Origin: Flavobacterium taihuense
GTDB lineage: Bacteria; Bacteroidota; Bacteroidia; Flavobacteriales; Flavobacteriaceae
Length of the DNA: 64,000 nt
Direction: 5' to 3'
Assembly (NCBI RefSeq): GCF_019351435.1
Contig: NZ_JAHWYN010000005.1
Location: 223,689 to 287,688, forward strand
The notes beneath the pieces were generated by a model that saw only the letters and a program-made list of their open reading frames with translations, had not been told where the DNA came from and ran no database searches. Positions 1 through 64,000 of this stretch are shown one piece after another. The position numbers were made by a program, and so were the translations under genes. Position 1 is the first letter of the stretch. The number at the start of each line of letters is the position of its first letter.

Positions 1-1
1 T

Positions 2-160
2 ATGGATGATACTGATCGTAAAGGAGAACGGGATACTCTTAACGAAATTAAAAAGCTCTTAAGTTCAAAGGAAATAAACTATTATATTGGAGAATATACG
101 GGTAATAAGATAGTTACAATAATTGCGTCTGAAAAATATAAATTTTCAATTAGTTTGTAA
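2..160 (+). CDS. C-terminal fragment of an upstream gene, possibly a methyltransferase
   Basis: An open frame enters from the left edge and stops at TAA 158-160, one base before the next ATG, so this is the last ~52 residues of a gene cut by the window. The ATG at 2 is probably internal. A DDTDRK stretch followed by a helix and two short strands resembles the C-terminal part of small SAM-dependent methyltransferases, where a DD-x-x-R segment follows the last core strand. That resemblance is weak, and the family is not established. Its tight spacing to the next gene places it in the polysaccharide operon. Confidence 0.55.
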   Translation: MDDTDRKGERDTLNEIKKLLSSKEINYYIGEYTGNKIVTIIASEKYKFSISL

Positions 161-161
161 T

Positions 162-1871
162 ATGAAATCTTTAGCACCAATAGTTTTATTTACATATAAT
201 CGTCCAAGGCATACTCAACAAGCATTGGATGCACTTGCCCAAAATAAAGAAGCCAAGGACAGTGTTTTATATGTTTTCTGTGATGGTGCTAAAGAAAATG
301 CAACTAGTGAAGATTTATTAAAAATTGAAGCCGTTAGGAGTTTAATTTATGCAGAAAATAGATTTAAAGAACTTATAATTAAGGTACAGGAAAGAAATAA
401 AGGTTTGGCTAATTCTGTTATAGATGGTGTAACAGAGGTTATAAACACTCATGGAAAAGTTATTGTTTTGGAGGATGATATTATAGTAGGGAGATATTTT
501 CTTGAATTTATGAATGGAGGACTTGTACTTTATCAGAAGGAAGAAAGAGTATATGGAATAACAGGATATTGTTTTCCTCATAAAGGTAATGTAAAAGAGG
601 GAACATATTTTTTGCCTATAATGAGTTCGTGGGGATATGGAACTTGGGCTGATAAATGGATAAAAATCAATTTTAACGGGCAAGGATTACTTGACGTAGT
701 TGAGAATAAAAAGATAAAAGATAAATTAGATTTTGGTAATTTACATTTTTATCAAATGCTCAAGGATCAGGTTTTTGGTAAAAATGATTCTTGGGCAGTA
801 AGATTTTATGTTTCGATGTTTTTAAATAAAGGTGTATTTCTTTTTCCTAAAATATCCTTGTTAAAGAATATTGGATTTGATGGCACAGGAGTGCATTGCG
901 GTTTAGATTTATCAAGAAAATATGAAGGAGGATTTGAAAATAATGTAAATATTCAAATTGATAAGAAGGAGGTTTTATTACAAAGAAACATTATCAAAAG
1001 ATTTAAAATGTCAGAGTCAAAAGCCAAAGTGAAAATAGCGATTCGTGTTAAACGAAAACTTGTTGGACTCTTTGCTCCTGAAATTATCCAGTTTATAAAA
1101 CGTAAATTAAAAGTGTCTCAAAATGAACAGGAACAGTCTTTAGCTAATTTTCCACGCTACACTAAAACAACGGTTATGTTAAAAGGTTGTGAAATTACAA
1201 TTCCTGATAGCGCGTCGTTTATTTTTATGAGTAAGGAAATTTTTAAAGAAGAGATATATAGATTTAAAACATCAAATAAAACACCTTATATTGTAGATGG
1301 TGGCGCCAATATTGGTTTGGCAACGATTTATTTAAAATTGTTATATCCCGATTCAGATATTGTTGCATTTGAGCCAGATCCCGAGATTTACAGGATATTG
1401 GATAAAAATATTAAATCGTTTAATTTTACGAATGTAAAGTTACTTCAAAAAGGACTTTGGAATGATAATACAACATTGTCATTTAAGTCAGAAGGCGCAG
1501 ATGCTGGTTTGATATCAGATCTAGACAAAACTATTTCTGCTTCTGGGACAATAGAGGTGGTTTCCCTTAGACCTTATTTAAAAAAGACCGTAGACTTCTT
1601 AAAGCTGGACATAGAAGGTGCAGAGACTGTTGTTCTGAAAGATATTGAGGAAGATCTGGGTAAAGTTCAAAGAATTTTTGTTGAATATCATTCTTTTGTT
1701 GGTCAGTCGCAGTCGTTAAACGAAATTATTGAAATTCTAACAAAAGCCGAGTTTAGGCTTTATATGTCAATTCCAGGAAATAACTCTTTGAATTCCCCTT
1801 TAATGGGTTTAGGGAATTATAATAATATGGATTTTCAATTAAATATATTTGGATATAAAGAGGATAAATAG
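162..1871 (+). CDS. Bifunctional glycosyltransferase / FkbM-family methyltransferase
   Basis: Two domains in one 569-residue protein. Residues ~1-250 are a GT-A-type glycosyltransferase: an N-terminal strand with FTYNRP, a DGAKE segment, and LEDDI near residues 103-107 as the likely metal-binding acidic motif. Residues ~360-560 are an FkbM-type SAM methyltransferase, with VDGGANIG (~378) as the SAM-binding loop, FEPDPE (~403) and LDIEGAE (~482). The chosen ATG at 162 begins immediately before the conserved first strand; the frame stays open upstream to a TTG at 123, but that would overlap the previous gene. Likely role: transfer of a sugar that is then O-methylated, in surface glycan synthesis. 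Substrates are unknown. Confidence 0.85.
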   Translation: MKSLAPIVLFTYNRPRHTQQALDALAQNKEAKDSVLYVFCDGAKENATSEDLLKIEAVRSLIYAENRFKELIIKVQERNKGLANSVIDGVTEVINTHGKVIVLEDDIIVGRYFLEFMNGGLVLYQKEERVYGITGYCFPHKGNVKEGTYFLPIMSSWGYGTWADKWIKINFNGQGLLDVVENKKIKDKLDFGNLHFYQMLKDQVFGKNDSWAVRFYVSMFLNKGVFLFPKISLLKNIGFDGTGVHCGLDLSRKYEGGFENNVNIQIDKKEVLLQRNIIKRFKMSESKAKVKIAIRVKRKLVGLFAPEIIQFIKRKLKVSQNEQEQSLANFPRYTKTTVMLKGCEITIPDSASFIFMSKEIFKEEIYRFKTSNKTPYIVDGGANIGLATIYLKLLYPDSDIVAFEPDPEIYRILDKNIKSFNFTNVKLLQKGLWNDNTTLSFKSEGADAGLISDLDKTISASGTIEVVSLRPYLKKTVDFLKLDIEGAETVVLKDIEEDLGKVQRIFVEYHSFVGQSQSLNEIIEILTKAEFRLYMSIPGNNSLNSPLMGLGNYNNMDFQLNIFGYKEDK

Positions 1872-1911
1872 TTTAATTAAAATTCTTTCTTAATAAGGAA
1901 AAAAAACATAT

Positions 1912-2754
1912 ATGAAATTACTTAATTTAGGTTGCGGTAATGCATACCATAAGGATTGGTTAAACATTGATTTTGTTTCAAACAACGGGTATGTTGCCGC
2001 ACATAATCTTTTGAATGGCATTCCGATTAAAGACAATGATGTAGATGTTGTTTATCATTCCCATGTATTGGAGCATTTTTCTAAAAGTGATGGTTTTCGT
2101 TTTATTGAAGAATGTTATCGTGTTTTAAATACAAATGGGATAATCAGAATTGCTGTCCCAGATTTAGAAATTATTGTGAAAGAATATTTGATGAATCTTC
2201 AATTGGCACTAGAGGGAAATATTGTAGCTACGAACAATTATGAATGGATTAAATTGGAATTATTTGATCAAATGGTGAGGAATGAAAGTGGTGGTGACAT
2301 GAAAGATTATTTATATCAACCCATTATGAAAAATGAAGAGTACGTTTTTAAACGCATAGGTTCAGAAGGGAAAATAATTAGAGATTCATTTTTGAATAAA
2401 CAGATTGTTAAGAATAAACAGATACGATCAAATGGATCTATTTTTAAATCACTGTTGAAAAAAGGGAAAGCTATTATTGTTAAAATAAGTATTAGAGAGC
2501 GAAAAAAAACTTTAACGGAACAAGAATCTAAAGCATTGAAAATTGGACAATTTAGACTTGGTGGTGAAATACATCAGTGGATGTATGATCGTTATTCATT
2601 GTCGAAACTTTTAAGTCAAGTAGGTTTTACAGAAATAAAAGTTTGTAGTGCGTTTGAAAGTGAAATCCAAAATTGGGGTACTTATCAACTGGATGTAATT
2701 AACGGAGAGGTTAGAAAGCCTGATTCCCTATTCATAGAAGCAAAGAAGTTATGA
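1912..2754 (+). CDS. Class I SAM-dependent methyltransferase
   Basis: A 280-residue protein starting directly with the SAM-binding strand (LNLGCGN, residues 4-10), then NIDFV as the acidic strand-2 position and VVYHSHVLEHF as the post-motif typical of Methyltransf_11 proteins. RVLNTNGIIRIAVPD is the usual strand-5 region. A central insertion (~residues 95-200) rich in charged residues is not part of the core fold. It ends in an ATGA overlap with the next glycosyltransferase, so the two are translationally coupled. Probable role is methylation of a sugar or lipid-linked glycan; the acceptor cannot be read from sequence. Confidence 0.8.
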   Translation: MKLLNLGCGNAYHKDWLNIDFVSNNGYVAAHNLLNGIPIKDNDVDVVYHSHVLEHFSKSDGFRFIEECYRVLNTNGIIRIAVPDLEIIVKEYLMNLQLALEGNIVATNNYEWIKLELFDQMVRNESGGDMKDYLYQPIMKNEEYVFKRIGSEGKIIRDSFLNKQIVKNKQIRSNGSIFKSLLKKGKAIIVKISIRERKKTLTEQESKALKIGQFRLGGEIHQWMYDRYSLSKLLSQVGFTEIKVCSAFESEIQNWGTYQLDVINGEVRKPDSLFIEAKKL

Positions 2755-4046
2755 ATGTTCTTTTAGTTAATACATACGACAAAGGTGGTGCGGCTAATTC
2801 TTGTAAGCGTTTGCATATGGGACTCCTTGCAAAAGGAATAACTTCAAATGTGCTGCTTAGATTTAAGCAAAATAATTGGCCAAAATCGTTATGCTTTAAG
2901 CAACCACAAAAAAAGCGTGCTTTTCTTGATAAAGTTGCAAATAAAGCACAACGAATTTTAAGAGAGTTAAAACTGTATTCGGATATTGATGGATCTAAAA
3001 GAAAGCATCAGCATTTTTTAAGCCAAAGGAACCGAAATTTGGAAATGTTTAGTTTCCCTAATTCAGATTGTGATATTACTCAGTCTGAATTTTATAAGGA
3101 AGCGGATATCATTAATTTGCATTGGGTAGCAAACTACTTGGATTATAAAACTTTTTTTGAAAGCAATAAAAAGCCGGTAGTTTGGACTTTACATGATATG
3201 AATCCGTTTACAGGGGGAGAACATTATCTTGAAGAGTTTTTAGGAATTGATGCGGCTGGGTATCCCATAAAAAGAAATTTATCTGACGAAGAAATTAAAA
3301 TTGGCAACGAAAACTTTGGCATTAAAAAGGAAGTACTTTCAAAGGTCTCAAATTTGACAGTTGTTACTCCTTCAGAATGGTTGGCAAAAGAAGCAAGAGA
3401 AAGTGAAGTTTTCAAAAACGTAAAAGTTCATTGTATTCCTTACGGATTAGATACTTCAATATATGCACCAAGGGATAAAAAATATTCGAGAGACTTGTTT
3501 GGTATTCCGGAAGGTAAGAAAGTTGTTTTGTTTGTAGCCGATTCAATATCAAATAATAGGAAAGGATTTGTTTTCTTAAAAAGAGCCTTTGAGCAATTGT
3601 CAGATTCAAATCTAGTGTTATGTGCGATAGGCAATAAAAATACTGATTTGTCTTCGGTTGAAAATGCGTACGAGTTGGGACCTATTTTTGATGAACGATT
3701 AATGAGTATCGCTTATTCAGCAGCTGATGTATTCGTGATTCCTTCCTTAATGGATAATTTGCCAAATACCGTTCTAGAATCCTTAGTCTGTGGCACGCCG
3801 GTAATTGGATTTCCAGTTGGGGGAATTTTTGATATGATTCAAGATGGCGAAAATGGTTTTATTACTGAAGAAATAAGTGTTAATTCACTTGTTGAAACTT
3901 TGCAAAAGTTTTTAGAGAATCCAAGTTGTTTTGATAATGTTTCGATTCGGGAAAACGCAATTAAAAAGTATGATCAGTCCGTGCAATCAAAAAAATATAT
4001 TGATTTGTTTAATACTATTTTGAAATCTGCCGAAAATAAAATTTAA
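2751..4046 (+). CDS. GT4-family glycosyltransferase
   Basis: A 431-residue GT-B-fold protein. The N-terminal half opens with a nucleotide-fold strand and a KGGAANS glycine-rich loop, followed by NLHWV and TLHDMNPF typical of family GT4 enzymes of the WcaI/WcaL kind. The C-terminal donor-binding half has a VFVIPSLMDN segment and the E-x7-E region around VLESLVCGTPVIGF. It overlaps the preceding methyltransferase by four bases. Expected to add a hexose or similar sugar from a nucleotide donor to a lipid-linked oligosaccharide on the cytoplasmic face of the inner membrane. Donor and linkage are unknown. Confidence 0.88.
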   Translation: MNVLLVNTYDKGGAANSCKRLHMGLLAKGITSNVLLRFKQNNWPKSLCFKQPQKKRAFLDKVANKAQRILRELKLYSDIDGSKRKHQHFLSQRNRNLEMFSFPNSDCDITQSEFYKEADIINLHWVANYLDYKTFFESNKKPVVWTLHDMNPFTGGEHYLEEFLGIDAAGYPIKRNLSDEEIKIGNENFGIKKEVLSKVSNLTVVTPSEWLAKEARESEVFKNVKVHCIPYGLDTSIYAPRDKKYSRDLFGIPEGKKVVLFVADSISNNRKGFVFLKRAFEQLSDSNLVLCAIGNKNTDLSSVENAYELGPIFDERLMSIAYSAADVFVIPSLMDNLPNTVLESLVCGTPVIGFPVGGIFDMIQDGENGFITEEISVNSLVETLQKFLENPSCFDNVSIRENAIKKYDQSVQSKKYIDLFNTILKSAENKI

Positions 4047-4051
4047 AAATA

Positions 4052-4900
4052 ATGTCCAAAATTTCCATAATCACCATCAACTACAATAACCTCGAGGGAT
4101 TGAAAAGAACCGTAGAGAGTGTTGTTAATCAAACTTGGCAAGAATTCGAGTATATTGTTATTGATGGAGGGAGTACAGATGGGAGTAGGGAATTTATGGA
4201 AAACCATTGTCAAGACTTTGATTGCTGGTTAAGTGAGTCTGATACAGGAATTTACAATGCAATGAACAAAGGAATTGCGAAAGCGAAAGGTGAGTATTTG
4301 TTGTTTTTGAATAGTGGGGATTGGTTATGTAATGAAAAAGTAATTGAAAGTGTTTTTTTTTACATGACTAATTTTGATTTGTATTATGGGAATTTGGTTA
4401 AAGTTTATCCTAATAATGAGAAGGTAATTGATAAAGGGGTTAATGGTATTCCTATTTCGTTAAATACTTTTGTGAAAGGGACATTAAACCATGGCTCCTC
4501 TTTTATTAAAAAAGAACTTTTTTTGAAGTATGGATTGTATGATGAAACGCTAAAAATTGTTTCCGATTGGAAATTTTTTTTAATTGCTTTGGGTTTAAAT
4601 AACTCTAGGGTTAAATATCTTGATATTGAAATTTCTTTTTTTAATATGGATGGGATAAGTAATAGCAATTTAAAATTGCGAAATGAAGAGAGAGCAAATG
4701 TATTAAAAGAAGTCGTACCCATCCCAATATTAAGAGATAATGATATTTTGAACCAGTTTCAACAATTAATAGATCCGAATCAATTTCAAGTATTAACAGC
4801 ATTGCATTTTTCTTCATTATTTAAAAAAATGAATTTAATATGGTTTAAAGTTTTGTTTTTTTTTATGCGTGTTAACAATAAGTTTTTAAATAAGAGTTAA
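4052..4900 (+). CDS. GT2-family glycosyltransferase
   Basis: 282 residues with a canonical GT2 (GT-A) start, SIITINYNN, then VIDGGSTDG as the first acidic motif. The usual DxD is represented by LNSGD, as in many WcaA/WcaE-like capsule enzymes. SDWKFF in the second half matches the catalytic-base region of the family. The C-terminus is hydrophobic and basic, compatible with peripheral membrane attachment. It follows the GT4 gene after five bases and precedes another GT2 gene after two. Confidence 0.87.
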   Translation: MSKISIITINYNNLEGLKRTVESVVNQTWQEFEYIVIDGGSTDGSREFMENHCQDFDCWLSESDTGIYNAMNKGIAKAKGEYLLFLNSGDWLCNEKVIESVFFYMTNFDLYYGNLVKVYPNNEKVIDKGVNGIPISLNTFVKGTLNHGSSFIKKELFLKYGLYDETLKIVSDWKFFLIALGLNNSRVKYLDIEISFFNMDGISNSNLKLRNEERANVLKEVVPIPILRDNDILNQFQQLIDPNQFQVLTALHFSSLFKKMNLIWFKVLFFFMRVNNKFLNKS

Positions 4901-4902
4901 TC

Positions 4903-5871
4903 ATGGAGATTCCTTTAGTGAGTATTATTATACCAGCGTATAATTCCAAAGCTTTTATTGAAGAAACTATTGAAAGCGCATTACAACAAACGTATAACAA
5001 TATTGAAATAATTTTGGTTAATGATGGTTCTACTGATGGTATAGAGGAATTGTTTGGTGGGTTTCAAAGGCAAGGTGTTCTTTGTTTTACAATTGAGAAC
5101 TCAGGAGCTTCAAATGCTCGTAATTTTGGATTTTTGAAGTCTCAAGGTGCCTTTATACAATATTTGGATGCTGATGATTTACTACATCCTCATAAGATAG
5201 CAAAGCAAATAGAATCAATGCGTAAAAATAATGCTACTATTTGTTTTTCAAAATGGGTTATGTTTGAGAATCATATAGAAGATTCTCAGATGTTTAAGTT
5301 TTCTAAAGTGAATTATTTGAATCCTAAAAACGGAAAAGAATTGTTGTTTAGTTTTGGAATGGAGAATTGGTTTGTTCCGCCAATTTCATGGCTTACTAGC
5401 AGAAATCTTATAGAAAAAGCGGGTTTATGGAATGTTGAGATTAGTAATAATGATGATGGGGAATTTTTCTTCCGTGTTTTATACAATGCGGAGAAAGTAA
5501 TTTGTATTGATGAGGTTTATAGTTATTATCGAGTTTTAGAGACTAACAGTTTAAGCAAATTGAATTCTACGACAAAAATAAATTCTGCTTATACCAGTTA
5601 TCGACTGATAGAAGAATTATTGTTAAATAATTATCACAAAGAATTAATGTGTTACCCAAAGCGACTTTATTATACTCATTATTTAATGATAAGGAATGAT
5701 TTTCCAGAATTGGCAAAGCGTTCTGCAAAGGCTTTTGACCAATTGCGAACTGATTGTTTTTTAAGTCGGAAAAAAAAATATTGGATTATAATTAATTGGT
5801 TTGGACTGTATAAAGGTACATTGATATATGATTTTGTACTTAAAGTGTTATTTAATATTAAAAGAATATAG
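4903..5871 (+). CDS. GT2-family glycosyltransferase
   Basis: 322 residues. Residues 1-~110 carry the GT2 signature: SIIIPAYNS, VNDGSTDG and LDADDLL as the metal-binding motif. The NNDDGEFFFRVL segment is the expected catalytic-base region. The remaining ~100 residues are basic and aromatic-rich and not diagnostic. It starts two bases after the preceding stop. A 60-bp gap follows, the first small break in the operon. Acceptor specificity is unknown. Confidence 0.87.
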   Translation: MEIPLVSIIIPAYNSKAFIEETIESALQQTYNNIEIILVNDGSTDGIEELFGGFQRQGVLCFTIENSGASNARNFGFLKSQGAFIQYLDADDLLHPHKIAKQIESMRKNNATICFSKWVMFENHIEDSQMFKFSKVNYLNPKNGKELLFSFGMENWFVPPISWLTSRNLIEKAGLWNVEISNNDDGEFFFRVLYNAEKVICIDEVYSYYRVLETNSLSKLNSTTKINSAYTSYRLIEELLLNNYHKELMCYPKRLYYTHYLMIRNDFPELAKRSAKAFDQLRTDCFLSRKKKYWIIINWFGLYKGTLIYDFVLKVLFNIKRI

Positions 5872-5931
5872 GTTGTCATTTTTTATAGAACCAATGTGAT
5901 TGATAATAACTTTAAATTATACAAATAGTTT

Positions 5932-7155
5932 ATGTCTCCAAAATCTATAATATTTCAAACTAGTAGCTTTCCTATAGCTTCTGAGACTTTTATAGTGTCG
6001 AATATCATTGCATCAATAGAGAAAGGATATGATGTTGTTATTATGACCAAAACAAAAAATAAAATTGGAGACTCATCACAAGCAGAGTTGTTGTGTAAAT
6101 ACAAACTCTTAGAAAAAACGGTAGTACTTAAACAGCCTACAAAAAAGTACAAACGTTTATTATTTGGTTTTTTTTGTATGTTGCATCCAATTATATTGTT
6201 TTATTTTATCAAGCACTGTTGGCAAAATGGGACTTGGAAATTCAATCTACTTTATAAACTTCACCATTATTTGCCATATCGAAAAGCGGATGTTTTCCAT
6301 GTTCATTTTGCAGTCGCTGCCGATGAACTTCCAGTATTGAAGCAAATGGGGTTTTTAAAATCTAAATTATTGGTAACCTTTCACGGATATGATGCTTTCT
6401 TTAGGGATAATTTTGAACAAGAACTATTAAAGAATAGATATAGTTTGCTTTTTCAATTTGCTGATAGGATAACTGTAAATACTCCTTTTTTGCTAAATAA
6501 GGTTTTGGCGTTAGGTTGTTTGTTGTCGAAATTAGCCATAGTTCCAGTAGGGGTAAATCTTGAATTTTTTTCACCGAAAAACTACCCTAAACAAATAATA
6601 TCAGGTCAAGAGTTACAATTAGTCAGTGTCGGACGGGTTGTTGATTTAAAAGGTCATGAATATGGTATTCGAGCGGTGAAATTGCTTGTTCATAGCGGAT
6701 ATTCAGTTTTTTATACTATTATAGGAGAAGGAGTATTGCTAGAAAAACTCAAATTATTGGTTAAAAATCTGCAATTAGAATCCTACGTTGCGTTTTTTGG
6801 AAAAGGGAGCCAAGAAGAAATTCGAGAAGTCTATGAAAATTCCCATATTTTTTTAATGACTTCGATTATGGATGCCACAGGAAGGGAAGAAGCACAAGGG
6901 ATTGTTACTGCAGAAGCACAGTCAATGGGGCTACCAATAGTTGGATTTGAAAGTGGAGGTGTTCCATTTACTATTTCTGAAAGAACGGGCATTTTAGTTG
7001 CGCAAAAAGATATCGTTTCTTTGGCAAATAATATTGAGAAATTGATAAAAAATAATAAAAAATATGTGCAGATGAGTAATGATGCTAGGATATGGGTTAC
7101 GGAAAATTTCGATATTTCTAATATGATTAACAGTTATTATAGTGGTATAATTTAA
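5932..7155 (+). CDS. GT4-family glycosyltransferase (WcaL-like)
   Basis: A 407-residue GT-B enzyme. FPIASETFI at the N-terminus, VFHVHFA and TFHGYDAFF in the acceptor half, and VGRVVDLKGHEYG plus an E-x7-E region (GIVTAEAQSMGLP) in the donor half give a pattern close to colanic-acid transferases of the WcaL/AmsK type. The match is by motif, not alignment. It should act at the cytoplasmic membrane during repeat-unit assembly. It is followed after ten bases by a GT2 gene. Confidence 0.87.
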   Translation: MSPKSIIFQTSSFPIASETFIVSNIIASIEKGYDVVIMTKTKNKIGDSSQAELLCKYKLLEKTVVLKQPTKKYKRLLFGFFCMLHPIILFYFIKHCWQNGTWKFNLLYKLHHYLPYRKADVFHVHFAVAADELPVLKQMGFLKSKLLVTFHGYDAFFRDNFEQELLKNRYSLLFQFADRITVNTPFLLNKVLALGCLLSKLAIVPVGVNLEFFSPKNYPKQIISGQELQLVSVGRVVDLKGHEYGIRAVKLLVHSGYSVFYTIIGEGVLLEKLKLLVKNLQLESYVAFFGKGSQEEIREVYENSHIFLMTSIMDATGREEAQGIVTAEAQSMGLPIVGFESGGVPFTISERTGILVAQKDIVSLANNIEKLIKNNKKYVQMSNDARIWVTENFDISNMINSYYSGII

Positions 7156-7165
7156 CAAAATTGGA

Positions 7166-8152
7166 ATGGATAATCCGTTAATTTCTATAATTATCCCTAC
7201 TTTCAATAGAGTTCTTTTGATAAGAGAAACTCTTGATAGTATTTTGGTACAAGGTTATGCTAATTGGGAATGTATTATTGTAGATGATGGGTCTACTGAT
7301 GATACTATGGCTTTAGTGGAAGAATATTTGAAAAAGAACAGTCAATTTAAATACTATCTGCGACCTGAAAATCGTCCAAAAGGTGCGAATGCCTGTCGTA
7401 ATTACGGATTTGAAAGAAGTAAAGGTGAATTTATAATGTTTGTAGATTCAGATGATATTTGTGAACCTTTTTGTTTAGCGGAACGAATGGCTTTAATGAC
7501 AAAAGACTGGTCCATTGATTTATTAATACGAGATACTTCTTTACTTATTGATGGCAAAAAACAATTGTTTTCCATTAATAAAGACCCAAAAAACATCAAT
7601 ATAGAAAATTATTTGAGGATGTTTTTGAGGTATGAGATTCCTTGGCATACTATGGGTTCTTGCTATAAAAGGTATATTCTTGAAAATTGTAGATTTGATG
7701 AAAATTTAAAACGATTTCAGGATGTTAGTTTTAATATAAAAGTACTTTCACGATTGAATCAACTTAAAATCAGTAGGGATTATAACATTGATAGTTACTA
7801 CAGAGTAGATGAAGATAAGGTTTTGAAGGGAAATTTTATAGCTAATATGTTAGATTCACTACTCGTGTTATATGAAATACATGTAGATTTTTTCAAGAAT
7901 AAAAACTACGCATCTGATTTAAGAAAGTTTAGTTGTAAGATTATTTTGGAATACGTTATGCCATATTTTTATCAAAATAAGAAAGAGTCCAATAAGATTT
8001 TTGTTTGGTCTATAAAGTCAACATTATATACTCTAAAGCAAAAAAGAGAATTATTATTATTAATGTTTTTTTTAAATTTCAAATTGTTTAAAATTAAAGG
8101 AATAGGGATGAATGCATTTCGAAATAAGTTTAAAAGAATTGTAAACGAATAA
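7166..8152 (+). CDS. GT2-family glycosyltransferase
   Basis: 328 residues. The N-terminal GT-A core shows SIIIPTFNR, VDDGSTDDT and VDSDDIC, the standard GT2 nucleotide and metal motifs. RFQDVSFN lies in the catalytic-base region. The last ~80 residues are basic and hydrophobic and may contact the membrane. It is one of four consecutive GT2-type genes here (to 10,903), consistent with sequential sugar additions. Exact donor unknown. Confidence 0.87.
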   Translation: MDNPLISIIIPTFNRVLLIRETLDSILVQGYANWECIIVDDGSTDDTMALVEEYLKKNSQFKYYLRPENRPKGANACRNYGFERSKGEFIMFVDSDDICEPFCLAERMALMTKDWSIDLLIRDTSLLIDGKKQLFSINKDPKNINIENYLRMFLRYEIPWHTMGSCYKRYILENCRFDENLKRFQDVSFNIKVLSRLNQLKISRDYNIDSYYRVDEDKVLKGNFIANMLDSLLVLYEIHVDFFKNKNYASDLRKFSCKIILEYVMPYFYQNKKESNKIFVWSIKSTLYTLKQKRELLLLMFFLNFKLFKIKGIGMNAFRNKFKRIVNE

Positions 8153-8177
8153 TGTTTACCCACTAAGTACAATATTT

Positions 8178-9026
8178 ATGTTAGAAAAACCATTAGTTTC
8201 CATTATTGTCCCCTGTTATAAACAAGCTCATTTTTTGTCAGAAACATTGCATTCAGTATTGGATCAAACTTATGATAATTGGGAATGTATTATTGTAAAC
8301 GATGGTAGCCCAGATAATACTGAAGAAGTGGCCACTAAATGGTGTGAAAAGGATAATAGATTTAAATATTTAAAGAAAACAAACGGAGGATTATCTAGTG
8401 CTAGAAATGCTGGTATAACAATAAGTAGCGGAGCTTTGATATTACCTTTGGATTCTGATGATATATTAAATTCTAATTATTTAAGGAGGCTTGTTCCTGA
8501 ATTGATTCATGATGATGCTTTGGCGATTGTATCTTGCTATAGGGAGTTTTTTAGAGACAAAAAAGAAAATATTTTTTATCAGGAAAAAGCATCAGGCAGT
8601 ACCTATCATCATTTGATGTATGAAAACATTATGATGCCTAGCTCATTGTTTCGTAAAAAGTGTTGGGAAGAGGTAGGTGGGTATGATGAGGAAATGAAAT
8701 TTGGTTTTGAAGATTGGGAGTTTTGGATTTCAATCACAAAACGAGGGTGGAAATATAAGTTTGTTGAGGAGTTTTTATTTTACTACAGAAAATCAAAAAA
8801 CTCAATGTTAATTGATACCTTAAAGAATCATGTAGAAAACAATATAGAATACGTGTTTAAGAAACATAAAGAAATTTATATTGAGCACTATGACATGACT
8901 CTTTTCTATTTTATTTTTTTGATAAAAAGGCATCGTTCAAGTGAAATGAAAATTAAAAATTCGCTAGAATACAAGATTGCTAAAATAATAGCCAAACCGA
9001 TTAGGTTTTTGAAAAGTATCTTTTAA
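8178..9026 (+). CDS. GT2-family glycosyltransferase
   Basis: 282 residues with SIIVPCYKQ, VNDGSPDNT and LDSDDIL, a complete GT2 core, and GFEDWEFW as the ED catalytic-base motif. The ATG at 8178 lies directly before the first conserved strand. It sits between two other GT2 genes with gaps of 25 and 14 bases. Likely adds one residue of the surface polysaccharide repeat. No membrane helix is obvious. Confidence 0.88.
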   Translation: MLEKPLVSIIVPCYKQAHFLSETLHSVLDQTYDNWECIIVNDGSPDNTEEVATKWCEKDNRFKYLKKTNGGLSSARNAGITISSGALILPLDSDDILNSNYLRRLVPELIHDDALAIVSCYREFFRDKKENIFYQEKASGSTYHHLMYENIMMPSSLFRKKCWEEVGGYDEEMKFGFEDWEFWISITKRGWKYKFVEEFLFYYRKSKNSMLIDTLKNHVENNIEYVFKKHKEIYIEHYDMTLFYFIFLIKRHRSSEMKIKNSLEYKIAKIIAKPIRFLKSIF

Positions 9027-9040
9027 AGCAAAAATTCCTT

Positions 9041-9823
9041 ATGATTTCAGTAGTAATAAGAAACAAAAATCAAGACGATGCACTTACTTTTTTGTTAAAA
9101 AATTTGACAGAAAGATATAGTGATGATATTGAGGAAATAATTGTACTGGATAATTTATCAACAGATCAAAGCCAAAAAAGAGCGGAAAAATACGGGGCTA
9201 AATTTGTAAGTATTGCAAATTTTAGTTACGGAGGGAGTGCTAATAGGGCGGCGAGTGAAGCAAGTCAGCCTATAGTTGTTATTTTTAGTGCGCATTCTTA
9301 TCCCGTTAGTCATGATTTTTTCAAATTGATACTTAGAAAATTTGAGGAGAATTTCAATCTTGCAGGATTAAGATGTTTGCATAGTTCGAACGACTTTAGA
9401 GGGTTTATAAACAATGTTAAATCGAAAGATGATCCTAATAAAGCGGGGCTTATTTTTTCAGGTTCAGCATTTAGCAAAAAAGTTTGGGAAAAACACCCAT
9501 TTCGAGAAGATGTGGCTACATTTGAGGACAAAGAATGGACCAAAAGAGTTTTAAAAGAAGGATATGACATTGAATTTGTTGCTTCTATATTTCATTATGA
9601 AATAAAAAGAACCCCACGGCAAAATTTCTTTAGATTTAAAAATGATGTAATTGGGAATTATCAACTTTGGCATCAAGACTTAAGTTTGTTAAGTGTTTTC
9701 AAAGGTTTTATAAAATCGATTTGCATATTGTTAAAGAATTTTTTTGTTGGTTTTTGGTATGTTTTATTGAGATTTTTCTTCATGATAAGATTTGTTTTTA
9801 ATGATAAACCTGAAAAATTTTAA
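9041..9823 (+). CDS. GT2-family glycosyltransferase
   Basis: 260 residues. The protein begins MISVVIRNKNQ, then VLDNLSTDQS, a GT2 first motif with an Asp-Asn variation. The DxD position reads FSAHSYP, which lacks the usual paired aspartates, as seen in some rhamnosyltransferase-like GT2 members. FEDKEWTKRVL supplies the ED base motif. The C-terminal ~40 residues are strongly hydrophobic, with a likely membrane-associated helix. Whether the divergent DxD is metal-independent cannot be judged here. Confidence 0.8.
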   Translation: MISVVIRNKNQDDALTFLLKNLTERYSDDIEEIIVLDNLSTDQSQKRAEKYGAKFVSIANFSYGGSANRAASEASQPIVVIFSAHSYPVSHDFFKLILRKFEENFNLAGLRCLHSSNDFRGFINNVKSKDDPNKAGLIFSGSAFSKKVWEKHPFREDVATFEDKEWTKRVLKEGYDIEFVASIFHYEIKRTPRQNFFRFKNDVIGNYQLWHQDLSLLSVFKGFIKSICILLKNFFVGFWYVLLRFFFMIRFVFNDKPEKF

Positions 9824-9832
9824 CTATTTATA

Positions 9833-10903
9833 TTGATAACACTAGTATTAACATATCGTAATAGAGAACTTCGTTTAGTAAAGAATTGTTTGGATTCTTT
9901 AGCGAAACAAACGGTTCAATCATTTGAAGTAATTTTGGTCGATTACGGCAGTGATACTTTTTTTCGCAGGGGCATAATACAGTTGGTTCAGAATTATTCT
10001 TTTGTGGAATTAGTTTCTTGCTCCGTTCATGGTCAACTTTGGAACAAATCTAGAGCTATTAATATAGCTTTAAAACAAACGAAACATCCCTATTTTTTAA
10101 TAGGTGATGTTGATATGTTATATCGTCAGGATTTTTTTGAATGTTTAGAATCAATAAAGTCGGAAGAAAAAGCGATTTATTTTCAGGTTGGTTTTTTAAA
10201 TAAAGAAGAGTCATTTCATGAAAAGACTTTTAAAGATTATAAAATTAATCATTTGTCATCGATAGAAGCTACTGGAATTACGCTCTATCCAACCACTTTG
10301 TTAAAAAGCATTAATGGATATGATGAATTTTATCACGGTTGGGGCGCTGAAGATACAGATGTACATATTCGTTTCAAAAATGCCAGATATGAAGTAGAAT
10401 TTTATGACAAGGAGATTTTATTATTACATCAATGGCATTCTAAACATTATCGTTCGAATAAAAGTAAGGCACCTTTTCATTTGACATTAGAAAAGATAAA
10501 TCACTCTTATAGCCAGCTAGTCATCAAAATGGCAAAAATAAAAGCAAATGCAAATTTGCCTTGGGGCTTAATTACTAATGAATCTGATAGTTTAAAATTA
10601 AATGAATTGCCAGACTTTAATATGACAATTGAACCAGTCGATGTACAAATTAAATCTTTTATTGCACAGTTTAGTGATTGCAAGGATAAATTGATTTCAG
10701 TTGAAATTAAAGATGTCTCACTTGCTAATAAAATAAAACAAACCTGTAAAAAAATACTAGGTAAAAAGTATAAAATCTATCTAACGATGAATGATGTCAA
10801 TGACAGGCTATTAGAAGAAATAGTATTTAATTATAGAACTCAACTTTATTTTTATTCCTTTGACAGGCAAAATAGGATAATTACTTTAAAAATTCAATTT
10901 TAA
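9833..10903 (+). CDS. Glycosyltransferase, GT2 core with galactosyltransferase-type C-terminal domain
   Basis: 356 residues from a TTG start at 9833. No ATG is available before the conserved first strand (ITLVLTYRNR), and the in-frame stop of the previous gene lies only 12 bases upstream. The core has VDYGSD and IGDVDMLY as nucleotide and metal motifs. GWGAEDTDVHIR is the hallmark of the GT7-C/chondroitin-polymerase-like domain that reads the donor. The last ~110 residues form an extra domain of unknown role. Likely a hexosaminyl- or galactosyl-type transferase, but specificity is inference. Confidence 0.8.
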   Translation: MITLVLTYRNRELRLVKNCLDSLAKQTVQSFEVILVDYGSDTFFRRGIIQLVQNYSFVELVSCSVHGQLWNKSRAINIALKQTKHPYFLIGDVDMLYRQDFFECLESIKSEEKAIYFQVGFLNKEESFHEKTFKDYKINHLSSIEATGITLYPTTLLKSINGYDEFYHGWGAEDTDVHIRFKNARYEVEFYDKEILLLHQWHSKHYRSNKSKAPFHLTLEKINHSYSQLVIKMAKIKANANLPWGLITNESDSLKLNELPDFNMTIEPVDVQIKSFIAQFSDCKDKLISVEIKDVSLANKIKQTCKKILGKKYKIYLTMNDVNDRLLEEIVFNYRTQLYFYSFDRQNRIITLKIQF

Positions 10904-10941
10904 AAATAAAGACAAAATCATAATCTAAAATATATATCCGA

Positions 10942-11553
10942 ATGAGAAAAATACTTTCCAGAATATTAAATAAATTTAAAAGAAGAAAAGAGAACATTAG
11001 AATAGTGGACATAGAAAAAGCGACATATCTATTAAAATCAAAAAAAGAATCTGATAGTGCACGTTGGGCAAGAAATAATGAACTATTTTCTAACTGGAAT
11101 GAAAGAACAGCAATATTGGCTTCTTTTATACAGCCAGAAGCGAGTATTATTGAATTTGGAGCCGGGGTAATGCATTTGAAAACATTATTAAAAGATTCCA
11201 AATTGTATACTCCGTCAGATATTGTAAAAAGATATGATGAAACAGTAGTTTGTGATCTCAACGAACCCATTTCTTTAAAACTACAGTCCTACAACGTTGC
11301 GGTTTTTAGCGGTGTCCTAGAGTACGTATATGATGTTGATAATGTTATTCATCAGTTAAGCGATAATCACGTAGAACAGATTATATTGTCGTATTGCTGT
11401 TCAGACATAGTAAAACTATCCAGAGAAAAAAATGGTTGGTTGAGCGATTTAACGAAGGAAGAATTAGAAGCTATTTTTACCAATTATAATTATAAAATTA
11501 AGGATTATAAAGAATGGAATAAGCAATCAATATTTAATCTTATGAAAATATAA
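10942..11553 (+). CDS. Putative SAM-dependent methyltransferase
   Basis: 203 residues with a basic N-terminus (~30 residues). A Rossmann SAM-binding motif IIEFGAGV appears near residue 70, and FSGVLEYVYDVDNVI is the post-motif usually following strand 4. The protein is short, and the strand-2 acidic residue is less clear than in the other methyltransferases here. It may modify a sugar of the glycan. An 83-bp gap follows before the nonulosonic-acid genes. Confidence 0.65.
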   Translation: MRKILSRILNKFKRRKENIRIVDIEKATYLLKSKKESDSARWARNNELFSNWNERTAILASFIQPEASIIEFGAGVMHLKTLLKDSKLYTPSDIVKRYDETVVCDLNEPISLKLQSYNVAVFSGVLEYVYDVDNVIHQLSDNHVEQIILSYCCSDIVKLSREKNGWLSDLTKEELEAIFTNYNYKIKDYKEWNKQSIFNLMKI

Positions 11554-11636
11554 GAATTTAAGGATTTGATTATTTATTGTGATATACAAGAATAATGGTT
11601 TCATATTTAAAACAGAAGAGTAAATAGTATAGACAT

Positions 11637-12815
11637 ATGAAAAAAATAGGACTTATTCCACTTCGTAAAAACTCCAAAGGAATTCCAGGAAAAAATAAAA
11701 AGAAAATGGTGGGACGCCCCCTATTTTCATGGGTACTTACTGAGGCTATTTTTTCTGAACTGGATCAGGTGTATGTGTTTACTGATGATTTGGAGATTAT
11801 TGCATTTATAGAGAAAGAGTATAGTTGGACCAGCAAAGTAATTCCAATATTGCGTAACGAAGAAAATGCCAGTGATACCGCTTCGACCGAAAGTGCCATG
11901 CTGGAGTTTTCGGAAAAAATCAATCATAATTACAGTGTATTGTGCTTGCTGCAAGCCACTTCACCATTAACCTTAGCAACAGATATCAATATTGCGCTTG
12001 AGAAAATAACCAAAGAGTCTTATGATGGAGTAGTCAGTGTGGTAAAAACACACCGATTTATTTGGGGGAAAGAGGGAGAACCTATTAATTATGATGTTTT
12101 CAATAGACCAAGAAGACAAGATTTTGAGGGATTGTTAATCGAAAATGGTGCTGTATATTGCACGACTAAAGCAGCTTTCATTGATTCAAAAAATAGAGTA
12201 AGCGGGAAGATTGGATTGGTCGAAATGGCTGAAGAAACGTTGATGGAAATAGACAGCCTTTCAGATTGGGATAGTATCGAAACACTTTTAATTAATCGTC
12301 AAAAATCAAAAAAACAAAATCAAAGAATAGATTTTTTGGTGTTGGATGTTGATGGTGTTTTTACCGATGGTTGTGTGTATTACAGTCAAGATGGAGAAAT
12401 GGCCAAAAAGTTTGATATGCGAGATGGAATGGGGTTGGAAATTCTAAGACAAAATAATGTGGAGGTGGTTGCACTCACATCTGAGGATTCCAAATTGGTA
12501 GCCCAACGAATGAAAAAACTTCAAATCGAAAATACTTTTTTAGGAGTTAAGGATAAATATTCTTTTTTAAAGCATTTTATTGCGTCTAGAAATAGTAGTT
12601 TTGCGGCCGTTGCCTATGTGGGGGATGATGTCAATGATTTGACGAACATTTGTAGTGTTGGATGGTCATTTGCACCAGCGAATGCAGTAGATGTCGTTAA
12701 AATGAATGCTGATATTGTGTTATCGCACCATTCGGGAAATGGCGCTATTCGCGAAACATGTGAAATGATAATGAAGTATAATAAAAGATATGAAATGAGC
12801 AGGTCCGAAAAATAG
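11637..12815 (+). CDS. neuA: CMP-nonulosonate (sialic acid/KDN) cytidylyltransferase fused to KdsC-like HAD phosphatase
   Basis: A 392-residue fusion. Residues 1-~220 are a CMP-NeuAc synthetase domain: the PLRKNSKGIPGKN nucleotide-binding loop, LLQATSPL, and a conserved RRQDF / ENGAVYCT region. Residues ~230-385 are a KdsC/YrbI-type HAD phosphatase: VLDVDGVFTDG with the DxD nucleophile at ~237-239, LTSED as motif II, and VGDDVND at ~328-334. In related systems the HAD part removes the 9-phosphate from a nonulosonate-9-phosphate before CTP activation. The NeuB-like gene 64 bases downstream supports this. Product: a CMP-activated nine-carbon sugar for the polysaccharide; its exact identity (Neu5Ac, KDN or other) is open. 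Confidence 0.9.
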   Translation: MKKIGLIPLRKNSKGIPGKNKKKMVGRPLFSWVLTEAIFSELDQVYVFTDDLEIIAFIEKEYSWTSKVIPILRNEENASDTASTESAMLEFSEKINHNYSVLCLLQATSPLTLATDINIALEKITKESYDGVVSVVKTHRFIWGKEGEPINYDVFNRPRRQDFEGLLIENGAVYCTTKAAFIDSKNRVSGKIGLVEMAEETLMEIDSLSDWDSIETLLINRQKSKKQNQRIDFLVLDVDGVFTDGCVYYSQDGEMAKKFDMRDGMGLEILRQNNVEVVALTSEDSKLVAQRMKKLQIENTFLGVKDKYSFLKHFIASRNSSFAAVAYVGDDVNDLTNICSVGWSFAPANAVDVVKMNADIVLSHHSGNGAIRETCEMIMKYNKRYEMSRSEK

Positions 12816-12879
12816 GGCGCAAATACAAATGAAGATATGCGAATTACCTATGACCTTTAAAAAACAATAAATATCACAG

Positions 12880-13755
12880 ATGAATAAATATATAAAGCCT
12901 TTTGTAATAGCCGAAATCGGTTGCAACCATAAAGGAGATATGGAGATTGCAAAAGAGTTGATCAAGATTGCTGCTATTTTTTGTAATGTAGACGCGGTGA
13001 AGTTCCAAAAAAGAAATAATAAAGAATTATTGACAGCGGAACAATACAATGCGCCTCATCCTAATGCTTCTAATTCGTATGGAGCTACTTATGGCGAGCA
13101 TCGGGAATATTTAGAATTTGATGTTCATCAACATGCGGAGTTAAAAAAGTATTGTGAAGAAGTCGGTATCATTTATTCCACTTCAGTCTGGGATTCCACT
13201 TCAGCCAAAGAAATGGCTTCACTAAATCCTCAGTTTCTAAAAATTCCATCAGCTTGTAACAATAATTTTGAAATGCTAGGTTGGTTGTGTGATAATTATT
13301 CGGGAGAGATTCATATTTCAACGGGTATGACTACGAAAGATGAAACCGAAACTTTAGTGAATTATTTTATTGAAAAAGGACGAAACAAGGATTTGGTCTT
13401 GTACAATTGTACCTCAGGCTATCCAGTTCCTTTTGAAGATGTCTGTTTATTAGATATCAATTTATTGACTCAGAAATATGGTGACAAAGTAAAGCATGTT
13501 GGTTTTTCCGGGCATCATTTGGGAATAGCTGTCGATATTGCTGCCTATACTCTTGGAGCTCCTATTATTGAGAGACACTATACAATTGACAGAACATGGA
13601 AAGGAACGGATCATGCAGCATCATTAGAACCTATGGGACTTCGAAAATTGGCTCGAGATTTACATGCAGTGCACAATGCCTTGTCCTTTAAATCTACTGA
13701 TATTTTGCCTATTGAACAAGTGCAACGGGATAAATTAAAGAATAAAAAAGGGTAA
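12880..13755 (+). CDS. neuB: NeuB-family nonulosonate synthase lacking the SAF domain
   Basis: A 291-residue TIM-barrel synthase that condenses phosphoenolpyruvate with a six-carbon sugar or its 6-phosphate. Family motifs are complete: EIGCNHKGD, AVKFQKR, STGMTTKDE, NCTSGYPVP, GFSGHHLG and the IERHYTIDRTWKGTDH/SLEP segment. Typical NeuB proteins run to ~345 residues because of a C-terminal antifreeze-like SAF domain; this one ends right after the barrel. It is next to the cytidylyltransferase-phosphatase fusion, which suggests a 9-phosphate (KDN-9-P or Neu5Ac-9-P) route. No epimerase (NeuC) is visible in the window. Confidence 0.88.
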   Translation: MNKYIKPFVIAEIGCNHKGDMEIAKELIKIAAIFCNVDAVKFQKRNNKELLTAEQYNAPHPNASNSYGATYGEHREYLEFDVHQHAELKKYCEEVGIIYSTSVWDSTSAKEMASLNPQFLKIPSACNNNFEMLGWLCDNYSGEIHISTGMTTKDETETLVNYFIEKGRNKDLVLYNCTSGYPVPFEDVCLLDINLLTQKYGDKVKHVGFSGHHLGIAVDIAAYTLGAPIIERHYTIDRTWKGTDHAASLEPMGLRKLARDLHAVHNALSFKSTDILPIEQVQRDKLKNKKG

Positions 13756-13761
13756 TCGCTG

Positions 13762-14580
13762 ATGCATTTTTTAAATACAATCCGACTTTTTTGGTGGAAC
13801 GAAAAAGTGATTCAAGGCAAATCCAAAGAAAATTATGGAGATGTTTTGGGAAAATATCTTGTAGAAAAAATTTCAAATAAGAAAGTGGTTTTCGCCTGGC
13901 CCAAGAAGTTTTCAATCTTAGATTGGTTTGCACCAATTTACGTAACTGTCGGAAGTATTTTAGCTAATGTAAATCATAAATGTATTGTTTGGGGTAGTGG
14001 GATTATTGACCAAAAGACACCAATTAAAAATGCTGCTTTTTTGGCCGTTCGGGGTCCACAAACACGAAATTATTTATTGACTTTTGGCTATAAGGTTCCT
14101 GAGGTTTACGGCGATCCTGCGTTATTATTGCCGAAGTATTTTAATCCTAAAATTGAAAAGAAATACAAATACGGTTTTGTGCCGCATTATAATGATTATA
14201 AGCTAGTTCAGCATTGGTTTGAAGATAATCCTGATGTTTTGCTGTTCGATATGATGACCAATGATGTAGAATCCAAAACAGTCGAGTTTTTGCAATGTGA
14301 AAAAATAATTTCTTCTTCTTTGCACGGAATTATTATCGCTCATGCTTATGGTATTCCAGCAGTTTGGCAAAAATTTTCAGATAAAGTATTTGGGAATGAT
14401 ATAAAATATCAAGATTATTTAGAGTCGGTTCAGTTATCTTTTTACCAACCTGAAATACAGATAAGGCCCTATACGTATTCTGAAATGGAGAATCTTTTTG
14501 CTAATTTGCCTAGTTTGCCTCAAAAACAAATGATAGATGGACTATGTGATGGATTAATGAAAGTATGTCCTTTTAAATAA
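13762..14580 (+). CDS. Polysaccharide pyruvyltransferase-family protein
   Basis: 272 residues. The N-terminal ENYGDVLGKYLVEKI matches the NxGD start of the family. WGSGII, VRGPQTRNYL and VYGDPALLLP are the canonical middle motifs, and IISSSLHGIIIAHAYGIP near the C-terminus is the S-x-H-G signature of GT-B-like ketal pyruvyltransferases. The enzyme class uses phosphoenolpyruvate to put a 4,6-ketal pyruvate on sugars, although some members are glycosyltransferases. It starts six bases after the NeuB gene, so it is probably co-translated with it. Confidence 0.85.
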   Translation: MHFLNTIRLFWWNEKVIQGKSKENYGDVLGKYLVEKISNKKVVFAWPKKFSILDWFAPIYVTVGSILANVNHKCIVWGSGIIDQKTPIKNAAFLAVRGPQTRNYLLTFGYKVPEVYGDPALLLPKYFNPKIEKKYKYGFVPHYNDYKLVQHWFEDNPDVLLFDMMTNDVESKTVEFLQCEKIISSSLHGIIIAHAYGIPAVWQKFSDKVFGNDIKYQDYLESVQLSFYQPEIQIRPYTYSEMENLFANLPSLPQKQMIDGLCDGLMKVCPFK

Positions 14581-14621
14581 TTATTTATCTTTTGAAATCC
14601 AATTATTCATTACTACTTACA

Positions 14622-16019
14622 ATGAAAAAAAACATATTTATTTTTCTCCCAGACGGTGTAGGGTTGCGCAATTTTGCTTTTACCGATTTTAAAAACATTG
14701 GAGAAAAAAGAGGCTATGCTATTACGTATTGGAATAACACTCCTTTTTCTATTGCAGAAAAAATAGGTTTTAAGGAAGTTAAAATCGAAAATACCTCTCT
14801 GCATCCTCTAACAACCATTTACACTCGTGCCCGTAAACGAATGGAATTGAATTTTTTTGATAAAAAATTCAAAGAAACCGTTTACAATACGTATAATTTT
14901 CCTCAATCGTACCAAGGAATTAAAAATGCGGCCAAAAGTTTAATGGTGGATGTATTCACAACTTTTGGTTCGAATGAAAAAGGAATAACATGCGTTCGGG
15001 AAAAAATTAAAAAATTAGAGCGAACCACCACTAAATATCAAGATTGTAAAAAGCAACTTGAAGCGCATAAACCTGATTTTGTATTTTGTACCAATCAGCG
15101 ACCTACTCAAGCACTTGCACCCGTTTTGGCGGCACAAGATCTAGGAATTCCAACAGCAACCTTTATTTTTTCTTGGGATAATTTGCCCAAAGCCACTACT
15201 TTGGTAGAGACGGATTATTATTTTGTATGGAGTGAGCATATGAAAGAAGAGGTTTTGTTGTATTGTCCGTACGTTAATGAAAATCAAGTTTTTGTAACGG
15301 GTACCCCGCAGTTTGAAAGTCATTTTGACAAAAGTCTTTTACTAAGTAAAGAAGCCTTTTTTGAAACATACCAATTAGAAAACAATAAAAAATACATTTG
15401 TTTTTCCGGTGATGATATTGTGACCTCTCCGCTAGATCAATACTATTTGGAAGATTTAGCGCTTTCTGTTCGTGATTTAAATAAAAAAGGATATTCTTTA
15501 GGGATTATTTACCGAAAATGTCCAGTTGATTTTACAGATAGATATGAAGCGATTTTAAAAAAATATCAGGATGTTATTGTCAGTATAGACCCTTTGTGGA
15601 GTCCAGTTGGTAAAAGTTGGAATGAAATAATGCCAACTAAGGAAGATTTCGCCTTGCAATCCAATATTTGCGAGCATACTGAATTTGTGGCCAATATAGC
15701 CTCTTCTATGGTTTTTGATTTTGTAGCGCATAATAAATCCTGCTTGTTTTTTGATTATGAGCAACCACAATTAAAAAAAGGGATTCGAGATATTGGACAA
15801 AATTACAACTACATTCATTTTCGTTCTATGCCCTCTAAAGAAGCTGCGCTATGGATTCGAAAGAAATCAGATTTGACCCTAACTATTAAAGATATTCTGG
15901 ATGGAAAATCGTCAAGTGTTGTTGATGGAAAAAAATGGTTTGATAAAATCGTTGGAATGAACCCTACCAAAGCGTCTGTTGAAATTTGGGATACTATTGA
16001 TTTTATATTAAAAAATTAA
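14622..16019 (+). CDS. Unassigned GT-B-like protein, candidate nonulosonate or glycerophosphate-type transferase
   Basis: 465 residues from ATG 14622 (MKKNIF); the frame opens from a TTG at 14592, but the first strand IFIFLPDGV favours the ATG. A GT-B-like layout is visible: an N-terminal Rossmann-like start, a central FCTNQRP segment, SWDNLPKA, a GTPQFE segment, and a C-terminal NIASSMVFDFVAHNK / LFFDYEQP region resembling the donor-site end of capsule and CDP-glycerol-type transferases. I do not recognise the exact family. Its position just after neuA, neuB and the pyruvyltransferase makes it a candidate to transfer the CMP-activated sugar; this is inference from context. Confidence 0.6.
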   Translation: MKKNIFIFLPDGVGLRNFAFTDFKNIGEKRGYAITYWNNTPFSIAEKIGFKEVKIENTSLHPLTTIYTRARKRMELNFFDKKFKETVYNTYNFPQSYQGIKNAAKSLMVDVFTTFGSNEKGITCVREKIKKLERTTTKYQDCKKQLEAHKPDFVFCTNQRPTQALAPVLAAQDLGIPTATFIFSWDNLPKATTLVETDYYFVWSEHMKEEVLLYCPYVNENQVFVTGTPQFESHFDKSLLLSKEAFFETYQLENNKKYICFSGDDIVTSPLDQYYLEDLALSVRDLNKKGYSLGIIYRKCPVDFTDRYEAILKKYQDVIVSIDPLWSPVGKSWNEIMPTKEDFALQSNICEHTEFVANIASSMVFDFVAHNKSCLFFDYEQPQLKKGIRDIGQNYNYIHFRSMPSKEAALWIRKKSDLTLTIKDILDGKSSSVVDGKKWFDKIVGMNPTKASVEIWDTIDFILKN

Positions 16020-16027
16020 ACTAAAAT

Positions 16028-17461
16028 ATGTTTTTCAATTCCTTGGCTTTTGCCATTTTTTTGCCCATCGTGTTTTTCTTGTATTGGTTTGTTTTTAATA
16101 AAACAAAAAGTACCCAAAATGCAATCCTTATTATTGCCAGCTACTATTTCTATTCCTGTTGGGATTGGCGTTTTTTGTTTCTGTTGGTTTTCTCAACTTT
16201 TTTAGACTATTATACAGGAATCAGAATTGAAAAAAGCATTAATGAAAAAGGAAGAAAGTTTTGGTTTTGGCTAAGTATTATTGTGAATTTAGGATTCTTG
16301 GGTATTTTTAAATACTTTAACTTTTTCTCCACTTCGTTTGCACAAATGTTAACTTCAGTAGGATTTAAAGCAAGCCCGATTTTACTGGATGTGATCTTGC
16401 CAGTAGGGATTTCTTTTTATACGTTTCATGGATTGTCCTATGTGATTGATATTTATTATAAACGCATCAAAGCCGAATACAATTTTGTTGACTACTCATT
16501 GTTTGTGAGTTATTTTCCGCTTTTGGTGGCAGGTCCTATCGAAAGGGCGACTCATTTATTGCCTCAGGTAAAAATAAAAAGAGCGTTTAATATGGCTCAA
16601 GCCAAAGAAGGAATCTGTCAAATCATTTGGGGATTGGTCAAGAAAGTGGTTATTGCTGATACTTGTGCCACTTATGCCAATGCTATTTTTGATAATTACA
16701 CTTCAATGAATTCCTTGTCTTTAATTTTGGGAGGAGTCTATTTTGCTTTTCAAATTTATGGGGATTTTTCAGGATACTCTGATATGGCTTTAGGTATGTC
16801 AAAATTGTTCGGATTGGATTTATTGCGCAATTTCAATTATCCTTATTTTTCAAGGGATATCGCCGAGTTCTGGCGTCGTTGGCACATTTCGCTTACCACT
16901 TGGTTTAGGGATTATTTGTACATCCCATTGGGAGGAAGTAAAGGGTCAAAGAGTATGCAAATCAGAAATGTTTTTATTATTTTTCTGGTGAGTGGTTTTT
17001 GGCATGGTGCCAATTGGACCTATGTAACTTGGGGATTTATTAACGCATTGTATTTCTTGCCGTTGTTGATGTTAAGCAGAAACCGAAATAATCTTGAAGC
17101 TGTTCCTTTAAAATGGAACTTTGAATCGATTGGAATAATTGGGCGCATGTTCTATACTTTTTCGTTAACCTGTGTGGCTTGGGTATTTTTTAGAGCGAAA
17201 ACCATTACTGATGCTTTCTTGTATTTGAAACGGATCGTTGTAAACAGAGAATTTACCTCTCAGTATCTTGTAAATGAGCGATACAATTATGAGTTGCTCT
17301 TAATGGTAGGTGTTTTTGTATTGGTTGAGTGGAATAATAGAACCAAAGAAGAGCCAATTTCGGGGAAATACAATACTGTTAAATTAGCTTTGGCTATAAC
17401 TGCGATTCTTGCTTTTGGAACCTATTCGGATTATAAGGAATTTATCTATTTTCAGTTTTAA
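16028..17461 (+). CDS. MBOAT-family O-acyltransferase (AlgI-like)
   Basis: A 477-residue membrane protein with about ten hydrophobic segments. MBOAT hallmarks are complete: PVGISFYTFHGLSYVID (~125), FPLLVAGPIERA, YGDFSGYSDMA, FWRRWHISLTTWFRDYLYIPLGG (~280-303) and SGFWHGANW with the likely catalytic histidine near 326. AlgI-type proteins move acetyl groups across the membrane to O-acetylate polysaccharides and normally work with an SGNH partner. The partner here is probably the gene at 20,082, separated by the repeat array. The gene ends one base before the first repeats. Confidence 0.92.
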   Translation: MFFNSLAFAIFLPIVFFLYWFVFNKTKSTQNAILIIASYYFYSCWDWRFLFLLVFSTFLDYYTGIRIEKSINEKGRKFWFWLSIIVNLGFLGIFKYFNFFSTSFAQMLTSVGFKASPILLDVILPVGISFYTFHGLSYVIDIYYKRIKAEYNFVDYSLFVSYFPLLVAGPIERATHLLPQVKIKRAFNMAQAKEGICQIIWGLVKKVVIADTCATYANAIFDNYTSMNSLSLILGGVYFAFQIYGDFSGYSDMALGMSKLFGLDLLRNFNYPYFSRDIAEFWRRWHISLTTWFRDYLYIPLGGSKGSKSMQIRNVFIIFLVSGFWHGANWTYVTWGFINALYFLPLLMLSRNRNNLEAVPLKWNFESIGIIGRMFYTFSLTCVAWVFFRAKTITDAFLYLKRIVVNREFTSQYLVNERYNYELLLMVGVFVLVEWNNRTKEEPISGKYNTVKLALAITAILAFGTYSDYKEFIYFQF

Positions 17462-17464
17462 TTA

Positions 17465-17640
17465 CCCTAGCCCTAAAGGGAGTCGGAAACCCCGGATCTA
17501 AAGGGAGTCGGAAATAAGGGAATTGATGATTTTTGTTTTACTCTGAAATACCCCAGCCCTAAAGGGAGTCGGAAAAGGAAAATGAATTGGTGTATTTTCG
17601 TTTTGTCCCAGCCCTAAAGGGAGCCGAAAATGAAGAGCTG
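17465..17640 (+). repeat. Left flank of the CCCTAAAGGG repeat array (four forward units)
   Basis: Between the MBOAT stop and the DUF559 gene are four imperfect forward units with a core (c)cctaaagggagtcgga, at about 17,469, 17,496, 17,555 and 17,610. They are separated by irregular spacers that also contain the TTTTCGTTTT tail of the main array. No gene or promoter is visible in this stretch. Confidence 0.9.
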
Positions 17641-17710
17641 ATGTGAAACACGAGATGTCATCTTTTTTTTTACCTTTTAGGGTTGGGGAAAGAAAAAAAA
17701 GGATTGTTTT
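17632..17710 (+). repeat. Reverse-type repeat unit immediately upstream of the DUF559 gene
   Basis: A block beginning gaagagctgat and running through a T-rich tract into ccttttagggttgggg and an A-rich tract. The ccttttaggg core at ~17,673 is inverted relative to the cctaaaggg cores. Near-copies of the whole block occur at ~18,591, ~19,051 and ~19,969. It places an inverted repeat core directly before the DUF559 start. Confidence 0.85.
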
Positions 17711-17735
17711 TGAATTAAACCTATTTATAAAAGTT

Positions 17736-18125
17736 ATGGATGAGAATCCGTTTAAACCTGAGGATATGTGGAAAGGTGCATCTCCACAGATTTTTTCAAA
17801 TGCAAAAAAATTAAGAGAGAATCTAACAGAGGCAGAGGAAAAGCTATGGTTAGCATTAAGAGAAAATCAGATTGGAGGATATAAGTTTAGAAGACAACAT
17901 CCTCTGAGTTTATATATTGCTGATTTTTACTGTCATGCTTTGAAGCTTGTAATTGAAATAGATGGTGATTATCATTTATCCGAAGAACAACAGTTTCTTG
18001 ATAAAAAAAGAACGAGTGATATTGAATTTCAAGGATTAAAAGTGATTCGATTTACAAATGAGGAAGTTATGTTCAAATTGCCGGAAGTTATAGATAGAAT
18101 TAGAGCGTTTATACTCTGGCCCTAA
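17736..18125 (+). CDS. DUF559 (Vsr-like) endonuclease-domain protein embedded in the repeat array
   Basis: 129 residues from ATG 17736; a longer frame back to a GTG at 17643 translates repeat sequence and is not favoured. The DUF559 domain covers ~residues 18-125: RENLTEAEEKLW, FRRQHPLSLYIADFYC, LVIEIDGDYH (~71-80) and the GLKVIRFTNEEV end (~100-111). These give the PD-(D/E)xK-type acidic and basic residues of the Vsr-like fold, and all look intact. The stop codon TAA lies inside the first ccctaaaggg core of the downstream tandem array. An inverted core lies upstream, so the gene sits between opposing repeats. Function is uncharacterised; DNA cleavage is inferred from the fold. Confidence 0.85.
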   Translation: MDENPFKPEDMWKGASPQIFSNAKKLRENLTEAEEKLWLALRENQIGGYKFRRQHPLSLYIADFYCHALKLVIEIDGDYHLSEEQQFLDKKRTSDIEFQGLKVIRFTNEEVMFKLPEVIDRIRAFILWP

Positions 18126-18600
18126 AGGGAGCCGAAAATGGGGAAATGGAGATTTTCGTTTTACCCCGACCCTAAAGGGAGCCGAAAATGAGGAAATGGG
18201 GATTTTCGTTTTACCCCGACCCTAAAGGGAGCCGAAAATGAGGAAATGGGAATTTTCGTTTTACCCCGACCCTAAAGGGAGTCGAAAATGGGGAAATGGA
18301 GATTTTCGTTTTGCCCCGACCCTAAAGGGAACCGAAAATGGGGAAATGGAGATTTTCGTTTTACCCCGACCCTAAAGGGAGTCGAAAATGAGGAAATGGG
18401 GATTTTCGTTTTACCCCGACCCTAAAGGGAACCGAAAATGGGGAAATGGGGATTTTCGTTTTACCCCGACCTTAAAGGGAGTCGAAAATGGGAAAATGGG
18501 GATTTTCGTTTTACCCCGACCCTAAAGGGAGCCGAAAATGGGGAAATGGGGATTTTCGTTTTACCCCGACCCTAAAGGGAGTCGAAAATGAGGAGCTGAT
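18117..18600 (+). repeat. Tandem array, 50-bp period, ten cores
   Basis: Cores cctaaaggga occur at 18,121, 18,171, 18,221, 18,271, 18,321, 18,371, 18,421, 18,471 (cttaaaggga), 18,521 and 18,571, an exact 50-bp spacing. Each of the nine full units carries CGAAAAT, a 12-nt loop, then ATTTTCG: a perfect 7-bp hairpin whose arms are invariant, while the loop and the gccg/gtcg/accg flank vary. There are no unique spacers, so it is not a CRISPR. The period is not a multiple of three, which argues against coding. Confidence 0.95.
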
Positions 18601-20038
18601 TTGAAACACGAGATGTTCTCTTCTTTTGCCTTTTAGGGTTGGGTCGAGGAGTAAGAGAGAGCGCAGAATTTTTGTTTTTACCCTGAAGCACCCCTGCCCT
18701 AAAGGGAGTCGGAAATGGGGTGTTTTACTCCTATCCTAAAGAGAGATTGAAATTAGGATTGATTTGAAATTGAAGATAATGTTGTCTTTCTTTTTTTCTC
18801 CCTTTAGGGTTGGGGAAGAAAAAAAAGAAAGTGTGAGGAATTTTCGTTTTACCCTGACTCTAAAGGGAGCCGAAAATGAGGAACTAATTTGGAATAGGGG
18901 AATGTTCTTCATCTTTTTTTCTCCCTTTAGGGTTGGGGAAGAAAAAAAAGAAAGTGTGAGGAATTTTCGTTTTACCCTGAGTCTAAAGGGAGTCGAAAAT
19001 GAGGAAATGGGAATTTTCGTTTTACCCCGACCCTAAAGGGAGCCGAAAATGAAGAGCTGATTTGAAACACGAGATGTTCTCTTCTTTTGCCTTTTAGGGT
19101 TGGGTCGAGGAGTAAGAGAGAGCGCAGAATTTTTGTTTTTACCCTGAAGCACCCCTGCCCTAAAGGGAGTCGGAAATGGGGTGTTTTACTCCTATTCTAA
19201 AGAGAGATTGAAATTAGGATTGATTTGAAATTGAAGATAATGTTGTCTTTCTTTTTTTCTCCCTTTAGGGTTGGGGAAGAAAAAAAAGAAAGTGTGAGGA
19301 ATTTTCGTTTTACCCTGACTCTAAAGGGAGCCGAAAATGAGGAACTAATTTGGAATAGGGGAATGTTCTTCATCTTTTTTTCTCCCTTTAGGGTTGGGGA
19401 AGAAAAAAAAGAAAGTGTGAAGAATTTTCGTTTTACCCTGACTCTAAAGGGAGCCGAAAATGGGGAAATGGGGATTTTCGTTTTACCCCGACCCTAAAGG
19501 GAGCCGAAAATGGGGTGTTTTACTCCTATTCTAAAGAGAGATTGAAATTAGGATGATTTGAAATTGAAGATAATGTTGTCTTTCTTTTTTTCTCCCTTTA
19601 GGGTTGGGGAAGAAAAAAAAGAAAGTGTGAGGAATTTTCGTTTTACCCCGACCCTAAAGGGAGCCGAAAATGAGGAACTAATTTGGAATAGGGGAATGTT
19701 CTTCATCTTTTTTTCTCCCTTTAGGGTTGGGGAAGAAAAAAAAGAAAGTGTGAAGAATTTTCGTTTTACCCTGACTCTAAAGGGAGCCGAAAATGAGGAA
19801 ATGGGAATTTTCGTTTTACCCCGACCCTAAAGGGAGCCGAAAATGAGGAACTAATTTGGAATAGGGGAATGTTCTTCATCTTTTTTTCTCCCTTTAGGGT
19901 TGGGGAAGAAAAAAAAGAAAGTGTGAAGAATTTTCGTTTTACCCCGACCCTAAAGGGAGCCGAAAATGAAGAGCTGATTTGTAACACAAGATGTTATTTT
20001 TTTTCCTTTTAGGGATGGGGAAAGGAAAAAAAAAGAAA
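18593..20038 (+). repeat. Higher-order nested repeats (461-bp duplication and partial copies)
   Basis: A block starting gagctgat at 18,593 recurs at 19,054, an exact 461-bp offset. A third, shorter copy starts at ~19,512 (333-bp offset), and a further partial copy starts near 19,846. Inside, reverse cores (ctccctttagggttgggg, at ~18,799, 18,921, 19,259, 19,382, 19,592, 19,715 and 19,889) alternate with forward cores (ctaaagggag), so each reverse-forward pair can form a 10-bp stem. Two ccttttaggg variants lie at ~18,629 and 19,090, and the array ends with one at ~20,005. No credible gene is present; repeated 90-codon open frames are by-products. Confidence 0.9.
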
Positions 20039-20081
20039 TTATTTGAATCATTAATGATTAAAAAACAGAATAAAAATTCTA

Positions 20082-20960
20082 ATGAAAAAGTTTTTACTAT
20101 TCACTTTAAAAATATTAGTCTTAACAGTAGTAATTGCTGTTGCTTTAGATTTTATTTATACCGCTATTTATCTGCAATCGAGTAATCGAGGCAAAATAGA
20201 CCATATTTATAATTCCAAAAATGAAAATTTCGATGTTGTTATTTTAGGATCTTCCAGAGCCAATAACCATTTTGTTACCCAAATGTTTGAAGACAAAGGA
20301 TTAAAAGCATTTAATTATGGAATGAGTGGAGGTCATTTGTTTGAAGCTGATTTATTATTGAAATTAATGATAGAACGGCATTATAAAATTAAGAACGTAA
20401 TTCTGGAAGCCGATTTGAATTTGTCCAATAAGCATAGAGATTATGGGATTTCGAGTAAATTTTTACCCTATTTGCACCAGTCAGAAACGGTGAAAAAACA
20501 TTTTTCAAACGAATATGATTTCTGGGAGTTGTATTATTTACCTTTTTACCGATATATAAAATTTGATGAACGTATTGGTTTCCGAGAGCTTTATAATACT
20601 ACTTTGAAAAAGCCAACGAATACTTTGGACAATAAAGGGTATTATCCTTTAATTAAGCGAAAAGGAAATATGAAGAACAATATTGTTAATCTAAAGCCTT
20701 TAGAAGACAATCAGTATTACGAAGAAATTAAGCAAATTTGCAAAGACAATAAAATTAATTTAATTGCTGTAATGACTCCTATGTGTGAGAATGTCAAAGG
20801 AATGGACTATTTTGATAAAGTTAAGAAAATGTATCCCGAAATTCACAATTATGAAAATGTAGTAGTGGAGGATAAATATTTTTCGTCCTGCGGACATATG
20901 AATGATACAGGTGCGAGACTATTTACGACCCGAATTATAAAAGATTTTTTTAATAAATAA
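20082..20960 (+). CDS. SGNH-hydrolase-like membrane-anchored protein, probable partner of the MBOAT acyltransferase
   Basis: 292 residues with an N-terminal membrane anchor (~5-28) and an external domain. VVILGSSRANNHF (~52-64) is the block-I nucleophile region of DltD/AlgJ-like SGNH proteins. YGMSGGHLFE supplies the next block (Gly), and the C-terminal SSCGHMNDTGARLF holds the expected histidine. Such proteins take the acetyl group exported by an MBOAT and place it on the polysaccharide, or act in the reverse esterase direction. The nearest MBOAT gene is 2.6 kb upstream across the repeats. The next gene starts four bases downstream. Confidence 0.8.
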   Translation: MKKFLLFTLKILVLTVVIAVALDFIYTAIYLQSSNRGKIDHIYNSKNENFDVVILGSSRANNHFVTQMFEDKGLKAFNYGMSGGHLFEADLLLKLMIERHYKIKNVILEADLNLSNKHRDYGISSKFLPYLHQSETVKKHFSNEYDFWELYYLPFYRYIKFDERIGFRELYNTTLKKPTNTLDNKGYYPLIKRKGNMKNNIVNLKPLEDNQYYEEIKQICKDNKINLIAVMTPMCENVKGMDYFDKVKKMYPEIHNYENVVVEDKYFSSCGHMNDTGARLFTTRIIKDFFNK

Positions 20961-20964
20961 AAAT

Positions 20965-22116
20965 ATGCATATTGCCTTTTTAACCCCCGAATATCCTCAT
21001 GCGCGTGTACAACATGCGGCAGGAATAGGCACAAGTGTCAAGAATTTGGTATTGGCTTTGGTTAAAAAAGGCGTAACCGTTTCCGTTTTTGTTTATGGCC
21101 AAAAAGAAGATGCGATTTTTCAAGAAAAAGGGATAAAAATACATTTGATAAAAACTCAAAAGTATAAAGCGTTTGGTTGGTTTTGGCATCGAAAATACAT
21201 TCAGAACTATCTGAATGCATGCATTGTTTCAGAAGGAATCAATTTGGTTGAAGCACCAGATTGGACAGGAATTACCGCTTTTGTGAATTTCAAAGTACCA
21301 GTCATAATTCGCTTTCACGGAAGTGATACTTATTTTTGTCATTTGGAACAAAGGAACCAAAAATTTAAGAATTTTTGGTTTGAAAAAGCTGCAATTAGTA
21401 AAGCCCAAGCTTTTATTGCACCTACTCGTTTTGCTGGAGAACTGTCAAAAAAACTTTTTAACATTAAAAATAAAAAAATCCAAACGATCCATTATGGACT
21501 GGAGTTGAATCAATTTGAAAATGATGACCCTTTGATTTATGAGAATGGATTGATTTTATATATTGGCACTATTATTAGAAAAAAAGGAGTGTTGGAATTC
21601 CCCGTTATTTTTAACAAAGTAAGAAATAAATACCCAGAAGCCAGATTGATTTTTATAGGAAGCGATTCTTATGACATCCAGACCAAATCCAAATCAACTT
21701 GGGAATTAGTCCAACAACAATTTGAAGACGACGATTTAAACCATGTTTCTTATTTAGGTAAAATTCCATATCAAGAAGTACAGGATTATATAAAAAAAGC
21801 CCATGTTTGCGTTTTTCCAACTTTTGCCGAAACTTTAGGAATGGTTACTATTGAATCTATGGCATTGCAAAAACCAGTAGTGAATAGTAATATTGGTTGG
21901 GCACAGGAATTGATTGTTGATGGCGAGAGTGGTTATTTGGTACATCCTAAAGATCACGATGAGCTTGCCAATAAAATAGTTGGTTTGTTACAAGATGAAA
22001 ATTTATGCAATGCCATTGGAAGCGCTGCAAGAACGAGAGTAGAAGCTATTTTCGACATTGAAAAAATTGTGGCACAAAACATAACTTTTTATAAATCCAT
22101 AATAGATAAATTTTGA
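20965..22116 (+). CDS. GT4-family glycosyltransferase
   Basis: 383 residues, GT-B fold. FLTPEYPH and AAGIGTSV form the N-terminal loop; RFHGSDTYF is in the acceptor half. ILYIGTIIRKKGV and FPTFAETLGMVTIESMALQKPVV (E-x7-E) form the donor half. It ends in a TTGA overlap with the next gene, so the two are likely co-translated. A retaining hexosyltransferase role in glycan assembly is expected; donor unknown. Confidence 0.88.
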   Translation: MHIAFLTPEYPHARVQHAAGIGTSVKNLVLALVKKGVTVSVFVYGQKEDAIFQEKGIKIHLIKTQKYKAFGWFWHRKYIQNYLNACIVSEGINLVEAPDWTGITAFVNFKVPVIIRFHGSDTYFCHLEQRNQKFKNFWFEKAAISKAQAFIAPTRFAGELSKKLFNIKNKKIQTIHYGLELNQFENDDPLIYENGLILYIGTIIRKKGVLEFPVIFNKVRNKYPEARLIFIGSDSYDIQTKSKSTWELVQQQFEDDDLNHVSYLGKIPYQEVQDYIKKAHVCVFPTFAETLGMVTIESMALQKPVVNSNIGWAQELIVDGESGYLVHPKDHDELANKIVGLLQDENLCNAIGSAARTRVEAIFDIEKIVAQNITFYKSIIDKF

Positions 22117-23645
22117 TTGTAGTCTATCATAATAATACTTGCATTACCAGAGTTGAATCTAAAGAAAAAAAAGAGATCTCTTTTTCTATGGATGAGTCGA
22201 TTGCATACGGATTAATGCAATTAGCGATTCAGTTTCCAGAATCAAAATTAGTTTGGTGTTATCAAGAATGCAGTAAGCACATTAATATAGAAGTTGTTCC
22301 TGAATTAATGCATCATCAAAAAATAATGTTGTCGTACAATCCGAGTGGCAGTAATTATTTGGGAAGCAGAATTGGTTACGTTGAAGATTCACCATTTATC
22401 AATATCAATAAAAAAGTAAGCTATCCCACCTGGCAAATGAGTAGTTTGGTAGGAGTAGTTTATGGTTCAGTTTTATTGACTTTTAAGGATAAAATTAAGT
22501 TGGATTCGGATTTTGATTATTACCTCAATTCTATTGCTAAAGTGGGAATGCCAAAAGGATTGCTTTGTTATTCTGAGCCAAAACTTTTAGTAAAAAACGA
22601 GATTATCTTGCCTATTCAAGACATCAGTACTTTTATGTTATTCCGATTTGTAAAGCAACATTATCGCATGCGTTGGGTATTTTTGCTTTTCCTCAATCTA
22701 TTAATTTATGAAAAATGCTATCAGTTGTTGTCTTTGATACGAAGTTTGGTTTTTAGAAATAGAAATCTATCTAATGTTAATTTTGATATGATTGAAGTTC
22801 AATCAACAAAAAAAGTAGTTACAACAGGAACTATTGACGTTATTATTCCCACGATTGGCAGAAAAGACTATTTGTATGATGTTTTGCAAGATTTAGCGAA
22901 ACAAACCCATTTGCCAATTAATGTGATTATTGTGGAGCAAAATCCACAAGAGAATAGTGTTTCAGAATTGGATTATTTGCAAACCGAAAAATGGCCGTTT
23001 GTAATTAAACACACTTTTACCCACCAGGCTGGAGCTTGTAATGCCAGAAATTTGGCTTTGAGCCAAGTAGAAAGCGAGTGGGTGTTTTTGAATGATGATG
23101 ATAATAGATTGGATGAAAATTTAGTCAATAATGTGTTTAAGAGAGTCACTCAATATGGAACGGATGCAATAATAACATCTTATCTCCAGCCTTGCGAAAT
23201 ACAACTTTATAAAACTATTCATCAGTCTGGAATTTTTGGGTCAGGGAATAGTTTTGTGAAATCAGAATTTTTAAGATTCGTGTCTTTTGATAAAGCACTT
23301 GAATTTGGTTATGGTGAGGATACTGATTTTGGGTTCCAACTGCGTAATAAAGGACATGATGTGATTTATTTTCCTGATTTGAAAATTACACATCTCAAAG
23401 CACCAATTGGGGGATTTAGAATAAAACCTACTTTTGCATGGTCAAATGAAGCTGTGCAACCCAAGCCATCCCCGTCAATGATGTATGTAAAACAAAAAAA
23501 CAATACCAAAGAACAATTGTTGGGCTACAAAATGGTGTTGTTTTTTAAATTATTTAAAAAAGAACCAGTTTTAAATTATTTGTTTTTTTTAAAAACATTT
23601 CAGAGGAAATGGTTTGTTAGTAAATACTGGGCGAAAAATATATAA
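22113..23645 (+). CDS. GT2 glycosyltransferase with a ~240-residue N-terminal domain of unknown function
   Basis: 510 residues from a TTG start at 22113 that overlaps the previous stop. Residues ~245-450 are a GT2 core: VIIPTIGRKDYL, IIVEQNPQ, LNDDDNRLD (metal motif) and FGYGEDTDFGFQL as the catalytic-base region. Residues 1-~240 are not a recognisable family to me. They contain WQMSSLVGVVYGS and a hydrophobic, aromatic stretch (~205-235) that could be a membrane helix between the domains. The unusual start and long N-terminus deserve checking, but the overlap pattern supports 22113. Confidence 0.78.
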   Translation: MIVVYHNNTCITRVESKEKKEISFSMDESIAYGLMQLAIQFPESKLVWCYQECSKHINIEVVPELMHHQKIMLSYNPSGSNYLGSRIGYVEDSPFININKKVSYPTWQMSSLVGVVYGSVLLTFKDKIKLDSDFDYYLNSIAKVGMPKGLLCYSEPKLLVKNEIILPIQDISTFMLFRFVKQHYRMRWVFLLFLNLLIYEKCYQLLSLIRSLVFRNRNLSNVNFDMIEVQSTKKVVTTGTIDVIIPTIGRKDYLYDVLQDLAKQTHLPINVIIVEQNPQENSVSELDYLQTEKWPFVIKHTFTHQAGACNARNLALSQVESEWVFLNDDDNRLDENLVNNVFKRVTQYGTDAIITSYLQPCEIQLYKTIHQSGIFGSGNSFVKSEFLRFVSFDKALEFGYGEDTDFGFQLRNKGHDVIYFPDLKITHLKAPIGGFRIKPTFAWSNEAVQPKPSPSMMYVKQKNNTKEQLLGYKMVLFFKLFKKEPVLNYLFFLKTFQRKWFVSKYWAKNI

Positions 23646-23647
23646 TT

Positions 23648-24439
23648 ATGGAAAAGGACAAAAAATTAATTAGTTTTTTAATTACACATTATAATAGACC
23701 ATTTGATTTAATGGAGTGTATAGAAGCAATTAAAAAAATTAATATTTCTAATTATGAAATTGTTGTATGTGATGACGGTAGTGAAGATAGAAATATTAAG
23801 CTATTGCAAGGTTATGAAATTGATAAGTTGATTTTAGCAAAAGTGAATCAAGGACTTGCTGCAAATTTAAATAAAGGTATTGAGGCTTGCGATGGAGCGT
23901 ATATTATTTATTGTCAGGAGGATTTTGTATTAGATCCCAAAGTCAGTAATGTTTTGCAAGAATGTTTTGATTTATTGGAAAATAAAAAAGTTGACATGGT
24001 CAGATTTACATCAAATTGTCAATTTAATAAGCTAATTACTTTAACGGCAAATATTTCTTTGATTCCAAAATTTTCTTTTCGAAATTTTTTATTAAATTAT
24101 TATCAATACAGTGACCACCCATTTGTAACAACAAAAAAGTTTTATGAAAACTATGGGTATTATCTTGAGAATACTTCTGGTAGATATGGAGAGACTGAGT
24201 ATGCAATCCGAATTTTAAAATCTAATGCTAAAATAGGTATTTCAAATAAAAAATTAGCTTCAACAATTATTGGTAGTCAATCTGTTTTAGTATATGAGAG
24301 TATTTATGAGGCAAAAGAATATAAAATAAATAAAAAGGTAATTATAATTGCTCGAGCTTTTCGATTGTATTTAGAATTGATTTTATATAATAAATATAAA
24401 AGAGGTTTGGCAACCTATAAAAATTTTAGAAAATTATAA
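23648..24439 (+). CDS. GT2-family glycosyltransferase
   Basis: 263 residues. FLITHYNRP, VVCDDGSEDRN and IIYCQEDFVLD mark a GT2 core, with the metal motif as QED rather than DxD. RYGETEYAIR fits the catalytic-base position. It follows the previous stop by two bases. Low GC and Lys/Asn richness match its neighbours. Specificity unknown. Confidence 0.82.
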   Translation: MEKDKKLISFLITHYNRPFDLMECIEAIKKINISNYEIVVCDDGSEDRNIKLLQGYEIDKLILAKVNQGLAANLNKGIEACDGAYIIYCQEDFVLDPKVSNVLQECFDLLENKKVDMVRFTSNCQFNKLITLTANISLIPKFSFRNFLLNYYQYSDHPFVTTKKFYENYGYYLENTSGRYGETEYAIRILKSNAKIGISNKKLASTIIGSQSVLVYESIYEAKEYKINKKVIIIARAFRLYLELILYNKYKRGLATYKNFRKL

Positions 24440-24450
24440 AGTATTGATAA

Positions 24451-25470
24451 ATGATTAAAATCTATACAGATACTACATTTATTACACCTGCTAATAGAAA
24501 AATTGTTTTTCCATTATTATTTGAATTGTGTTACTTAAAGAATGTTAATCTTTTAGAAAAATACAAGCTTGTTGATTCAATCAGCGAATCGGATATTGCA
24601 GTGCTTCCAGTTGATATTAATTTTTTGATCAAAAATAAGCAGCAAAGCTATTTAAATGATTTTATTTCAGTCGCAAAAGCGCAAAATAAAATCATTTGGG
24701 CCTATAGTGCGGGTGATTTTGGCAAAACAGTTCAAGATGATATTTACCTCTTTAGACTTGGAGGATTTAATTCTAAAATGAATGACAAAACAAATATTTT
24801 GCCTTCTTTTATTCATGATCCTTATGGTAAATTTATTCAAAAAGAGTTTGTTATTTTGGAAAAAGAATCTATTCCATCTATTGGGTTTGTTGGAAATGCT
24901 AATGGTTCATTGAAGAGTTTGCTTAAAGAATTTGGAATTTATTTATATGTAATAGGTTTGAATATTAAAAATAATTTTTATTCAGATTACCAGTCATTTT
25001 ATCCTTCAGGATATAAAAGATATCAATTGCTCAAGAAAATTAAAGCTGACTCAAGAGTTAAATCTGATTTTATTTTTAGGAAAAAACATTCTAGTGCCTC
25101 TTTAGATACTTCCGAAATAAAGAAGACAACGATAGAGTTTTATGAAAATATGTATGAAAACCCATATGTCTTTTGTTTGCGAGGATTAGGAAATTTTTCG
25201 GTACGCTTATACGAGACATTGGCTATGGGAAGAATTCCGGTCGTTGTAGATACCGATATAAGGTTGCCTTTTCACAAAAGTATAGATTGGAAGCGGCATT
25301 GTGTTTTTGTTACAGAAGTAAATTTTGTAGATCAATTATTACGTTTTCACGATAAAATTTCAAATCAAGATTTTATCGAGATGCAAGAGAATAATAGAAA
25401 ACTGTTTTTGAATGTTTTGTCCCGTGAAAATTATTTTGTCGAATGGTGTAAAAAAAATCAGAATAAATGA
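24451..25470 (+). CDS. Exostosin-like (GT47-type) glycosyltransferase
   Basis: 339 residues. The C-terminal half has the exostosin signature: YVFCLRGLGNFSVRLYETLAMGRIPVVV (~231-258; Arg-Gly, then a Glu followed by Gly-x-Ile-Pro-Val). The N-terminal half has ESDIAVLPVD and GFVGNANGS, consistent with a GT-B-like arrangement. Exostosin-type enzymes in bacterial clusters transfer sugars such as glucuronate, galactose or related residues. The gene overlaps the next by ATGA. Family call from motif only. Confidence 0.75.
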   Translation: MIKIYTDTTFITPANRKIVFPLLFELCYLKNVNLLEKYKLVDSISESDIAVLPVDINFLIKNKQQSYLNDFISVAKAQNKIIWAYSAGDFGKTVQDDIYLFRLGGFNSKMNDKTNILPSFIHDPYGKFIQKEFVILEKESIPSIGFVGNANGSLKSLLKEFGIYLYVIGLNIKNNFYSDYQSFYPSGYKRYQLLKKIKADSRVKSDFIFRKKHSSASLDTSEIKKTTIEFYENMYENPYVFCLRGLGNFSVRLYETLAMGRIPVVVDTDIRLPFHKSIDWKRHCVFVTEVNFVDQLLRFHDKISNQDFIEMQENNRKLFLNVLSRENYFVEWCKKNQNK

Positions 25471-26468
25471 AATTTTCGCTAATCATCTGTACTTATATGC
25501 GTCCTAAACCCTTGCTTCATTTGTTGCAATCGGTACAGGAACAATCACTTTATCCTGATGAAATTTTGATTGTAGATGGTTCTATTAATAAAGAAACGCA
25601 GCAGGTACTAGCGGATAACACCTTTCAAAATCTAAATTATTTTCTAGTATCAAAAGAGCAACGAGGTTTGACCAAACAGCGTAATTATGGTATTGATCGT
25701 GTTGGGAAGGATATGGAAGTGGTTTGTTTTTTGGATGATGATACGGTTCTAGAGAAGGATTATTTTGAACAATTGCTAAACACATATAAAGTATATCCAG
25801 ATGCATTAGGAGTAGGCGGGTACATTTATAATGAAACGAAGTGGGAATTTGTAGGGCTTGATTATATGCCTAAAATAAATGAGTTTTATTTTGATGGATG
25901 GAAAAGGAAAGATGGGAGTCGCTTCATTTTAAGAAAAAAGCTAGGTTTAGACAGTGATTGTCCACCAGGATTTTCTTCCCTATTTTCCCATGGAAGAAGT
26001 ATTGGTTTTTTGCCCCCAACTGATAAAACGTACCAAGTAGAGCAATTGATGGGAGGGGTTTCTTCGTTTAGGAAAAATACATTTGAAAGGTTTAGATTTT
26101 CTACTTATTTTCAAGGATATGGTTTGTATGAAGATGCCGATTTTACTTTGAGAGTAGCCAAAACAGGTAAATTATATTTGAATACTGCTGCTCATTTAAA
26201 TCATTATCATGAGGCTTCAGGAAGACCCAATCAATATCAATATGGTAAAATGGTAGTTAGAAATGGCTGGTATGTGTGGCGTATAAAAAATCCGAACCCT
26301 AATACAATTGATTTTTTGAAATGGCATAGTATTACGCTACTTTTGACATTAATTCGGTTCAGTAATGCAATTACAACATCCAAAAGAACCGTTGCTTTTA
26401 CTGAAGCGTTAGGAAGAACGGCTGGCTGGTGGAGTTTGATTTTTAATAAACCAAAAGAGAAGAAATGA
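25467..26468 (+). CDS. GT2-family glycosyltransferase
   Basis: 333 residues with LIICTYMRPKPL, ILIVDGS, CFLDDDTVLEKDY (DDD metal motif) and GYGLYEDADFTLRV. This is the pattern of GT2 enzymes with an extended acceptor loop (residues ~110-200). ATGA overlaps on both sides couple it to the exostosin-like gene and the methyltransferase. Inverting transfer to a lipid-linked intermediate is expected. Confidence 0.87.
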   Translation: MKFSLIICTYMRPKPLLHLLQSVQEQSLYPDEILIVDGSINKETQQVLADNTFQNLNYFLVSKEQRGLTKQRNYGIDRVGKDMEVVCFLDDDTVLEKDYFEQLLNTYKVYPDALGVGGYIYNETKWEFVGLDYMPKINEFYFDGWKRKDGSRFILRKKLGLDSDCPPGFSSLFSHGRSIGFLPPTDKTYQVEQLMGGVSSFRKNTFERFRFSTYFQGYGLYEDADFTLRVAKTGKLYLNTAAHLNHYHEASGRPNQYQYGKMVVRNGWYVWRIKNPNPNTIDFLKWHSITLLLTLIRFSNAITTSKRTVAFTEALGRTAGWWSLIFNKPKEKK

Positions 26469-27274
26469 AAACAACAGAATCGATATTAGAAACCAATATA
26501 AAGCAAGCAGAATTTTACAATACGAAAAAGAAAAATTTTGCTACTCGTATTTGGTCAAAATTTAGAAATGGTATCTTAAATAAGATAAAAAAAGCGGTTG
26601 GCGTGCAAGATCAAGCGTATTTGAAACATAAAGAATGGTTTGGAGATTTGAGCACTAAGAAAGTATTGGATTTGGGATGTTTTTCTGGAAATTATTGGTC
26701 TATGTATTTAGCGGAGCATTCAAAAGAGTATTTAGGAATTGATTTGAGCGATGTTGCTATTCATAAATTGAATGAACGATTGGCTATTTTTCCAAATGCA
26801 AAAGCGAAAGCGGTTGATTTTCTTTCGGCCGAATTTGCGGATAACGACTATGACTTGATTTATGCTTATGGAGTTTTGCATCATTTTGAAAATACAAAAA
26901 TTTTAATTGATAAACTTAATGAAAAATTAGTTCCGAATGGACAAATCATTAGTTATGATCCGTTAGAAACTAGTTTTCCTATAAAGATAATTAGAACCTT
27001 GTATCGTCCTTTCCAGTCTGATGCTGCTTGGGAATGGCCTTTTACTAAAAAAACGTTTTATCAGTTTCAGTCTGCTTTTAGTATTATTGAAAGACGTGGA
27101 CTCCTTGGTAAGTCGAAATGGATGGCATTTATTTCAATGGTTCCAATATCGGATGAGAAAAAAAATAAAATAGGTCGAAAATGGCATAAAGAGGACTGGG
27201 AATATTCCAAAACTTCCGATTCTGTTTTATTTAGTTGCATGCATTTGACTATGCTAATGGAGAAAAAGAAATAA
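26465..27274 (+). CDS. Class I SAM-dependent methyltransferase
   Basis: 269 residues. VLDLGCFSGNYW (~67-78) is motif I; YLGIDLSDVAI is motif II with the acidic ribose-binding residue. LIYAYGVLHHFENT and LVPNGQIISYDP complete the Methyltransf_11/25 pattern. The ~60-residue N-terminal extension is Lys-rich. It likely methylates a sugar of the growing polysaccharide; coupled by ATGA to the GT2 gene before it. Confidence 0.83.
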   Translation: MKTTESILETNIKQAEFYNTKKKNFATRIWSKFRNGILNKIKKAVGVQDQAYLKHKEWFGDLSTKKVLDLGCFSGNYWSMYLAEHSKEYLGIDLSDVAIHKLNERLAIFPNAKAKAVDFLSAEFADNDYDLIYAYGVLHHFENTKILIDKLNEKLVPNGQIISYDPLETSFPIKIIRTLYRPFQSDAAWEWPFTKKTFYQFQSAFSIIERRGLLGKSKWMAFISMVPISDEKKNKIGRKWHKEDWEYSKTSDSVLFSCMHLTMLMEKKK

Positions 27275-27288
27275 TTCATTTTTCTGTT

Positions 27289-28437
27289 ATGAAGTTCGCT
27301 ATAATTACTCATGTTCAGCATATTACTGATAAAAACAGTTATTTTGCATATGCTCCATACGTTCGTGAAATGAATGTTTGGGGAAAACATATTGATGAGT
27401 TTCTGATTGTTGCTCCAATCATTCAAAGGGAGAAGACCGCAATTGATATTCCTTACAACCAGAAAAAAATCACTTTTTATAAAATTGATTCAATCAGTTT
27501 ATTAGGATTTAGAGCTGTTTTGAACGCTATTTTAAAAGCTCCTAAAATAAGTTGGCAGATTTACAAAGCCATGTTTCAAGCCGATCATATTCATTTAAGA
27601 TGCCCGGGGAATATTGGATTATTGGGGTGTTTGATTCAAATCTTATTTCCTAATAAACCCAAAACAGCAAAATATGCAGGAAATTGGGACCCGAAAGCTA
27701 ATCAACCATGGAGTTACCGATTGCAAAAATGGATTTTGGACAATACCTTTTTGACCAGAAATATGCAGGTTTTAGTTTATGGGGAATGGGAGGGAAGTTC
27801 AAAAAATATAAAACCCTTTTTTACGGCAACCTATTTGGAATCGGATAAAGCTCCGATTCAATTGTTGGACTTAAAGGGGAAAATACATTTTGTTTTTGTA
27901 GGCACTTTATCTCAAGGGAAAAATCCATTGTATGCTATTCAATTAGTGGAATCATTATCTAAAAAAGGATATAACGTTTTTTTAGATTTGTATGGAGAAG
28001 GTATAGAACGTAAAGTTTTGGAAAGTTATATTGTTTCAAATAGTCTAGAAAAGAGGATAGTATTAAGAGGTAACCAAAATCAAAAATTAGTTACAGAAGC
28101 TTATCAAAGGTGCCATTTTGTGCTATTGCCTTCTAAAAGTGAAGGTTGGCCAAAAGCATTAGCCGAAGGGATGTTTTGGGGGTGCATTCCTATAGCTACT
28201 CCCGTTTCATGTGTCCCTTTTATGCTTGATTATGGTGAAAGAGGTGTATTGTTGCAAATGCCTCGAGAGCTTAGCTCGAACTGCCGCCACAATTTGGAAC
28301 AAGATGTTCTACAATTGGAAGTATTACTTAATGATGAAATTAATTTTAGGAATAGAAGAAATAAGGTATCTAATTGGTCCAGAAAATATACCTTGGATGT
28401 TTTTGAATCAGAAATAAAAAAAATTATAAAAAATTAA
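27289..28437 (+). CDS. GT4-family glycosyltransferase
   Basis: 382 residues from ATG 27289 (MKFAIITH); the frame is open to a TTG at 27235, but that would overlap the methyltransferase and add non-conserved residues. The donor half has FVFVGTLSQGKNP, a GEGIERK loop and LLPSKSEGWPKALAEGMFWG, the E-x7-E region of GT4. HIHLRCPGNIG and YAGNWDPK mark the acceptor half. It lies 14 bases after the methyltransferase and 6 before the next gene. Confidence 0.85.
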   Translation: MKFAIITHVQHITDKNSYFAYAPYVREMNVWGKHIDEFLIVAPIIQREKTAIDIPYNQKKITFYKIDSISLLGFRAVLNAILKAPKISWQIYKAMFQADHIHLRCPGNIGLLGCLIQILFPNKPKTAKYAGNWDPKANQPWSYRLQKWILDNTFLTRNMQVLVYGEWEGSSKNIKPFFTATYLESDKAPIQLLDLKGKIHFVFVGTLSQGKNPLYAIQLVESLSKKGYNVFLDLYGEGIERKVLESYIVSNSLEKRIVLRGNQNQKLVTEAYQRCHFVLLPSKSEGWPKALAEGMFWGCIPIATPVSCVPFMLDYGERGVLLQMPRELSSNCRHNLEQDVLQLEVLLNDEINFRNRRNKVSNWSRKYTLDVFESEIKKIIKN

Positions 28438-28443
28438 TGTAAA

Positions 28444-29433
28444 ATGAAGAAATTTTTAGTTGGAATTTTGTTTTTAGGAATTCTGTCTGTATTACTAATA
28501 AATCAAAGAACCCCCTTTTTCCAAAAAGATGGAGGCGGTTGGTCTGTAGGGTATGGAGAGTCCAGTGATTATCCGAAAGTTATAAATGTGAAAGAAAATG
28601 ACATTTATTCTATTGAGAAGTTAAAAGCACAAAATGACAGTACAGTTTTTCTGGCAGATCCTTTCTTTGTAAAAGAAAAAGACACCTTTTATTTGTTTTT
28701 TGAGCATAAAAAAACCAAAACAAATGGAGATGTTGGTTTACTGACTTCTATCGATGGTAAGAATTACTACTATCGGGGTACAGTTCTGACACAAAAGTTC
28801 CATTTGTCCTATCCACAGGTATTTAAATATAAAAATTGTTTTTATATGGTTCCAGAGTCTAAGCAAGCCAATGCCGTTTTGTTATACAAAGCTTATCATT
28901 TCCCTTATGATTGGAGAGTTTGTGATACTTTAGTCAGTAATGTTAGATTGAAAGATCCTTCTATTTATGTTTCAGATTCTCTAAGTATTATGGTGGCATC
29001 AGATGATAAACTAAATATGTATGTCTATCAAGCGGATTCTCTTTTTGGAAAATGGAGCTTGAATAAAAAGCCTATTGCTCTAATGGGAACGGAAGCAAGG
29101 GCAGGAGGACGTTTTTTTGCAGATAAAAAAGGATTGATTTTGCCCATTCAAAATTGTACCAATGGTTATGGATACGGATTGTCATTATATCGATTTTCTT
29201 TTAAAGATGGATCCTATACCACCAAAAGAGAATCACCCTTTTTTTTAAAGGCTAATAAAGATATCAAAGAATTTAATGCAGGCATGCATCAGTTGGATAT
29301 TCAACGGTTGGATGCTAATCATTATTACTATGTGTATGATGGTAGTAGATTAAACAGTGATTCTAAAAAAATCAATATCTGGGGCCCTCTAAAATGGACA
29401 TATATTGATTTAAAAAATTGGATTTTAAATTAA
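28444..29433 (+). CDS. Beta-propeller protein resembling the N-terminal domain of glucosamine inositolphosphorylceramide transferase
   Basis: 329 residues. A hydrophobic N-terminus (~4-20) is a signal anchor or signal peptide. The rest is built of repeated beta segments: LADPFFVKEKDTFYLFFE, LSYPQVFKYKNCFYMVPE, LKDPSIYVSD and EARAGGRFFA. These are blade motifs of a five-bladed propeller as in GH43/GH32-like folds and the GINT1 N-terminal domain. No transferase domain follows. In a glycan cluster it may bind or modify the polysaccharide; function is not established. The gene overlaps the next by one base (TAATG). Confidence 0.7.
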   Translation: MKKFLVGILFLGILSVLLINQRTPFFQKDGGGWSVGYGESSDYPKVINVKENDIYSIEKLKAQNDSTVFLADPFFVKEKDTFYLFFEHKKTKTNGDVGLLTSIDGKNYYYRGTVLTQKFHLSYPQVFKYKNCFYMVPESKQANAVLLYKAYHFPYDWRVCDTLVSNVRLKDPSIYVSDSLSIMVASDDKLNMYVYQADSLFGKWSLNKKPIALMGTEARAGGRFFADKKGLILPIQNCTNGYGYGLSLYRFSFKDGSYTTKRESPFFLKANKDIKEFNAGMHQLDIQRLDANHYYYVYDGSRLNSDSKKINIWGPLKWTYIDLKNWILN

Positions 29434-30506
29434 TGAGAATCATTCAATTAATAGATTCCCTTGAAGCAGGTGGTGCTGAGCGTATGGCAGTTAGTTATGC
29501 GAATGTGCTTGCCACTCAAATAGAATTTTCTGGCATAGTGGCTACTAGAAAAGAAGGCCTACTTTTAGATCAAATAAATGGAAATGTTTCTTATTTGTTT
29601 TTGAATAAAAAGGGCAAAGTTGATTTTGGGGCTCTTTTTAGATTGCGTTCTTTTGTTTTAAAAAACAAGATTACTCATATTCATGCCCATAGTACTTCTT
29701 TTTTTTTGGGATTTTTATTAAAATTGACGTTTCCTTCTTTGAAATTATTTTGGCACAATCATCACGGTAATAGCCGTTCTTTGCCTAAAAAAAAGATATT
29801 GATTTTGAGATTTAGTGCACTTTTTTTTAATGGAGTAATTGCCGTAAATCAAGAGCTTAAAATTTGGGTCAAACAACAATTAAAGGCCAATAATGTTATT
29901 TATTTGCCTAATTTTCCAGTAAAAGAAATAGGAGTGGAAGCTACCACCATTTTGAAAGGGAAAAATAAGAAAAGGATTGTTTCTTTGGCAAATTTGAGAG
30001 GTGATAAAAACCACTTTTTATTATTAGAGGTTGCCATAAAACTAAAGCAGTCATATCCTGATTGGACTTTTCATTTGGTTGGAAAAGATTTTGAAGATGA
30101 CTATTCCAAACAAATTTCTAGATTGATTCAGGAGTACGATTTAGAAAATAATGTATTTCTTTACGGTTCGCAACAAGATATTGAAAACATACTAAATCAA
30201 GTATCTATTGCTGTTTTGACTTCTAAATCTGAGGGTTTGCCTGTAGCGCTTTTAGAATATGGATTGTATAAAAAAGCGGTTGTTGTTACTCGTGTTGGTG
30301 AAATACCTATGATAGTGCAACATGAATTGAATGGTTTTATTGTTGATTCTAATAAACCGGATTTGTTTTATGAGTCTCTGGTTAATTTGATAACTAGTGA
30401 GGAATTGCAATCTGAATTTGGAAGTGCATTATATGATACTATTCAAATCAGTTATACGGCTGAAAGTGTGATTGAAAAATATTTAAAGTGGTTGCAAATC
30501 AGTTAA
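29433..30506 (+). CDS. GT4-family glycosyltransferase
   Basis: 357 residues from ATG 29433 (MRIIQL); an in-frame TTG at 29418 would extend into the previous gene. DSLEAGGAERM is the N-terminal loop typical of WbnK/TuaC-like GT4 enzymes. HAHSTSFF and HNHHGN lie in the acceptor half. VSLANLRGDKNH and LTSKSEGLPVALLEYGLY (E-x7-E) lie in the donor half. It directly precedes the polymerase/ligase gene. Confidence 0.88.
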   Translation: MRIIQLIDSLEAGGAERMAVSYANVLATQIEFSGIVATRKEGLLLDQINGNVSYLFLNKKGKVDFGALFRLRSFVLKNKITHIHAHSTSFFLGFLLKLTFPSLKLFWHNHHGNSRSLPKKKILILRFSALFFNGVIAVNQELKIWVKQQLKANNVIYLPNFPVKEIGVEATTILKGKNKKRIVSLANLRGDKNHFLLLEVAIKLKQSYPDWTFHLVGKDFEDDYSKQISRLIQEYDLENNVFLYGSQQDIENILNQVSIAVLTSKSEGLPVALLEYGLYKKAVVVTRVGEIPMIVQHELNGFIVDSNKPDLFYESLVNLITSEELQSEFGSALYDTIQISYTAESVIEKYLKWLQIS

Positions 30507-30507
30507 A

Positions 30508-31851
30508 ATGAAAAAAGAAGAATTATCGTATGTTTATTTAATTTTATTTCATGCTTTTTTGGGAGTATTGGTATATGTATTTCCTTTTATATCAAAAATA
30601 TATACTTTAACACTATTCGTATTTGGTGTTTTTTATATTGTAAAAAACAGGAACAAAAACAATGAAGCACTTATTATATCTGCTTATGTCGTTAGTGTTG
30701 AGGTACTTTTGCGAATGACAGACGGAATGATCTTGAATGAGTTTGGGAAATACTCCATCATGATTTTTATGTTTTTGGGTATGGTGTATTCCGGTTTTTT
30801 GAAGAATGCCATAATGTATTGGCTCTTTTTGATATTGTTGGTCCCCAGTATTGTTATATCTACTCTTTCTTTAAATTTTGATACGGATATAAGAAAAGCA
30901 ATTGCGTTTAATATTTCAGGTCCCGTTTGTTTGGGTTTTTGTTCTATATATTGTTACCAAAGAAAAGTATCATTTGATCGTTTGAAAGCAATAATAGCTG
31001 CTTTTTCTTTACCGTTAATTGCTACGTCCGTTTATTTGTTTCTGTTTAGCCCTAGTGTGAAGGATGTGGTTACAGGGACGCAATCTAATTTTGCTACATC
31101 AGGTGGATTTGGACCCAATCAAGTTTCTACCATATTGGGATTAGGGGTGTTTGTTTTTTTTGTGCAATTGTTATTGAATTCTAAGAGTAGGTTATTACAA
31201 ATTGTAAATGCATCATTTGTTCTAGTTTTTGCTTTTAGAGGAATTGTTACTTTTTCGAGAGGAGGGGTAATGACGGCAATAGGGATGATTTTTATACTTT
31301 TGGTAGTATTGTATCTCCAAGCTAGTTTTACGATAAAGCCTAAAATAGGGTTGATTGTTATTGTGTCTTTTTTGGCAGGTTTGGGCGTTTGGGGATATAG
31401 TTCCATACAAACCAGCGGAATGATAAATAAGCGGTATGCAAATGAAGATGCTTTAGGGAGAAAGAAAAAAAGTCAACTAAGTGGTAGAGAGGTGCTTATT
31501 GAATCCGAATTGCAAATGTTTTTAGATAATCCTATTTTAGGGGTTGGTGTGGGTAAAAACAAAGAAATAAGAAGGCAACAGACCGGAATTGATTTAGCTT
31601 CTCATAATGAGATTACGAGAATGTTGGCAGAACATGGTTCTCTTGGTTTGATTGATTTACTGATTTTATTTTGTACTCCTTTGTTTTTATTTGTTAATAA
31701 TCGTCAAAATATATTGGCATTGTCTTTTTTAGCGTTTTGGTTGTTAACTATTAATCATGCCGCCATGCGTCTAGCTGCTCCTGCATTTGTTTATGCTCTT
31801 TCATTATTAAAAGTTTATACTGTTGAAACATCTACTGTACATAGGAAATAA
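30508..31851 (+). CDS. O-antigen polymerase/ligase family membrane protein (Wzy/WaaL-like)
   Basis: 447 residues with about ten to eleven hydrophobic helices. The Wzy_C region carries FRGIVTFSRGGVMTAIG and a long periplasmic loop with LDNPILGVGVGKN and SHNEITRMLAEHGSLGL, the hallmark of O-antigen ligases and polymerases. Ligase and polymerase cannot be told apart by sequence. Inside a repeat-unit cluster, polymerisation of lipid-linked repeats in the periplasm is more likely. Its 3' end overlaps the next gene by 29 bases. Confidence 0.85.
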   Translation: MKKEELSYVYLILFHAFLGVLVYVFPFISKIYTLTLFVFGVFYIVKNRNKNNEALIISAYVVSVEVLLRMTDGMILNEFGKYSIMIFMFLGMVYSGFLKNAIMYWLFLILLVPSIVISTLSLNFDTDIRKAIAFNISGPVCLGFCSIYCYQRKVSFDRLKAIIAAFSLPLIATSVYLFLFSPSVKDVVTGTQSNFATSGGFGPNQVSTILGLGVFVFFVQLLLNSKSRLLQIVNASFVLVFAFRGIVTFSRGGVMTAIGMIFILLVVLYLQASFTIKPKIGLIVIVSFLAGLGVWGYSSIQTSGMINKRYANEDALGRKKKSQLSGREVLIESELQMFLDNPILGVGVGKNKEIRRQQTGIDLASHNEITRMLAEHGSLGLIDLLILFCTPLFLFVNNRQNILALSFLAFWLLTINHAAMRLAAPAFVYALSLLKVYTVETSTVHRK

Positions 31852-32830
31852 ATTATCCAAACATGGAGTTACCCCAACGACCATTGAAATTCTTGGCCCA
31901 CTTTTGGAGCAAGAGGGATTTATGGTATCATATAGTGCTTCTCAAAAAAATCAAGCTCGAAGATTGATTGCCATGTTGTGGAATGTAGTTCGGTATTGTA
32001 AGGTAGATGTAGTACTAATTGACACGTATAGTACGACTAATTTCTGGTATGCATTTGCGACATCTCAGTTGTGTAGATTGTTTCGATTAAAATATATACC
32101 AATTCTGCACGGCGGAAATTTAGCTTCTAGACTAAAAAATAATCCAAGAGTTTGCCAAATGATTTTTAAACATTCTTTTCAGAATATAGCACCGTCTCTT
32201 TTCTTGAAAGACCAATTTAAAGGAGAAGGTTATGAAAATGTAATTCACATTCCCAATGCTATTGAATTAAGAAGTTATCCATTTTTAAAACGAGAAATAG
32301 CCACTCCCAATCTATTATGGGTACGCTCTTTTGCAGAAATATACAATCCTATGATGGCTGTTGAGGTATTTGAAGTCATAAAAAAAAAATATCCCGAAGC
32401 GACGCTTTGTATGGTTGGACCAGAAAAAGACGGAAGTTTATTGAGTACCAAACAAAAAGCCAAAGAGTTAAAATTGGAAGTGCTTTTTACAGGTAAATTA
32501 TCCAAACCAGAATGGATTTCCCTTTCTAAAAATTATGATATATTTATTAATACAACTCATTTTGATAATACACCGGTTAGCGTTATGGAAGCTATGAGCT
32601 TAGGATTGGCGGTCGTATCTACCAATGTTGGGGGAATTCCGTTTCTTCTGGAGGATAATCGAGATGCTTTGTTGGTGTCAGATAATGATGTCGATAAAAT
32701 GGTTAGTCAAATTCAGAAATTAATGGATAGTCCGGATATTTTTCAAGAATTAACTAAGAACGCAAGACTGAAAGCAGAATATTTTGACTGGCAAATAGTT
32801 AAGGATGAGTGGATGGCTATTTTGAAATAA
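31823..32830 (+). CDS. GT4-family glycosyltransferase
   Basis: 335 residues from TTG 31823, inside the 3' end of the polymerase gene; the N-terminal strand HLLYIGNKLSKHG fits this start. VVLIDTYSTTN and ILHGGNL are acceptor-half motifs. LWVRSFAEIYNP and HFDNTPVSVMEAMSLGLAVVS form the donor half, with the E-x7-E spacing slightly altered. It is the last ordinary transferase before the initiating enzyme. A 57-bp gap follows. Confidence 0.85.
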   Translation: MKHLLYIGNKLSKHGVTPTTIEILGPLLEQEGFMVSYSASQKNQARRLIAMLWNVVRYCKVDVVLIDTYSTTNFWYAFATSQLCRLFRLKYIPILHGGNLASRLKNNPRVCQMIFKHSFQNIAPSLFLKDQFKGEGYENVIHIPNAIELRSYPFLKREIATPNLLWVRSFAEIYNPMMAVEVFEVIKKKYPEATLCMVGPEKDGSLLSTKQKAKELKLEVLFTGKLSKPEWISLSKNYDIFINTTHFDNTPVSVMEAMSLGLAVVSTNVGGIPFLLEDNRDALLVSDNDVDKMVSQIQKLMDSPDIFQELTKNARLKAEYFDWQIVKDEWMAILK

Positions 32831-32887
32831 AGGAGGTTTAGTTTTTATATAATAAGTAACTTGCAGCAAAAATAAGTTTTAAAATTT

Positions 32888-34288
32888 ATGGGTAATAAAA
32901 AAAAAATGCATTTCGAAATATCTGAACGTAAATTACTTTTACGTTTTTTTGATGTAGTTTTTGTATTGCTTGGGTTGTATAGTATAGGCTTTATTTTCAA
33001 ATTCGATTATTTTCAATTTACAGCTTCTAATTATTATTGGGTAATTATTTTGGCTGTTTACATTAACATATTTGGAGCGATTTTCGAAATGTACAATCTT
33101 CAAGTAGCAAGTAATCATTTTCAAGTATTAAGAAGTGCAGTTCTAACGACATCCTCCACGGTAGTGTTTTATTTATTAACACCTGTTTTTTCTCCCCAAT
33201 TACCTAAAAACCGTTTGCAATTATTATTTTTTTACATTACAGTTTTTGTAGCATTATATGCTTGGAGAATGATTTATGTTCGTTTTTTAGCATCCAATAG
33301 ATTTGTTCAAAATGTGGTTTTAGTATGTGATAAGGAACAGGTTGAGGAGCTTGTTTCGGGTCTTGAGAGTGTCGACCCTCATTATAAAATAATAGGATAC
33401 GTTAATTCAGATACTGATTCTATTTCAATTATAGAGTTTGATTATCAATATGTAAGACATATTAAAATAGAAGATCTAACTTTATTTGTTGCCGAAAATG
33501 GAATTTCAGAAGTAGTGATTGCCTCTCAAAAAACTGATGGAATTACGGCTGAATTATATCAGCAATTACTTCATTTATTAGAATCGGGTAAGAGTATTCG
33601 GGAATATACGCATGTGTATGAAAGTAAAACACAACGTATTCCGGTTCAATATATTTCGCGAGACTTTTACCGTTTCTTCCCTTTCAGTCGTAGCAACCAA
33701 AATAAATTATACCTTTATTCTATCAGGATATTTGAAGTTGTTTTTTCATTGGCTGGCATAGTAATAGGGCTATTTTTAATTCCTTTAATATTGGTATGTA
33801 ATAATTTTTGGAACAAAGGAAAATTGTTTTATACTCAAAAAAGAGTCGGTAAAGATGGTGTTGTGTTTAAAATTATAAAATTTCGGACCATGGTGAAAAA
33901 TGCCGAAAAAGCAGGAGCCGTTTTTGCTAAAACGAATGATTCTCGAGTTACCAAGTTTGGGAAATTTTTAAGAAAAACCAGAATAGATGAATTTCCGCAG
34001 TTTATCAATATTCTAAAAGGAGATATGGCTATTATTGGTCCAAGACCTGAACGACCTGTTTTTGTTAAAGAAATTGCTCAAATGATGCCGTTCTATGAAA
34101 CCCGTCATATCATAAAACCTGGACTTACCGGTTGGGCTCAAGTCAATTATTCCTATGGCGAAAAATTGGAAGATAGCCTGATAAAATTACAATATGATTT
34201 GTATTATATCAAACATCGAAGCATTTACTTGGATTTGAGCATTGCTTTCAAAACGGTTTCTACGGTTTTATTTTATAGAGGCCAATAA
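32888..34288 (+). CDS. Polyprenyl-phosphate glycosyl-1-phosphate transferase (initiating, WcaJ-like)
   Basis: 466 residues. Four N-terminal helices and a CoA-binding-like cytosolic domain are followed by a hydrophobic segment (~275-300) and the bacterial sugar-transferase domain. Catalytic motifs are complete: VFKIIKFRTMVKNAE, KFLRKTRIDEFPQFIN, GDMAIIGPRPE and KPGLTGWAQVN. The enzyme moves a sugar-1-phosphate from UDP-sugar to undecaprenyl phosphate, starting each repeat unit at the inner membrane. It ends the + strand cluster. Only one base separates its stop from the stop of the convergent gene. Confidence 0.92.
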   Translation: MGNKKKMHFEISERKLLLRFFDVVFVLLGLYSIGFIFKFDYFQFTASNYYWVIILAVYINIFGAIFEMYNLQVASNHFQVLRSAVLTTSSTVVFYLLTPVFSPQLPKNRLQLLFFYITVFVALYAWRMIYVRFLASNRFVQNVVLVCDKEQVEELVSGLESVDPHYKIIGYVNSDTDSISIIEFDYQYVRHIKIEDLTLFVAENGISEVVIASQKTDGITAELYQQLLHLLESGKSIREYTHVYESKTQRIPVQYISRDFYRFFPFSRSNQNKLYLYSIRIFEVVFSLAGIVIGLFLIPLILVCNNFWNKGKLFYTQKRVGKDGVVFKIIKFRTMVKNAEKAGAVFAKTNDSRVTKFGKFLRKTRIDEFPQFINILKGDMAIIGPRPERPVFVKEIAQMMPFYETRHIIKPGLTGWAQVNYSYGEKLEDSLIKLQYDLYYIKHRSIYLDLSIAFKTVSTVLFYRGQ

Positions 34289-34289
34289 A

Positions 34290-35429
34290 TTAAATAATTA
34301 TAGGAATGCGTTTTTTGTGTTTGATAGCCAGACGCGCTAAAACAATCAAATTGGTTATCAGTATTGGTGAAACAATAAGCAAGTGAATTTTTGTGATGAT
34401 GAAAAAGAAATACACAATCATCATAAGAATATTTAAGACAGAAAATCTGTAGGTCCATTTTGGGTTTCTTGTGCTCCAAAAATACAATACCATAAAGAGT
34501 ACAGGATTGAACAATAGAATGTTGTAGTTGTATCCTAACTCTTGATGCGAAGAATAAAATCCTAAAAAAACAAATAGCAAACCCAATAAAGCTATAATTG
34601 TTAGATAAATAAAATCAATACTTTTCTTGTTTATAAAAATCACAAACCCTAAAAGTACAAGATAAGTATAGCAGTTGTTCCACCAAGAAGTTGGTGTTTC
34701 TTCTTCGAAAGCGATTAATGTTTTATTTTCTTGGCATAAAGGATGGTTTTGATACTGAATGAGTTTTAAACTTTTTTGAAGTTCAAAGGGCAAAAATATT
34801 TTAGTGCCCATTTGGTCCACTTTTGTTCCAAATACAATGCTCGTTCCTAATTTTTCATAAAAATGATTGTCAAAATAAGGGTATAAAATACTTCTGTAAG
34901 TTTGGTCTGTATCCGTTTTTTTGACAATTACTTTCGCATTCAATGTCTTGTTGATTACATCTACCACTTTCGAAGTGCAGTTGTTATCAATGAATTTATA
35001 TTGATACAAACGTTCTTCAGATAGCAGTGATTGAGCTAAGTTTTCAAATAATTTTTGTTTGAGCGCTAGTGGAATGTTTAATTCTTGTTCATAAACACTT
35101 CTCTTTTCATAATTGTATTGATTCATAAAATCAATATATCTATTGTTTACTATAAAATAATTTAAATTCCCTTTGGTAAATTGCATCACAAAATTGGGTG
35201 TATCAAAATCAAAAGCACCATAGTTATAGACAACGTCGAGATTGTTCTCTAAATCACTGACTCTTATGGCTGTGTGACCAAATAAAGAATACGATTCGTT
35301 TCCGGTACCACAGGTAAGTATACTAATTCGAGCATTTTTGGATAACAAGGTATTTTGGCTGAATGAGTTGCAGATTGAACTCAGCAAAAGAATGCATAAA
35401 AATATTTTTTTTAATTGATAGATATTCAT
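34290..35429 (-). CDS. DUF4105 (Lnb N-terminal-like) periplasmic/membrane protein
   Basis: 379 residues. A signal peptide (~1-25, ending CNSFSQ) leads to a DUF4105 domain: SLFGHTAIRVSD, VYNYGAFDFDTPNF, and FIDNNCTSKVVDV with a Cys in the position of the Lnb-type putative active site. The C-terminal third (~260-370) has about four membrane helices. The family is common in Bacteroidetes and remains uncharacterised; similarity to Lnb-type proteins suggests a cysteine hydrolase, unproven. It may share a transcript with the PorV-like gene upstream. Confidence 0.82.
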   Translation of the reverse strand: MNIYQLKKIFLCILLLSSICNSFSQNTLLSKNARISILTCGTGNESYSLFGHTAIRVSDLENNLDVVYNYGAFDFDTPNFVMQFTKGNLNYFIVNNRYIDFMNQYNYEKRSVYEQELNIPLALKQKLFENLAQSLLSEERLYQYKFIDNNCTSKVVDVINKTLNAKVIVKKTDTDQTYRSILYPYFDNHFYEKLGTSIVFGTKVDQMGTKIFLPFELQKSLKLIQYQNHPLCQENKTLIAFEEETPTSWWNNCYTYLVLLGFVIFINKKSIDFIYLTIIALLGLLFVFLGFYSSHQELGYNYNILLFNPVLFMVLYFWSTRNPKWTYRFSVLNILMMIVYFFFIITKIHLLIVSPILITNLIVLARLAIKHKKRIPIII

Positions 35430-35474
35430 TTTGTCAATTTTTTAATTTAAAATGTGATTTTTAAGGGTCTAAAG

Positions 35475-36545
35475 TTAGTTTCTAAAAAGGGATAAATCAA
35501 TTTTCAAAGAAAACACATTGGAATACATTGCTGTACTTTGGTTGCCTAATGCAGTTAATGCATAGTCAATTGCGATTCCTTTGTATTTAAAACCCAAACC
35601 AATGTTGGGTTGAAATCCTATTTTTTCTCCATTATCCAATTGTGTTACCTTTTGGAAATTCCCAACGCCAGCTCTCAAAAAAGCAAGATTGGTGTAACCA
35701 AATTCCAAACCAATTGCTGGATCGATACTCACCAAACTGCTTGAAATTAAATCATTTGTCTGAGTAAACTGCATATTCATGTTGGCGGTGGTCAAAAGAC
35801 TGTAATCGTCATGAAAAACAAATTTTTTGGCCACACCCAATTGCGCTTTCGGTAAGGTAATCTCTGTGCTTTCAGGTGCTTCCTGATTCTGGCCAGGGAT
35901 GGCATCAGCTATTTTTTTATAGGCTTCTTCGTTGATGTTCCAAATATTATAAGTCGTTGTGATGTCACGAAGCATTAACCCAAATTGCCAATCATTTTTT
36001 TCAAATTGTAATCCTAAATCAAAGCCAAATCCCCAAGAAGTTGCGAAATCCCCAATGATTCTTCGAATAATTTTGGCATTTACTCCATATTGAAATCCGG
36101 GGACGGGTAATTTTACGGCATACGAAAAGGTAAAACCATAGTCTGCCGTAGAAAACAGTTTAATTCTATTGTAATCAATATTACCCTCGTTGTCTATCAA
36201 ATCGGTGGTATTCATAATATCATCAACACCAAAACGTATTACCGATATTCCCCAAGCACTTCGGTCATCAATGGGACTAGCATAAGCAGCATAATCATAT
36301 TTGGCAATATTGGCGAAGTAATTGGAATGCATTAAGGCCATTTGATTGTCTTCCAGATGAAGCAGTCCTGCTGGATTCCAATAGCATGAATTGACGTCAG
36401 AAGTAGAAGCCACCACAGCATTTGACATTCCCAAAGCTGCTGCATCTACACCTATATTCATGAACTCATTCGAATATTTTCGAACTGTCTGGCTGTAGAT
36501 AGTATTTACAATAAAAAGGAACAAAAGGAGCTGTGTTTTTTTCAA
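35475..36545 (-). CDS. PorV/PorQ-family outer-membrane beta-barrel protein (probable PorV2)
   Basis: 356 residues with a signal peptide (MKKTQL...IYSQ, ~18 residues). Then comes the PorV-type start: EFMNIGVDAAALGMSNAVVA, a stretch with SDVNSCYWNPAGL, and ANIAKYDYAAYASP. Alternating aromatic strands follow, and the C-terminal strand ends with Phe-Arg-Asn. FadL-like barrels of this kind are associated with type IX secretion in Bacteroidetes. Which paralogue (PorV, PorQ, PorV2) is inference. It lies 45 bases upstream of the DUF4105 gene on the same strand. Confidence 0.85.
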   Translation of the reverse strand: MKKTQLLLFLFIVNTIYSQTVRKYSNEFMNIGVDAAALGMSNAVVASTSDVNSCYWNPAGLLHLEDNQMALMHSNYFANIAKYDYAAYASPIDDRSAWGISVIRFGVDDIMNTTDLIDNEGNIDYNRIKLFSTADYGFTFSYAVKLPVPGFQYGVNAKIIRRIIGDFATSWGFGFDLGLQFEKNDWQFGLMLRDITTTYNIWNINEEAYKKIADAIPGQNQEAPESTEITLPKAQLGVAKKFVFHDDYSLLTTANMNMQFTQTNDLISSSLVSIDPAIGLEFGYTNLAFLRAGVGNFQKVTQLDNGEKIGFQPNIGLGFKYKGIAIDYALTALGNQSTAMYSNVFSLKIDLSLFRN

Positions 36546-36732
36546 AAGAGAGTATTTGGAGGCGTAATGCGTTTTTAATTTTTACCAAAAATAAAGTTTT
36601 TTGATGATGTAGCTACTTCAATTCAATGAATTAATAATTTTTGTTAAGAAGCATCTAAAATCTATTAACAAAACAAGTATCGCTTTCACTTATTATATTA
36701 AATTTGTCGAGCTTATCATTCAATTTAAAACT

Positions 36733-37455
36733 ATGAACATCAAAAAACATATTCCCAATACAATTACTTTATTAAATCTTTTTTGCGGTTGCATCGCTCT
36801 AATATTTGTAAGTAAAGATCAATTTGAAATGGCATTCTTTTTTGTTTGCGTCGGAATTTTTTTAGATTTTTTTGATGGTTTTTTTGCCCGATTGTTTAAA
36901 GTATCGGGGCCTTTAGGATTGCAATTGGATTCATTGGCTGATATGGTAACAAGTGGCGTAATTCCGGGGTTTGTAATGTTTAAAATGATGCAAAGCAGCT
37001 CGGTTTATATGAGTGAAGGCTATCTGCAATTTTTTCCTTATTTAGGTTTTATTATCACTTTGGGTTCTTGTATGCGTCTGGCAAAATTTAATATAGACAC
37101 ACGTCAAACCGATTCGTTTATTGGGTTGCCAACTCCAGCCAATGCTCTTTTTATATTGAGTCTTCCACTAGTCAAAGCGTATTATTCCGCCGATTCATTA
37201 ATGGTACTTGAAATTTTGACAGAGAAATGGGTTTTACTGTTAATAGCATTGTTTAGTGCTTATATATTGAATGCTGAAATTCCTTTATTTTCTTTAAAAA
37301 TCAAGAAGTTTAATTTTAAAGACAATGTACTTCAAATTATTTTCTTGGCCATTTCTGTTTTGATGTTGGTTTTTCTTCACTATTTAGGTGTTGCACTGGT
37401 TATTATTTTCTATGTATTGCTCTCGGTGATTAATAATAAGTTTTTAAAGAAGTAA
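36733..37455 (+). CDS. pssA: CDP-diacylglycerol-serine O-phosphatidyltransferase
   Basis: 240 residues with about six to seven membrane helices. The CDP-alcohol phosphatidyltransferase signature is complete near residues 45-70: DGFFAR, then G and paired Asp in PLGLQLDSLADMVTSG. PNTITLLNLFCGC is the typical N-terminus. It makes phosphatidylserine, the precursor of phosphatidylethanolamine, in the inner membrane. The -7-like element TAAATTTG at 36,699 may be its promoter, though a matching -33 is weak. The next gene starts seven bases downstream. Confidence 0.93.
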   Translation: MNIKKHIPNTITLLNLFCGCIALIFVSKDQFEMAFFFVCVGIFLDFFDGFFARLFKVSGPLGLQLDSLADMVTSGVIPGFVMFKMMQSSSVYMSEGYLQFFPYLGFIITLGSCMRLAKFNIDTRQTDSFIGLPTPANALFILSLPLVKAYYSADSLMVLEILTEKWVLLLIALFSAYILNAEIPLFSLKIKKFNFKDNVLQIIFLAISVLMLVFLHYLGVALVIIFYVLLSVINNKFLKK

Positions 37456-37462
37456 GTTTTGG

Positions 37463-38308
37463 ATGAAAAGAAAGAATACAAGAACAACTTATACCCGAAA
37501 GGCGAAAAAGAAGAACTCCATTTTCTCTACTAAATTTTTTAGATATTTTATAATTGGTTTTTTGCTTTTGGTTGTATTGTCAGTAGCTTATCATTACCGT
37601 TCCAGTTTTGCCTATTATCTAGGTTTTAAATCACATTATAATAAAGAAACTAATGTTTTTTCTGAAGCTCGTAATTTAAAGGTTTTAGAAAAAAGCAAGG
37701 GAAAAGTAGTCGGTATTGATGTTTCCGAATATCAAGGAAAAATCCGTTGGTCTTATGTTGATACTATTGAAGAAAAATATCCTATACGTTATGTTTTTAT
37801 TCGGGCAACCGTTGGAAACGATAGGGTAGATAATCAATTTAAACTGAATTGGCTTGGCGCCAAAGAAAATAAAATGATTCGTGGAGCCTATCATTATTAC
37901 CGACCTAACGAAAATTCTCTTGAACAGGCCAAACTTTTTATAAAAACGGTAAAGCTTAAAAAAGGGGATTTGCCGCCTGTTTTGGATATCGAAAGACTCC
38001 CAAAAGAACAATCCATTGAGCGATTAAAAATTGGTTTAAGGCGTTGGTTAGAAGCCATAGAATCACATTATGGAGTACGGCCCATAATTTATACAGGAGA
38101 GAAATACTATGATGATTTTTTGAAAGAGGAGTTTAGTGATTATCTTTTTTGGATAGCCAATTACAACTTTTATCGGGAAGAAATTCAGGAAGATTGGCTC
38201 TTTTGGCAATTTACAGAGAAAGCTACTGTACCTGGAATCGAGAATAATGTTGATGTGAATATTTATAATGGTGATTTACAGCAGTTGGAATATATTACTG
38301 TTGAGTAG
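37463..38308 (+). CDS. GH25-family lysozyme (membrane-anchored)
   Basis: 281 residues. A basic N-terminus and a single anchor (~27-45) precede a GH25 muramidase domain from ~80: VGIDVSEYQGKI with the conserved Asp, FIRATVGND, GAYHYYRP, PPVLDIER with the acid/base pair, PIIYTG, and WLFWQFTEKATVPGI near the end. It cleaves the MurNAc-GlcNAc bond of peptidoglycan, probably at the outer face of the inner membrane. It is co-oriented with pssA at seven bases, an arrangement without an obvious functional link. Confidence 0.9.
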   Translation: MKRKNTRTTYTRKAKKKNSIFSTKFFRYFIIGFLLLVVLSVAYHYRSSFAYYLGFKSHYNKETNVFSEARNLKVLEKSKGKVVGIDVSEYQGKIRWSYVDTIEEKYPIRYVFIRATVGNDRVDNQFKLNWLGAKENKMIRGAYHYYRPNENSLEQAKLFIKTVKLKKGDLPPVLDIERLPKEQSIERLKIGLRRWLEAIESHYGVRPIIYTGEKYYDDFLKEEFSDYLFWIANYNFYREEIQEDWLFWQFTEKATVPGIENNVDVNIYNGDLQQLEYITVE

Positions 38309-38348
38309 TAGTTGTCAGTTATGCCATTAATGAAGCGCGTTGATTCGA

Positions 38349-38609
38349 TTAACTTTTATTTAGAATAAAAAATAGAACCATTGAAAAAAACAACAAGAAT
38401 AAAAGACAAGCCCATTTTGCTTTTTTATTGGCAAAATTGATAGTTATCCCCATCCATTCTATTTTTTTGGGAACAAAAAGGCGATTGTCTTCTTTGTTAT
38501 AATAAATGCCGCCCCATTTCCATTTATTAGGGTCTTTTTTCCATTTCTCCCACGTTTCTTTATCAGGATCATTATCTTTCCAATCGTCATTTTTTTTCTT
38601 TGGTATCAT
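38349..38609 (-). CDS. Small DUF5808-type membrane protein
   Basis: 86 residues: an acidic and Trp/Lys-rich N-terminus, then DPNKWKWGGIYYNKEDNRLFVP, the DUF5808 pattern, followed by FANKKAKW and one C-terminal helix (~67-84). Likely a small inner-membrane protein of unknown function. It lies 29 bases downstream of lptB on the same strand and may be co-transcribed. Confidence 0.75.
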   Translation of the reverse strand: MIPKKKNDDWKDNDPDKETWEKWKKDPNKWKWGGIYYNKEDNRLFVPKKIEWMGITINFANKKAKWACLLFLLFFSMVLFFILNKS

Positions 38610-38638
38610 GACAAAATCATTTATTGAAAAGATAAATA

Positions 38639-39379
38639 TTAAAACTCTAGCTTCTTCTTTCTCAATTCGAAATTTTGGCCTAGATATACACGACGTACCA
38701 TTTCGTCTTCAACCAATTCTTCAGGAACACCTGCTTTTAGAATTCCTCCTTCAAACATGAGATAGGTTTTATCGGTAATAGCCAGCGTTTCCTGTACGTT
38801 GTGGTCGGTTATTAAGATTCCAATATTTTTATTTTTTAATTGAGCTACAATTCTTTGAATATCCTCAACAGCAACGGGGTCAACACCTGCAAAAGGTTCA
38901 TCCAGTAAGATGAATTTAGGATCTGTTGCCAGACAACGGGCAATTTCGGTACGACGACGTTCTCCTCCTGAAAGCAAATCTCCACGATTAGTTCGGATAT
39001 GTTCCAAGCTAAATTCGGCAATTAAGCTTTCCATTTTGGCTTCTTGTTGTTCTTTGGAAAGTTTGGTTAATTGCAAAACGCTCAAAATGTTATCTTCGAT
39101 ACTTAATTTTCTAAAAACAGAAGCTTCTTGTGCCAAGTATCCAATTCCTTGTTGGGCTCTTTTGTACATTGGATAATCGGTAATATTCAAATCATCCAGA
39201 TAAATATTTCCTGAATTTGGTTTTACCAATCCTACAATCATATAAAAAGAAGTTGTTTTTCCGGCACCGTTAGGTCCCAAAAGTCCCACGATTTCTCCCT
39301 GGTTTACTTCTACTGAAATGCCTTTTACAACAGAACGACCTTTGTATGTTTTTATTAAATTTTCTGCTCTTAATTTCAT
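38639..39379 (-). CDS. lptB: LPS export ABC transporter ATP-binding protein LptB
   Basis: 246 residues with all ABC ATPase motifs: GPNGAGKTT (Walker A, ~34-42), the Q-loop in YLAQEAS, LSGGERRRTEIAR (signature), ILLDEPFAGVDP (Walker B) and the H-loop ITDHNVQ. The GERRR variant of the signature and the YLAQE Q-loop are characteristic of LptB. It powers lipopolysaccharide extraction from the inner membrane with LptFG. Neighbouring kdsD makes the Kdo precursor, a sensible LPS pairing. Confidence 0.95.
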   Translation of the reverse strand: MKLRAENLIKTYKGRSVVKGISVEVNQGEIVGLLGPNGAGKTTSFYMIVGLVKPNSGNIYLDDLNITDYPMYKRAQQGIGYLAQEASVFRKLSIEDNILSVLQLTKLSKEQQEAKMESLIAEFSLEHIRTNRGDLLSGGERRRTEIARCLATDPKFILLDEPFAGVDPVAVEDIQRIVAQLKNKNIGILITDHNVQETLAITDKTYLMFEGGILKAGVPEELVEDEMVRRVYLGQNFELRKKKLEF

Positions 39380-39460
39380 TTTTTTAGTTTAATCGTTTGA
39401 AATGTTTAACCGTTTAATCGTTTAATCGCGCAATTAACGATTAAACAAACCAACGAATAA

Positions 39461-39808
39461 TTATTTGGTTTCTTCCAATGCTTCCCAGAATTCATAAGCT
39501 CTGCGCAAATGTGGTACTACAATTGTTCCTCCGACAAGGGTTGCAATTCCCATTGCTTCCATCATTTCTTCTTTGGTAACTCCTTCTTTATAGCTGGTTT
39601 CTAAGTGGTATTTTACGCAATCATCACAACGCAAAACAGTGGAGGCAACCAATCCTAAAAGTTCTTTGGTCTTCACATCTAGAGCTCCCGCAGTATACGC
39701 ATTGGTATCCAGATTAAAAATACGTTTTACTATTTTATTGTTATCGGCCAATAATTTTTCGTTCATTTTAGAACGGTAGTCGTTAAATTCTTGTATAATA
39801 TCAGACAT
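39461..39808 (-). CDS. Carboxymuconolactone decarboxylase / AhpD-like protein
   Basis: 115 residues, all helical. The AhpD-like catalytic motif is CDDCVKYHLE (~59-68; Cys-x-x-Cys plus His), with preceding GLVASTVLR and following GVTKEEMMEAMGIA. The protein probably acts as a small thiol-disulfide or peroxide-related enzyme; exact substrate unknown. It overlaps tatC by eight bases and is therefore coupled to it. Confidence 0.88.
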   Translation of the reverse strand: MSDIIQEFNDYRSKMNEKLLADNNKIVKRIFNLDTNAYTAGALDVKTKELLGLVASTVLRCDDCVKYHLETSYKEGVTKEEMMEAMGIATLVGGTIVVPHLRRAYEFWEALEETK

Positions 39809-40616
39809 TTTCTTTCTTTTTATTTAGTGTTACAATTTTTGAAATCAATATACTTACTTCATAAATAAGCAACATTGGGATGGCTACAATAGTTTGACTC
39901 ACCACATCGGGAGGAGTAACAATTGCAGCGACAATTAAGATTATTACAACAGCGTATTTCCAATATTTTCTTAAAAATTCCGGAGTTACCAGGCCTAATT
40001 TGGTTAGGAAATAAATAATTATCGGGAGTTCAAAGAACAATCCACTAGCCAAAATACTGGTTTTTACCATTCCTATGTAAGAGTCCAGTGTAAATTGGTT
40101 TTTGACAACGCTACTTACCGTAAAAGTAGCCACAAAATTTACTGACATTGGAATAACTACAAAATAACCAAATATAACCCCCAAAAAGAAAAGCAATGAA
40201 GAAGTAAATATAAATACTCTAGCATTTTTCTTTTCCTTTTCATACAAAGCGGGGCTGATGAATTTCCAAACTTCCCATAAAATGTAAGGGAAACTCAAAA
40301 TGAAACCAGCCAAGATGCACATCCATACAAAAATATTGACCTGACCTTCCATTTCAGTATTTTGAATGATAAAAGGCATTTCTGTGATGCAAATACTTTC
40401 GGCAAATCCTAATTGATGTGATAATTCACAAAAATAGCGATAGGTGAAAAAGGTAGGCCTTGTAGGACCAAATATAATGGTATCAAACAAGTAATCACTA
40501 ATAAAATAAGTAGCGCAAGCCATAATGATTACAGCTGTTGTACTTCGAACTAAGAGCCATCTTAACTCTTCCAGATGGTCTAAAAAGGACATTTCGCCTA
40601 GGTTTTTCTGTGCCAT
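39801..40616 (-). CDS. tatC: Sec-independent protein translocase subunit TatC
   Basis: 271 residues with six predicted membrane helices. MSFLDHLEELRWLL is the classic TatC N-terminal motif, and FILSFPYILWEVWKFISPALYEKEKK is the family signature in the middle. It is larger than E. coli TatC in the first periplasmic loop, with a PTRPTFFTY segment, as usual for Bacteroidetes. It recognises twin-arginine substrates. No TatA gene is next to it here. Confidence 0.95.
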   Translation of the reverse strand: MAQKNLGEMSFLDHLEELRWLLVRSTTAVIIMACATYFISDYLFDTIIFGPTRPTFFTYRYFCELSHQLGFAESICITEMPFIIQNTEMEGQVNIFVWMCILAGFILSFPYILWEVWKFISPALYEKEKKNARVFIFTSSLLFFLGVIFGYFVVIPMSVNFVATFTVSSVVKNQFTLDSYIGMVKTSILASGLFFELPIIIYFLTKLGLVTPEFLRKYWKYAVVIILIVAAIVTPPDVVSQTIVAIPMLLIYEVSILISKIVTLNKKKENV

Positions 40617-41581
40617 TATACGATTCCTTCTTTTAAAATGTCATGTAAATGCAATACCCCTTTATACGCTCCATTGTCCACAACAATTAGTTGAGTAATG
40701 GAGAAATCTTCCATAATATTAAAAGCATCCACCACCATGTCTGTGGATTGTACTGTTTTTGGGTTTTTGGTCATAATATCTTTAGCGGTTAATTCGGCAA
40801 AAGTATCTCTGTCGTTTAGCATTCTTCGAATATCTCCGTCGGTAATTATTCCAATTACTTTATTGTTTTCTACCACTGCAGTAACCCCTAAACGCTTTTC
40901 CGAAATTTCGAAAATCGCTTTTTTAATTGGAGTTTCAGGGCCAACTTCTGGTTTTAAGGTGTGTTCCAACATGTCTTTCACACGAAGCAATAATTTTTTG
41001 CCTAAAGCACCACCTGGATGATACACTGCAAAATCTTCTGCTTTGAAATCTCTCATTTCCATCAGACATACTACGATGGCATCTCCCATAACTAATTGTG
41101 CAGTAGTGCTATTTGTGGGCGCCAGATTTAATGGACAAGATTCAGCATCAACAGTTGTATTCAAGACATAATGGGAACCTTTGGCCAAAAAGGACGTCAT
41201 GTTTCCGGTCATACCGATTAGTTTATTGCCAAAACGAGTCAAAAGCGGAACTAATGATTTGATTTCCGGACTATTGCCACTTTTTGAAATGCAAATAATA
41301 ACATCGTCTTTTTGTATCATTCCTAAATCACCATGAATCGCTTCAGAGGCATGTAAAAATAAAGATGGCGTCCCTGTTGAATTGAATGAAGCTACCATTT
41401 TTTGAGCAATAATAGCACTCTTGCCAATCCCCGTGATGACCAATCTTCCTTTCGAATTGTAGATGCATTGTACCACTTCCACAAATGTATCGTCTATAAA
41501 ATCAATTAGTTTAGCAATAGATTGGCTTTCGGATTCAATTGTTTTCTTGGCATTGGCCAATATGTTTTCTTTTGTAATCAA
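40616..41581 (-). CDS. kdsD: Arabinose-5-phosphate isomerase (KpsF/GutQ/KdsD family)
   Basis: 321 residues if started at TTG 41581 (MITKEN), the usual family length. A frame open to an ATG at 41656 would add 25 atypical residues and run into the recQ promoter. The SIS domain (~30-170) has VITGIGKSAIIAQK, SEAIHGDLG and ISKSGNSPE. HPGGALGK and two CBS domains (~205-320) follow. It converts ribulose-5-P to arabinose-5-P for Kdo synthesis. It overlaps tatC by one base (TAATG). Confidence 0.92.
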   Translation of the reverse strand: MITKENILANAKKTIESESQSIAKLIDFIDDTFVEVVQCIYNSKGRLVITGIGKSAIIAQKMVASFNSTGTPSLFLHASEAIHGDLGMIQKDDVIICISKSGNSPEIKSLVPLLTRFGNKLIGMTGNMTSFLAKGSHYVLNTTVDAESCPLNLAPTNSTTAQLVMGDAIVVCLMEMRDFKAEDFAVYHPGGALGKKLLLRVKDMLEHTLKPEVGPETPIKKAIFEISEKRLGVTAVVENNKVIGIITDGDIRRMLNDRDTFAELTAKDIMTKNPKTVQSTDMVVDAFNIMEDFSITQLIVVDNGAYKGVLHLHDILKEGIV

Positions 41582-41598
41582 AACTGATAATTTAAAAT

Positions 41599-41628
41599 TT
41601 GTAAGTGTAAAAGAAAGTTGTATCTTTA
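41599..41628 (+). promoter_or_regulatory. Predicted Bacteroidetes-type promoter for recQ
   Basis: TTG at 41,599-41,601, a 19-nt spacer, then TATCTTTA at 41,621-41,628, close to the TAnnTTTG consensus. It ends about 38 bases before the recQ ATG, inside the kdsD/recQ divergent region. Confidence 0.55.
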
Positions 41629-41666
41629 TGTGCCGCAAATTTATATAAAATACCACATATTAAAGA

Positions 41667-43862
41667 ATGAATTCAAACGAAATTGACATACACAAAGAAT
41701 TAAAGAAATATTTTGGCTTTAGCCAATTCAGAGGCCTGCAAGAAAAGGTAATAACAAGTTTGCTAAATAAGCAAAATACATTTGTTATTATGCCTACAGG
41801 TGGAGGGAAATCGCTTTGTTATCAATTACCTGCTTTAGTTCAAGAAGGAACCGCAATAGTTGTATCTCCTCTAATTGCATTGATGAAAAATCAAGTTGAT
41901 GCCATTCGAAGTCTTTCTTCCGAGAATGGAATTGCACATGTTCTAAATTCCTCCCTTACCAAAACCGAAATTACTCAAGTAAAGGCCGATATTACAGCGG
42001 GTATTACTAAGTTATTATATGTAGCTCCAGAATCCTTAACCAAAGAAGAATACGTTGCATTCCTTCAAACGGTGCCAATATCATTTGTCGCTATTGATGA
42101 AGCGCATTGTATTTCGGAATGGGGACATGACTTTAGACCTGAATATCGAAATCTAAAAAACATCATTAAGCAATTGGGTGAAGTTCCTATTATTGGACTT
42201 ACCGCTACTGCCACTCCAAAAGTACAGGAGGATATCTTGAAAAACTTGGAAATGGCCAATGCTACTACCTTTAAAGCATCATTTAATAGACCCAATTTGT
42301 TTTATGAAGTTCGTACTAAAACAAAGAATATTGAATCGGATATTATTCGATTTATCAAACAGCACAAAGGAAAATCGGGGATTATTTACTGTTTGAGCCG
42401 CAAAAAAGTGGAAGCAATTGCAGAAGTCTTGCAAGTAAATGGAATCAGTGCCGTTCCCTATCATGCGGGTTTAGATGCCAAAACACGTGCCAAACATCAA
42501 GATATGTTTTTGATGGAAGATGTAGAAGTTGTTGTGGCAACCATCGCTTTTGGTATGGGAATCGACAAGCCTGATGTACGTTTTGTGATTCATCACGATA
42601 TTCCAAAATCATTAGAGAGTTATTATCAGGAAACCGGACGAGCCGGACGAGATGGTGGAGAAGGACATTGCCTAGCCTATTATTCTTATAAAGATGTAGA
42701 AAAGCTAGAAAAATTTCTATCAGGAAAACCAGTAGCGGAACAAGAAATAGGATTTGCATTGTTGCATGAAGTTGTTGCATATGCCGAAACATCTATGTCC
42801 AGACGAAAATTTCTGCTGCATTATTTTGGTGAAGAATTTGACAGCGAAACCGGTGAAGGTGCCGATATGGATGACAATGTTCGCAATCCAAAAACAAAAG
42901 TGGAAGCCAAAGACGAAGTGTTGAAACTGTTGGAAGTTGTCAAAAAAACCAAACACATATACAAATCAAAAGAGATTGTTTTTACCTTAATCGGTCGTGT
43001 GAATGCGGTTATCAATGCCCATAAAACAGATTCTCAATCCTTTTTTGGATCAGGATCGAACCATGATGAGAAATTTTGGATGGCATTATTGCGACAAGTT
43101 CTTGTAGCTGGATTGTTGTCTAAAGATATCGAAACCTATGGGATTATTGAGATTACCAAGGAAGGATTGGCTTTTATGAAAAATCCGGAATCGTTTATGA
43201 TGTCTGAAGATCATGAATACAATGAATCTGAAGATGAGGCTATAGTGACAGCGGCTAAATCCTCTGGAACAGCCGATGAATTATTGATGTCGATGCTTCG
43301 CGAATTGCGAAAAAAAGTCGCAAAAAAATTAGGTGTTCCTCCGTTTGTAGTTTTCCAAGATCCTTCCCTCGAAGATATGGCTTTGAAATATCCAATCTCA
43401 CAAGCTGAGCTGATCAATATTCATGGAGTTGGTGAAGGAAAAGCTAAAAAATACGGTAAAGAATTTATTGAATTGATAAGCCGTTATGTAGAAGAACACG
43501 ATGTCATGCGTCCTGATGATTTGGTTGTAAAATCTACTGGAGTCAATTCGATTAATAAATTGTATATTATTCAAAATATCGACAGAAAATTGGCTTTGAC
43601 CGATATCGCTTCCGCAAAAGGGTTAAAAATGGACGATTTGATTAAAGAAATGGAACAAATTGTGTATTCCGGAACCAAATTGAATATTAAATATTGGATA
43701 GACGAAATGCTAGATGATGATCAACAAGAAGAGATTCACGAGTATTTTATGGAATCCGAATCCGATAGTATTGAGAAAGCCCTCAAAGAATTTGATGGTG
43801 ACTATGATCTTGATGAATTGCGATTGATGCGAATAAAATTCATTAGCGAAGTGGCTAATTAG
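41667..43862 (+). CDS. recQ: ATP-dependent DNA helicase RecQ
   Basis: 731 residues. The helicase core has PTGGGKSLCYQLPA (motif I), AIDEAHCISEWGHDFRPEY (DEAH and the RecQ-specific extension) and GLTATAT (III). It continues with ETGRAGRDG (VI), then an RQC region and an HRDC domain at ~535-605 (ELLMSMLRELRKKVAKK, YPISQAELINIHGVG). The last ~110 residues, acidic, form a C-terminal winged-helix-like extension typical of Bacteroidetes RecQ. It unwinds DNA at stalled forks in recombination and repair. A strong hairpin terminator follows. Confidence 0.96.
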   Translation: MNSNEIDIHKELKKYFGFSQFRGLQEKVITSLLNKQNTFVIMPTGGGKSLCYQLPALVQEGTAIVVSPLIALMKNQVDAIRSLSSENGIAHVLNSSLTKTEITQVKADITAGITKLLYVAPESLTKEEYVAFLQTVPISFVAIDEAHCISEWGHDFRPEYRNLKNIIKQLGEVPIIGLTATATPKVQEDILKNLEMANATTFKASFNRPNLFYEVRTKTKNIESDIIRFIKQHKGKSGIIYCLSRKKVEAIAEVLQVNGISAVPYHAGLDAKTRAKHQDMFLMEDVEVVVATIAFGMGIDKPDVRFVIHHDIPKSLESYYQETGRAGRDGGEGHCLAYYSYKDVEKLEKFLSGKPVAEQEIGFALLHEVVAYAETSMSRRKFLLHYFGEEFDSETGEGADMDDNVRNPKTKVEAKDEVLKLLEVVKKTKHIYKSKEIVFTLIGRVNAVINAHKTDSQSFFGSGSNHDEKFWMALLRQVLVAGLLSKDIETYGIIEITKEGLAFMKNPESFMMSEDHEYNESEDEAIVTAAKSSGTADELLMSMLRELRKKVAKKLGVPPFVVFQDPSLEDMALKYPISQAELINIHGVGEGKAKKYGKEFIELISRYVEEHDVMRPDDLVVKSTGVNSINKLYIIQNIDRKLALTDIASAKGLKMDDLIKEMEQIVYSGTKLNIKYWIDEMLDDDQQEEIHEYFMESESDSIEKALKEFDGDYDLDELRLMRIKFISEVAN

Positions 43863-43890
43863 TTAGCAGAGTATAGAACCCAGATTATAG

Positions 43891-43920
43891 AAAAAATCCC
43901 ATTTCAGATGGGATTTTTTT
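43891..43920 (+). terminator. Rho-independent terminator after recQ
   Basis: AAAAAATCCCATTT-CAG-type hairpin: aatccca pairs with tgggatt around a short loop and is followed by a run of T. It lies 29 bases after the recQ stop and is symmetrical enough to serve the convergent gene at 43,959 too. Confidence 0.85.
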
Positions 43921-43958
43921 GTTTTCTGCATAACTGAAGTCTGAGTTCTGCTATCTGA

Positions 43959-44195
43959 TTACTGATAAACTTCTCCACGATGCGGTTTCAAAGCGTCACG
44001 TATCTGAATCATATTTTCTTCAGCTACTACCATATAAGCTATCGCACACATTTCATCCAAGATTTGAAATCCTGTAATGTTTGGAGTTAATTTTTCAATT
44101 GTGATGTATTCTTTCAAATGAATTTCGTGGTGTTCGGCTGTTTTTGCTGAAGCAGAACCACGGAAATCCCATATTAGTTTTATTTTTCTGGACAT
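43959..44195 (-). CDS. Small conserved hypothetical protein
   Basis: 78 residues: RKIKLIWDFRGSASAKTAEHHEIHL, then ITGFQILDEMCAIAYMVVAEE and a basic end. I do not recognise a named domain, but the compact alpha/beta pattern with paired His residues (AEHHEIH) looks like a real small protein rather than a shadow. It is divergent from the COG2509 gene, with a 175-bp region between. Confidence 0.7.
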   Translation of the reverse strand: MSRKIKLIWDFRGSASAKTAEHHEIHLKEYITIEKLTPNITGFQILDEMCAIAYMVVAEENMIQIRDALKPHRGEVYQ

Positions 44196-44289
44196 TATAT
44201 TTTTTGAATTTCGTTTGATTAAAGAATGTAAAGTTACATAGTCTTGTTGTAAATAAACAAGATTTTCTATTCCATTCTTGTTTGATCAA

Positions 44290-44318
44290 TTGGAATTGGA
44301 TTCAAAATGTTACTTTTG
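44290..44318 (+). promoter_or_regulatory. Predicted promoter for the COG2509 flavoprotein
   Basis: TTG at 44,290-44,292, an 18-nt spacer, then TACTTTTG at 44,311-44,318, a perfect TAnnTTTG. It is 52 bases before the ATG at 44,371. Confidence 0.6.
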
Positions 44319-44370
44319 CAAACGGATTGTTTTATTTTTAATAATCTAAAAATCGAAGTATTTAGAAAAC

Positions 44371-45933
44371 ATGCCACAAGAACTCCTATTACAAGTTTCG
44401 CCAGAAATCGCTTCCAATGAATCGTTACTCAAAGATTATTTGTCCAAACAACTAAAAGTTTCGGCAAATGAGATTCAGCATGTTATTATTTTGAAAAGAT
44501 CGATTGATGCACGCCAGAAAGCTATCAAAATGAATTTGAAAGTTTCGATTTATTTAAAAGGAGAACCTTTTCAGGAACATAAAATAGAACTGCCTGATTA
44601 TAAAAATGTATCAACCGCACAAGAAGTAATTGTTGTAGGGGCAGGACCAGCGGGACTTTTTGCCGCTTTGCAATTAATAGAATTGGGTTTGAAACCAATA
44701 GTGATTGAACGCGGAAAAGACGTTCGTGGCCGTCGTCGCGATTTGAAAGCCATTAACAGAGATCATGTTGTCAATGAAGATTCCAATTATTGTTTTGGTG
44801 AAGGCGGAGCAGGAACATATTCAGATGGGAAATTATACACCCGATCCAAAAAGAGGGGGGATGTCACTCGAATATTAGAATTGCTAGTTGCTTTTGGAGC
44901 ATCTGGAGATATATTGGTAGATGCTCATCCGCATATCGGAACCAATAAATTGCCTCAAATTATACAAGATATTCGGGAAAAAATCATCGAATGTGGCGGA
45001 CAGGTTTTGTTTGAAACCCGTTTGACCGATATTTTGATAAAAAATAATGAAGTACAGGGAATTGTAACCCAAAATGGAGATACGATTTTAGCCAATAAAT
45101 TAATTCTGGCAACGGGACATTCGGCACGGGATATATTTGAGTTGTTGGATAAAAAGAAAATACTTATCGAAGCTAAAGCTTTTGCTTTGGGCGTAAGGGC
45201 CGAACATCCTCAATCGCTAATTGACAGCATTCAATACAGTTGTGATTATCGTGGTGAACATTTGCCTCCAGCACCATATTCGATAGTGAAACAGGTTAAT
45301 GGTCGTGGCATGTATTCGTTTTGTATGTGTCCGGGAGGTGTGATTGCACCTTGTGCCACTAGTCCAGGCGAAGTAGTAACTAATGGTTGGTCACCATCCA
45401 AACGAGATCAAGCTACTGCTAATTCCGGAATTGTAATCGAATTGAAATTGGAAGATTTTAAGCCTTTTGCCAAATTTGGTGCTCTGGCAGGAATGGAATT
45501 TCAAAAAAGTATTGAACAAAAAGCTTGGCATTTGGGTGGTGAGACACAAAAAGTTCCGGCACAACGCATGGTCGATTTTACACAGAATAAAGTGTCTTCC
45601 AGTATTCCTAAAACTTCCTATGTTCCGGGAACTACTTCGGTAGAAATGGGACAAGTCTTTCCTGGATTTTTGTCTCAAATTTTAAGAGAAGGATTTACAG
45701 AATTCGGAAAATCCATGCGCGGCTATTTGACAAACGAAGCCATTTTGCATGCGCCAGAATCCAGAACGTCTTCGCCTGTTCGTATTCCTAGAGACGCTTT
45801 TTCATATGAGCATTTAGAAATCAAAGGATTGTATCCTTGTGGAGAAGGTGCTGGTTATGCGGGCGGAATTATTTCGGCGGCGATTGATGGTGAGAAATGT
45901 GCTTTGAAAATTGCGGAGGTATTGAAGAATTAA
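44371..45933 (+). CDS. FAD-dependent dehydrogenase (COG2509 family)
   Basis: 520 residues. An N-terminal ~85-residue ferredoxin-like domain precedes the FAD-binding motif VVGAGPAGLFAALQ (~89-102). CFGEGGAGTYSDGKLYTR, LATGHSARD, GVRAEHPQ, MCPGGVIAPCATSPGEVVTNGWS and the end motif PCGEGAGYAGGIISAAIDGEK define the COG2509 family. Substrate and role are not established. It stands alone with its own promoter, divergent from the small gene at 43,959. Confidence 0.9.
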   Translation: MPQELLLQVSPEIASNESLLKDYLSKQLKVSANEIQHVIILKRSIDARQKAIKMNLKVSIYLKGEPFQEHKIELPDYKNVSTAQEVIVVGAGPAGLFAALQLIELGLKPIVIERGKDVRGRRRDLKAINRDHVVNEDSNYCFGEGGAGTYSDGKLYTRSKKRGDVTRILELLVAFGASGDILVDAHPHIGTNKLPQIIQDIREKIIECGGQVLFETRLTDILIKNNEVQGIVTQNGDTILANKLILATGHSARDIFELLDKKKILIEAKAFALGVRAEHPQSLIDSIQYSCDYRGEHLPPAPYSIVKQVNGRGMYSFCMCPGGVIAPCATSPGEVVTNGWSPSKRDQATANSGIVIELKLEDFKPFAKFGALAGMEFQKSIEQKAWHLGGETQKVPAQRMVDFTQNKVSSSIPKTSYVPGTTSVEMGQVFPGFLSQILREGFTEFGKSMRGYLTNEAILHAPESRTSSPVRIPRDAFSYEHLEIKGLYPCGEGAGYAGGIISAAIDGEKCALKIAEVLKN

Positions 45934-46033
45934 ACGCAGAGTTCAGTATACAGTTTGCAGTTTTTAGATTTTATAATTTTAAATTTGAAATCGAAAATGG
46001 ACTGAGTGTATAAAAAAGTCTTAATTAATGCTT

Positions 46034-46196
46034 TACGTGAGGGCAATGTCATCAAGTTAAGGTGGAAATATAAAAAAAAAGCACACAGATTCGGCAGATT
46101 TCGCAGAATTTAGACTCATTTTTCTACGTAAATCTGCTAAATCTGCGTGAAAATAAAAAAAGCAATTTCTTAACTTAATTGCATTGTACGTGAGGG
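46034..46196. mobile_element. MITE-like element with terminal inverted repeats and 10-bp direct repeats
   Basis: TACGTGAGGG occurs at 46,034-46,043 and again at 46,187-46,196. Between them is a 143-bp non-coding segment. Its ends, caatgtcatcaagttaag (46,044-46,061) and cttaacttaattgcattg (46,169-46,186), are inverted repeats matching at 15 of 18 positions. Inside lies a second inverted repeat: cagattcggcagattt at ~46,085 against aaatctgctaaatctg at ~46,130. The layout is that of a non-autonomous transposed element with a target duplication. The rest of the 45,934-46,389 gap holds no gene. Confidence 0.75.
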
Positions 46197-46297
46197 ATTA
46201 CTGCACTATTTTTTTATTTTCATAGGTGTTCAGTGAATTTCATTTGAAGCTTGCTACTGAAGTAGAGCGGATTTCGATAGGTATGTGGTGACAGCAC

Positions 46298-46346
46298 AAA
46301 GAAAAGAGACCAATTCACCGTAACGATGAGTTGTTCTCTTTTCTTT
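46298..46346. terminator. Inverted repeat, likely bidirectional terminator
   Basis: aaagaaaagaga at 46,298-46,309 and tctcttttcttt at 46,335-46,346 are perfect 12-bp arms with a 25-nt loop. It lies downstream of the minus-strand quinone oxidoreductase gene. Confidence 0.6.
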
Positions 46347-46389
46347 ATAGTGTGGTACACAGAGGAACTTTTGAGAATTGACGAAGTTT

Positions 46390-47349
46390 TTAAGGAATCA
46401 ATATGATTTTTCCGGTGCTTTTTCGGCTTTCCAGATAGTCGTGAGCCAATTTTCCTTCGGATAGTTTGAAAATTGTGGGTACTGCAATAGTGATATCGGC
46501 GTTGGCAATCCAATCAAATAATTGATGCGCTCTTTTGATGCGTTCTTCTTTTGAAATTAAATAGCTCCACAAGTCACCGCCAGTCAATGTTTTTGAGGTA
46601 TCCATCAACATTCTAGGATTTATAAATTCGGGATCACTTCCCGCCATTCCAAAGAACACGACTTGTCCGCACATTTTGGTTACTTCGAAACTGTCCGTCA
46701 AAGTGCTTCCAATGCTGTCGTAAACGACATTGACACCCTTTGGACAAAAATCCAAGATTTGCGCTTTCCAGTTTTCCGAATATAAAAATACTTTGGTGGC
46801 ACCATTTTGTTTTGAAACAGCCGCTTTTTCAGATGATGAGGTCAATCCAATTACTGTTGCCCCAAGAAGTTTGCTGATTTGTGTCAAGAATTGTCCGACT
46901 CCTCCAGCCGCAGCATGAACTAATACCGTTTCTCCTTTTTGGGTTTTATGACTGTCGGTTGCCAAATAATGTGCAGTCAAACCTTGTAATAAAATGGTGG
47001 CTGCGGTTTCGAAAGAGATACTCTCCGGTAGTGGAATTACATGCTCAAGAGGAACTGCAACCAACTCAGCATTGGCAAAAGGAACATCAGCAAATGCAAC
47101 TCTATCACCAATTTTGAAATCAGAATTTCCATTCGTATCCACAACAATTCCAGCTCCTTCATAGCCGGCAATAAAAGGTGGGTTTCCTTTGAGGTGATAA
47201 TTTCCTTTGCGTCTGTACACATCGGCAAAGTTAAGACCGATCGCTTTCATTTCGACCAATATTTCGCCTGATTTTAATGGGGGTGAAGGGATTTCTATAT
47301 ATTCAAGTACATCTGAGTTTCCAAATGTGGAGAAGGTAAGTGCTTTCAT
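46390..47349 (-). CDS. NADPH:quinone oxidoreductase (zinc-independent MDR family)
   Basis: 319 residues. A GroES-like N-terminal domain: GLNFADVYRRKGNY, IAGYEGAGIV, IGDRVAF. The Rossmann domain carries VLVHAAAGGVGQFLTQI (~143-159), the QOR variant of the nucleotide loop. VVYDSIG and a C-terminal SEGKLAHDYLESRKSTGKIIL segment complete the family. No zinc-binding cysteines are present. It likely reduces quinones or enones with NADPH in the cytosol. Confidence 0.92.
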   Translation of the reverse strand: MKALTFSTFGNSDVLEYIEIPSPPLKSGEILVEMKAIGLNFADVYRRKGNYHLKGNPPFIAGYEGAGIVVDTNGNSDFKIGDRVAFADVPFANAELVAVPLEHVIPLPESISFETAATILLQGLTAHYLATDSHKTQKGETVLVHAAAGGVGQFLTQISKLLGATVIGLTSSSEKAAVSKQNGATKVFLYSENWKAQILDFCPKGVNVVYDSIGSTLTDSFEVTKMCGQVVFFGMAGSDPEFINPRMLMDTSKTLTGGDLWSYLISKEERIKRAHQLFDWIANADITIAVPTIFKLSEGKLAHDYLESRKSTGKIILIP

Positions 47350-47558
47350 ATGAGATAATGTTTTTATGTAATGAGGAATTGCTTCGCCTGTTCGCTATCG
47401 TTCGAGTCGCATATCTTCATTGGTATTTATCTCAGCGGTTACTATTTTATTTCGGTATTCGATGATTTTCAATTGCGACCAATTTACGGTTATGCTCATT
47501 TCATTTTTCATTTTTTTGAGGATGCAAAGAAAGCTAAATTTCAGGAGTTAATGAAAGT

Positions 47559-48005
47559 TTAACTCAATTTCTTGGCGGCCCAATCTTTATAAGTCATTTC
47601 AAATTTAATTTCATTGTTTCCATGTGTTCCAATCGCTATCCAACCTGCTTTTCGATAAAATTTTTCGGCTCTTGTCATTGGAGAAGTGCCTAACCAAACA
47701 CTTTTTTTTGTCTGCCCAAAATACCAGTCAAGCATGTTGTCATGAAGTTGTTTGCCAATTCCTTTTTTCTCAAATTTAGGATTTAAAAATAATGCCCAAA
47801 TATTATTTTCTTTCAAATCAACAATTGCAAAACCAACAATCTCGTTCTCAATCTCACAAACCCAACCTTTTCCTCTATTGGTCATGAACTCCTTGCAATC
47901 TTCATCAGTTACCAAGTTAGGATCTGACAACGTATTTTCTGTTACCGAATTTCGTACTGCTTGAATCTGATTAATATCTTCAATTAAAGCGTTTCTAATG
48001 ATCAT
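47559..48005 (-). CDS. GNAT-family N-acetyltransferase
   Basis: 148 residues. The N-terminal IRNALIEDINQIQAVRN is a typical GNAT start. FAIVDLKENNIWALFLNPKFEKKGIGKQLHDNML contains the acetyl-CoA loop (K-K-G-I-G-K, ~105-110) and YRKAGW is the C-terminal motif. Acceptor unknown. It stands alone between unrelated minus-strand genes. Confidence 0.88.
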   Translation of the reverse strand: MIIRNALIEDINQIQAVRNSVTENTLSDPNLVTDEDCKEFMTNRGKGWVCEIENEIVGFAIVDLKENNIWALFLNPKFEKKGIGKQLHDNMLDWYFGQTKKSVWLGTSPMTRAEKFYRKAGWIAIGTHGNNEIKFEMTYKDWAAKKLS

Positions 48006-48081
48006 TTTTTAAATTTATTGAATTCTTTTTTTTTGTGTATAAAAGTAATTATACCTAGCAGATTTTATTTTTTTATTTAAA

Positions 48082-48555
48082 TCAATGATCGTAGCTTATT
48101 ACTCTTGATAGTTTCCATTGATTGTTCACTTTCTTCCAAATCATAACAAATTTAAAGGTACCTATTTCTTCTTTTCCATTTTCCATGTGTCGGAATTGAT
48201 GAACTCCTATTTCGATGGCTCCATAATCTTTTATGGGATGTACTTCAAGACTGTCTTTGACCAACTGTCGGGTTAGTTTATTTTCGTTTTTGAACATTTT
48301 TTCAAAATTTGTAAAAACGGTTTCATAGGAAAGTAATCCGCCATTGTCTTGGTACCATTCGAGATCTTCAGTAAACAACGGTTTGAATTTGGCCATATCT
48401 TTTGCATTAAAAGCGTCAAAAAGGACAGTATCCATTGCTGCGATTTCGTTGTACAGTTCTTGCGAAGTTGGAGCTACTTTTTTTTCCTGAGCTTGGGAGA
48501 TGTTTGTAACGGCTAAGAATAAGAAAGTTACACAGCATAATAATCTAATTTTCAT
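48082..48555 (-). CDS. Exported NTF2-like (SnoaL/DUF4440-type) protein
   Basis: 157 residues with a signal peptide (~1-22, ending SQAQ). The rest is an NTF2-like cone fold: LYNEIAAMDTVLFDAFNAKDM, LFTEDLEWYQDNGGLLSY, and the final strands FKFVMIWKKVNNQWKLSRVISYDH. It ends 16 bases from the trehalase gene on the same strand and may be co-transcribed with it. Ligand or activity unknown. Confidence 0.82.
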   Translation of the reverse strand: MKIRLLCCVTFLFLAVTNISQAQEKKVAPTSQELYNEIAAMDTVLFDAFNAKDMAKFKPLFTEDLEWYQDNGGLLSYETVFTNFEKMFKNENKLTRQLVKDSLEVHPIKDYGAIEIGVHQFRHMENGKEEIGTFKFVMIWKKVNNQWKLSRVISYDH

Positions 48556-48571
48556 GTTTTTTTGTTTAAAG

Positions 48572-50182
48572 TTATTTATTAGTTTCTATTCTCAACAACC
48601 AACTGTTTAGGGCTAAGTCAACTCCATTTGTCCAGCCAAATCCATCTTGATTGGTATAGTTTCCGCCGCCGCCAGGTAAATCTAGATCTACGACATTGTA
48701 TTTTTCCATCATTTTCCCCTCTGCCAAATATTCTTTTTCATTAAGTGCCAGCCATCGTTGCGCTATATTTTTTGCCAATTCAATATGTCCGTACCGCGCC
48801 AGTCCCATAACGGTCAAATATTGAAGTGGAGCCCAACCATTAGGAGCATCCCATTGCTCGCCAGTCTTGTTCAAAGTGGTAACTACACCACCTTTCATTA
48901 AGAATTTTTCTTGTATGGTTTGGGCAACTTTATTGGCTTGTTGTTGCGTTGCAATGCCAAAAAATAGCGGATAGACAGTTGCCAATGAAATCACGGAATT
49001 TTGTCTCCTAGTTACAAAGTCATAATCATTGAAAATACTTTCTTTTTCGGACCAGCAATATTTTAGGATTGCTTTTTTTCTTGATTCGGCTAAAGCTTCA
49101 TATTTTTTAGCTATTTTAGAATTGGATTGAAATTGGTATAAAGCAGCAAGTTCTTTTTCGCAATTGTACAACAAACTGTTCAGACAAACCGGAATGAAGT
49201 TCTCGCATTGGACCGTGGTTTTATTTTTTTCGTCAGCAAACCATCTGCTGCTAAAATCCCAACCCGACTCGCAAGCGGCACGTAAATTTTGATGAAATGC
49301 AGGTCGCAATTCTTCTTTCAATGCCTGTGACCATTTGTGTTCTTTGTCATAGGCTTCAGCTCTTGGTGTGGTAAGCGTTCCAGAATAGCGGTTCAAAATG
49401 GTTTCATTTGTCCAAACAGATTTGTTTACGGCAATTTTCGATTGAGATACATTTTTAGCGTCAGCTGTCCAATATTGATATTCTTTTTCTAATGCAGGTA
49501 AAAATGCAATAACAGAATTGACACCATGCTTCTGAGAATAAACTTTAAGCATTTCGGCAAAAAATGGTGGTTGAGAACGAGACAAAAAGTACGTTCTATT
49601 GCCATTGGGAATGTGTCCGTAAGTGTTTACTAAATAAGCAAAGTTGCGAATCATATTTAGAGCCAATTCATCTTGATTGCTTTCCAAAAGACCAATAATA
49701 GTAAAATAACTGTCCCAATAAAACATTTCTCTAAATCGTCCTCCCGGAACCACAAATGGATAAGGAAGACTGATTAAGGTGGTATATTGGTCCTTTGATT
49801 TGGATTCTCTGACGAGATTAGGCCAGTGATTTTGCAAATGCAACATCATATTTTTATTCGTGTCAATCACAGTTGGAGGAATGATTGGAGGAAGAGTGAA
49901 GTTTTGTTGGACAAACTCTTTTAGTACAAAAGAACCGGAATTTTTTGCTTTTTGGTATTTGTTTAAAATTTCGAATGGATTTTCATTTGGAATACAATCG
50001 ACAAAGGTTTTGGAGTCCGGAAATACATGTTCTTTTTGTACAGTAATGAATAATTCTCCCAAATCACGGTCCGGAATATAAGTTACAGCTGTATTTTTTT
50101 CATTGATTATTGTCTGCGAAAAACAATTTTGGATGCCAAAAAACAGCAATAAGAAGGATAGTATGGAATGTCTTATATTCAT
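48572..50182 (-). CDS. treA: Exported alpha,alpha-trehalase (GH37)
   Basis: 536 residues with a signal peptide (~1-22, ending NCFSQ). GH37 signatures are complete: PGGRFREMFYWDSYFT (signature 1, ~146-161) and QWDAPNGWAPLQYL (signature 2, ~440). The conserved ESGWDFSSRW carries the catalytic Asp and LPGGGGNYTNQDGFGWTNG is the Gly-rich end region. It hydrolyses trehalose to two glucoses in the periplasm. A small NTF2-like gene follows it. Confidence 0.95.
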   Translation of the reverse strand: MNIRHSILSFLLLFFGIQNCFSQTIINEKNTAVTYIPDRDLGELFITVQKEHVFPDSKTFVDCIPNENPFEILNKYQKAKNSGSFVLKEFVQQNFTLPPIIPPTVIDTNKNMMLHLQNHWPNLVRESKSKDQYTTLISLPYPFVVPGGRFREMFYWDSYFTIIGLLESNQDELALNMIRNFAYLVNTYGHIPNGNRTYFLSRSQPPFFAEMLKVYSQKHGVNSVIAFLPALEKEYQYWTADAKNVSQSKIAVNKSVWTNETILNRYSGTLTTPRAEAYDKEHKWSQALKEELRPAFHQNLRAACESGWDFSSRWFADEKNKTTVQCENFIPVCLNSLLYNCEKELAALYQFQSNSKIAKKYEALAESRKKAILKYCWSEKESIFNDYDFVTRRQNSVISLATVYPLFFGIATQQQANKVAQTIQEKFLMKGGVVTTLNKTGEQWDAPNGWAPLQYLTVMGLARYGHIELAKNIAQRWLALNEKEYLAEGKMMEKYNVVDLDLPGGGGNYTNQDGFGWTNGVDLALNSWLLRIETNK

Positions 50183-50229
50183 AGTTATTTAGTTATAAAT
50201 TGAAACTAAATATATGAAAATAAAGGGAA

Positions 50230-50766
50230 CTATTCAGTTTGTGTCAAAAGTAGGTTTGCGAGTTCGATGCTAAATAAATTATTTTCTTGTATTTCCAAGA
50301 AATAATCCAATTGCCATTTCTGTGTTTTTTGGGCTTGTTTGCTGGTGGTGCTATCCCAAGGCGGATATACCCGAATAGCACGTTTACCCTCTTTTTTATC
50401 TGAAATTATTTCTTTAGTTATAAGAATAGATTTTGGAAAAATAAATAATCCAAACTGATTGTCTTTTCGGGTGCTGATAATGAATAAATCGATAGGATCA
50501 AAACTGTCAAAAGGCTGAATAGGACCTTGATTTATTCTTTTCCACAACGTTACAAATTGGCCTGTTTTGGTAGGCGTTATTTTTGCCGTTCGGAATCTAA
50601 TTTTTAAATTGTTTAGAGTGAAAGTACAGGCTCCATATTCAGCACTTTCGGGTTCAAGAACGGGCTGGGTTATTTCGAAGATACCATTATCTTGAAATGC
50701 TTTTTTTATAAAAAGAAAGTCTTGTGGTAATTCTTCAACTTTAATTCTTTGATTTTGAAGGCTCAT
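50230..50766 (-). CDS. MepB-family protein
   Basis: 178 residues. Recognised by ESAEYGACTFTLNNLKIRFRTAKITPTKTGQFVTLWKR and the later GLFIFPKSIL and GKRAIRVYPPWDSTTSKQAQKTQKWQ, which match the staphylococcal MepB family pattern. Function in that family is unknown. It is 47 bases from the trehalase gene and probably a separate unit. Confidence 0.8.
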   Translation of the reverse strand: MSLQNQRIKVEELPQDFLFIKKAFQDNGIFEITQPVLEPESAEYGACTFTLNNLKIRFRTAKITPTKTGQFVTLWKRINQGPIQPFDSFDPIDLFIISTRKDNQFGLFIFPKSILITKEIISDKKEGKRAIRVYPPWDSTTSKQAQKTQKWQLDYFLEIQENNLFSIELANLLLTQTE

Positions 50767-50800
50767 TTGGTGGGGATTTCGGTAATAGATTGCAAGTATA

Positions 50801-50831
50801 AAAAAAGGCGAAAATATGATCTCGCCTTTTT
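50801..50831 (-). terminator. Rho-independent terminator after msrA
   Basis: aaaaggcga at 50,803-50,811 and tcgcctttt at 50,822-50,830 form a 9-bp stem with A/T runs on both flanks. It is 11 bases past the msrA stop on the minus strand. Confidence 0.8.
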
Positions 50832-50841
50832 AATGCTAAAA

Positions 50842-51474
50842 CTACTTTTTATTTTTCAGTTTATCTTTAAATACCTTTTCAAATTTTTCTATTTTGGGTT
50901 GAATGACCATTTGACAATAGGGCTGATTTTTGTTATTGGCATAATAATTTTGATGGTAATCTTCTGCTTTATAAAACGTAGTAAAAGGTTCAAGAGTAGT
51001 TACAATTGGGTTGTCATATACTTTGGCATTTTTGAGCTCGGCAATGATTGATTTTGCTTCTTGTTTTTGTTCTTCCTTATTATAAAAAATCACAGAACGG
51101 TATTGTGTTCCTCTATCAGCACCTTGTCTATTCAGTGTTGTTGGGTCGTGTACTGTAAAAAACACTTTGAAAATTTCATCCAGATTGGTTACTGTTTTAT
51201 CAAAAGTAATTTGAACCACTTCAGCATGACCAGTGGTGCCAGAGCAAACTTCTTCATAACTGGGGTTTATCGTTTTGCCTCCTGAAAAACCAGAAACAAC
51301 AGATTTAACTCCTTTTAGGTTTTCATAAACGGCTTCTACACACCAATAGCATCCTCCCCCCAGTGTTATGGTTTCAAAATTAGATCGTGTCATTTTTTTG
51401 GATGTAGTATTGTTTTGTGAAAATAGCGTTCCGGTAAATAACAAACAGCCTAAAATAATTAATTTTGTTTTCAT
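50842..51474 (-). CDS. msrA: Exported peptide-methionine (S)-S-oxide reductase MsrA
   Basis: 210 residues with a signal peptide (~1-20). The catalytic motif GGGCYWCVEAVYENLKGV (~39-56) has the family Gly-Cys-x-W. GFSGGKTINPSYEEVCSGTTGHAEVVQI, DPTTLNRQGADRGTQYRS and FYKAEDYHQNYY are further MsrA signatures. It reduces the S epimer of methionine sulfoxide in extracytoplasmic proteins. It pairs with msrB upstream on the same strand (18-bp gap). Confidence 0.95.
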   Translation of the reverse strand: MKTKLIILGCLLFTGTLFSQNNTTSKKMTRSNFETITLGGGCYWCVEAVYENLKGVKSVVSGFSGGKTINPSYEEVCSGTTGHAEVVQITFDKTVTNLDEIFKVFFTVHDPTTLNRQGADRGTQYRSVIFYNKEEQKQEAKSIIAELKNAKVYDNPIVTTLEPFTTFYKAEDYHQNYYANNKNQPYCQMVIQPKIEKFEKVFKDKLKNKK

Positions 51475-51492
51475 AAAGATTAATTTTATTGG

Positions 51493-52053
51493 TTATTTGG
51501 TATCAGGGACAAAATCAAGAGCAATAGAATTCATGCAATATCTTTTTCCAGTTGGGGCAGGACCATCATCAAATAAGTGACCTAAATGACCGCCACATCT
51601 GCCACATAGAGCTTCAATTCGTTCCATACCGATAGAATTATCATTTTTAAAGACGATACTTTTTTTGTTTTCCTGTTCAAAAAAACTGGGCCAACCACAA
51701 CTGCTGGCAAATTTGGCCCCAGAACGGAAAAGAAGATTGCCACAAGCTGCGCAATAATAGGTTCCTTTCACATCAGTGTTCCAATATTTACCTGTAAAAG
51801 GTCTTTCGGTATCCGCTTTACGAGATACTAAATAAACGTCTTCTGGTAAAATATTTTTCCATTCGGCATCTGTAAGATTGAGTTTTGTAGTATCGGTATG
51901 AGAATAATAAGGGTTTTTAGGTTTGCTGCTATTCGTTTCCATACTTGAAGATTTTGTGCTGTTGTTTTCTTTGTCTTTTGTTTGTCCGCATGCATTAAAC
52001 ATGCATAATGGAATTAAAAATAAGAAGCTAAAAAAATTAATTTTCGTTTTCAT
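51493..52053 (-). CDS. msrB: Peptide-methionine (R)-S-oxide reductase MsrB, probable lipoprotein
   Basis: 186 residues. The N-terminus is a lipoprotein signal with a lipobox ending in Cys (~residue 22, FNAC). The MsrB domain has zinc-site pairs CAAC and CGRC, SCGWPSFF, GGHLGHLFDDGP and the catalytic KRYCMNSIAL near the end. As a lipoprotein it should face the periplasm and complement MsrA for R-epimers. The upstream TACATTTG on the minus strand (52,072-52,079) is a possible -7 element. Confidence 0.95.
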   Translation of the reverse strand: MKTKINFFSFLFLIPLCMFNACGQTKDKENNSTKSSSMETNSSKPKNPYYSHTDTTKLNLTDAEWKNILPEDVYLVSRKADTERPFTGKYWNTDVKGTYYCAACGNLLFRSGAKFASSCGWPSFFEQENKKSIVFKNDNSIGMERIEALCGRCGGHLGHLFDDGPAPTGKRYCMNSIALDFVPDTK

Positions 52054-52205
52054 GTTTTGTTTTTTGTGCTACAAATGTATTGTATATATCATCCCAGAAA
52101 TGTCAGGTACTTTACAATTGAGAGTGATTTAAGTAAGTTTTAACTATTGTTAGATACGTAAAAAAAAGGTTTTTGGTTTTATAAAAAGGTAAATAGTCTG
52201 TTTCT

Positions 52206-52661
52206 CTATATGCTAATACGCATGTTGATTAAATGTTTTTTGAATCCTGCCTTTTCATACGCTCTTATTGCCGAAAAATTATCATTGTAAACATCCAGTC
52301 GCATCTCGGAGATACCGTGCAAACGAACCCAGTCGCTTAGTGCTTCGATAATTTGAGTGTTTACTCCTTTTCCTCGATGGTCAGGATGCGTAAACATAAA
52401 ACCCAAATAAGCATATAATTTGTGATTCAAATACGGTTTTGCATCTTCAATTCTGGCATAGCCAGAGCCAATAATTTGTTCGTCTAGAACGGCAACAATG
52501 ACTTCAACATCAGCTGCTGAAATCATTTTTTCTAGGTTGTAATAACTTATTTCCCCCTCTTTCAATGTTGGATCGAATGGACGTTCGGCAGCGATAATTC
52601 CTTGCTCAAATTCCAATAATATTGTTAGGTCGTGTGAGGTTGCTTTTCGGATGTGAATCAT
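52206..52661 (-). CDS. GNAT-family N-acetyltransferase
   Basis: 151 residues. IRKATSHDLTILLEFEQ at the start, IGSGYARIEDAKPYL in the middle, then LGFMFTHPDHRGKGVNTQIIEALSDW with the acetyl-CoA loop (R-G-K-G-V-N). YNDNFSAIRAYEKAGF is the C-terminal GNAT motif. Acceptor unknown; monocistronic. Confidence 0.9.
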   Translation of the reverse strand: MIHIRKATSHDLTILLEFEQGIIAAERPFDPTLKEGEISYYNLEKMISAADVEVIVAVLDEQIIGSGYARIEDAKPYLNHKLYAYLGFMFTHPDHRGKGVNTQIIEALSDWVRLHGISEMRLDVYNDNFSAIRAYEKAGFKKHLINMRISI

Positions 52662-52784
52662 AGATTTACGTATGAATTTATAATATCAAATATACAAAAA
52701 AGGAAATGTAGAATTTCTATGGGTTGGATTTCAAGGTTTCTCAAGAATGATAACTTCCACAAAAGGCAAAAGAATGTTAAAGCC

Positions 52785-52814
52785 TTTACAAAGGATATCT
52801 TTTTTGTACTTTTG
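52785..52814 (+). promoter_or_regulatory. Predicted promoter for idi
   Basis: TACTTTTG at 52,807-52,814 is a perfect -7 TAnnTTTG. The -33 position, 19 nt upstream at 52,785, reads TTT rather than TTG, so this half is weak. It lies 17 bases before the idi ATG. Confidence 0.45.
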
Positions 52815-52831
52815 TTTCATCAATACGCACT

Positions 52832-53359
52832 ATGGAAGAAGAAAAAGTAATATTAGTAAATGAATTAGATAAACAAATTGGTTTAATGCCAAAATTGGAA
52901 GCACATGAAAAAGCCATTTTGCATCGTGCTTTTTCTGTTTTTGTTTTAAATGATAAAAATGAAGTGATGCTCCAACAAAGAGCACATCAAAAATACCATT
53001 CTCCTTTATTATGGACAAATACCTGTTGCAGTCATCAACGAGACGGTGAAACCAATATTCAAGCGGGTAATCGAAGATTGTTTGAGGAAATGGGTTTTAA
53101 TACCGAATTGAAAGAACTTTTTCATTTTATTTACAAAGCTCCTTTTGATAATGGTTTGACAGAGCATGAACTGGATCACGTAATGATTGGTTATTATAAT
53201 GGAGCGCCTGAAATCAATACAGACGAAGTAGAAGATTGGAAATGGATGAAAATTGAGGATATACAAAGTGATATGCTTTTGAATCCAGATATCTATACGG
53301 TTTGGTTCAAAATTATTTTTGATGAATTTTACCATTTCTTGGAAGAACATACAATATAA
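52832..53359 (+). CDS. idi: Isopentenyl-diphosphate delta-isomerase (type I, Nudix)
   Basis: 175 residues. LHRAFSVFVLND, LLWTNTCCSHQRDGET with the catalytic Cys (CCSH, ~67), and GNRRLFEEMGF, a Nudix-type helix, are the IDI-1 signatures. The second catalytic Glu falls in the TEHELDHVMIG region. It interconverts IPP and DMAPP for isoprenoid synthesis. A spacer of AATCTAAAAT repeats separates it from queD. Confidence 0.94.
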   Translation: MEEEKVILVNELDKQIGLMPKLEAHEKAILHRAFSVFVLNDKNEVMLQQRAHQKYHSPLLWTNTCCSHQRDGETNIQAGNRRLFEEMGFNTELKELFHFIYKAPFDNGLTEHELDHVMIGYYNGAPEINTDEVEDWKWMKIEDIQSDMLLNPDIYTVWFKIIFDEFYHFLEEHTI

Positions 53360-53456
53360 GAAGTCAGAAAGCAGAATTAAAGATTTTAGAATGCAGAAAT
53401 CTAAAATTAATAAGCAGTAATCTAAAATTTGCAATCTAAAATCTAAAAGCCACCCC

Positions 53457-53867
53457 ATGAGAGTAACCATATCCAGAAAAGCCCATTTTAATGCAGCGCA
53501 TCGTTTGTATCGAAAAGATTGGACTTTCGAACAAAATGATGCCATTTTTGGTAAATGCAATAATCCTAATTTTCACGGGCACAATTATGAATTAATTGTA
53601 AGTGTTACGGGGGAAATTAACAAGGAAACAGGCTATGTTATGGATGTGAAATTCCTGACAGATATTATCAAAGAAGAAGTGGAAGATCAATTTGATCATA
53701 AGAATTTGAATCTGGATGTGCCAGAATTTCAAGATTTGAATCCTACTGCAGAGAATATTGTAGTGGTGATTTGGAATAAAATACGAAAAAAAGTAAAATC
53801 AGATTTAGATTTAGAAGTGGTTCTTTATGAAACACCCCGAAATTTTGTAACCTATAAAGGAGAATAA
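53457..53867 (+). CDS. queD: 6-carboxytetrahydropterin synthase (QueD/PTPS family)
   Basis: 136 residues. Zinc-binding AHFNAAHRLY (~11-20) and FHGHNYEL (~42-49) provide the three histidines. GKCNNPNFHGHN carries the catalytic Cys. The Asp-His pair in DQFDHKNLN and the Glu in VVLYETPRN complete the active site. It makes the queuosine precursor from dihydroneopterin triphosphate; a related pterin role cannot be excluded. It overlaps the peroxiredoxin gene by one base. Confidence 0.9.
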   Translation: MRVTISRKAHFNAAHRLYRKDWTFEQNDAIFGKCNNPNFHGHNYELIVSVTGEINKETGYVMDVKFLTDIIKEEVEDQFDHKNLNLDVPEFQDLNPTAENIVVVIWNKIRKKVKSDLDLEVVLYETPRNFVTYKGE

Positions 53868-54322
53868 TGGAACTAAAAACAGGAGATAAAATTCCAAATT
53901 TTACAGCAAAAGACACTCATGGGAATGATTTTGACAGTCAGGAAATAATAGGAATAAAACCGTTGGTTATTTATTTTTACCCCAAGGACAATACTCCAGG
54001 ATGTACGGCTCAAGCTTGCAGTTTTAGGGATCAATACGAAGATTTTACTGATTTGGGTGCAGAAGTTATTGGAATAAGTAGTGATAGCATTCTATCACAT
54101 CAAAGATTCACCCAACAATTTAAATTGCCTTTTATCCTTTTGTCAGACTCTGACAAGAAAATAAGGAAGCTTTTTGGAGTTCCCGCAGGCTTATTTGGAT
54201 TATTGCCAGGGAGGGTTACCTATGTGGCAGATAAAACAGGAACGATTATTATGGTATTTGACAGTATGATGGCAAAACGGCATATTCCAAAAGCGCTTGA
54301 AGCAATTAGAAAATTACAATAG
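53867..54322 (+). CDS. bcp: Thioredoxin-dependent thiol peroxidase (Bcp/PrxQ)
   Basis: 151 residues. The peroxidatic motif YPKDNTPGCTAQACSFRDQ (~38-56) has the resolving Cys five residues after the first, as in PrxQ-type enzymes. GDKIPNFTAKDTHGNDF is the usual N-terminus, and PGRVTYVADKTGTI is in the C-terminal half. It detoxifies hydroperoxides in the cytosol. It is coupled to queD through a TAATG overlap. Confidence 0.94.
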   Translation: MELKTGDKIPNFTAKDTHGNDFDSQEIIGIKPLVIYFYPKDNTPGCTAQACSFRDQYEDFTDLGAEVIGISSDSILSHQRFTQQFKLPFILLSDSDKKIRKLFGVPAGLFGLLPGRVTYVADKTGTIIMVFDSMMAKRHIPKALEAIRKLQ

Positions 54323-54384
54323 TAAATTGACAAAATAGTATTATTGATTGAATAGAAAAGTATCGAAATTTGTAAATAAAAAAG

Positions 54385-55353
54385 ATGAACTCAAAAATAT
54401 ACCCATTACAGTTTGATGCAATCCTCAAAGAAAGAATTTGGGGTGGAGAAAAATTAAAAACAATCTTGAACAAACCAATTACTTCTAGTATTACAGGCGA
54501 GAGTTGGGAGTTGTCGACCGTTGAAGGAGATGTAAGTGTTGTTGCAAACGGTGATTATAAGGGAAAAGCATTGACAGAATTAATCAACGAATTGCCAAAC
54601 GAAATTCTTGGAACAGCCGTTTATAAAAGGTTTGGAAATCAATTTCCACTGCTTTTTAAATATTTGGATGCTCGTGAGGATTTATCCATTCAGGTTCATC
54701 CTAATGATGAATTGGCCAAAAAACGCCACAATTCTTTTGGTAAAACCGAAATGTGGTACGTGATGCAAGCCGATGCAGATGCAAGAATCATTGTAGGTTT
54801 TAAAAATGATTCCAGTGCTAAAGAATATGTAGAGCATCTTAATAATAAAACGTTAACCAGCATATTAGATGATGTAAAAGCAAAACCAGGGGATGTTTTT
54901 TTCTTAGAAACCGGTACTGTACATGCCATTGGAGCTGGATTGGTAGTTGCCGAAATTCAACAAACTTCTGATATTACCTATCGTTTATATGATTTTGACC
55001 GCAAAGACGCCCAAGGAAATACAAGAGAGCTTCATGTTGATTTGGCATTAGATGCCATAAACTATAAAAAAGTCAATACTTATAAAGAATATACCAAAGA
55101 AGTAAATAAGTCGAATACAGTAGTTGACTGTCCATACTTTACGACCAATTTTATTCCATTGGAAAATGAAAAAGAGGTTGTGAATTCAGGAATGTCTTTT
55201 GTGGTGTATATGTGTGTTGAAGGTTCTTTTGAAATAGCCTATGATGGTGTTACGTATCAATATATAAAAGGAGATACAGTACTTATTCCTGCTGCAATGA
55301 AGAACTATAATTTGAAGGGAAAAGCTTCTATTTTAGAAATTTACATTTCATAG
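54385..55353 (+). CDS. manA: Mannose-6-phosphate isomerase, class I
   Basis: 322 residues, the short Bacillus-type form. FDAILKERIWGGEKL, GESWELSTVEGDVS, QVHPND (zinc, ~98-103), GKTEMWYVMQ, and GTVHAIGAGLVVAEIQQTSDITYRLYDF are the family signatures. It interconverts fructose-6-P and mannose-6-P, feeding GDP-mannose and other activated sugars that the polysaccharide cluster may use. Confidence 0.95.
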   Translation: MNSKIYPLQFDAILKERIWGGEKLKTILNKPITSSITGESWELSTVEGDVSVVANGDYKGKALTELINELPNEILGTAVYKRFGNQFPLLFKYLDAREDLSIQVHPNDELAKKRHNSFGKTEMWYVMQADADARIIVGFKNDSSAKEYVEHLNNKTLTSILDDVKAKPGDVFFLETGTVHAIGAGLVVAEIQQTSDITYRLYDFDRKDAQGNTRELHVDLALDAINYKKVNTYKEYTKEVNKSNTVVDCPYFTTNFIPLENEKEVVNSGMSFVVYMCVEGSFEIAYDGVTYQYIKGDTVLIPAAMKNYNLKGKASILEIYIS

Positions 55354-55447
55354 ATGTGAATTTTATTTTTTATAGGTCATCTATGTTATCGCCTTTTATT
55401 GATGGGTGTTTGTTTGTAACAAACTAGTTTTTATGGCGATTTCATAG

Positions 55448-55477
55448 TTGGGAATAGAAAGATTATGTGTACTTTTG
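55448..55477 (+). promoter_or_regulatory. Predicted promoter for the 89-residue gene
   Basis: TTG at 55,448-55,450, a 19-nt spacer and TACTTTTG at 55,470-55,477, both elements matching. The start codon at 55,504 follows after 26 bases. Confidence 0.7.
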
Positions 55478-55503
55478 CAAACGCAAATTAAATAAAAAAT
55501 AAA

Positions 55504-55773
55504 ATGGCAAACGTTAAGAATTTAAAGAAAGACATCAACTACGTTTTAGGAGATATTATTGAAGCAGTTTACTTGTTTGAGATTTCTACAACAGGAAAAC
55601 CTACAGAAGAAACGAATGCATTAATTGACGAAGCTATCGCTGCTTTTGATGTTTTGATCACTAAAGTGAACGCTAAAAATGTTGAAAACAAAAAAGCACA
55701 TTTCAAACAAATAAATGTAGAATTGGAACAAACTGCTAATCAATTGATTGGTAAAATCAACGATTTGCAGTAA
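55504..55773 (+). CDS. Small conserved hypothetical protein
   Basis: 89 residues, fully helical in appearance: MANVKNLKKDINYVLGDIIEA, then TGKPTEETNALIDEAIAAFDVL and a C-terminal amphipathic helix. I do not recognise a named family, but the strong promoter and clean composition support a real, probably well-expressed gene. Immediately downstream is the tRNA-Thr pair with its own promoter. Function unknown. Confidence 0.8.
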   Translation: MANVKNLKKDINYVLGDIIEAVYLFEISTTGKPTEETNALIDEAIAAFDVLITKVNAKNVENKKAHFKQINVELEQTANQLIGKINDLQ

Positions 55774-55802
55774 AAAAAAGGGCAAAAAAAGTTTGAATTT
55801 AT

Positions 55803-55833
55803 TTTGGAAAAACGAAATACAGACTTATATTTG
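55803..55833 (+). promoter_or_regulatory. Predicted promoter for the tRNA-Thr genes
   Basis: TTTG at 55,803-55,806, a 19-nt spacer, then TATATTTG at 55,826-55,833. Fifteen bases separate it from the first tRNA. No second promoter of equal quality was seen before the second copy. Confidence 0.7.
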
Positions 55834-55848
55834 CACCCGTAATGAGTC

Positions 55849-55922
55849 GCCAGCGTAGCTCAGTTGGCTAGAGCAGCTGATTTGTAATCAGCAGGTCGTG
55901 GGTTCGAGTCCCTCCGCCGGCT
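55849..55922 (+). tRNA. tRNA-Thr (anticodon UGU), copy 1
   Basis: A 74-nt cloverleaf: acceptor GCCAGCG/CGCCGGC, D-arm GCTC/GAGC, anticodon arm GCTGA-TTTGTAA-TCAGC with anticodon TGT, T-arm GTGGG-TTCGAGT-CCCTC, discriminator T. The CCA end is not encoded. Two mismatches stand out: A4-C70 in the acceptor and a T-T pair in the T-stem. Both recur unchanged in copy 2, so they are not sequencing noise. Confidence 0.95.
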
Positions 55923-55925
55923 CAA

Positions 55926-55957
55926 AAAAACCATCTATTCATTTAGATGGTTTTTTA
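55926..55957 (+). terminator. Terminator-like hairpin after tRNA-Thr copy 1
   Basis: aaaccatct pairs with agatggttt around a short A/T loop, followed by a run of T. It lies between the two tRNA copies and resembles the hairpin after copy 2, suggesting the whole unit was duplicated. Confidence 0.8.
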
Positions 55958-55992
55958 TTTGAGTTTGACACATTGCAAAATATATTGAGTCC

Positions 55993-56066
55993 GCCAGCGT
56001 AGCTCAGTTGGCTAGAGCAGCTGATTTGTAATCAGCAGGTCGTGGGTTCGAGTCCCTCCGCCGGCT
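55993..56066 (+). tRNA. tRNA-Thr (anticodon UGU), copy 2
   Basis: Identical over 74 nt to the copy 144 bases upstream, with the same acceptor and T-stem mismatches. The five or six bases before each copy are also similar (gagtc/gagtcc). Confidence 0.95.
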
Positions 56067-56073
56067 CTTTAGT

Positions 56074-56106
56074 AAAACCATCTAACTTTTGTTAGGTGGT
56101 TTTTTA
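56074..56106 (+). terminator. Rho-independent terminator after tRNA-Thr copy 2
   Basis: aaccatctaac and gttaggtggtt form an 11-bp stem with one wobble position and a TTTT loop, followed by a T run. Confidence 0.85.
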
Positions 56107-56180
56107 TTTTATATCTGTACGGTCATGAAATCGGATTGGGATGGATCAGGGATTAGGATTCTGATCGGCTCGTGAGAGGA

Positions 56181-56340
56181 ATTGGAGGTGATATTTTTAA
56201 GTTTTAAACTTTCTCGCAAAGCCGCAAGCTGCAAAATTTAAAACTGTTTTCTTTGCGTCTCTGCGCCTTTGTGAGAGCTAAATTTAGGCAAAGATTAGCA
56301 AGAAATAAGAAAACTTAACTTAATAACGTTGGATTGGAGC
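56181..56340. repeat. Degenerate MITE/REP-like intergenic element
   Basis: The gap 56,107-56,443 has no gene. It holds an inverted pair: tctcgcaaagccgcaagctg near 56,212 against gcgcctttgtgaga ending near 56,276. On the right is cttaacttaataacgttg (56,315-56,332), which matches the terminal repeat of the element at 46,034 at 15 of 18 positions. attggag flanks both sides (56,181-56,187 and 56,334-56,340). The left terminal repeat is badly eroded, so an old or truncated copy is likely. Confidence 0.5.
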
Positions 56341-56443
56341 GAGCTACTGAAGTCGCTCATTCTGACAGCTATTGGAAAGCCTGGCCATGGTAATTTTTAC
56401 AAACGGACAAAAAGAAATTAACTGATGAATTTTGGATACAAAA

Positions 56444-56468
56444 AAACCGCCCTGATAAGGCGGTTTGC
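56444..56468 (-). terminator. Terminator of the DUF4369 lipoprotein gene
   Basis: aaaccgcc, a short loop, then ggcggttt, with a T-run on the minus-strand side. It lies 20 bases past the gene's stop. Confidence 0.85.
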
Positions 56469-56487
56469 ATATATAAAATAGGTTGAA

Positions 56488-57204
56488 CTATTTTGCTTCA
56501 TTTTTTTTGATGTCATTCACGTATTTGGTCAATTTTTTACCATAAAGAGAGTTGGCAACTTTTGGAGTCATTGATTTTTGAATGGTATCCAAATATTTAA
56601 TATTGATATCATAGATTTCGGCTAGAGCAATATATGGAGATACCTCGTGATCTTTGTTGTTAACAGCAAAATTGGTCGCGTAAAGGTATTTTCGTTTTAT
56701 ATTGTTGTCTTGTAAAGCGTTGAGACTATCAACTGCTTTGGCATTATTGCTTTTTATTGCTCTAAATTTTTTCTCGATCAAAGTTAGATTTTCATCATTG
56801 AAGCGAGAATTTATTTTTTTATATTCTTCAAATAATTCTTGGTTTTTGGATCCTGTGATTTTAGCACTTGAAATAAACGAATCTAAGTTGGTGTCAATAT
56901 TGATGGTTCCTGGCTCTGCAAAGAACATGATGTTATTGTCAAGGGAGTTGGTTACACCTCTGTCAAGATATAGATACAACATTTCTGGTGATTTCAAATC
57001 AATATTACTTTCAAAAGCAGCGTTTCCATCAATTTTTATACTGTCGATGGCAACTAGAGAAGAATCAGCATACTTTTGAATGTACAAGGTACCTTCTTTT
57101 AATCCCTTAATGTTTCCTGTGATATGCAGATTTGTTTTGGATTCATTTTTGTTACAAGCGACTAAAAGGAGTAGAGTAGCAAAAGCAATAATAGAATTTT
57201 TCAT
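56488..57204 (-). CDS. DUF4369-domain lipoprotein
   Basis: 238 residues from ATG at 57,204 (MKNSIIAF); a frame open to 57,252 adds non-signal-like residues. The N-terminus is a lipoprotein signal (LLLLVACN). The first half is DUF4369-like: LHITGNIKGLKEGTLYIQKY, DSIKIDGNAAFE, a stretch ending in FFAEPGTINI, and GSKNQELFEEYKKIN. The thioredoxin domain that often follows DUF4369 is absent, so the protein ends as a stand-alone helical second half. Location: periplasm-facing membrane. Role unknown. Confidence 0.82.
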   Translation of the reverse strand: MKNSIIAFATLLLLVACNKNESKTNLHITGNIKGLKEGTLYIQKYADSSLVAIDSIKIDGNAAFESNIDLKSPEMLYLYLDRGVTNSLDNNIMFFAEPGTINIDTNLDSFISSAKITGSKNQELFEEYKKINSRFNDENLTLIEKKFRAIKSNNAKAVDSLNALQDNNIKRKYLYATNFAVNNKDHEVSPYIALAEIYDINIKYLDTIQKSMTPKVANSLYGKKLTKYVNDIKKNEAK

Positions 57205-57346
57205 GTGTAAATAATATTTGTTTTTTGGGAACCTAAATGCATTATTCTTCATTGTTGAAGTATGATGTTTTTAGTTTTGTTTATTTTTGGCGCAAAATAA
57301 AGAAAATTGTTGGAATGAATCGTTTTAACGGGAGTGAATTTCAAAA

Positions 57347-57379
57347 AAAAATCCCATTCGCCGCGGCGAATGGGATTTT
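57347..57379 (-). terminator. Terminator of the M61 peptidase gene
   Basis: A perfect palindromic stem, aatcccattcgcc with ggcgaatgggatt around GC, with A and T runs on the two sides. It lies 19 bases past the peptidase stop and is strongly GC-clamped. Confidence 0.92.
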
Positions 57380-57397
57380 TGAATTGGACTTTTAAGA

Positions 57398-59260
57398 TTA
57401 TCCTTTCATCCAAGCTTCTCTAAGTGAGGCTTTTGAAGCGTCTGATGCTTCAAGACCGTTGGTGTCTATATAAGGGAATTTTACGGTTCCTTTTAATACT
57501 TGTTCTTTTCCATCACGTTTAATTTTGATTGTGATAGGATCGTTTTCTTTCCATTTTTGACTTTCGGTAATCATATCGTAAATATTGTCTAACGAATAAG
57601 CTTTGTCGTTGATGGCAAGAATTATATCTCCAGCTTTTAAATCTAAGGTTGAATAGAATATACTTAATTCTTTATTTGGAGCAACAAAGATCTCTTTGTT
57701 TTCATGATTTACAGCGATATATGGAACCTGACCTTTTAGGAATATTCCTTCTGGAGTTTTTTTGGTTACTTTTGTTACTCCAACTTTTGTTAAATACTCA
57801 TAATACGGTATTGGAGTTGGTCCAGATACGTATTTAGTTAAAAAATCGCCCACTTCAGGATAAGTTAGTGCTGTTATTTTTGCAAATAGATCTGCATCAT
57901 TAAAGGGTTTTGAAACTCCATATTCATTAGATAATTGGTGCATTAAGTCTAAGATTCCTCTTTTTCCATTGCTGCTTTCTCTGATTTGTATGTCCAAACA
58001 CATTCCAATTAAAGCTCCTTTTTGATATACATTTAAGTATTGATCTTTGTAAGGTTCGGTCAATACATTGGCACTCATAGTGGTAAATGGCATAGTGTCA
58101 TTCATAGTGTTGGCACTTTCTATTTTTTCGGCTATTCGAGAATAAAATTCATCTTCTTTGATTAATCCTTGGTTGATTTGGAAGAGATTGGCAAAGTATT
58201 CCGTCACTCCTTCGTACATCCATAAATGTTGGGACATTTTAGGAGCATTGTAATCAAAATATTGAATTTCTTTAGAATGAATGGTTAAAGGAGTTACAAT
58301 ATGAAAGAATTCATGAGAAACCACATCTTTCATTTGTTTAACCAATTCGTCTAAAGGCATCATTTCGGGCATAACAACAGTAGTTGCCGTAGGATGTTCT
58401 AATGCGCCAAAACCTTTTGCATCGGTTGGAGTCATTGTAGATAAATATAGAATAACAGTATACTTTTTTGTGGAATTAATTTTGCCTAAAAATGTTTTTT
58501 GAGCCGTCATCACCGTCTTCATTTCGGGAGTGATGCTCTCAGCTGTTACTTTTCCTGATGGTGAGTAAACTGCAATTTGAATATCCATATTGTCTACCGT
58601 AAAAGTGGTATAGTCAGGTTTAGAATACATAATTGGATTTTCCAGTAATTCGGAGTAAAGTGGCATTTCAAAAAGATCCACTGTTTTAGAACTATCTTTG
58701 TCAATCATTGAAGTAGCTCCCCAAAGTGTTTCAGGATGCGTTATGGTAACTTTGTACGGCATCTCTTTTTTGTCTTGGAAATAACCAACAAAACCATGCA
58801 AGTTCAGCATGAAATTTTTATTTGCATCAATGTTGGTTCCTGCGGGAGAGAATACATCGTCTTTTCCAAAACCTCTTCCTTTTTCGGTGTCAAAAGTGTC
58901 GTTTACTAAATATGTAATTTTTATTAGTGATTTAGCATTTTTGATTGACCAAGTGTTGTCATCTGTTTTTGAGACAGTCAATAAGTTTCCTTTACTATCA
59001 TAAGCTTTGAAATCTGCAATGTATTTACCGTAATCATCTACTGAATAAGTTCCAGGAACTGTTTTTGGAAGACTATAAGTAATAACATCCGCTTTGATTT
59101 TTGGTGCTTTTACTGTAACCAGAACTTGGTCATCTTTTACATCAGTAAGATTGATATTGACTTCAATTTCTTCTTTTTTAGAATCTACAGGGGTTGTAGT
59201 GGTCGCTTTACTTGTCCAAATTAAGGAAGAAAAAGCAATTGCAAAGATTATTTTTTTCAT
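57398..59260 (-). CDS. M61-family metallopeptidase (glycyl aminopeptidase type) with PDZ domain
   Basis: 620 residues with a signal peptide (~1-20). The N-terminal beta domain (~30-200) is followed by the zinc site VVSHEFFHIVTP (HExxH, ~319-330) and the third ligand Glu in LWMYEGVTEYFANLF. A C-terminal PDZ region (~505-590) contains LDLKAGDIILAINDKAYSLDN. The family includes glycyl aminopeptidases that act outside the cytoplasm. It stands alone between a terminator and a long AT-rich 5' region. Confidence 0.92.
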   Translation of the reverse strand: MKKIIFAIAFSSLIWTSKATTTTPVDSKKEEIEVNINLTDVKDDQVLVTVKAPKIKADVITYSLPKTVPGTYSVDDYGKYIADFKAYDSKGNLLTVSKTDDNTWSIKNAKSLIKITYLVNDTFDTEKGRGFGKDDVFSPAGTNIDANKNFMLNLHGFVGYFQDKKEMPYKVTITHPETLWGATSMIDKDSSKTVDLFEMPLYSELLENPIMYSKPDYTTFTVDNMDIQIAVYSPSGKVTAESITPEMKTVMTAQKTFLGKINSTKKYTVILYLSTMTPTDAKGFGALEHPTATTVVMPEMMPLDELVKQMKDVVSHEFFHIVTPLTIHSKEIQYFDYNAPKMSQHLWMYEGVTEYFANLFQINQGLIKEDEFYSRIAEKIESANTMNDTMPFTTMSANVLTEPYKDQYLNVYQKGALIGMCLDIQIRESSNGKRGILDLMHQLSNEYGVSKPFNDADLFAKITALTYPEVGDFLTKYVSGPTPIPYYEYLTKVGVTKVTKKTPEGIFLKGQVPYIAVNHENKEIFVAPNKELSIFYSTLDLKAGDIILAINDKAYSLDNIYDMITESQKWKENDPITIKIKRDGKEQVLKGTVKFPYIDTNGLEASDASKASLREAWMKG

Positions 59261-59485
59261 TTTTGTTAATGTTTGTTTTGTGCATTAGTATTTTAAAATC
59301 TAAAAATGTTACAAAAATCTTTTAATAAAAGTAAATCCAATAAAAAAATAACTCAAAAAGAGGGATTTCAACTGAATTGCATGAATTCTAGTCTATTCAA
59401 AAAACTAAGATAGCATGAGTATGGTTTAGATTATTAGATTACTATTCTTTAATAGTAAAGTAAAACTTAAAAAAAGAAATAAAAA

Positions 59486-59514
59486 AAAACTCCTGATATA
59501 CAGGAGTTTTTTAG
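59486..59514 (-). terminator. Terminator of the DUF2805 gene
   Basis: aaactcctg-atata-caggagttt, a 9-bp stem, with A and T runs on both sides. It lies eight bases from the gene's stop on the minus strand. Confidence 0.85.
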
Positions 59515-59521
59515 GTTTGGG

Positions 59522-59803
59522 TTAGTCTAGTTTATTTTTTATATAATATTTTCCGTCTAAATCATCATCAAAATCATCAATTTTTAGAGGTTTGGGTTTT
59601 GGTTTACTTGCGATGGCTTTCTTTTTCCACATTTCATATTTCTCTGCAGGCATTTTCTTTTTCATAATTTCAAGAACCTCCTTTTCAGCTAATCCAAATT
59701 CTTTTTTGATAATCTCAAATGGATTTTTTTCCTCTTGGGCTAATGTAATTAGCCTTTCTGTTTGTTCCCAGTTCAATTCTTTGCGGTTACTCTTTTTCAT
59801 CAC
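59522..59803 (-). CDS. DUF2805 / TIGR03643-type small protein
   Basis: 93 residues. LNWEQTERLITLAQEEKNPFEIIKKEFGLAEKEVLEIMKK is a helix-turn-helix-like stretch defining DUF2805. MPAEKYEMWKKKA follows, then a basic-acidic tail. The family is conserved in Bacteroidetes and other phyla and has no established role; nucleic-acid binding is plausible but unproven. The start may be the first or second Met (MMKKSN). Confidence 0.85.
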   Translation of the reverse strand: MMKKSNRKELNWEQTERLITLAQEEKNPFEIIKKEFGLAEKEVLEIMKKKMPAEKYEMWKKKAIASKPKPKPLKIDDFDDDLDGKYYIKNKLD

Positions 59804-59981
59804 GTGAAAATTAATTCTATTTGGTGTTAATGATTAATAAATCTGATTTTAAATCTTATACCAATATTAATAAAAATTATTATTACTTTTTATTTTAATT
59901 GGAAAAAATATTCATTTTTTAATTCTTTTTTAGGCTAACGATGTTTTTGAAAATATATTTTAAGTTAATTTTTAAACAATT

Positions 59982-60584
59982 CTATTTGATTACTCTAAAA
60001 GTAAGATTTATTCTGGGACCAATTGGTTTTGCTGTTTTTGGGACCTGATGCTTCCAAAAATGTTGTGTAGTGCCTTTCATTAATAATAAACTGCCATTTT
60101 CGAGGATTATGTTTTTCTTCTGGGTAGTATCAATGTTGTGTTTTAACTGAAAAATTCTTTCGGCTCCCAAACTCAATGAGGCAATTATGGGGTTTGTTCC
60201 TAATTCTCTTTCGTTATCGGCATGCCAGCCATTGCTGTCACTGCCATCTCTATAATAATTTAATAAAACGGTTGTAAAAACTGTGTTGGAAACATTTTCG
60301 ACAAGAGATTTTAGTTTTTGCAAAGGCAATGTCCAATAGTGAGGTTGCATGATAATATTCGAATAGGAGTAGGGCTTTCCTTCATTTCCAAACAAAGCAG
60401 TCAATCGTGGTTGCAAATGTTTTTTGCCATAAACCGTAATTTCATCCTGTTGCCAAGGTATGGTTTTAAGTAATTCTTGAAAAAGTAAATCTGCTTCTTC
60501 TTCTGAAAGAAAAGCAGGGAAGTAGATGATTTCGGCATCCGGTAAATCTAAAAATAGGGGTTCAGATTGAAAAAGTGAATTCAT
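59982..60584 (-). CDS. alkB: AlkB-like 2-oxoglutarate/Fe(II)-dependent dioxygenase
   Basis: 200 residues. Fe(II) ligands are in WHADNERELG (H-x-D) and QHFWKHQVPKT (distal His), and the 2-oxoglutarate-binding Arg pair lies in RINLTFRVI at the C-terminus. YSNIIMQPHYW and LLNYYRDGSDSNGWHADNE are typical for the ALKBH2/3-like bacterial subgroup. It repairs N-alkylated bases in DNA or RNA by oxidative demethylation. Monocistronic. Confidence 0.92.
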   Translation of the reverse strand: MNSLFQSEPLFLDLPDAEIIYFPAFLSEEEADLLFQELLKTIPWQQDEITVYGKKHLQPRLTALFGNEGKPYSYSNIIMQPHYWTLPLQKLKSLVENVSNTVFTTVLLNYYRDGSDSNGWHADNERELGTNPIIASLSLGAERIFQLKHNIDTTQKKNIILENGSLLLMKGTTQHFWKHQVPKTAKPIGPRINLTFRVIK

Positions 60585-60595
60585 AATGCAAAAAT

Positions 60596-60634
60596 AAAGA
60601 GAAAAACAAAATCAAGCCTCTTGTTTTTCTCTTT
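60596..60634 (-). terminator. Terminator of aqpZ
   Basis: aaagagaaaaacaa at 60,596-60,609 and ttgtttttctcttt at 60,621-60,634 form a perfect 14-bp stem with an 11-nt loop. It lies downstream of aqpZ on the minus strand and overlaps the alkB upstream region. Confidence 0.85.
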
Positions 60635-60656
60635 ATAATTTATAGGGCTATAAAAT

Positions 60657-61364
60657 CTAAGCTTCTGAATGATCTTGCAATAGATTTTTATAAATGAAGC
60701 CAGCGACTATTGCGCCTAAAATTGGGGCTACCCAAAACAACCAAAGTTGTGACAGTGGCTCTCCACCTACGAAAATAGCTTGTGATAATGATCTTGCCGG
60801 ATTTACGGATGTATTTGTGATTGGAATACTGATTAAGTGAATAAGGGTTAGAGCAAGTCCGATAGCAATTCCGGCAAATTTTCCGTTGGCAAATTTGTCT
60901 GTGGCCCCCAGTATAATTAAAAGGAAAAATAAGGTTAGCACAAATTCGGTAACAAAAGCGGCCTGCATAGAATAACCATCGGGAGAAAAGGCTCCATATC
61001 CATTAGATGCAAAAGCACCTGCCTTAGTGTTGTCTATCATAAATCCAGCTTTTCCGGATGCAATACTGTAAAGTGTTCCTGCTGCTGCGACAGCGCCAAC
61101 ACATTGTGCAATAATATAGGGAAGTAATTCTTTGGCCGAAAATCTTCCGCCAGCCCATAATCCAAAAGAGACTGCAGGATTAAAATGTCCTCCAGAAATA
61201 TGTCCAACTGCATAAGCCATTGTCAAAACCGTTAATCCAAAGGCCAATGAAACTCCCACAAATCCAATTCCTAAATTAGGAATTCCTGCGGCAAAAAGCG
61301 CGCTTCCACAACCTCCAAAAACCAACCAATACGTTCCGAAAAATTCTGCAAAAAGTTTTTTCAT
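60657..61364 (-). CDS. aqpZ: Aquaporin Z
   Basis: 235 residues, six helices. Two NPA boxes: [13 protein letters not shown] (~60-72) and [13 protein letters not shown] (~180-192). [22 protein letters not shown] at the start and a Cys before the second NPA-like loop region are consistent with AqpZ. It allows water flow across the inner membrane. A long AT-rich 5' region separates it from the EamA gene. Confidence 0.95.
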
Positions 61365-61475
61365 AATAAAAAAATTAAGTTAATAATTAATAGGTGAAAA
61401 TTTATAAAAAGGTATTCCAATATACTGTCTTTGTAGTTTAACAAGAATTGTATGGATTACGAATTTATAAAAAAA

Positions 61476-61532
61476 GTAACACATAATGATTATTACTGTG
61501 TTTTTTTAATACTGATAGTCATTATGTGTTAC
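61476..61532 (-). terminator. Long-stem inverted repeat at the 3' end of the EamA gene
   Basis: gtaacacataatga at 61,476-61,489 pairs perfectly with tcattatgtgttac at 61,519-61,532, including one more base on the outside, around a 29-nt T-rich loop. The right arm covers the gene's stop codon (61,529-61,531). It is probably a terminator; regulatory binding is an alternative. Confidence 0.65.
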
Positions 61533-62422
61533 TGTTTTTTGAAAGTTATATTCATTATTACAATGGCAAATATTATTAGTAGTATGCCAATCCATTGTAA
61601 GAAGACCACTTCTTCATGAAGAAGAGTGTAAGCCATTAGAACAGAAACAGGAAGTTCAAGAGCAGAAACGATGCTTCCCAATCCAATTCCCGTAAGAGGG
61701 AAACCTATATTCATAAGCATAGGGGGAATAATAGTGCCAAAAAGTGATAATATGATTCCCCATTTCAGAAATATTGCAAATTGAAACGGAGTATTTTGTG
61801 TTACGATTCCAAAGGCAAAAACAATTATTGCTCCTCCCAAAAGCATATACAGGCTTCGTTGAGCCGAAGAAATTCCTAAACCAACTCTATTTGCTGTAAA
61901 CATTGTGGTCGTAAAGGAGCAGGCAGCTAACATTCCAAGAGTAATTCCGCGCCAATCCAATTGAATTTCATTCTTAAATATATTGGTAGCCAAAAGCGTT
62001 CCTAATAAAACCACAACAGCAGCAACGATTTTTTGGATAGAAGGTGCTTTTTTTTCCAAAATCATTTCCAGTAATAAACCAATCCATACGGTTTGCATCA
62101 ATAGTATGATGGCTATGGAAACAGGAATGTATTTCACGGCCATATAATAAAAGACACTTGTCAGACCCATAGAGGTGCCGGCAATCATCAACTGAAATAT
62201 GTTTTTCTTCGTGGCTTTTACAACCTCGGTTTCACTTTTGGCTTTTTGAAATGCATTAATGATAAGGATTCCAGCAATTCCCAATATAAATTGAGAAATC
62301 GTAACCTCGGCGGTAGTATAACCTTCGGTGTAAGCCATTTTTACAAATGTAGCCAGCATTCCGTAACTGGTCGCGCCAAATCCTACCAAGAAAACGCCCT
62401 TGAGTGTATTGTTTTTAAACAT
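61529..62422 (-). CDS. EamA-family DMT transporter
   Basis: 297 residues with ten predicted helices in two five-helix EamA halves (~8-140 and ~155-295). Each half has the usual Gly/Pro pattern: FGATSYGMLATFVKMAY, GITLGMLAACSFTTTMF, PPMLMNIGFPLTGIGLGSIVSALELPVSVLMAYTLLHEEV. Likely exports amino acids or other small metabolites; substrate not predictable. Its stop lies within a long inverted repeat. Confidence 0.9.
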   Translation of the reverse strand: MFKNNTLKGVFLVGFGATSYGMLATFVKMAYTEGYTTAEVTISQFILGIAGILIINAFQKAKSETEVVKATKKNIFQLMIAGTSMGLTSVFYYMAVKYIPVSIAIILLMQTVWIGLLLEMILEKKAPSIQKIVAAVVVLLGTLLATNIFKNEIQLDWRGITLGMLAACSFTTTMFTANRVGLGISSAQRSLYMLLGGAIIVFAFGIVTQNTPFQFAIFLKWGIILSLFGTIIPPMLMNIGFPLTGIGLGSIVSALELPVSVLMAYTLLHEEVVFLQWIGILLIIFAIVIMNITFKKQ

Positions 62423-62465
62423 TTTGAGTGTGTGATTTTTAATTTAGTAGAAAATAAAACGAAGT

Positions 62466-62897
62466 CTATTTTGCTTCAATAGTTGATTGCTGTTCTTTTT
62501 CAAGTTCTTTATGAGTCAAATCACTCAAATGCAAACGCAAAGCATCAACCGAAATGTTAATCTCCCAAAAGCACAATGCCAAAGAGATTAACAAAGCAAG
62601 CAAGCTGGAACCAAATAAATAAATCCCAGTCAATTGATAATCTAAAAACAAAACAAGCATGGTAAAAACGGATAGGAACAAACTCAATACGCCAGCCATT
62701 TGCATATAACGGATAAGGGTTAATCGAAGGTTGAGGTTTTTTATTTCTAGCAAGATCATTCGATTCTCTTTCTCTTTGTAGACCTTCTTCAACCCGCGTA
62801 CAATGGTTGCAACTGTTAAAAATCGATTAGTGTAAGCCAGCAAGATTAATGAAGTAGCCGAAAAGAGCAATGCAGGAGTTTCTATGTGAAGTGTCAT
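62466..62897 (-). CDS. DUF2721 membrane protein
   Basis: 143 residues with three to four helices. The N-terminal segment FSATSLILLAYTNRFLTVATIVRGLKK, then LRLTLIRYMQMAGVLSLFLSVFTML, and FWEINISVDALRLHLSDL near the C-terminus are the DUF2721 pattern. Function unknown. It is 43 bases upstream of the EamA gene on the same strand. Confidence 0.85.
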   Translation of the reverse strand: MTLHIETPALLFSATSLILLAYTNRFLTVATIVRGLKKVYKEKENRMILLEIKNLNLRLTLIRYMQMAGVLSLFLSVFTMLVLFLDYQLTGIYLFGSSLLALLISLALCFWEINISVDALRLHLSDLTHKELEKEQQSTIEAK

Positions 62898-63400
62898 CTA
62901 GGGTGTTTTTAGATCGCAAAGTTCGACATTTTTATACAGGAATAAAAAAATGACATCAGTTTATAGAAGTTTAATTACATTATATATAGGAGAGCAATTC
63001 AAAAAGTGTATGTATGGATCATTGTTGAGCTATCAAAATCAGGAGCTTCATCCCGCTATGCGTTACAATCTCCTGGTGCCGAACGCCGGCACTAGGAGGA
63101 TTTCCACTACTATCGGGGCTATGGCCTTAGTTTCCATAAGAAGCGGGACAATAAAACCACACCTTATATATAGGAGGGAAATCTACAAAAGAAAAATCCG
63201 CGTAAATCGGTCGTACCCGTGAGATCTGTTGGCGATGTTGGCGCAGTAAAACGCCAAGCCAAACCCCAAAACGCAGCAAAACCGATCAGATTCCCAAATT
63301 CACCCTGCTTAAATTTATAAATTTGCAAAAAGCATGCCTCGTAAATTTCAATATATCAATGTTTTAAAAAATAAGTGTAAAATTAAAGTAAAATAAATGT
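62898..63400. repeat. Non-coding gap with a hairpin-bearing dispersed-repeat-like element
   Basis: No credible gene in this stretch. At 63,040-63,160 is a GC-richer segment with cccgctatgcgttac, the hairpin ctcctggtgccg/cggcactaggag (63,070-63,098, one wobble pair) and actatcggggct. I recall near-identical segments between genes in other Flavobacteriaceae, so it is probably a dispersed intergenic element; that is from memory and unverified. The rest, up to the rRNA promoters, is unremarkable. Confidence 0.55.
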
Positions 63401-63409
63401 AAAAAGTCA

Positions 63410-63439
63410 TTGTTTACACGAATAAAGGCGCTACTTTTG
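63410..63439 (+). promoter_or_regulatory. rRNA operon promoter P1
   Basis: TTG at 63,410-63,412, a 19-nt spacer, TACTTTTG at 63,432-63,439. A boxA-like sequence GTTCTTTACTATACTG follows at 63,459-63,474. Confidence 0.75.
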
Positions 63440-63529
63440 CACCCGCAACAGCGACTAAGTTCTTTACTATACTGACAAGTAGGGATGAAAAAAAAAGAAA
63501 TTTATTTTCAAAAAAAGATTTCAAAAAGC

Positions 63530-63560
63530 TTGTGAGAAATAAAAGAGATAGTTACTTTTG
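63530..63560 (+). promoter_or_regulatory. rRNA operon promoter P2
   Basis: TTG at 63,530-63,532, a 20-nt spacer, TACTTTTG at 63,553-63,560. A boxA-like sequence GTTCCTTGAAATACTG follows at 63,581-63,596. Confidence 0.75.
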
Positions 63561-63653
63561 CACCCCGCAAAACGCGTAATGTTCCTTGAAATACTGCTAA
63601 GAAAACGAGAAGAAAACGAAAAATAAAATTTTCAAAAAAACTTCAAAAAGTTC

Positions 63654-63683
63654 TTGCCAGTTAAAAAAGAAAAGTTACTTTTG
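63654..63683 (+). promoter_or_regulatory. rRNA operon promoter P3
   Basis: TTG at 63,654-63,656, a 19-nt spacer, TACTTTTG at 63,676-63,683. A more divergent boxA-like GTTCCTAGACATATTG lies at 63,743-63,758. It is about 200 bases from the 16S start. Confidence 0.78.
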
Positions 63684-63769
63684 CACCCGCTTCGAGAGAC
63701 ACACCATGTGAGTTAAACGGAGTGAAAAAACAAGAAGAACACGTTCCTAGACATATTGAATTGACAGCC

Positions 63770-63790
63770 GTTCTGATGAAAAATCAGAAC
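63770..63790 (+). other. Hairpin in the 16S leader
   Basis: gttctgat and atcagaac form an 8-bp perfect stem with a 5-nt loop, 95 bases before the 16S start. It probably belongs to the processed leader; whether RNase III cuts here cannot be seen. Confidence 0.5.
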
Positions 63791-63884
63791 AAATAAAATA
63801 AGAGTAATAGAATCGGAAGATTTGAGAATAACCACTAGAACTTCAGTCAAATAAAAACAGCTTAATTTATTAGGCGCATAATAT

Positions 63885-64000
63885 ACGATGAAGAGTTTGA
63901 TCCTGGCTCAGGATGAACGCTAGCGGCAGGCTTAACACATGCAAGTCGAGGGGTATGGTTTTTCGGAACCAGAGACCGGCGCACGGGTGCGTAACGCGTA
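63885..64000 (+). rRNA. 16S ribosomal RNA, 5' end (partial)
   Basis: gaagagtttgatcctggctc at 63,890 is the universal 16S start, followed by a stretch with gaacgctagcggcaggctta and acatgcaagtcgag, as in Bacteroidetes. The mature 5' end is placed at ~63,885 by comparison with E. coli numbering. The gene runs off the right edge. Confidence 0.97.

Follow-up and report, generated by a model that had tools for sequence, protein, structure and literature searches.

We propose, at a probability of roughly 0.6, that a repeat-rich unit in the 64-kb stretch of the Flavobacterium taihuense genome analyzed here (64,000 nucleotides, hereafter the window) is a mobile element, in which a DUF559 nuclease gene lies among palindromic cognate ends and which would be spread by copying that the nuclease promotes. 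The unit is likely mobile because relatives of it, a nuclease gene with its repeats, recur at many positions in other bacteria, some of them within core enzymes that still read as open frames. The window features on which the argument draws are as follows.

16028 to 17461, + strand: MBOAT acyltransferase-type gene, the left neighbor (open reading frame; name from the earlier note)
17462 to 20081, unstranded: inserted stretch with cores, DUF559 gene and tandem arrays (junction comparison with relatives, G093 included)
17471 to 20014, unstranded: entire core array, 24 forward and 11 reverse cores (core search)
17673 to 17682, - strand: reverse core directly ahead of the DUF559 gene (one mismatch)
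17736 to 18125, + strand: DUF559 gene, 129 aa, predicted Vsr-like nuclease (PF04480, conserved residues, structure model)
18120 to 18129, + strand: forward core holding the DUF559 TAA stop (core search, sequence)
18120 to 18594, + strand: tandem array of 9.5 units at period 50, each with one forward core (tandem-repeat analysis)
18502 to 19512, unstranded: 461-bp tandem duplication, 2.2 copies, forward and reverse cores (tandem-repeat analysis)
19151 to 19969, unstranded: 333-bp and 173-bp tandem duplications, overlapping, with inverted core pairs (tandem-repeat analysis)
20082 to 20960, + strand: SGNH-type gene, the right neighbor (open reading frame; name from the earlier note)

The core CCCTAAAGGG, at up to one mismatch, occurs 35 times in the window, every copy falling within the array (24 on the + strand, 11 on the - strand), as compared to a mean of 2.11 and a maximum of 8 in 100 dinucleotide-preserving shuffles. 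These counts agree with an earlier note on this DNA, which had described at least eleven reverse and more than twenty forward cores around an intact DUF559 gene preceded by a reverse core and with the stop codon falling in a forward one, an arrangement that is likewise present (17673-17682 and 18120-18129). The DUF559 frame spans 17643-18125, being open from a GTG at 17643 with the ATG at 17736 as the likely start, and its product matches PF04480 at an E-value of 1.7e-33 with 115.2 bits against a curated cut-off of 20.6, which places it in the Pfam DUF559 family. The inverted flanks of this copy were recognized by eye only, its score in the automatic test described below being 10 against a threshold of 12, and the core at its 3' end has, by eye, an eroded tail. 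As to the neighbors, the MBOAT-type product matched a DltB model weakly and under that model's cut-off, and an NCBIfam scan of the SGNH-type protein gave no match.

Much of the array was produced by tandem duplication, with periods of 50, 461, 333 and 173 bp. The short core pairs of the window largely arose in this way and so do not represent many separate insertions, and with that correction the earlier suggestion of an autonomous unit surrounded by its non-autonomous derivatives is supported: the repeat-nuclease-repeat arrangement recurs elsewhere, and one internally deleted derivative that keeps remnants of both DUF559 ends was found (L055). Spacers compared among 11 short end pairs mostly shared no homology, with one short motif common to four loci, so that short pairs are not simple copies of one unit. 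A core-plus-tail pattern has 28 matches in the window's own genome, 26 of them inside the array; the two solo cores outside it (L006 1501-1518 and L007 1501-1518) were observed at the broken end of an RND-type efflux frame and within the frame of a membrane-type protein, close to its C-terminus. The same genome has five PF04480 matches, and the window copy alone is near-full-length in a short stand-alone gene. A tandem array resembling that of the window was also noted in another genome (L387, G138:C1:95000-99000), with about 14 LPYN-type cores at a 153-bp period. One of the three 90-aa open reading frames of the array was scanned, without a Pfam match, and these frames are treated as translated repeats. 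Seven Rfam matches in the array were all far below their gathering scores, and a structured RNA was rejected as an artefact; sub-threshold Rfam microRNA matches over the core pairs at 18841-19916 are likewise read as hairpin artefacts. When folded as single-stranded DNA, two window core pairs (z -2.78 and -2.63) and two ends from L066 and L091 outperformed their shuffles, as compared to two single window cores that did no better than theirs (z -0.40 and -1.45).

The 2.6 kb in the window is read as an insertion because the two genes that flank it overlap in most relatives. A search of 150 congeneric genomes with the SGNH protein found a homolog in 93 at E <= 1e-60, and the junction was read in the 29 relatives for which the locus was returned. 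In 22 of these the MBOAT stop overlaps the SGNH start (TA/ATG), which is the empty site that the earlier note had proposed looking for where the two genes adjoin, and the genes also overlap in G093, whose SGNH protein is the most similar to that of the window (88%). The other seven junctions have gaps of 24-1258 bp, and the gap in G025 contains cores. DUF559 together with cores lies between the same two neighbors in four more loci (G025, G010, F. palustre and Flavobacterium sp. 7A). Separately, we note that the junction is filled with 223-1258 bp of other material in L342, L349, L351 and L361, at least three of which carry repeats of a different family (GTCAAATCGAG... type), and the overlapping gene pair looks like a hotspot for repeats.

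If the palindromes belong to the nuclease, inverted ends would be expected around DUF559 copies generally. A PF04480 search of 150 genomes of the genus gave matches in 80, with a full-length DUF559 in 61; the listed matches with E below 1e-20 comprise 101 distinct domains, 98 of which had enough flank on both sides to be tested. The score was that of the local inverted repeat between two 350-bp flanks, with a threshold of 12 (the 99th percentile of 1960 shuffles, whose maximum was 15). It was reached by 62 of the 98 copies and 46 exceeded 15, as compared to 14 and none of 231 control frames at the same loci; the remaining 36 copies, that of the window among them, have no clear ends. A second set comprised the best 80 loci of one listing and 30 loci from a phylum search of 296 genomes, of which 126 matched DUF559 at E <= 1e-15. 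Here 66 of 101 testable copies reached 12 and 46 reached 15 (control frames: 10 and 1 of 314), the two sets overlapping in that at least L211, L265, L279 and L281 repeat genus copies by eye. High scores were also obtained in Phormidium (L273), Candidatus Viridilinea (L267) and a Candidatus Uhrbacteria MAG (L252). Contig L279, filed under a Candidatus Nitrotoga MAG, is likely contamination, since its metH is of the Flavobacterium type and contains a DUF559 copy that looks identical to L061. The check proposed earlier, whether cores flank DUF559 genes in inverted orientation, thus came out positively, and a general lack of such repeats beside DUF559 homologs, which would have broken the proposed link, is not what either set shows. 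Two clades of stand-alone copies, of 15 and 20 members, each occupy 11 loci as judged by flanking genes, a count that contig ends may inflate. The mobile or copy-spreading role that had been surmised is supported by this recurrence, by the empty site and by the co-variation described below, and that the nuclease causes the spread we infer.

The palindromes are likely the cognate ends of the DUF559 nuclease. End similarity tracks nuclease similarity across the 62 elements with clear ends (Mantel r 0.69), and with one intergenic element taken per locus the correlation is 0.86 (n=19); none of 2000 permutations reached r in either case. A metH-type end pattern occurs in 51 of the 150 genomes and an LPYN-type pattern in 28, the controls (reversed, for the metH type) giving 0 each. 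At least five metH-type ends were found in 17 of 61 genomes with a full-length DUF559 versus 2 of 89 without (p 4e-6, kinship ignored), and in 12 of 19 genomes with a metH-type element versus 7 of 131 without (kinship ignored). An element's own ends add to its genome's count; among genomes lacking a metH-type element the difference persists, the mean number of ends being 2.64 with DUF559 and 0.48 without. Repeats abundant in genomes without any DUF559 gene, the other finding that would have told against the link, are accordingly rare, with two exceptions lacking any DUF559 match, G004 with 5 metH-type ends and G055 with 21. We also observed that many of the ends in G055 (L368-L377) form inverted pairs with unlike spacers.

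G055, which has four Y1_Tnp matches, raises an alternative in which another enzyme, for instance a RAYT-type Y1 transposase, moves the palindromes and DUF559 rides along. There is a known precedent in the REPs moved by RAYTs (excerpts of PMC2817692), and across the 150 genomes end number tends weakly to be higher with Y1_Tnp (PF01797; p 0.05 to 0.17), at least five metH-type ends being present in 14 of 79 genomes with Y1_Tnp versus 5 of 71 without (p 0.08, kinship ignored). We nevertheless consider this alternative unlikely: the ends co-vary with DUF559, end number is far more tied to DUF559 than to Y1_Tnp at the same cut of five ends, the DUF559 link is present in genomes with and without Y1_Tnp alike, and the window's own genome lacks PF01797 at E <= 1e-8. 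A RAYT as the main mover was rejected, PF01797 not being clearly linked to end number over the 150 genomes, as were CGTC-type REPs as the ends, that motif lying within 400 bp of just 2 of 101 DUF559 copies.

The comparison that the earlier note drew with REP elements and their RAYT transposases is nonetheless apt in its logic. Excerpts of PMC2817692 give flanking inverted palindromes, co-variation of palindrome and enzyme, and palindrome abundance that goes with the gene as the marks of that system, and DUF559 resembles it in each: the gene lies between inverted palindromes in the 62 genus copies detected automatically, the ends co-vary with the enzyme, and abundance of the cognate palindromes goes with DUF559 and not clearly with Y1_Tnp. 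Arrays of alternating units are a further likeness. The systems differ in that the DUF559 enzyme is a PD-(D/E)XK-like nuclease and not a Y1 HUH transposase, in that the GTAG tag is absent beside the window's cores on inspection of the sequence, in that the DUF559 enzyme is itself often embedded in frame in host proteins, and in that metH-type ends are well below the quoted >100 REPs per genome.

The window DUF559 protein is predicted to be a Vsr-like nuclease. Active-site residues are conserved: across the 101 copies, those within host proteins among them, each of nine positions (E, W, Q, D, F, E, D, H, D) has the same residue in 99 to 101, and the exceptions (L112, L109 and L122) are all embedded; the nine are invariant in 90 aligned sequences and all are present in the window protein. 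Median dN/dS in the embedded groups is 0.12-0.26. An AlphaFold model of the window protein (pLDDT 85.6) has as its closest structure NGO0050 of Neisseria gonorrhoeae (PDB 3HRL; profile E 6.2e-32, Foldseek E 5.4e-8, TM 0.85 on the target), which belongs to the same DUF559 family and is titled putative endonuclease-like, followed by the homing endonuclease I-Bth0305I (3R3P; profile E 1.4e-6, Foldseek E 2.1e-4), and the match to the Vsr fold is weak (Foldseek E 0.045). A role in anti-phage defence was rejected, the PADLOC matches being weak and partial (at best mREase_II at E 1e-7 over 64 residues, and HEase at E 0.0028).

The life of this family inside proteins is invisible from the window alone. 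Counting as embedded those domains in an open frame with at least 100 host residues before and at least 60 after, 53 of 101 copies in the genus set and 27 of 109 in the second set lie in frame within a host protein; hosts in the second set were named by eye, apart from those scanned with Pfam. Nine examples were named by Pfam, namely MetH, LeuRS, RecG, a UvrD-type helicase, a type ISP/Eco57I enzyme, a class I tRNA synthetase (which by motif we take to be IleRS), HsdR, HsdM and a DegT aminotransferase. The insert lies between two B12-binding domains in MetH and between the two helicase lobes in RecG. Read as protein, the metH ends give PPAPEGGA...APPSGAGGA. Comparison with empty alleles by eye suggests that some 8-12 loop residues are replaced and not split, and the second MetH loop has short inserts in four of the loci read. 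No intein domain was found in the nine embedded hosts by the Pfam scan, and the frames read through the insert.

These fixed sites might also be explained if each had been filled once long ago, with vertical descent and many losses thereafter, the nuclease being kept for a host function such as repair. In a tree of the 101 domains, which has few columns and many weak forks and in which the site label of L070 was later corrected by hand, the elements cluster by insertion site with 10 label changes (the minimum being 9). Moreover, element and host show similar divergence in most same-site pairs, as old insertions with many losses would be expected to produce, the median pS for element and host being 0.70 and 0.78 at metH site 1, 0.64 and 0.66 at metH site 2, 0.66 and 0.71 at leuS site 1, 0.70 and 0.72 in recG, and 0.64 and 0.69 in addA; the low dN/dS fits as well. 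MetH site 1 itself may reflect one old insertion followed by many losses. Several observations nonetheless make such long residence improbable as the whole account. Among 65 host sequences at MetH site 1 (67 tried, one genome present twice) 14 are filled and 51 empty, a distribution that takes 10 changes to place on the host tree, supported branches forcing no fewer than 9 of them; this is near-random scatter, shuffled labels giving a mean of 12.9 changes and 9 of 500 shuffles being as low as observed. The patchy occupation is compatible with homing, that is, the cutting and conversion of empty alleles, and is only compatible with it.

The host-tree neighbors G137 and G028 tell further against simple descent. 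MetH site 1 is filled in G137 and empty in G028; at MetH site 2 a near-identical element sits in diverged host genes, with fourfold differences at 1 of 34 sites in the element versus 48 of 132 in the host gene (p 3.7e-5, uncorrected, for a contrast found among some 250 pairs inspected), a signal that this element may have moved between the two lineages. One leuS site of these close hosts contains unlike elements, with 12 of 16 fourfold differences versus 44 of 143 in the host. The stand-alone clades at 11 loci each, and mosaic segments in icmF, also speak against old residence. In the icmF of G101, G028 and G111, a segment that differs from the native one lies between palindromes: in 60-bp bins the flanks match each genome's compared relative at 0.80-0.97 and the segment at 0.38-0.73, and the three palindrome-bounded segments resemble one another more (0.63-0.86). 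Of 30 icmF loci fetched, 26 were readable by motif and one of those (G028) had palindromes. These loci (L199, L391 and L384, icmF of the methylmalonyl-CoA mutase fusion type) look as if whole segments had been swapped between species, and the G111 frame (L384) is broken past the right palindrome.

Members of the mobile-element family that we favor occupy intergenic positions or, with the frame kept, loops of core proteins, and an embedded nuclease adds a domain to the protein that the host frame encodes. They likely spread by copying that the nuclease promotes. It would cut either a target, at the site or close by, or the hairpin ends of its own element, and recombination by the host, using a copy that contains the element as template for repair, would then put the segment from palindrome to palindrome in place of the resident sequence. 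Units with internal deletions, paired ends and single ends would be derivatives that no longer move autonomously. Breaking and copying is favored over classical transposition because target duplication is not consistent in the pairs read, loops are replaced, lineages are bound to sites and the nuclease is predicted to be hydrolytic. That DUF559 is instead a cut-and-paste transposase whose substrates are terminal inverted repeats, as in an insertion sequence and its MITEs, seems very unlikely for all its long terminal inverted repeats (some perfect over at least 35 bp) and its internally deleted derivative, given that the pairs read by eye have no consistent target-site duplication and the window junction an imperfect 6-of-8 repeat, that host residues are replaced and not split, and that Vsr-type nucleases hydrolyze DNA and are not known to perform strand transfer.

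A bolder reading, to which we give somewhat less than even odds, is that DUF559 units are self-spreading elements living inside proteins, in which a Vsr-like nuclease domain with palindromic ends homes into the loops of core enzymes, persists unspliced in the mature protein and sheds short palindromic inserts; they would then be the enzyme-bearing form of protein-invading palindromes. The Rickettsia palindromic elements are likewise palindromic inserts in frame within conserved proteins, and differ in that the DUF559 family brings its own nuclease, as compared to no enzyme named for them in excerpts of PMC3733652 and PMC3767692. The EDxHD homing endonuclease I-Bth0305I (homing endonuclease facts from excerpts of PMC3943268) has a homologous catalytic domain, and DUF559 is similarly patchy at fixed sites in conserved genes. 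The DUF559 protein differs from it in being small and single-domain with palindromic ends, no intron or intein was seen in the DUF559 hosts scanned, and any homing by DUF559 is putative. Among the open-license PMC articles covered by our searches, titles and the opening lines of abstracts contained no link between DUF559 and palindromes or in-frame insertion.

In-frame palindromes in bacterial proteins are already known from Rickettsia and from REPs, those of Rickettsia having no named cognate enzyme in the excerpts cited, and the DUF559 family links palindromes of this kind with a nuclease that accompanies them. The nuclease domain persists in MetH, LeuRS and RecG, in restriction subunits and in a class I tRNA synthetase that we take to be IleRS. 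Our findings offer a testable function for a widespread domain that is still of unknown function in Pfam, and could point to a route by which selfish DNA reshapes essential proteins without splicing.
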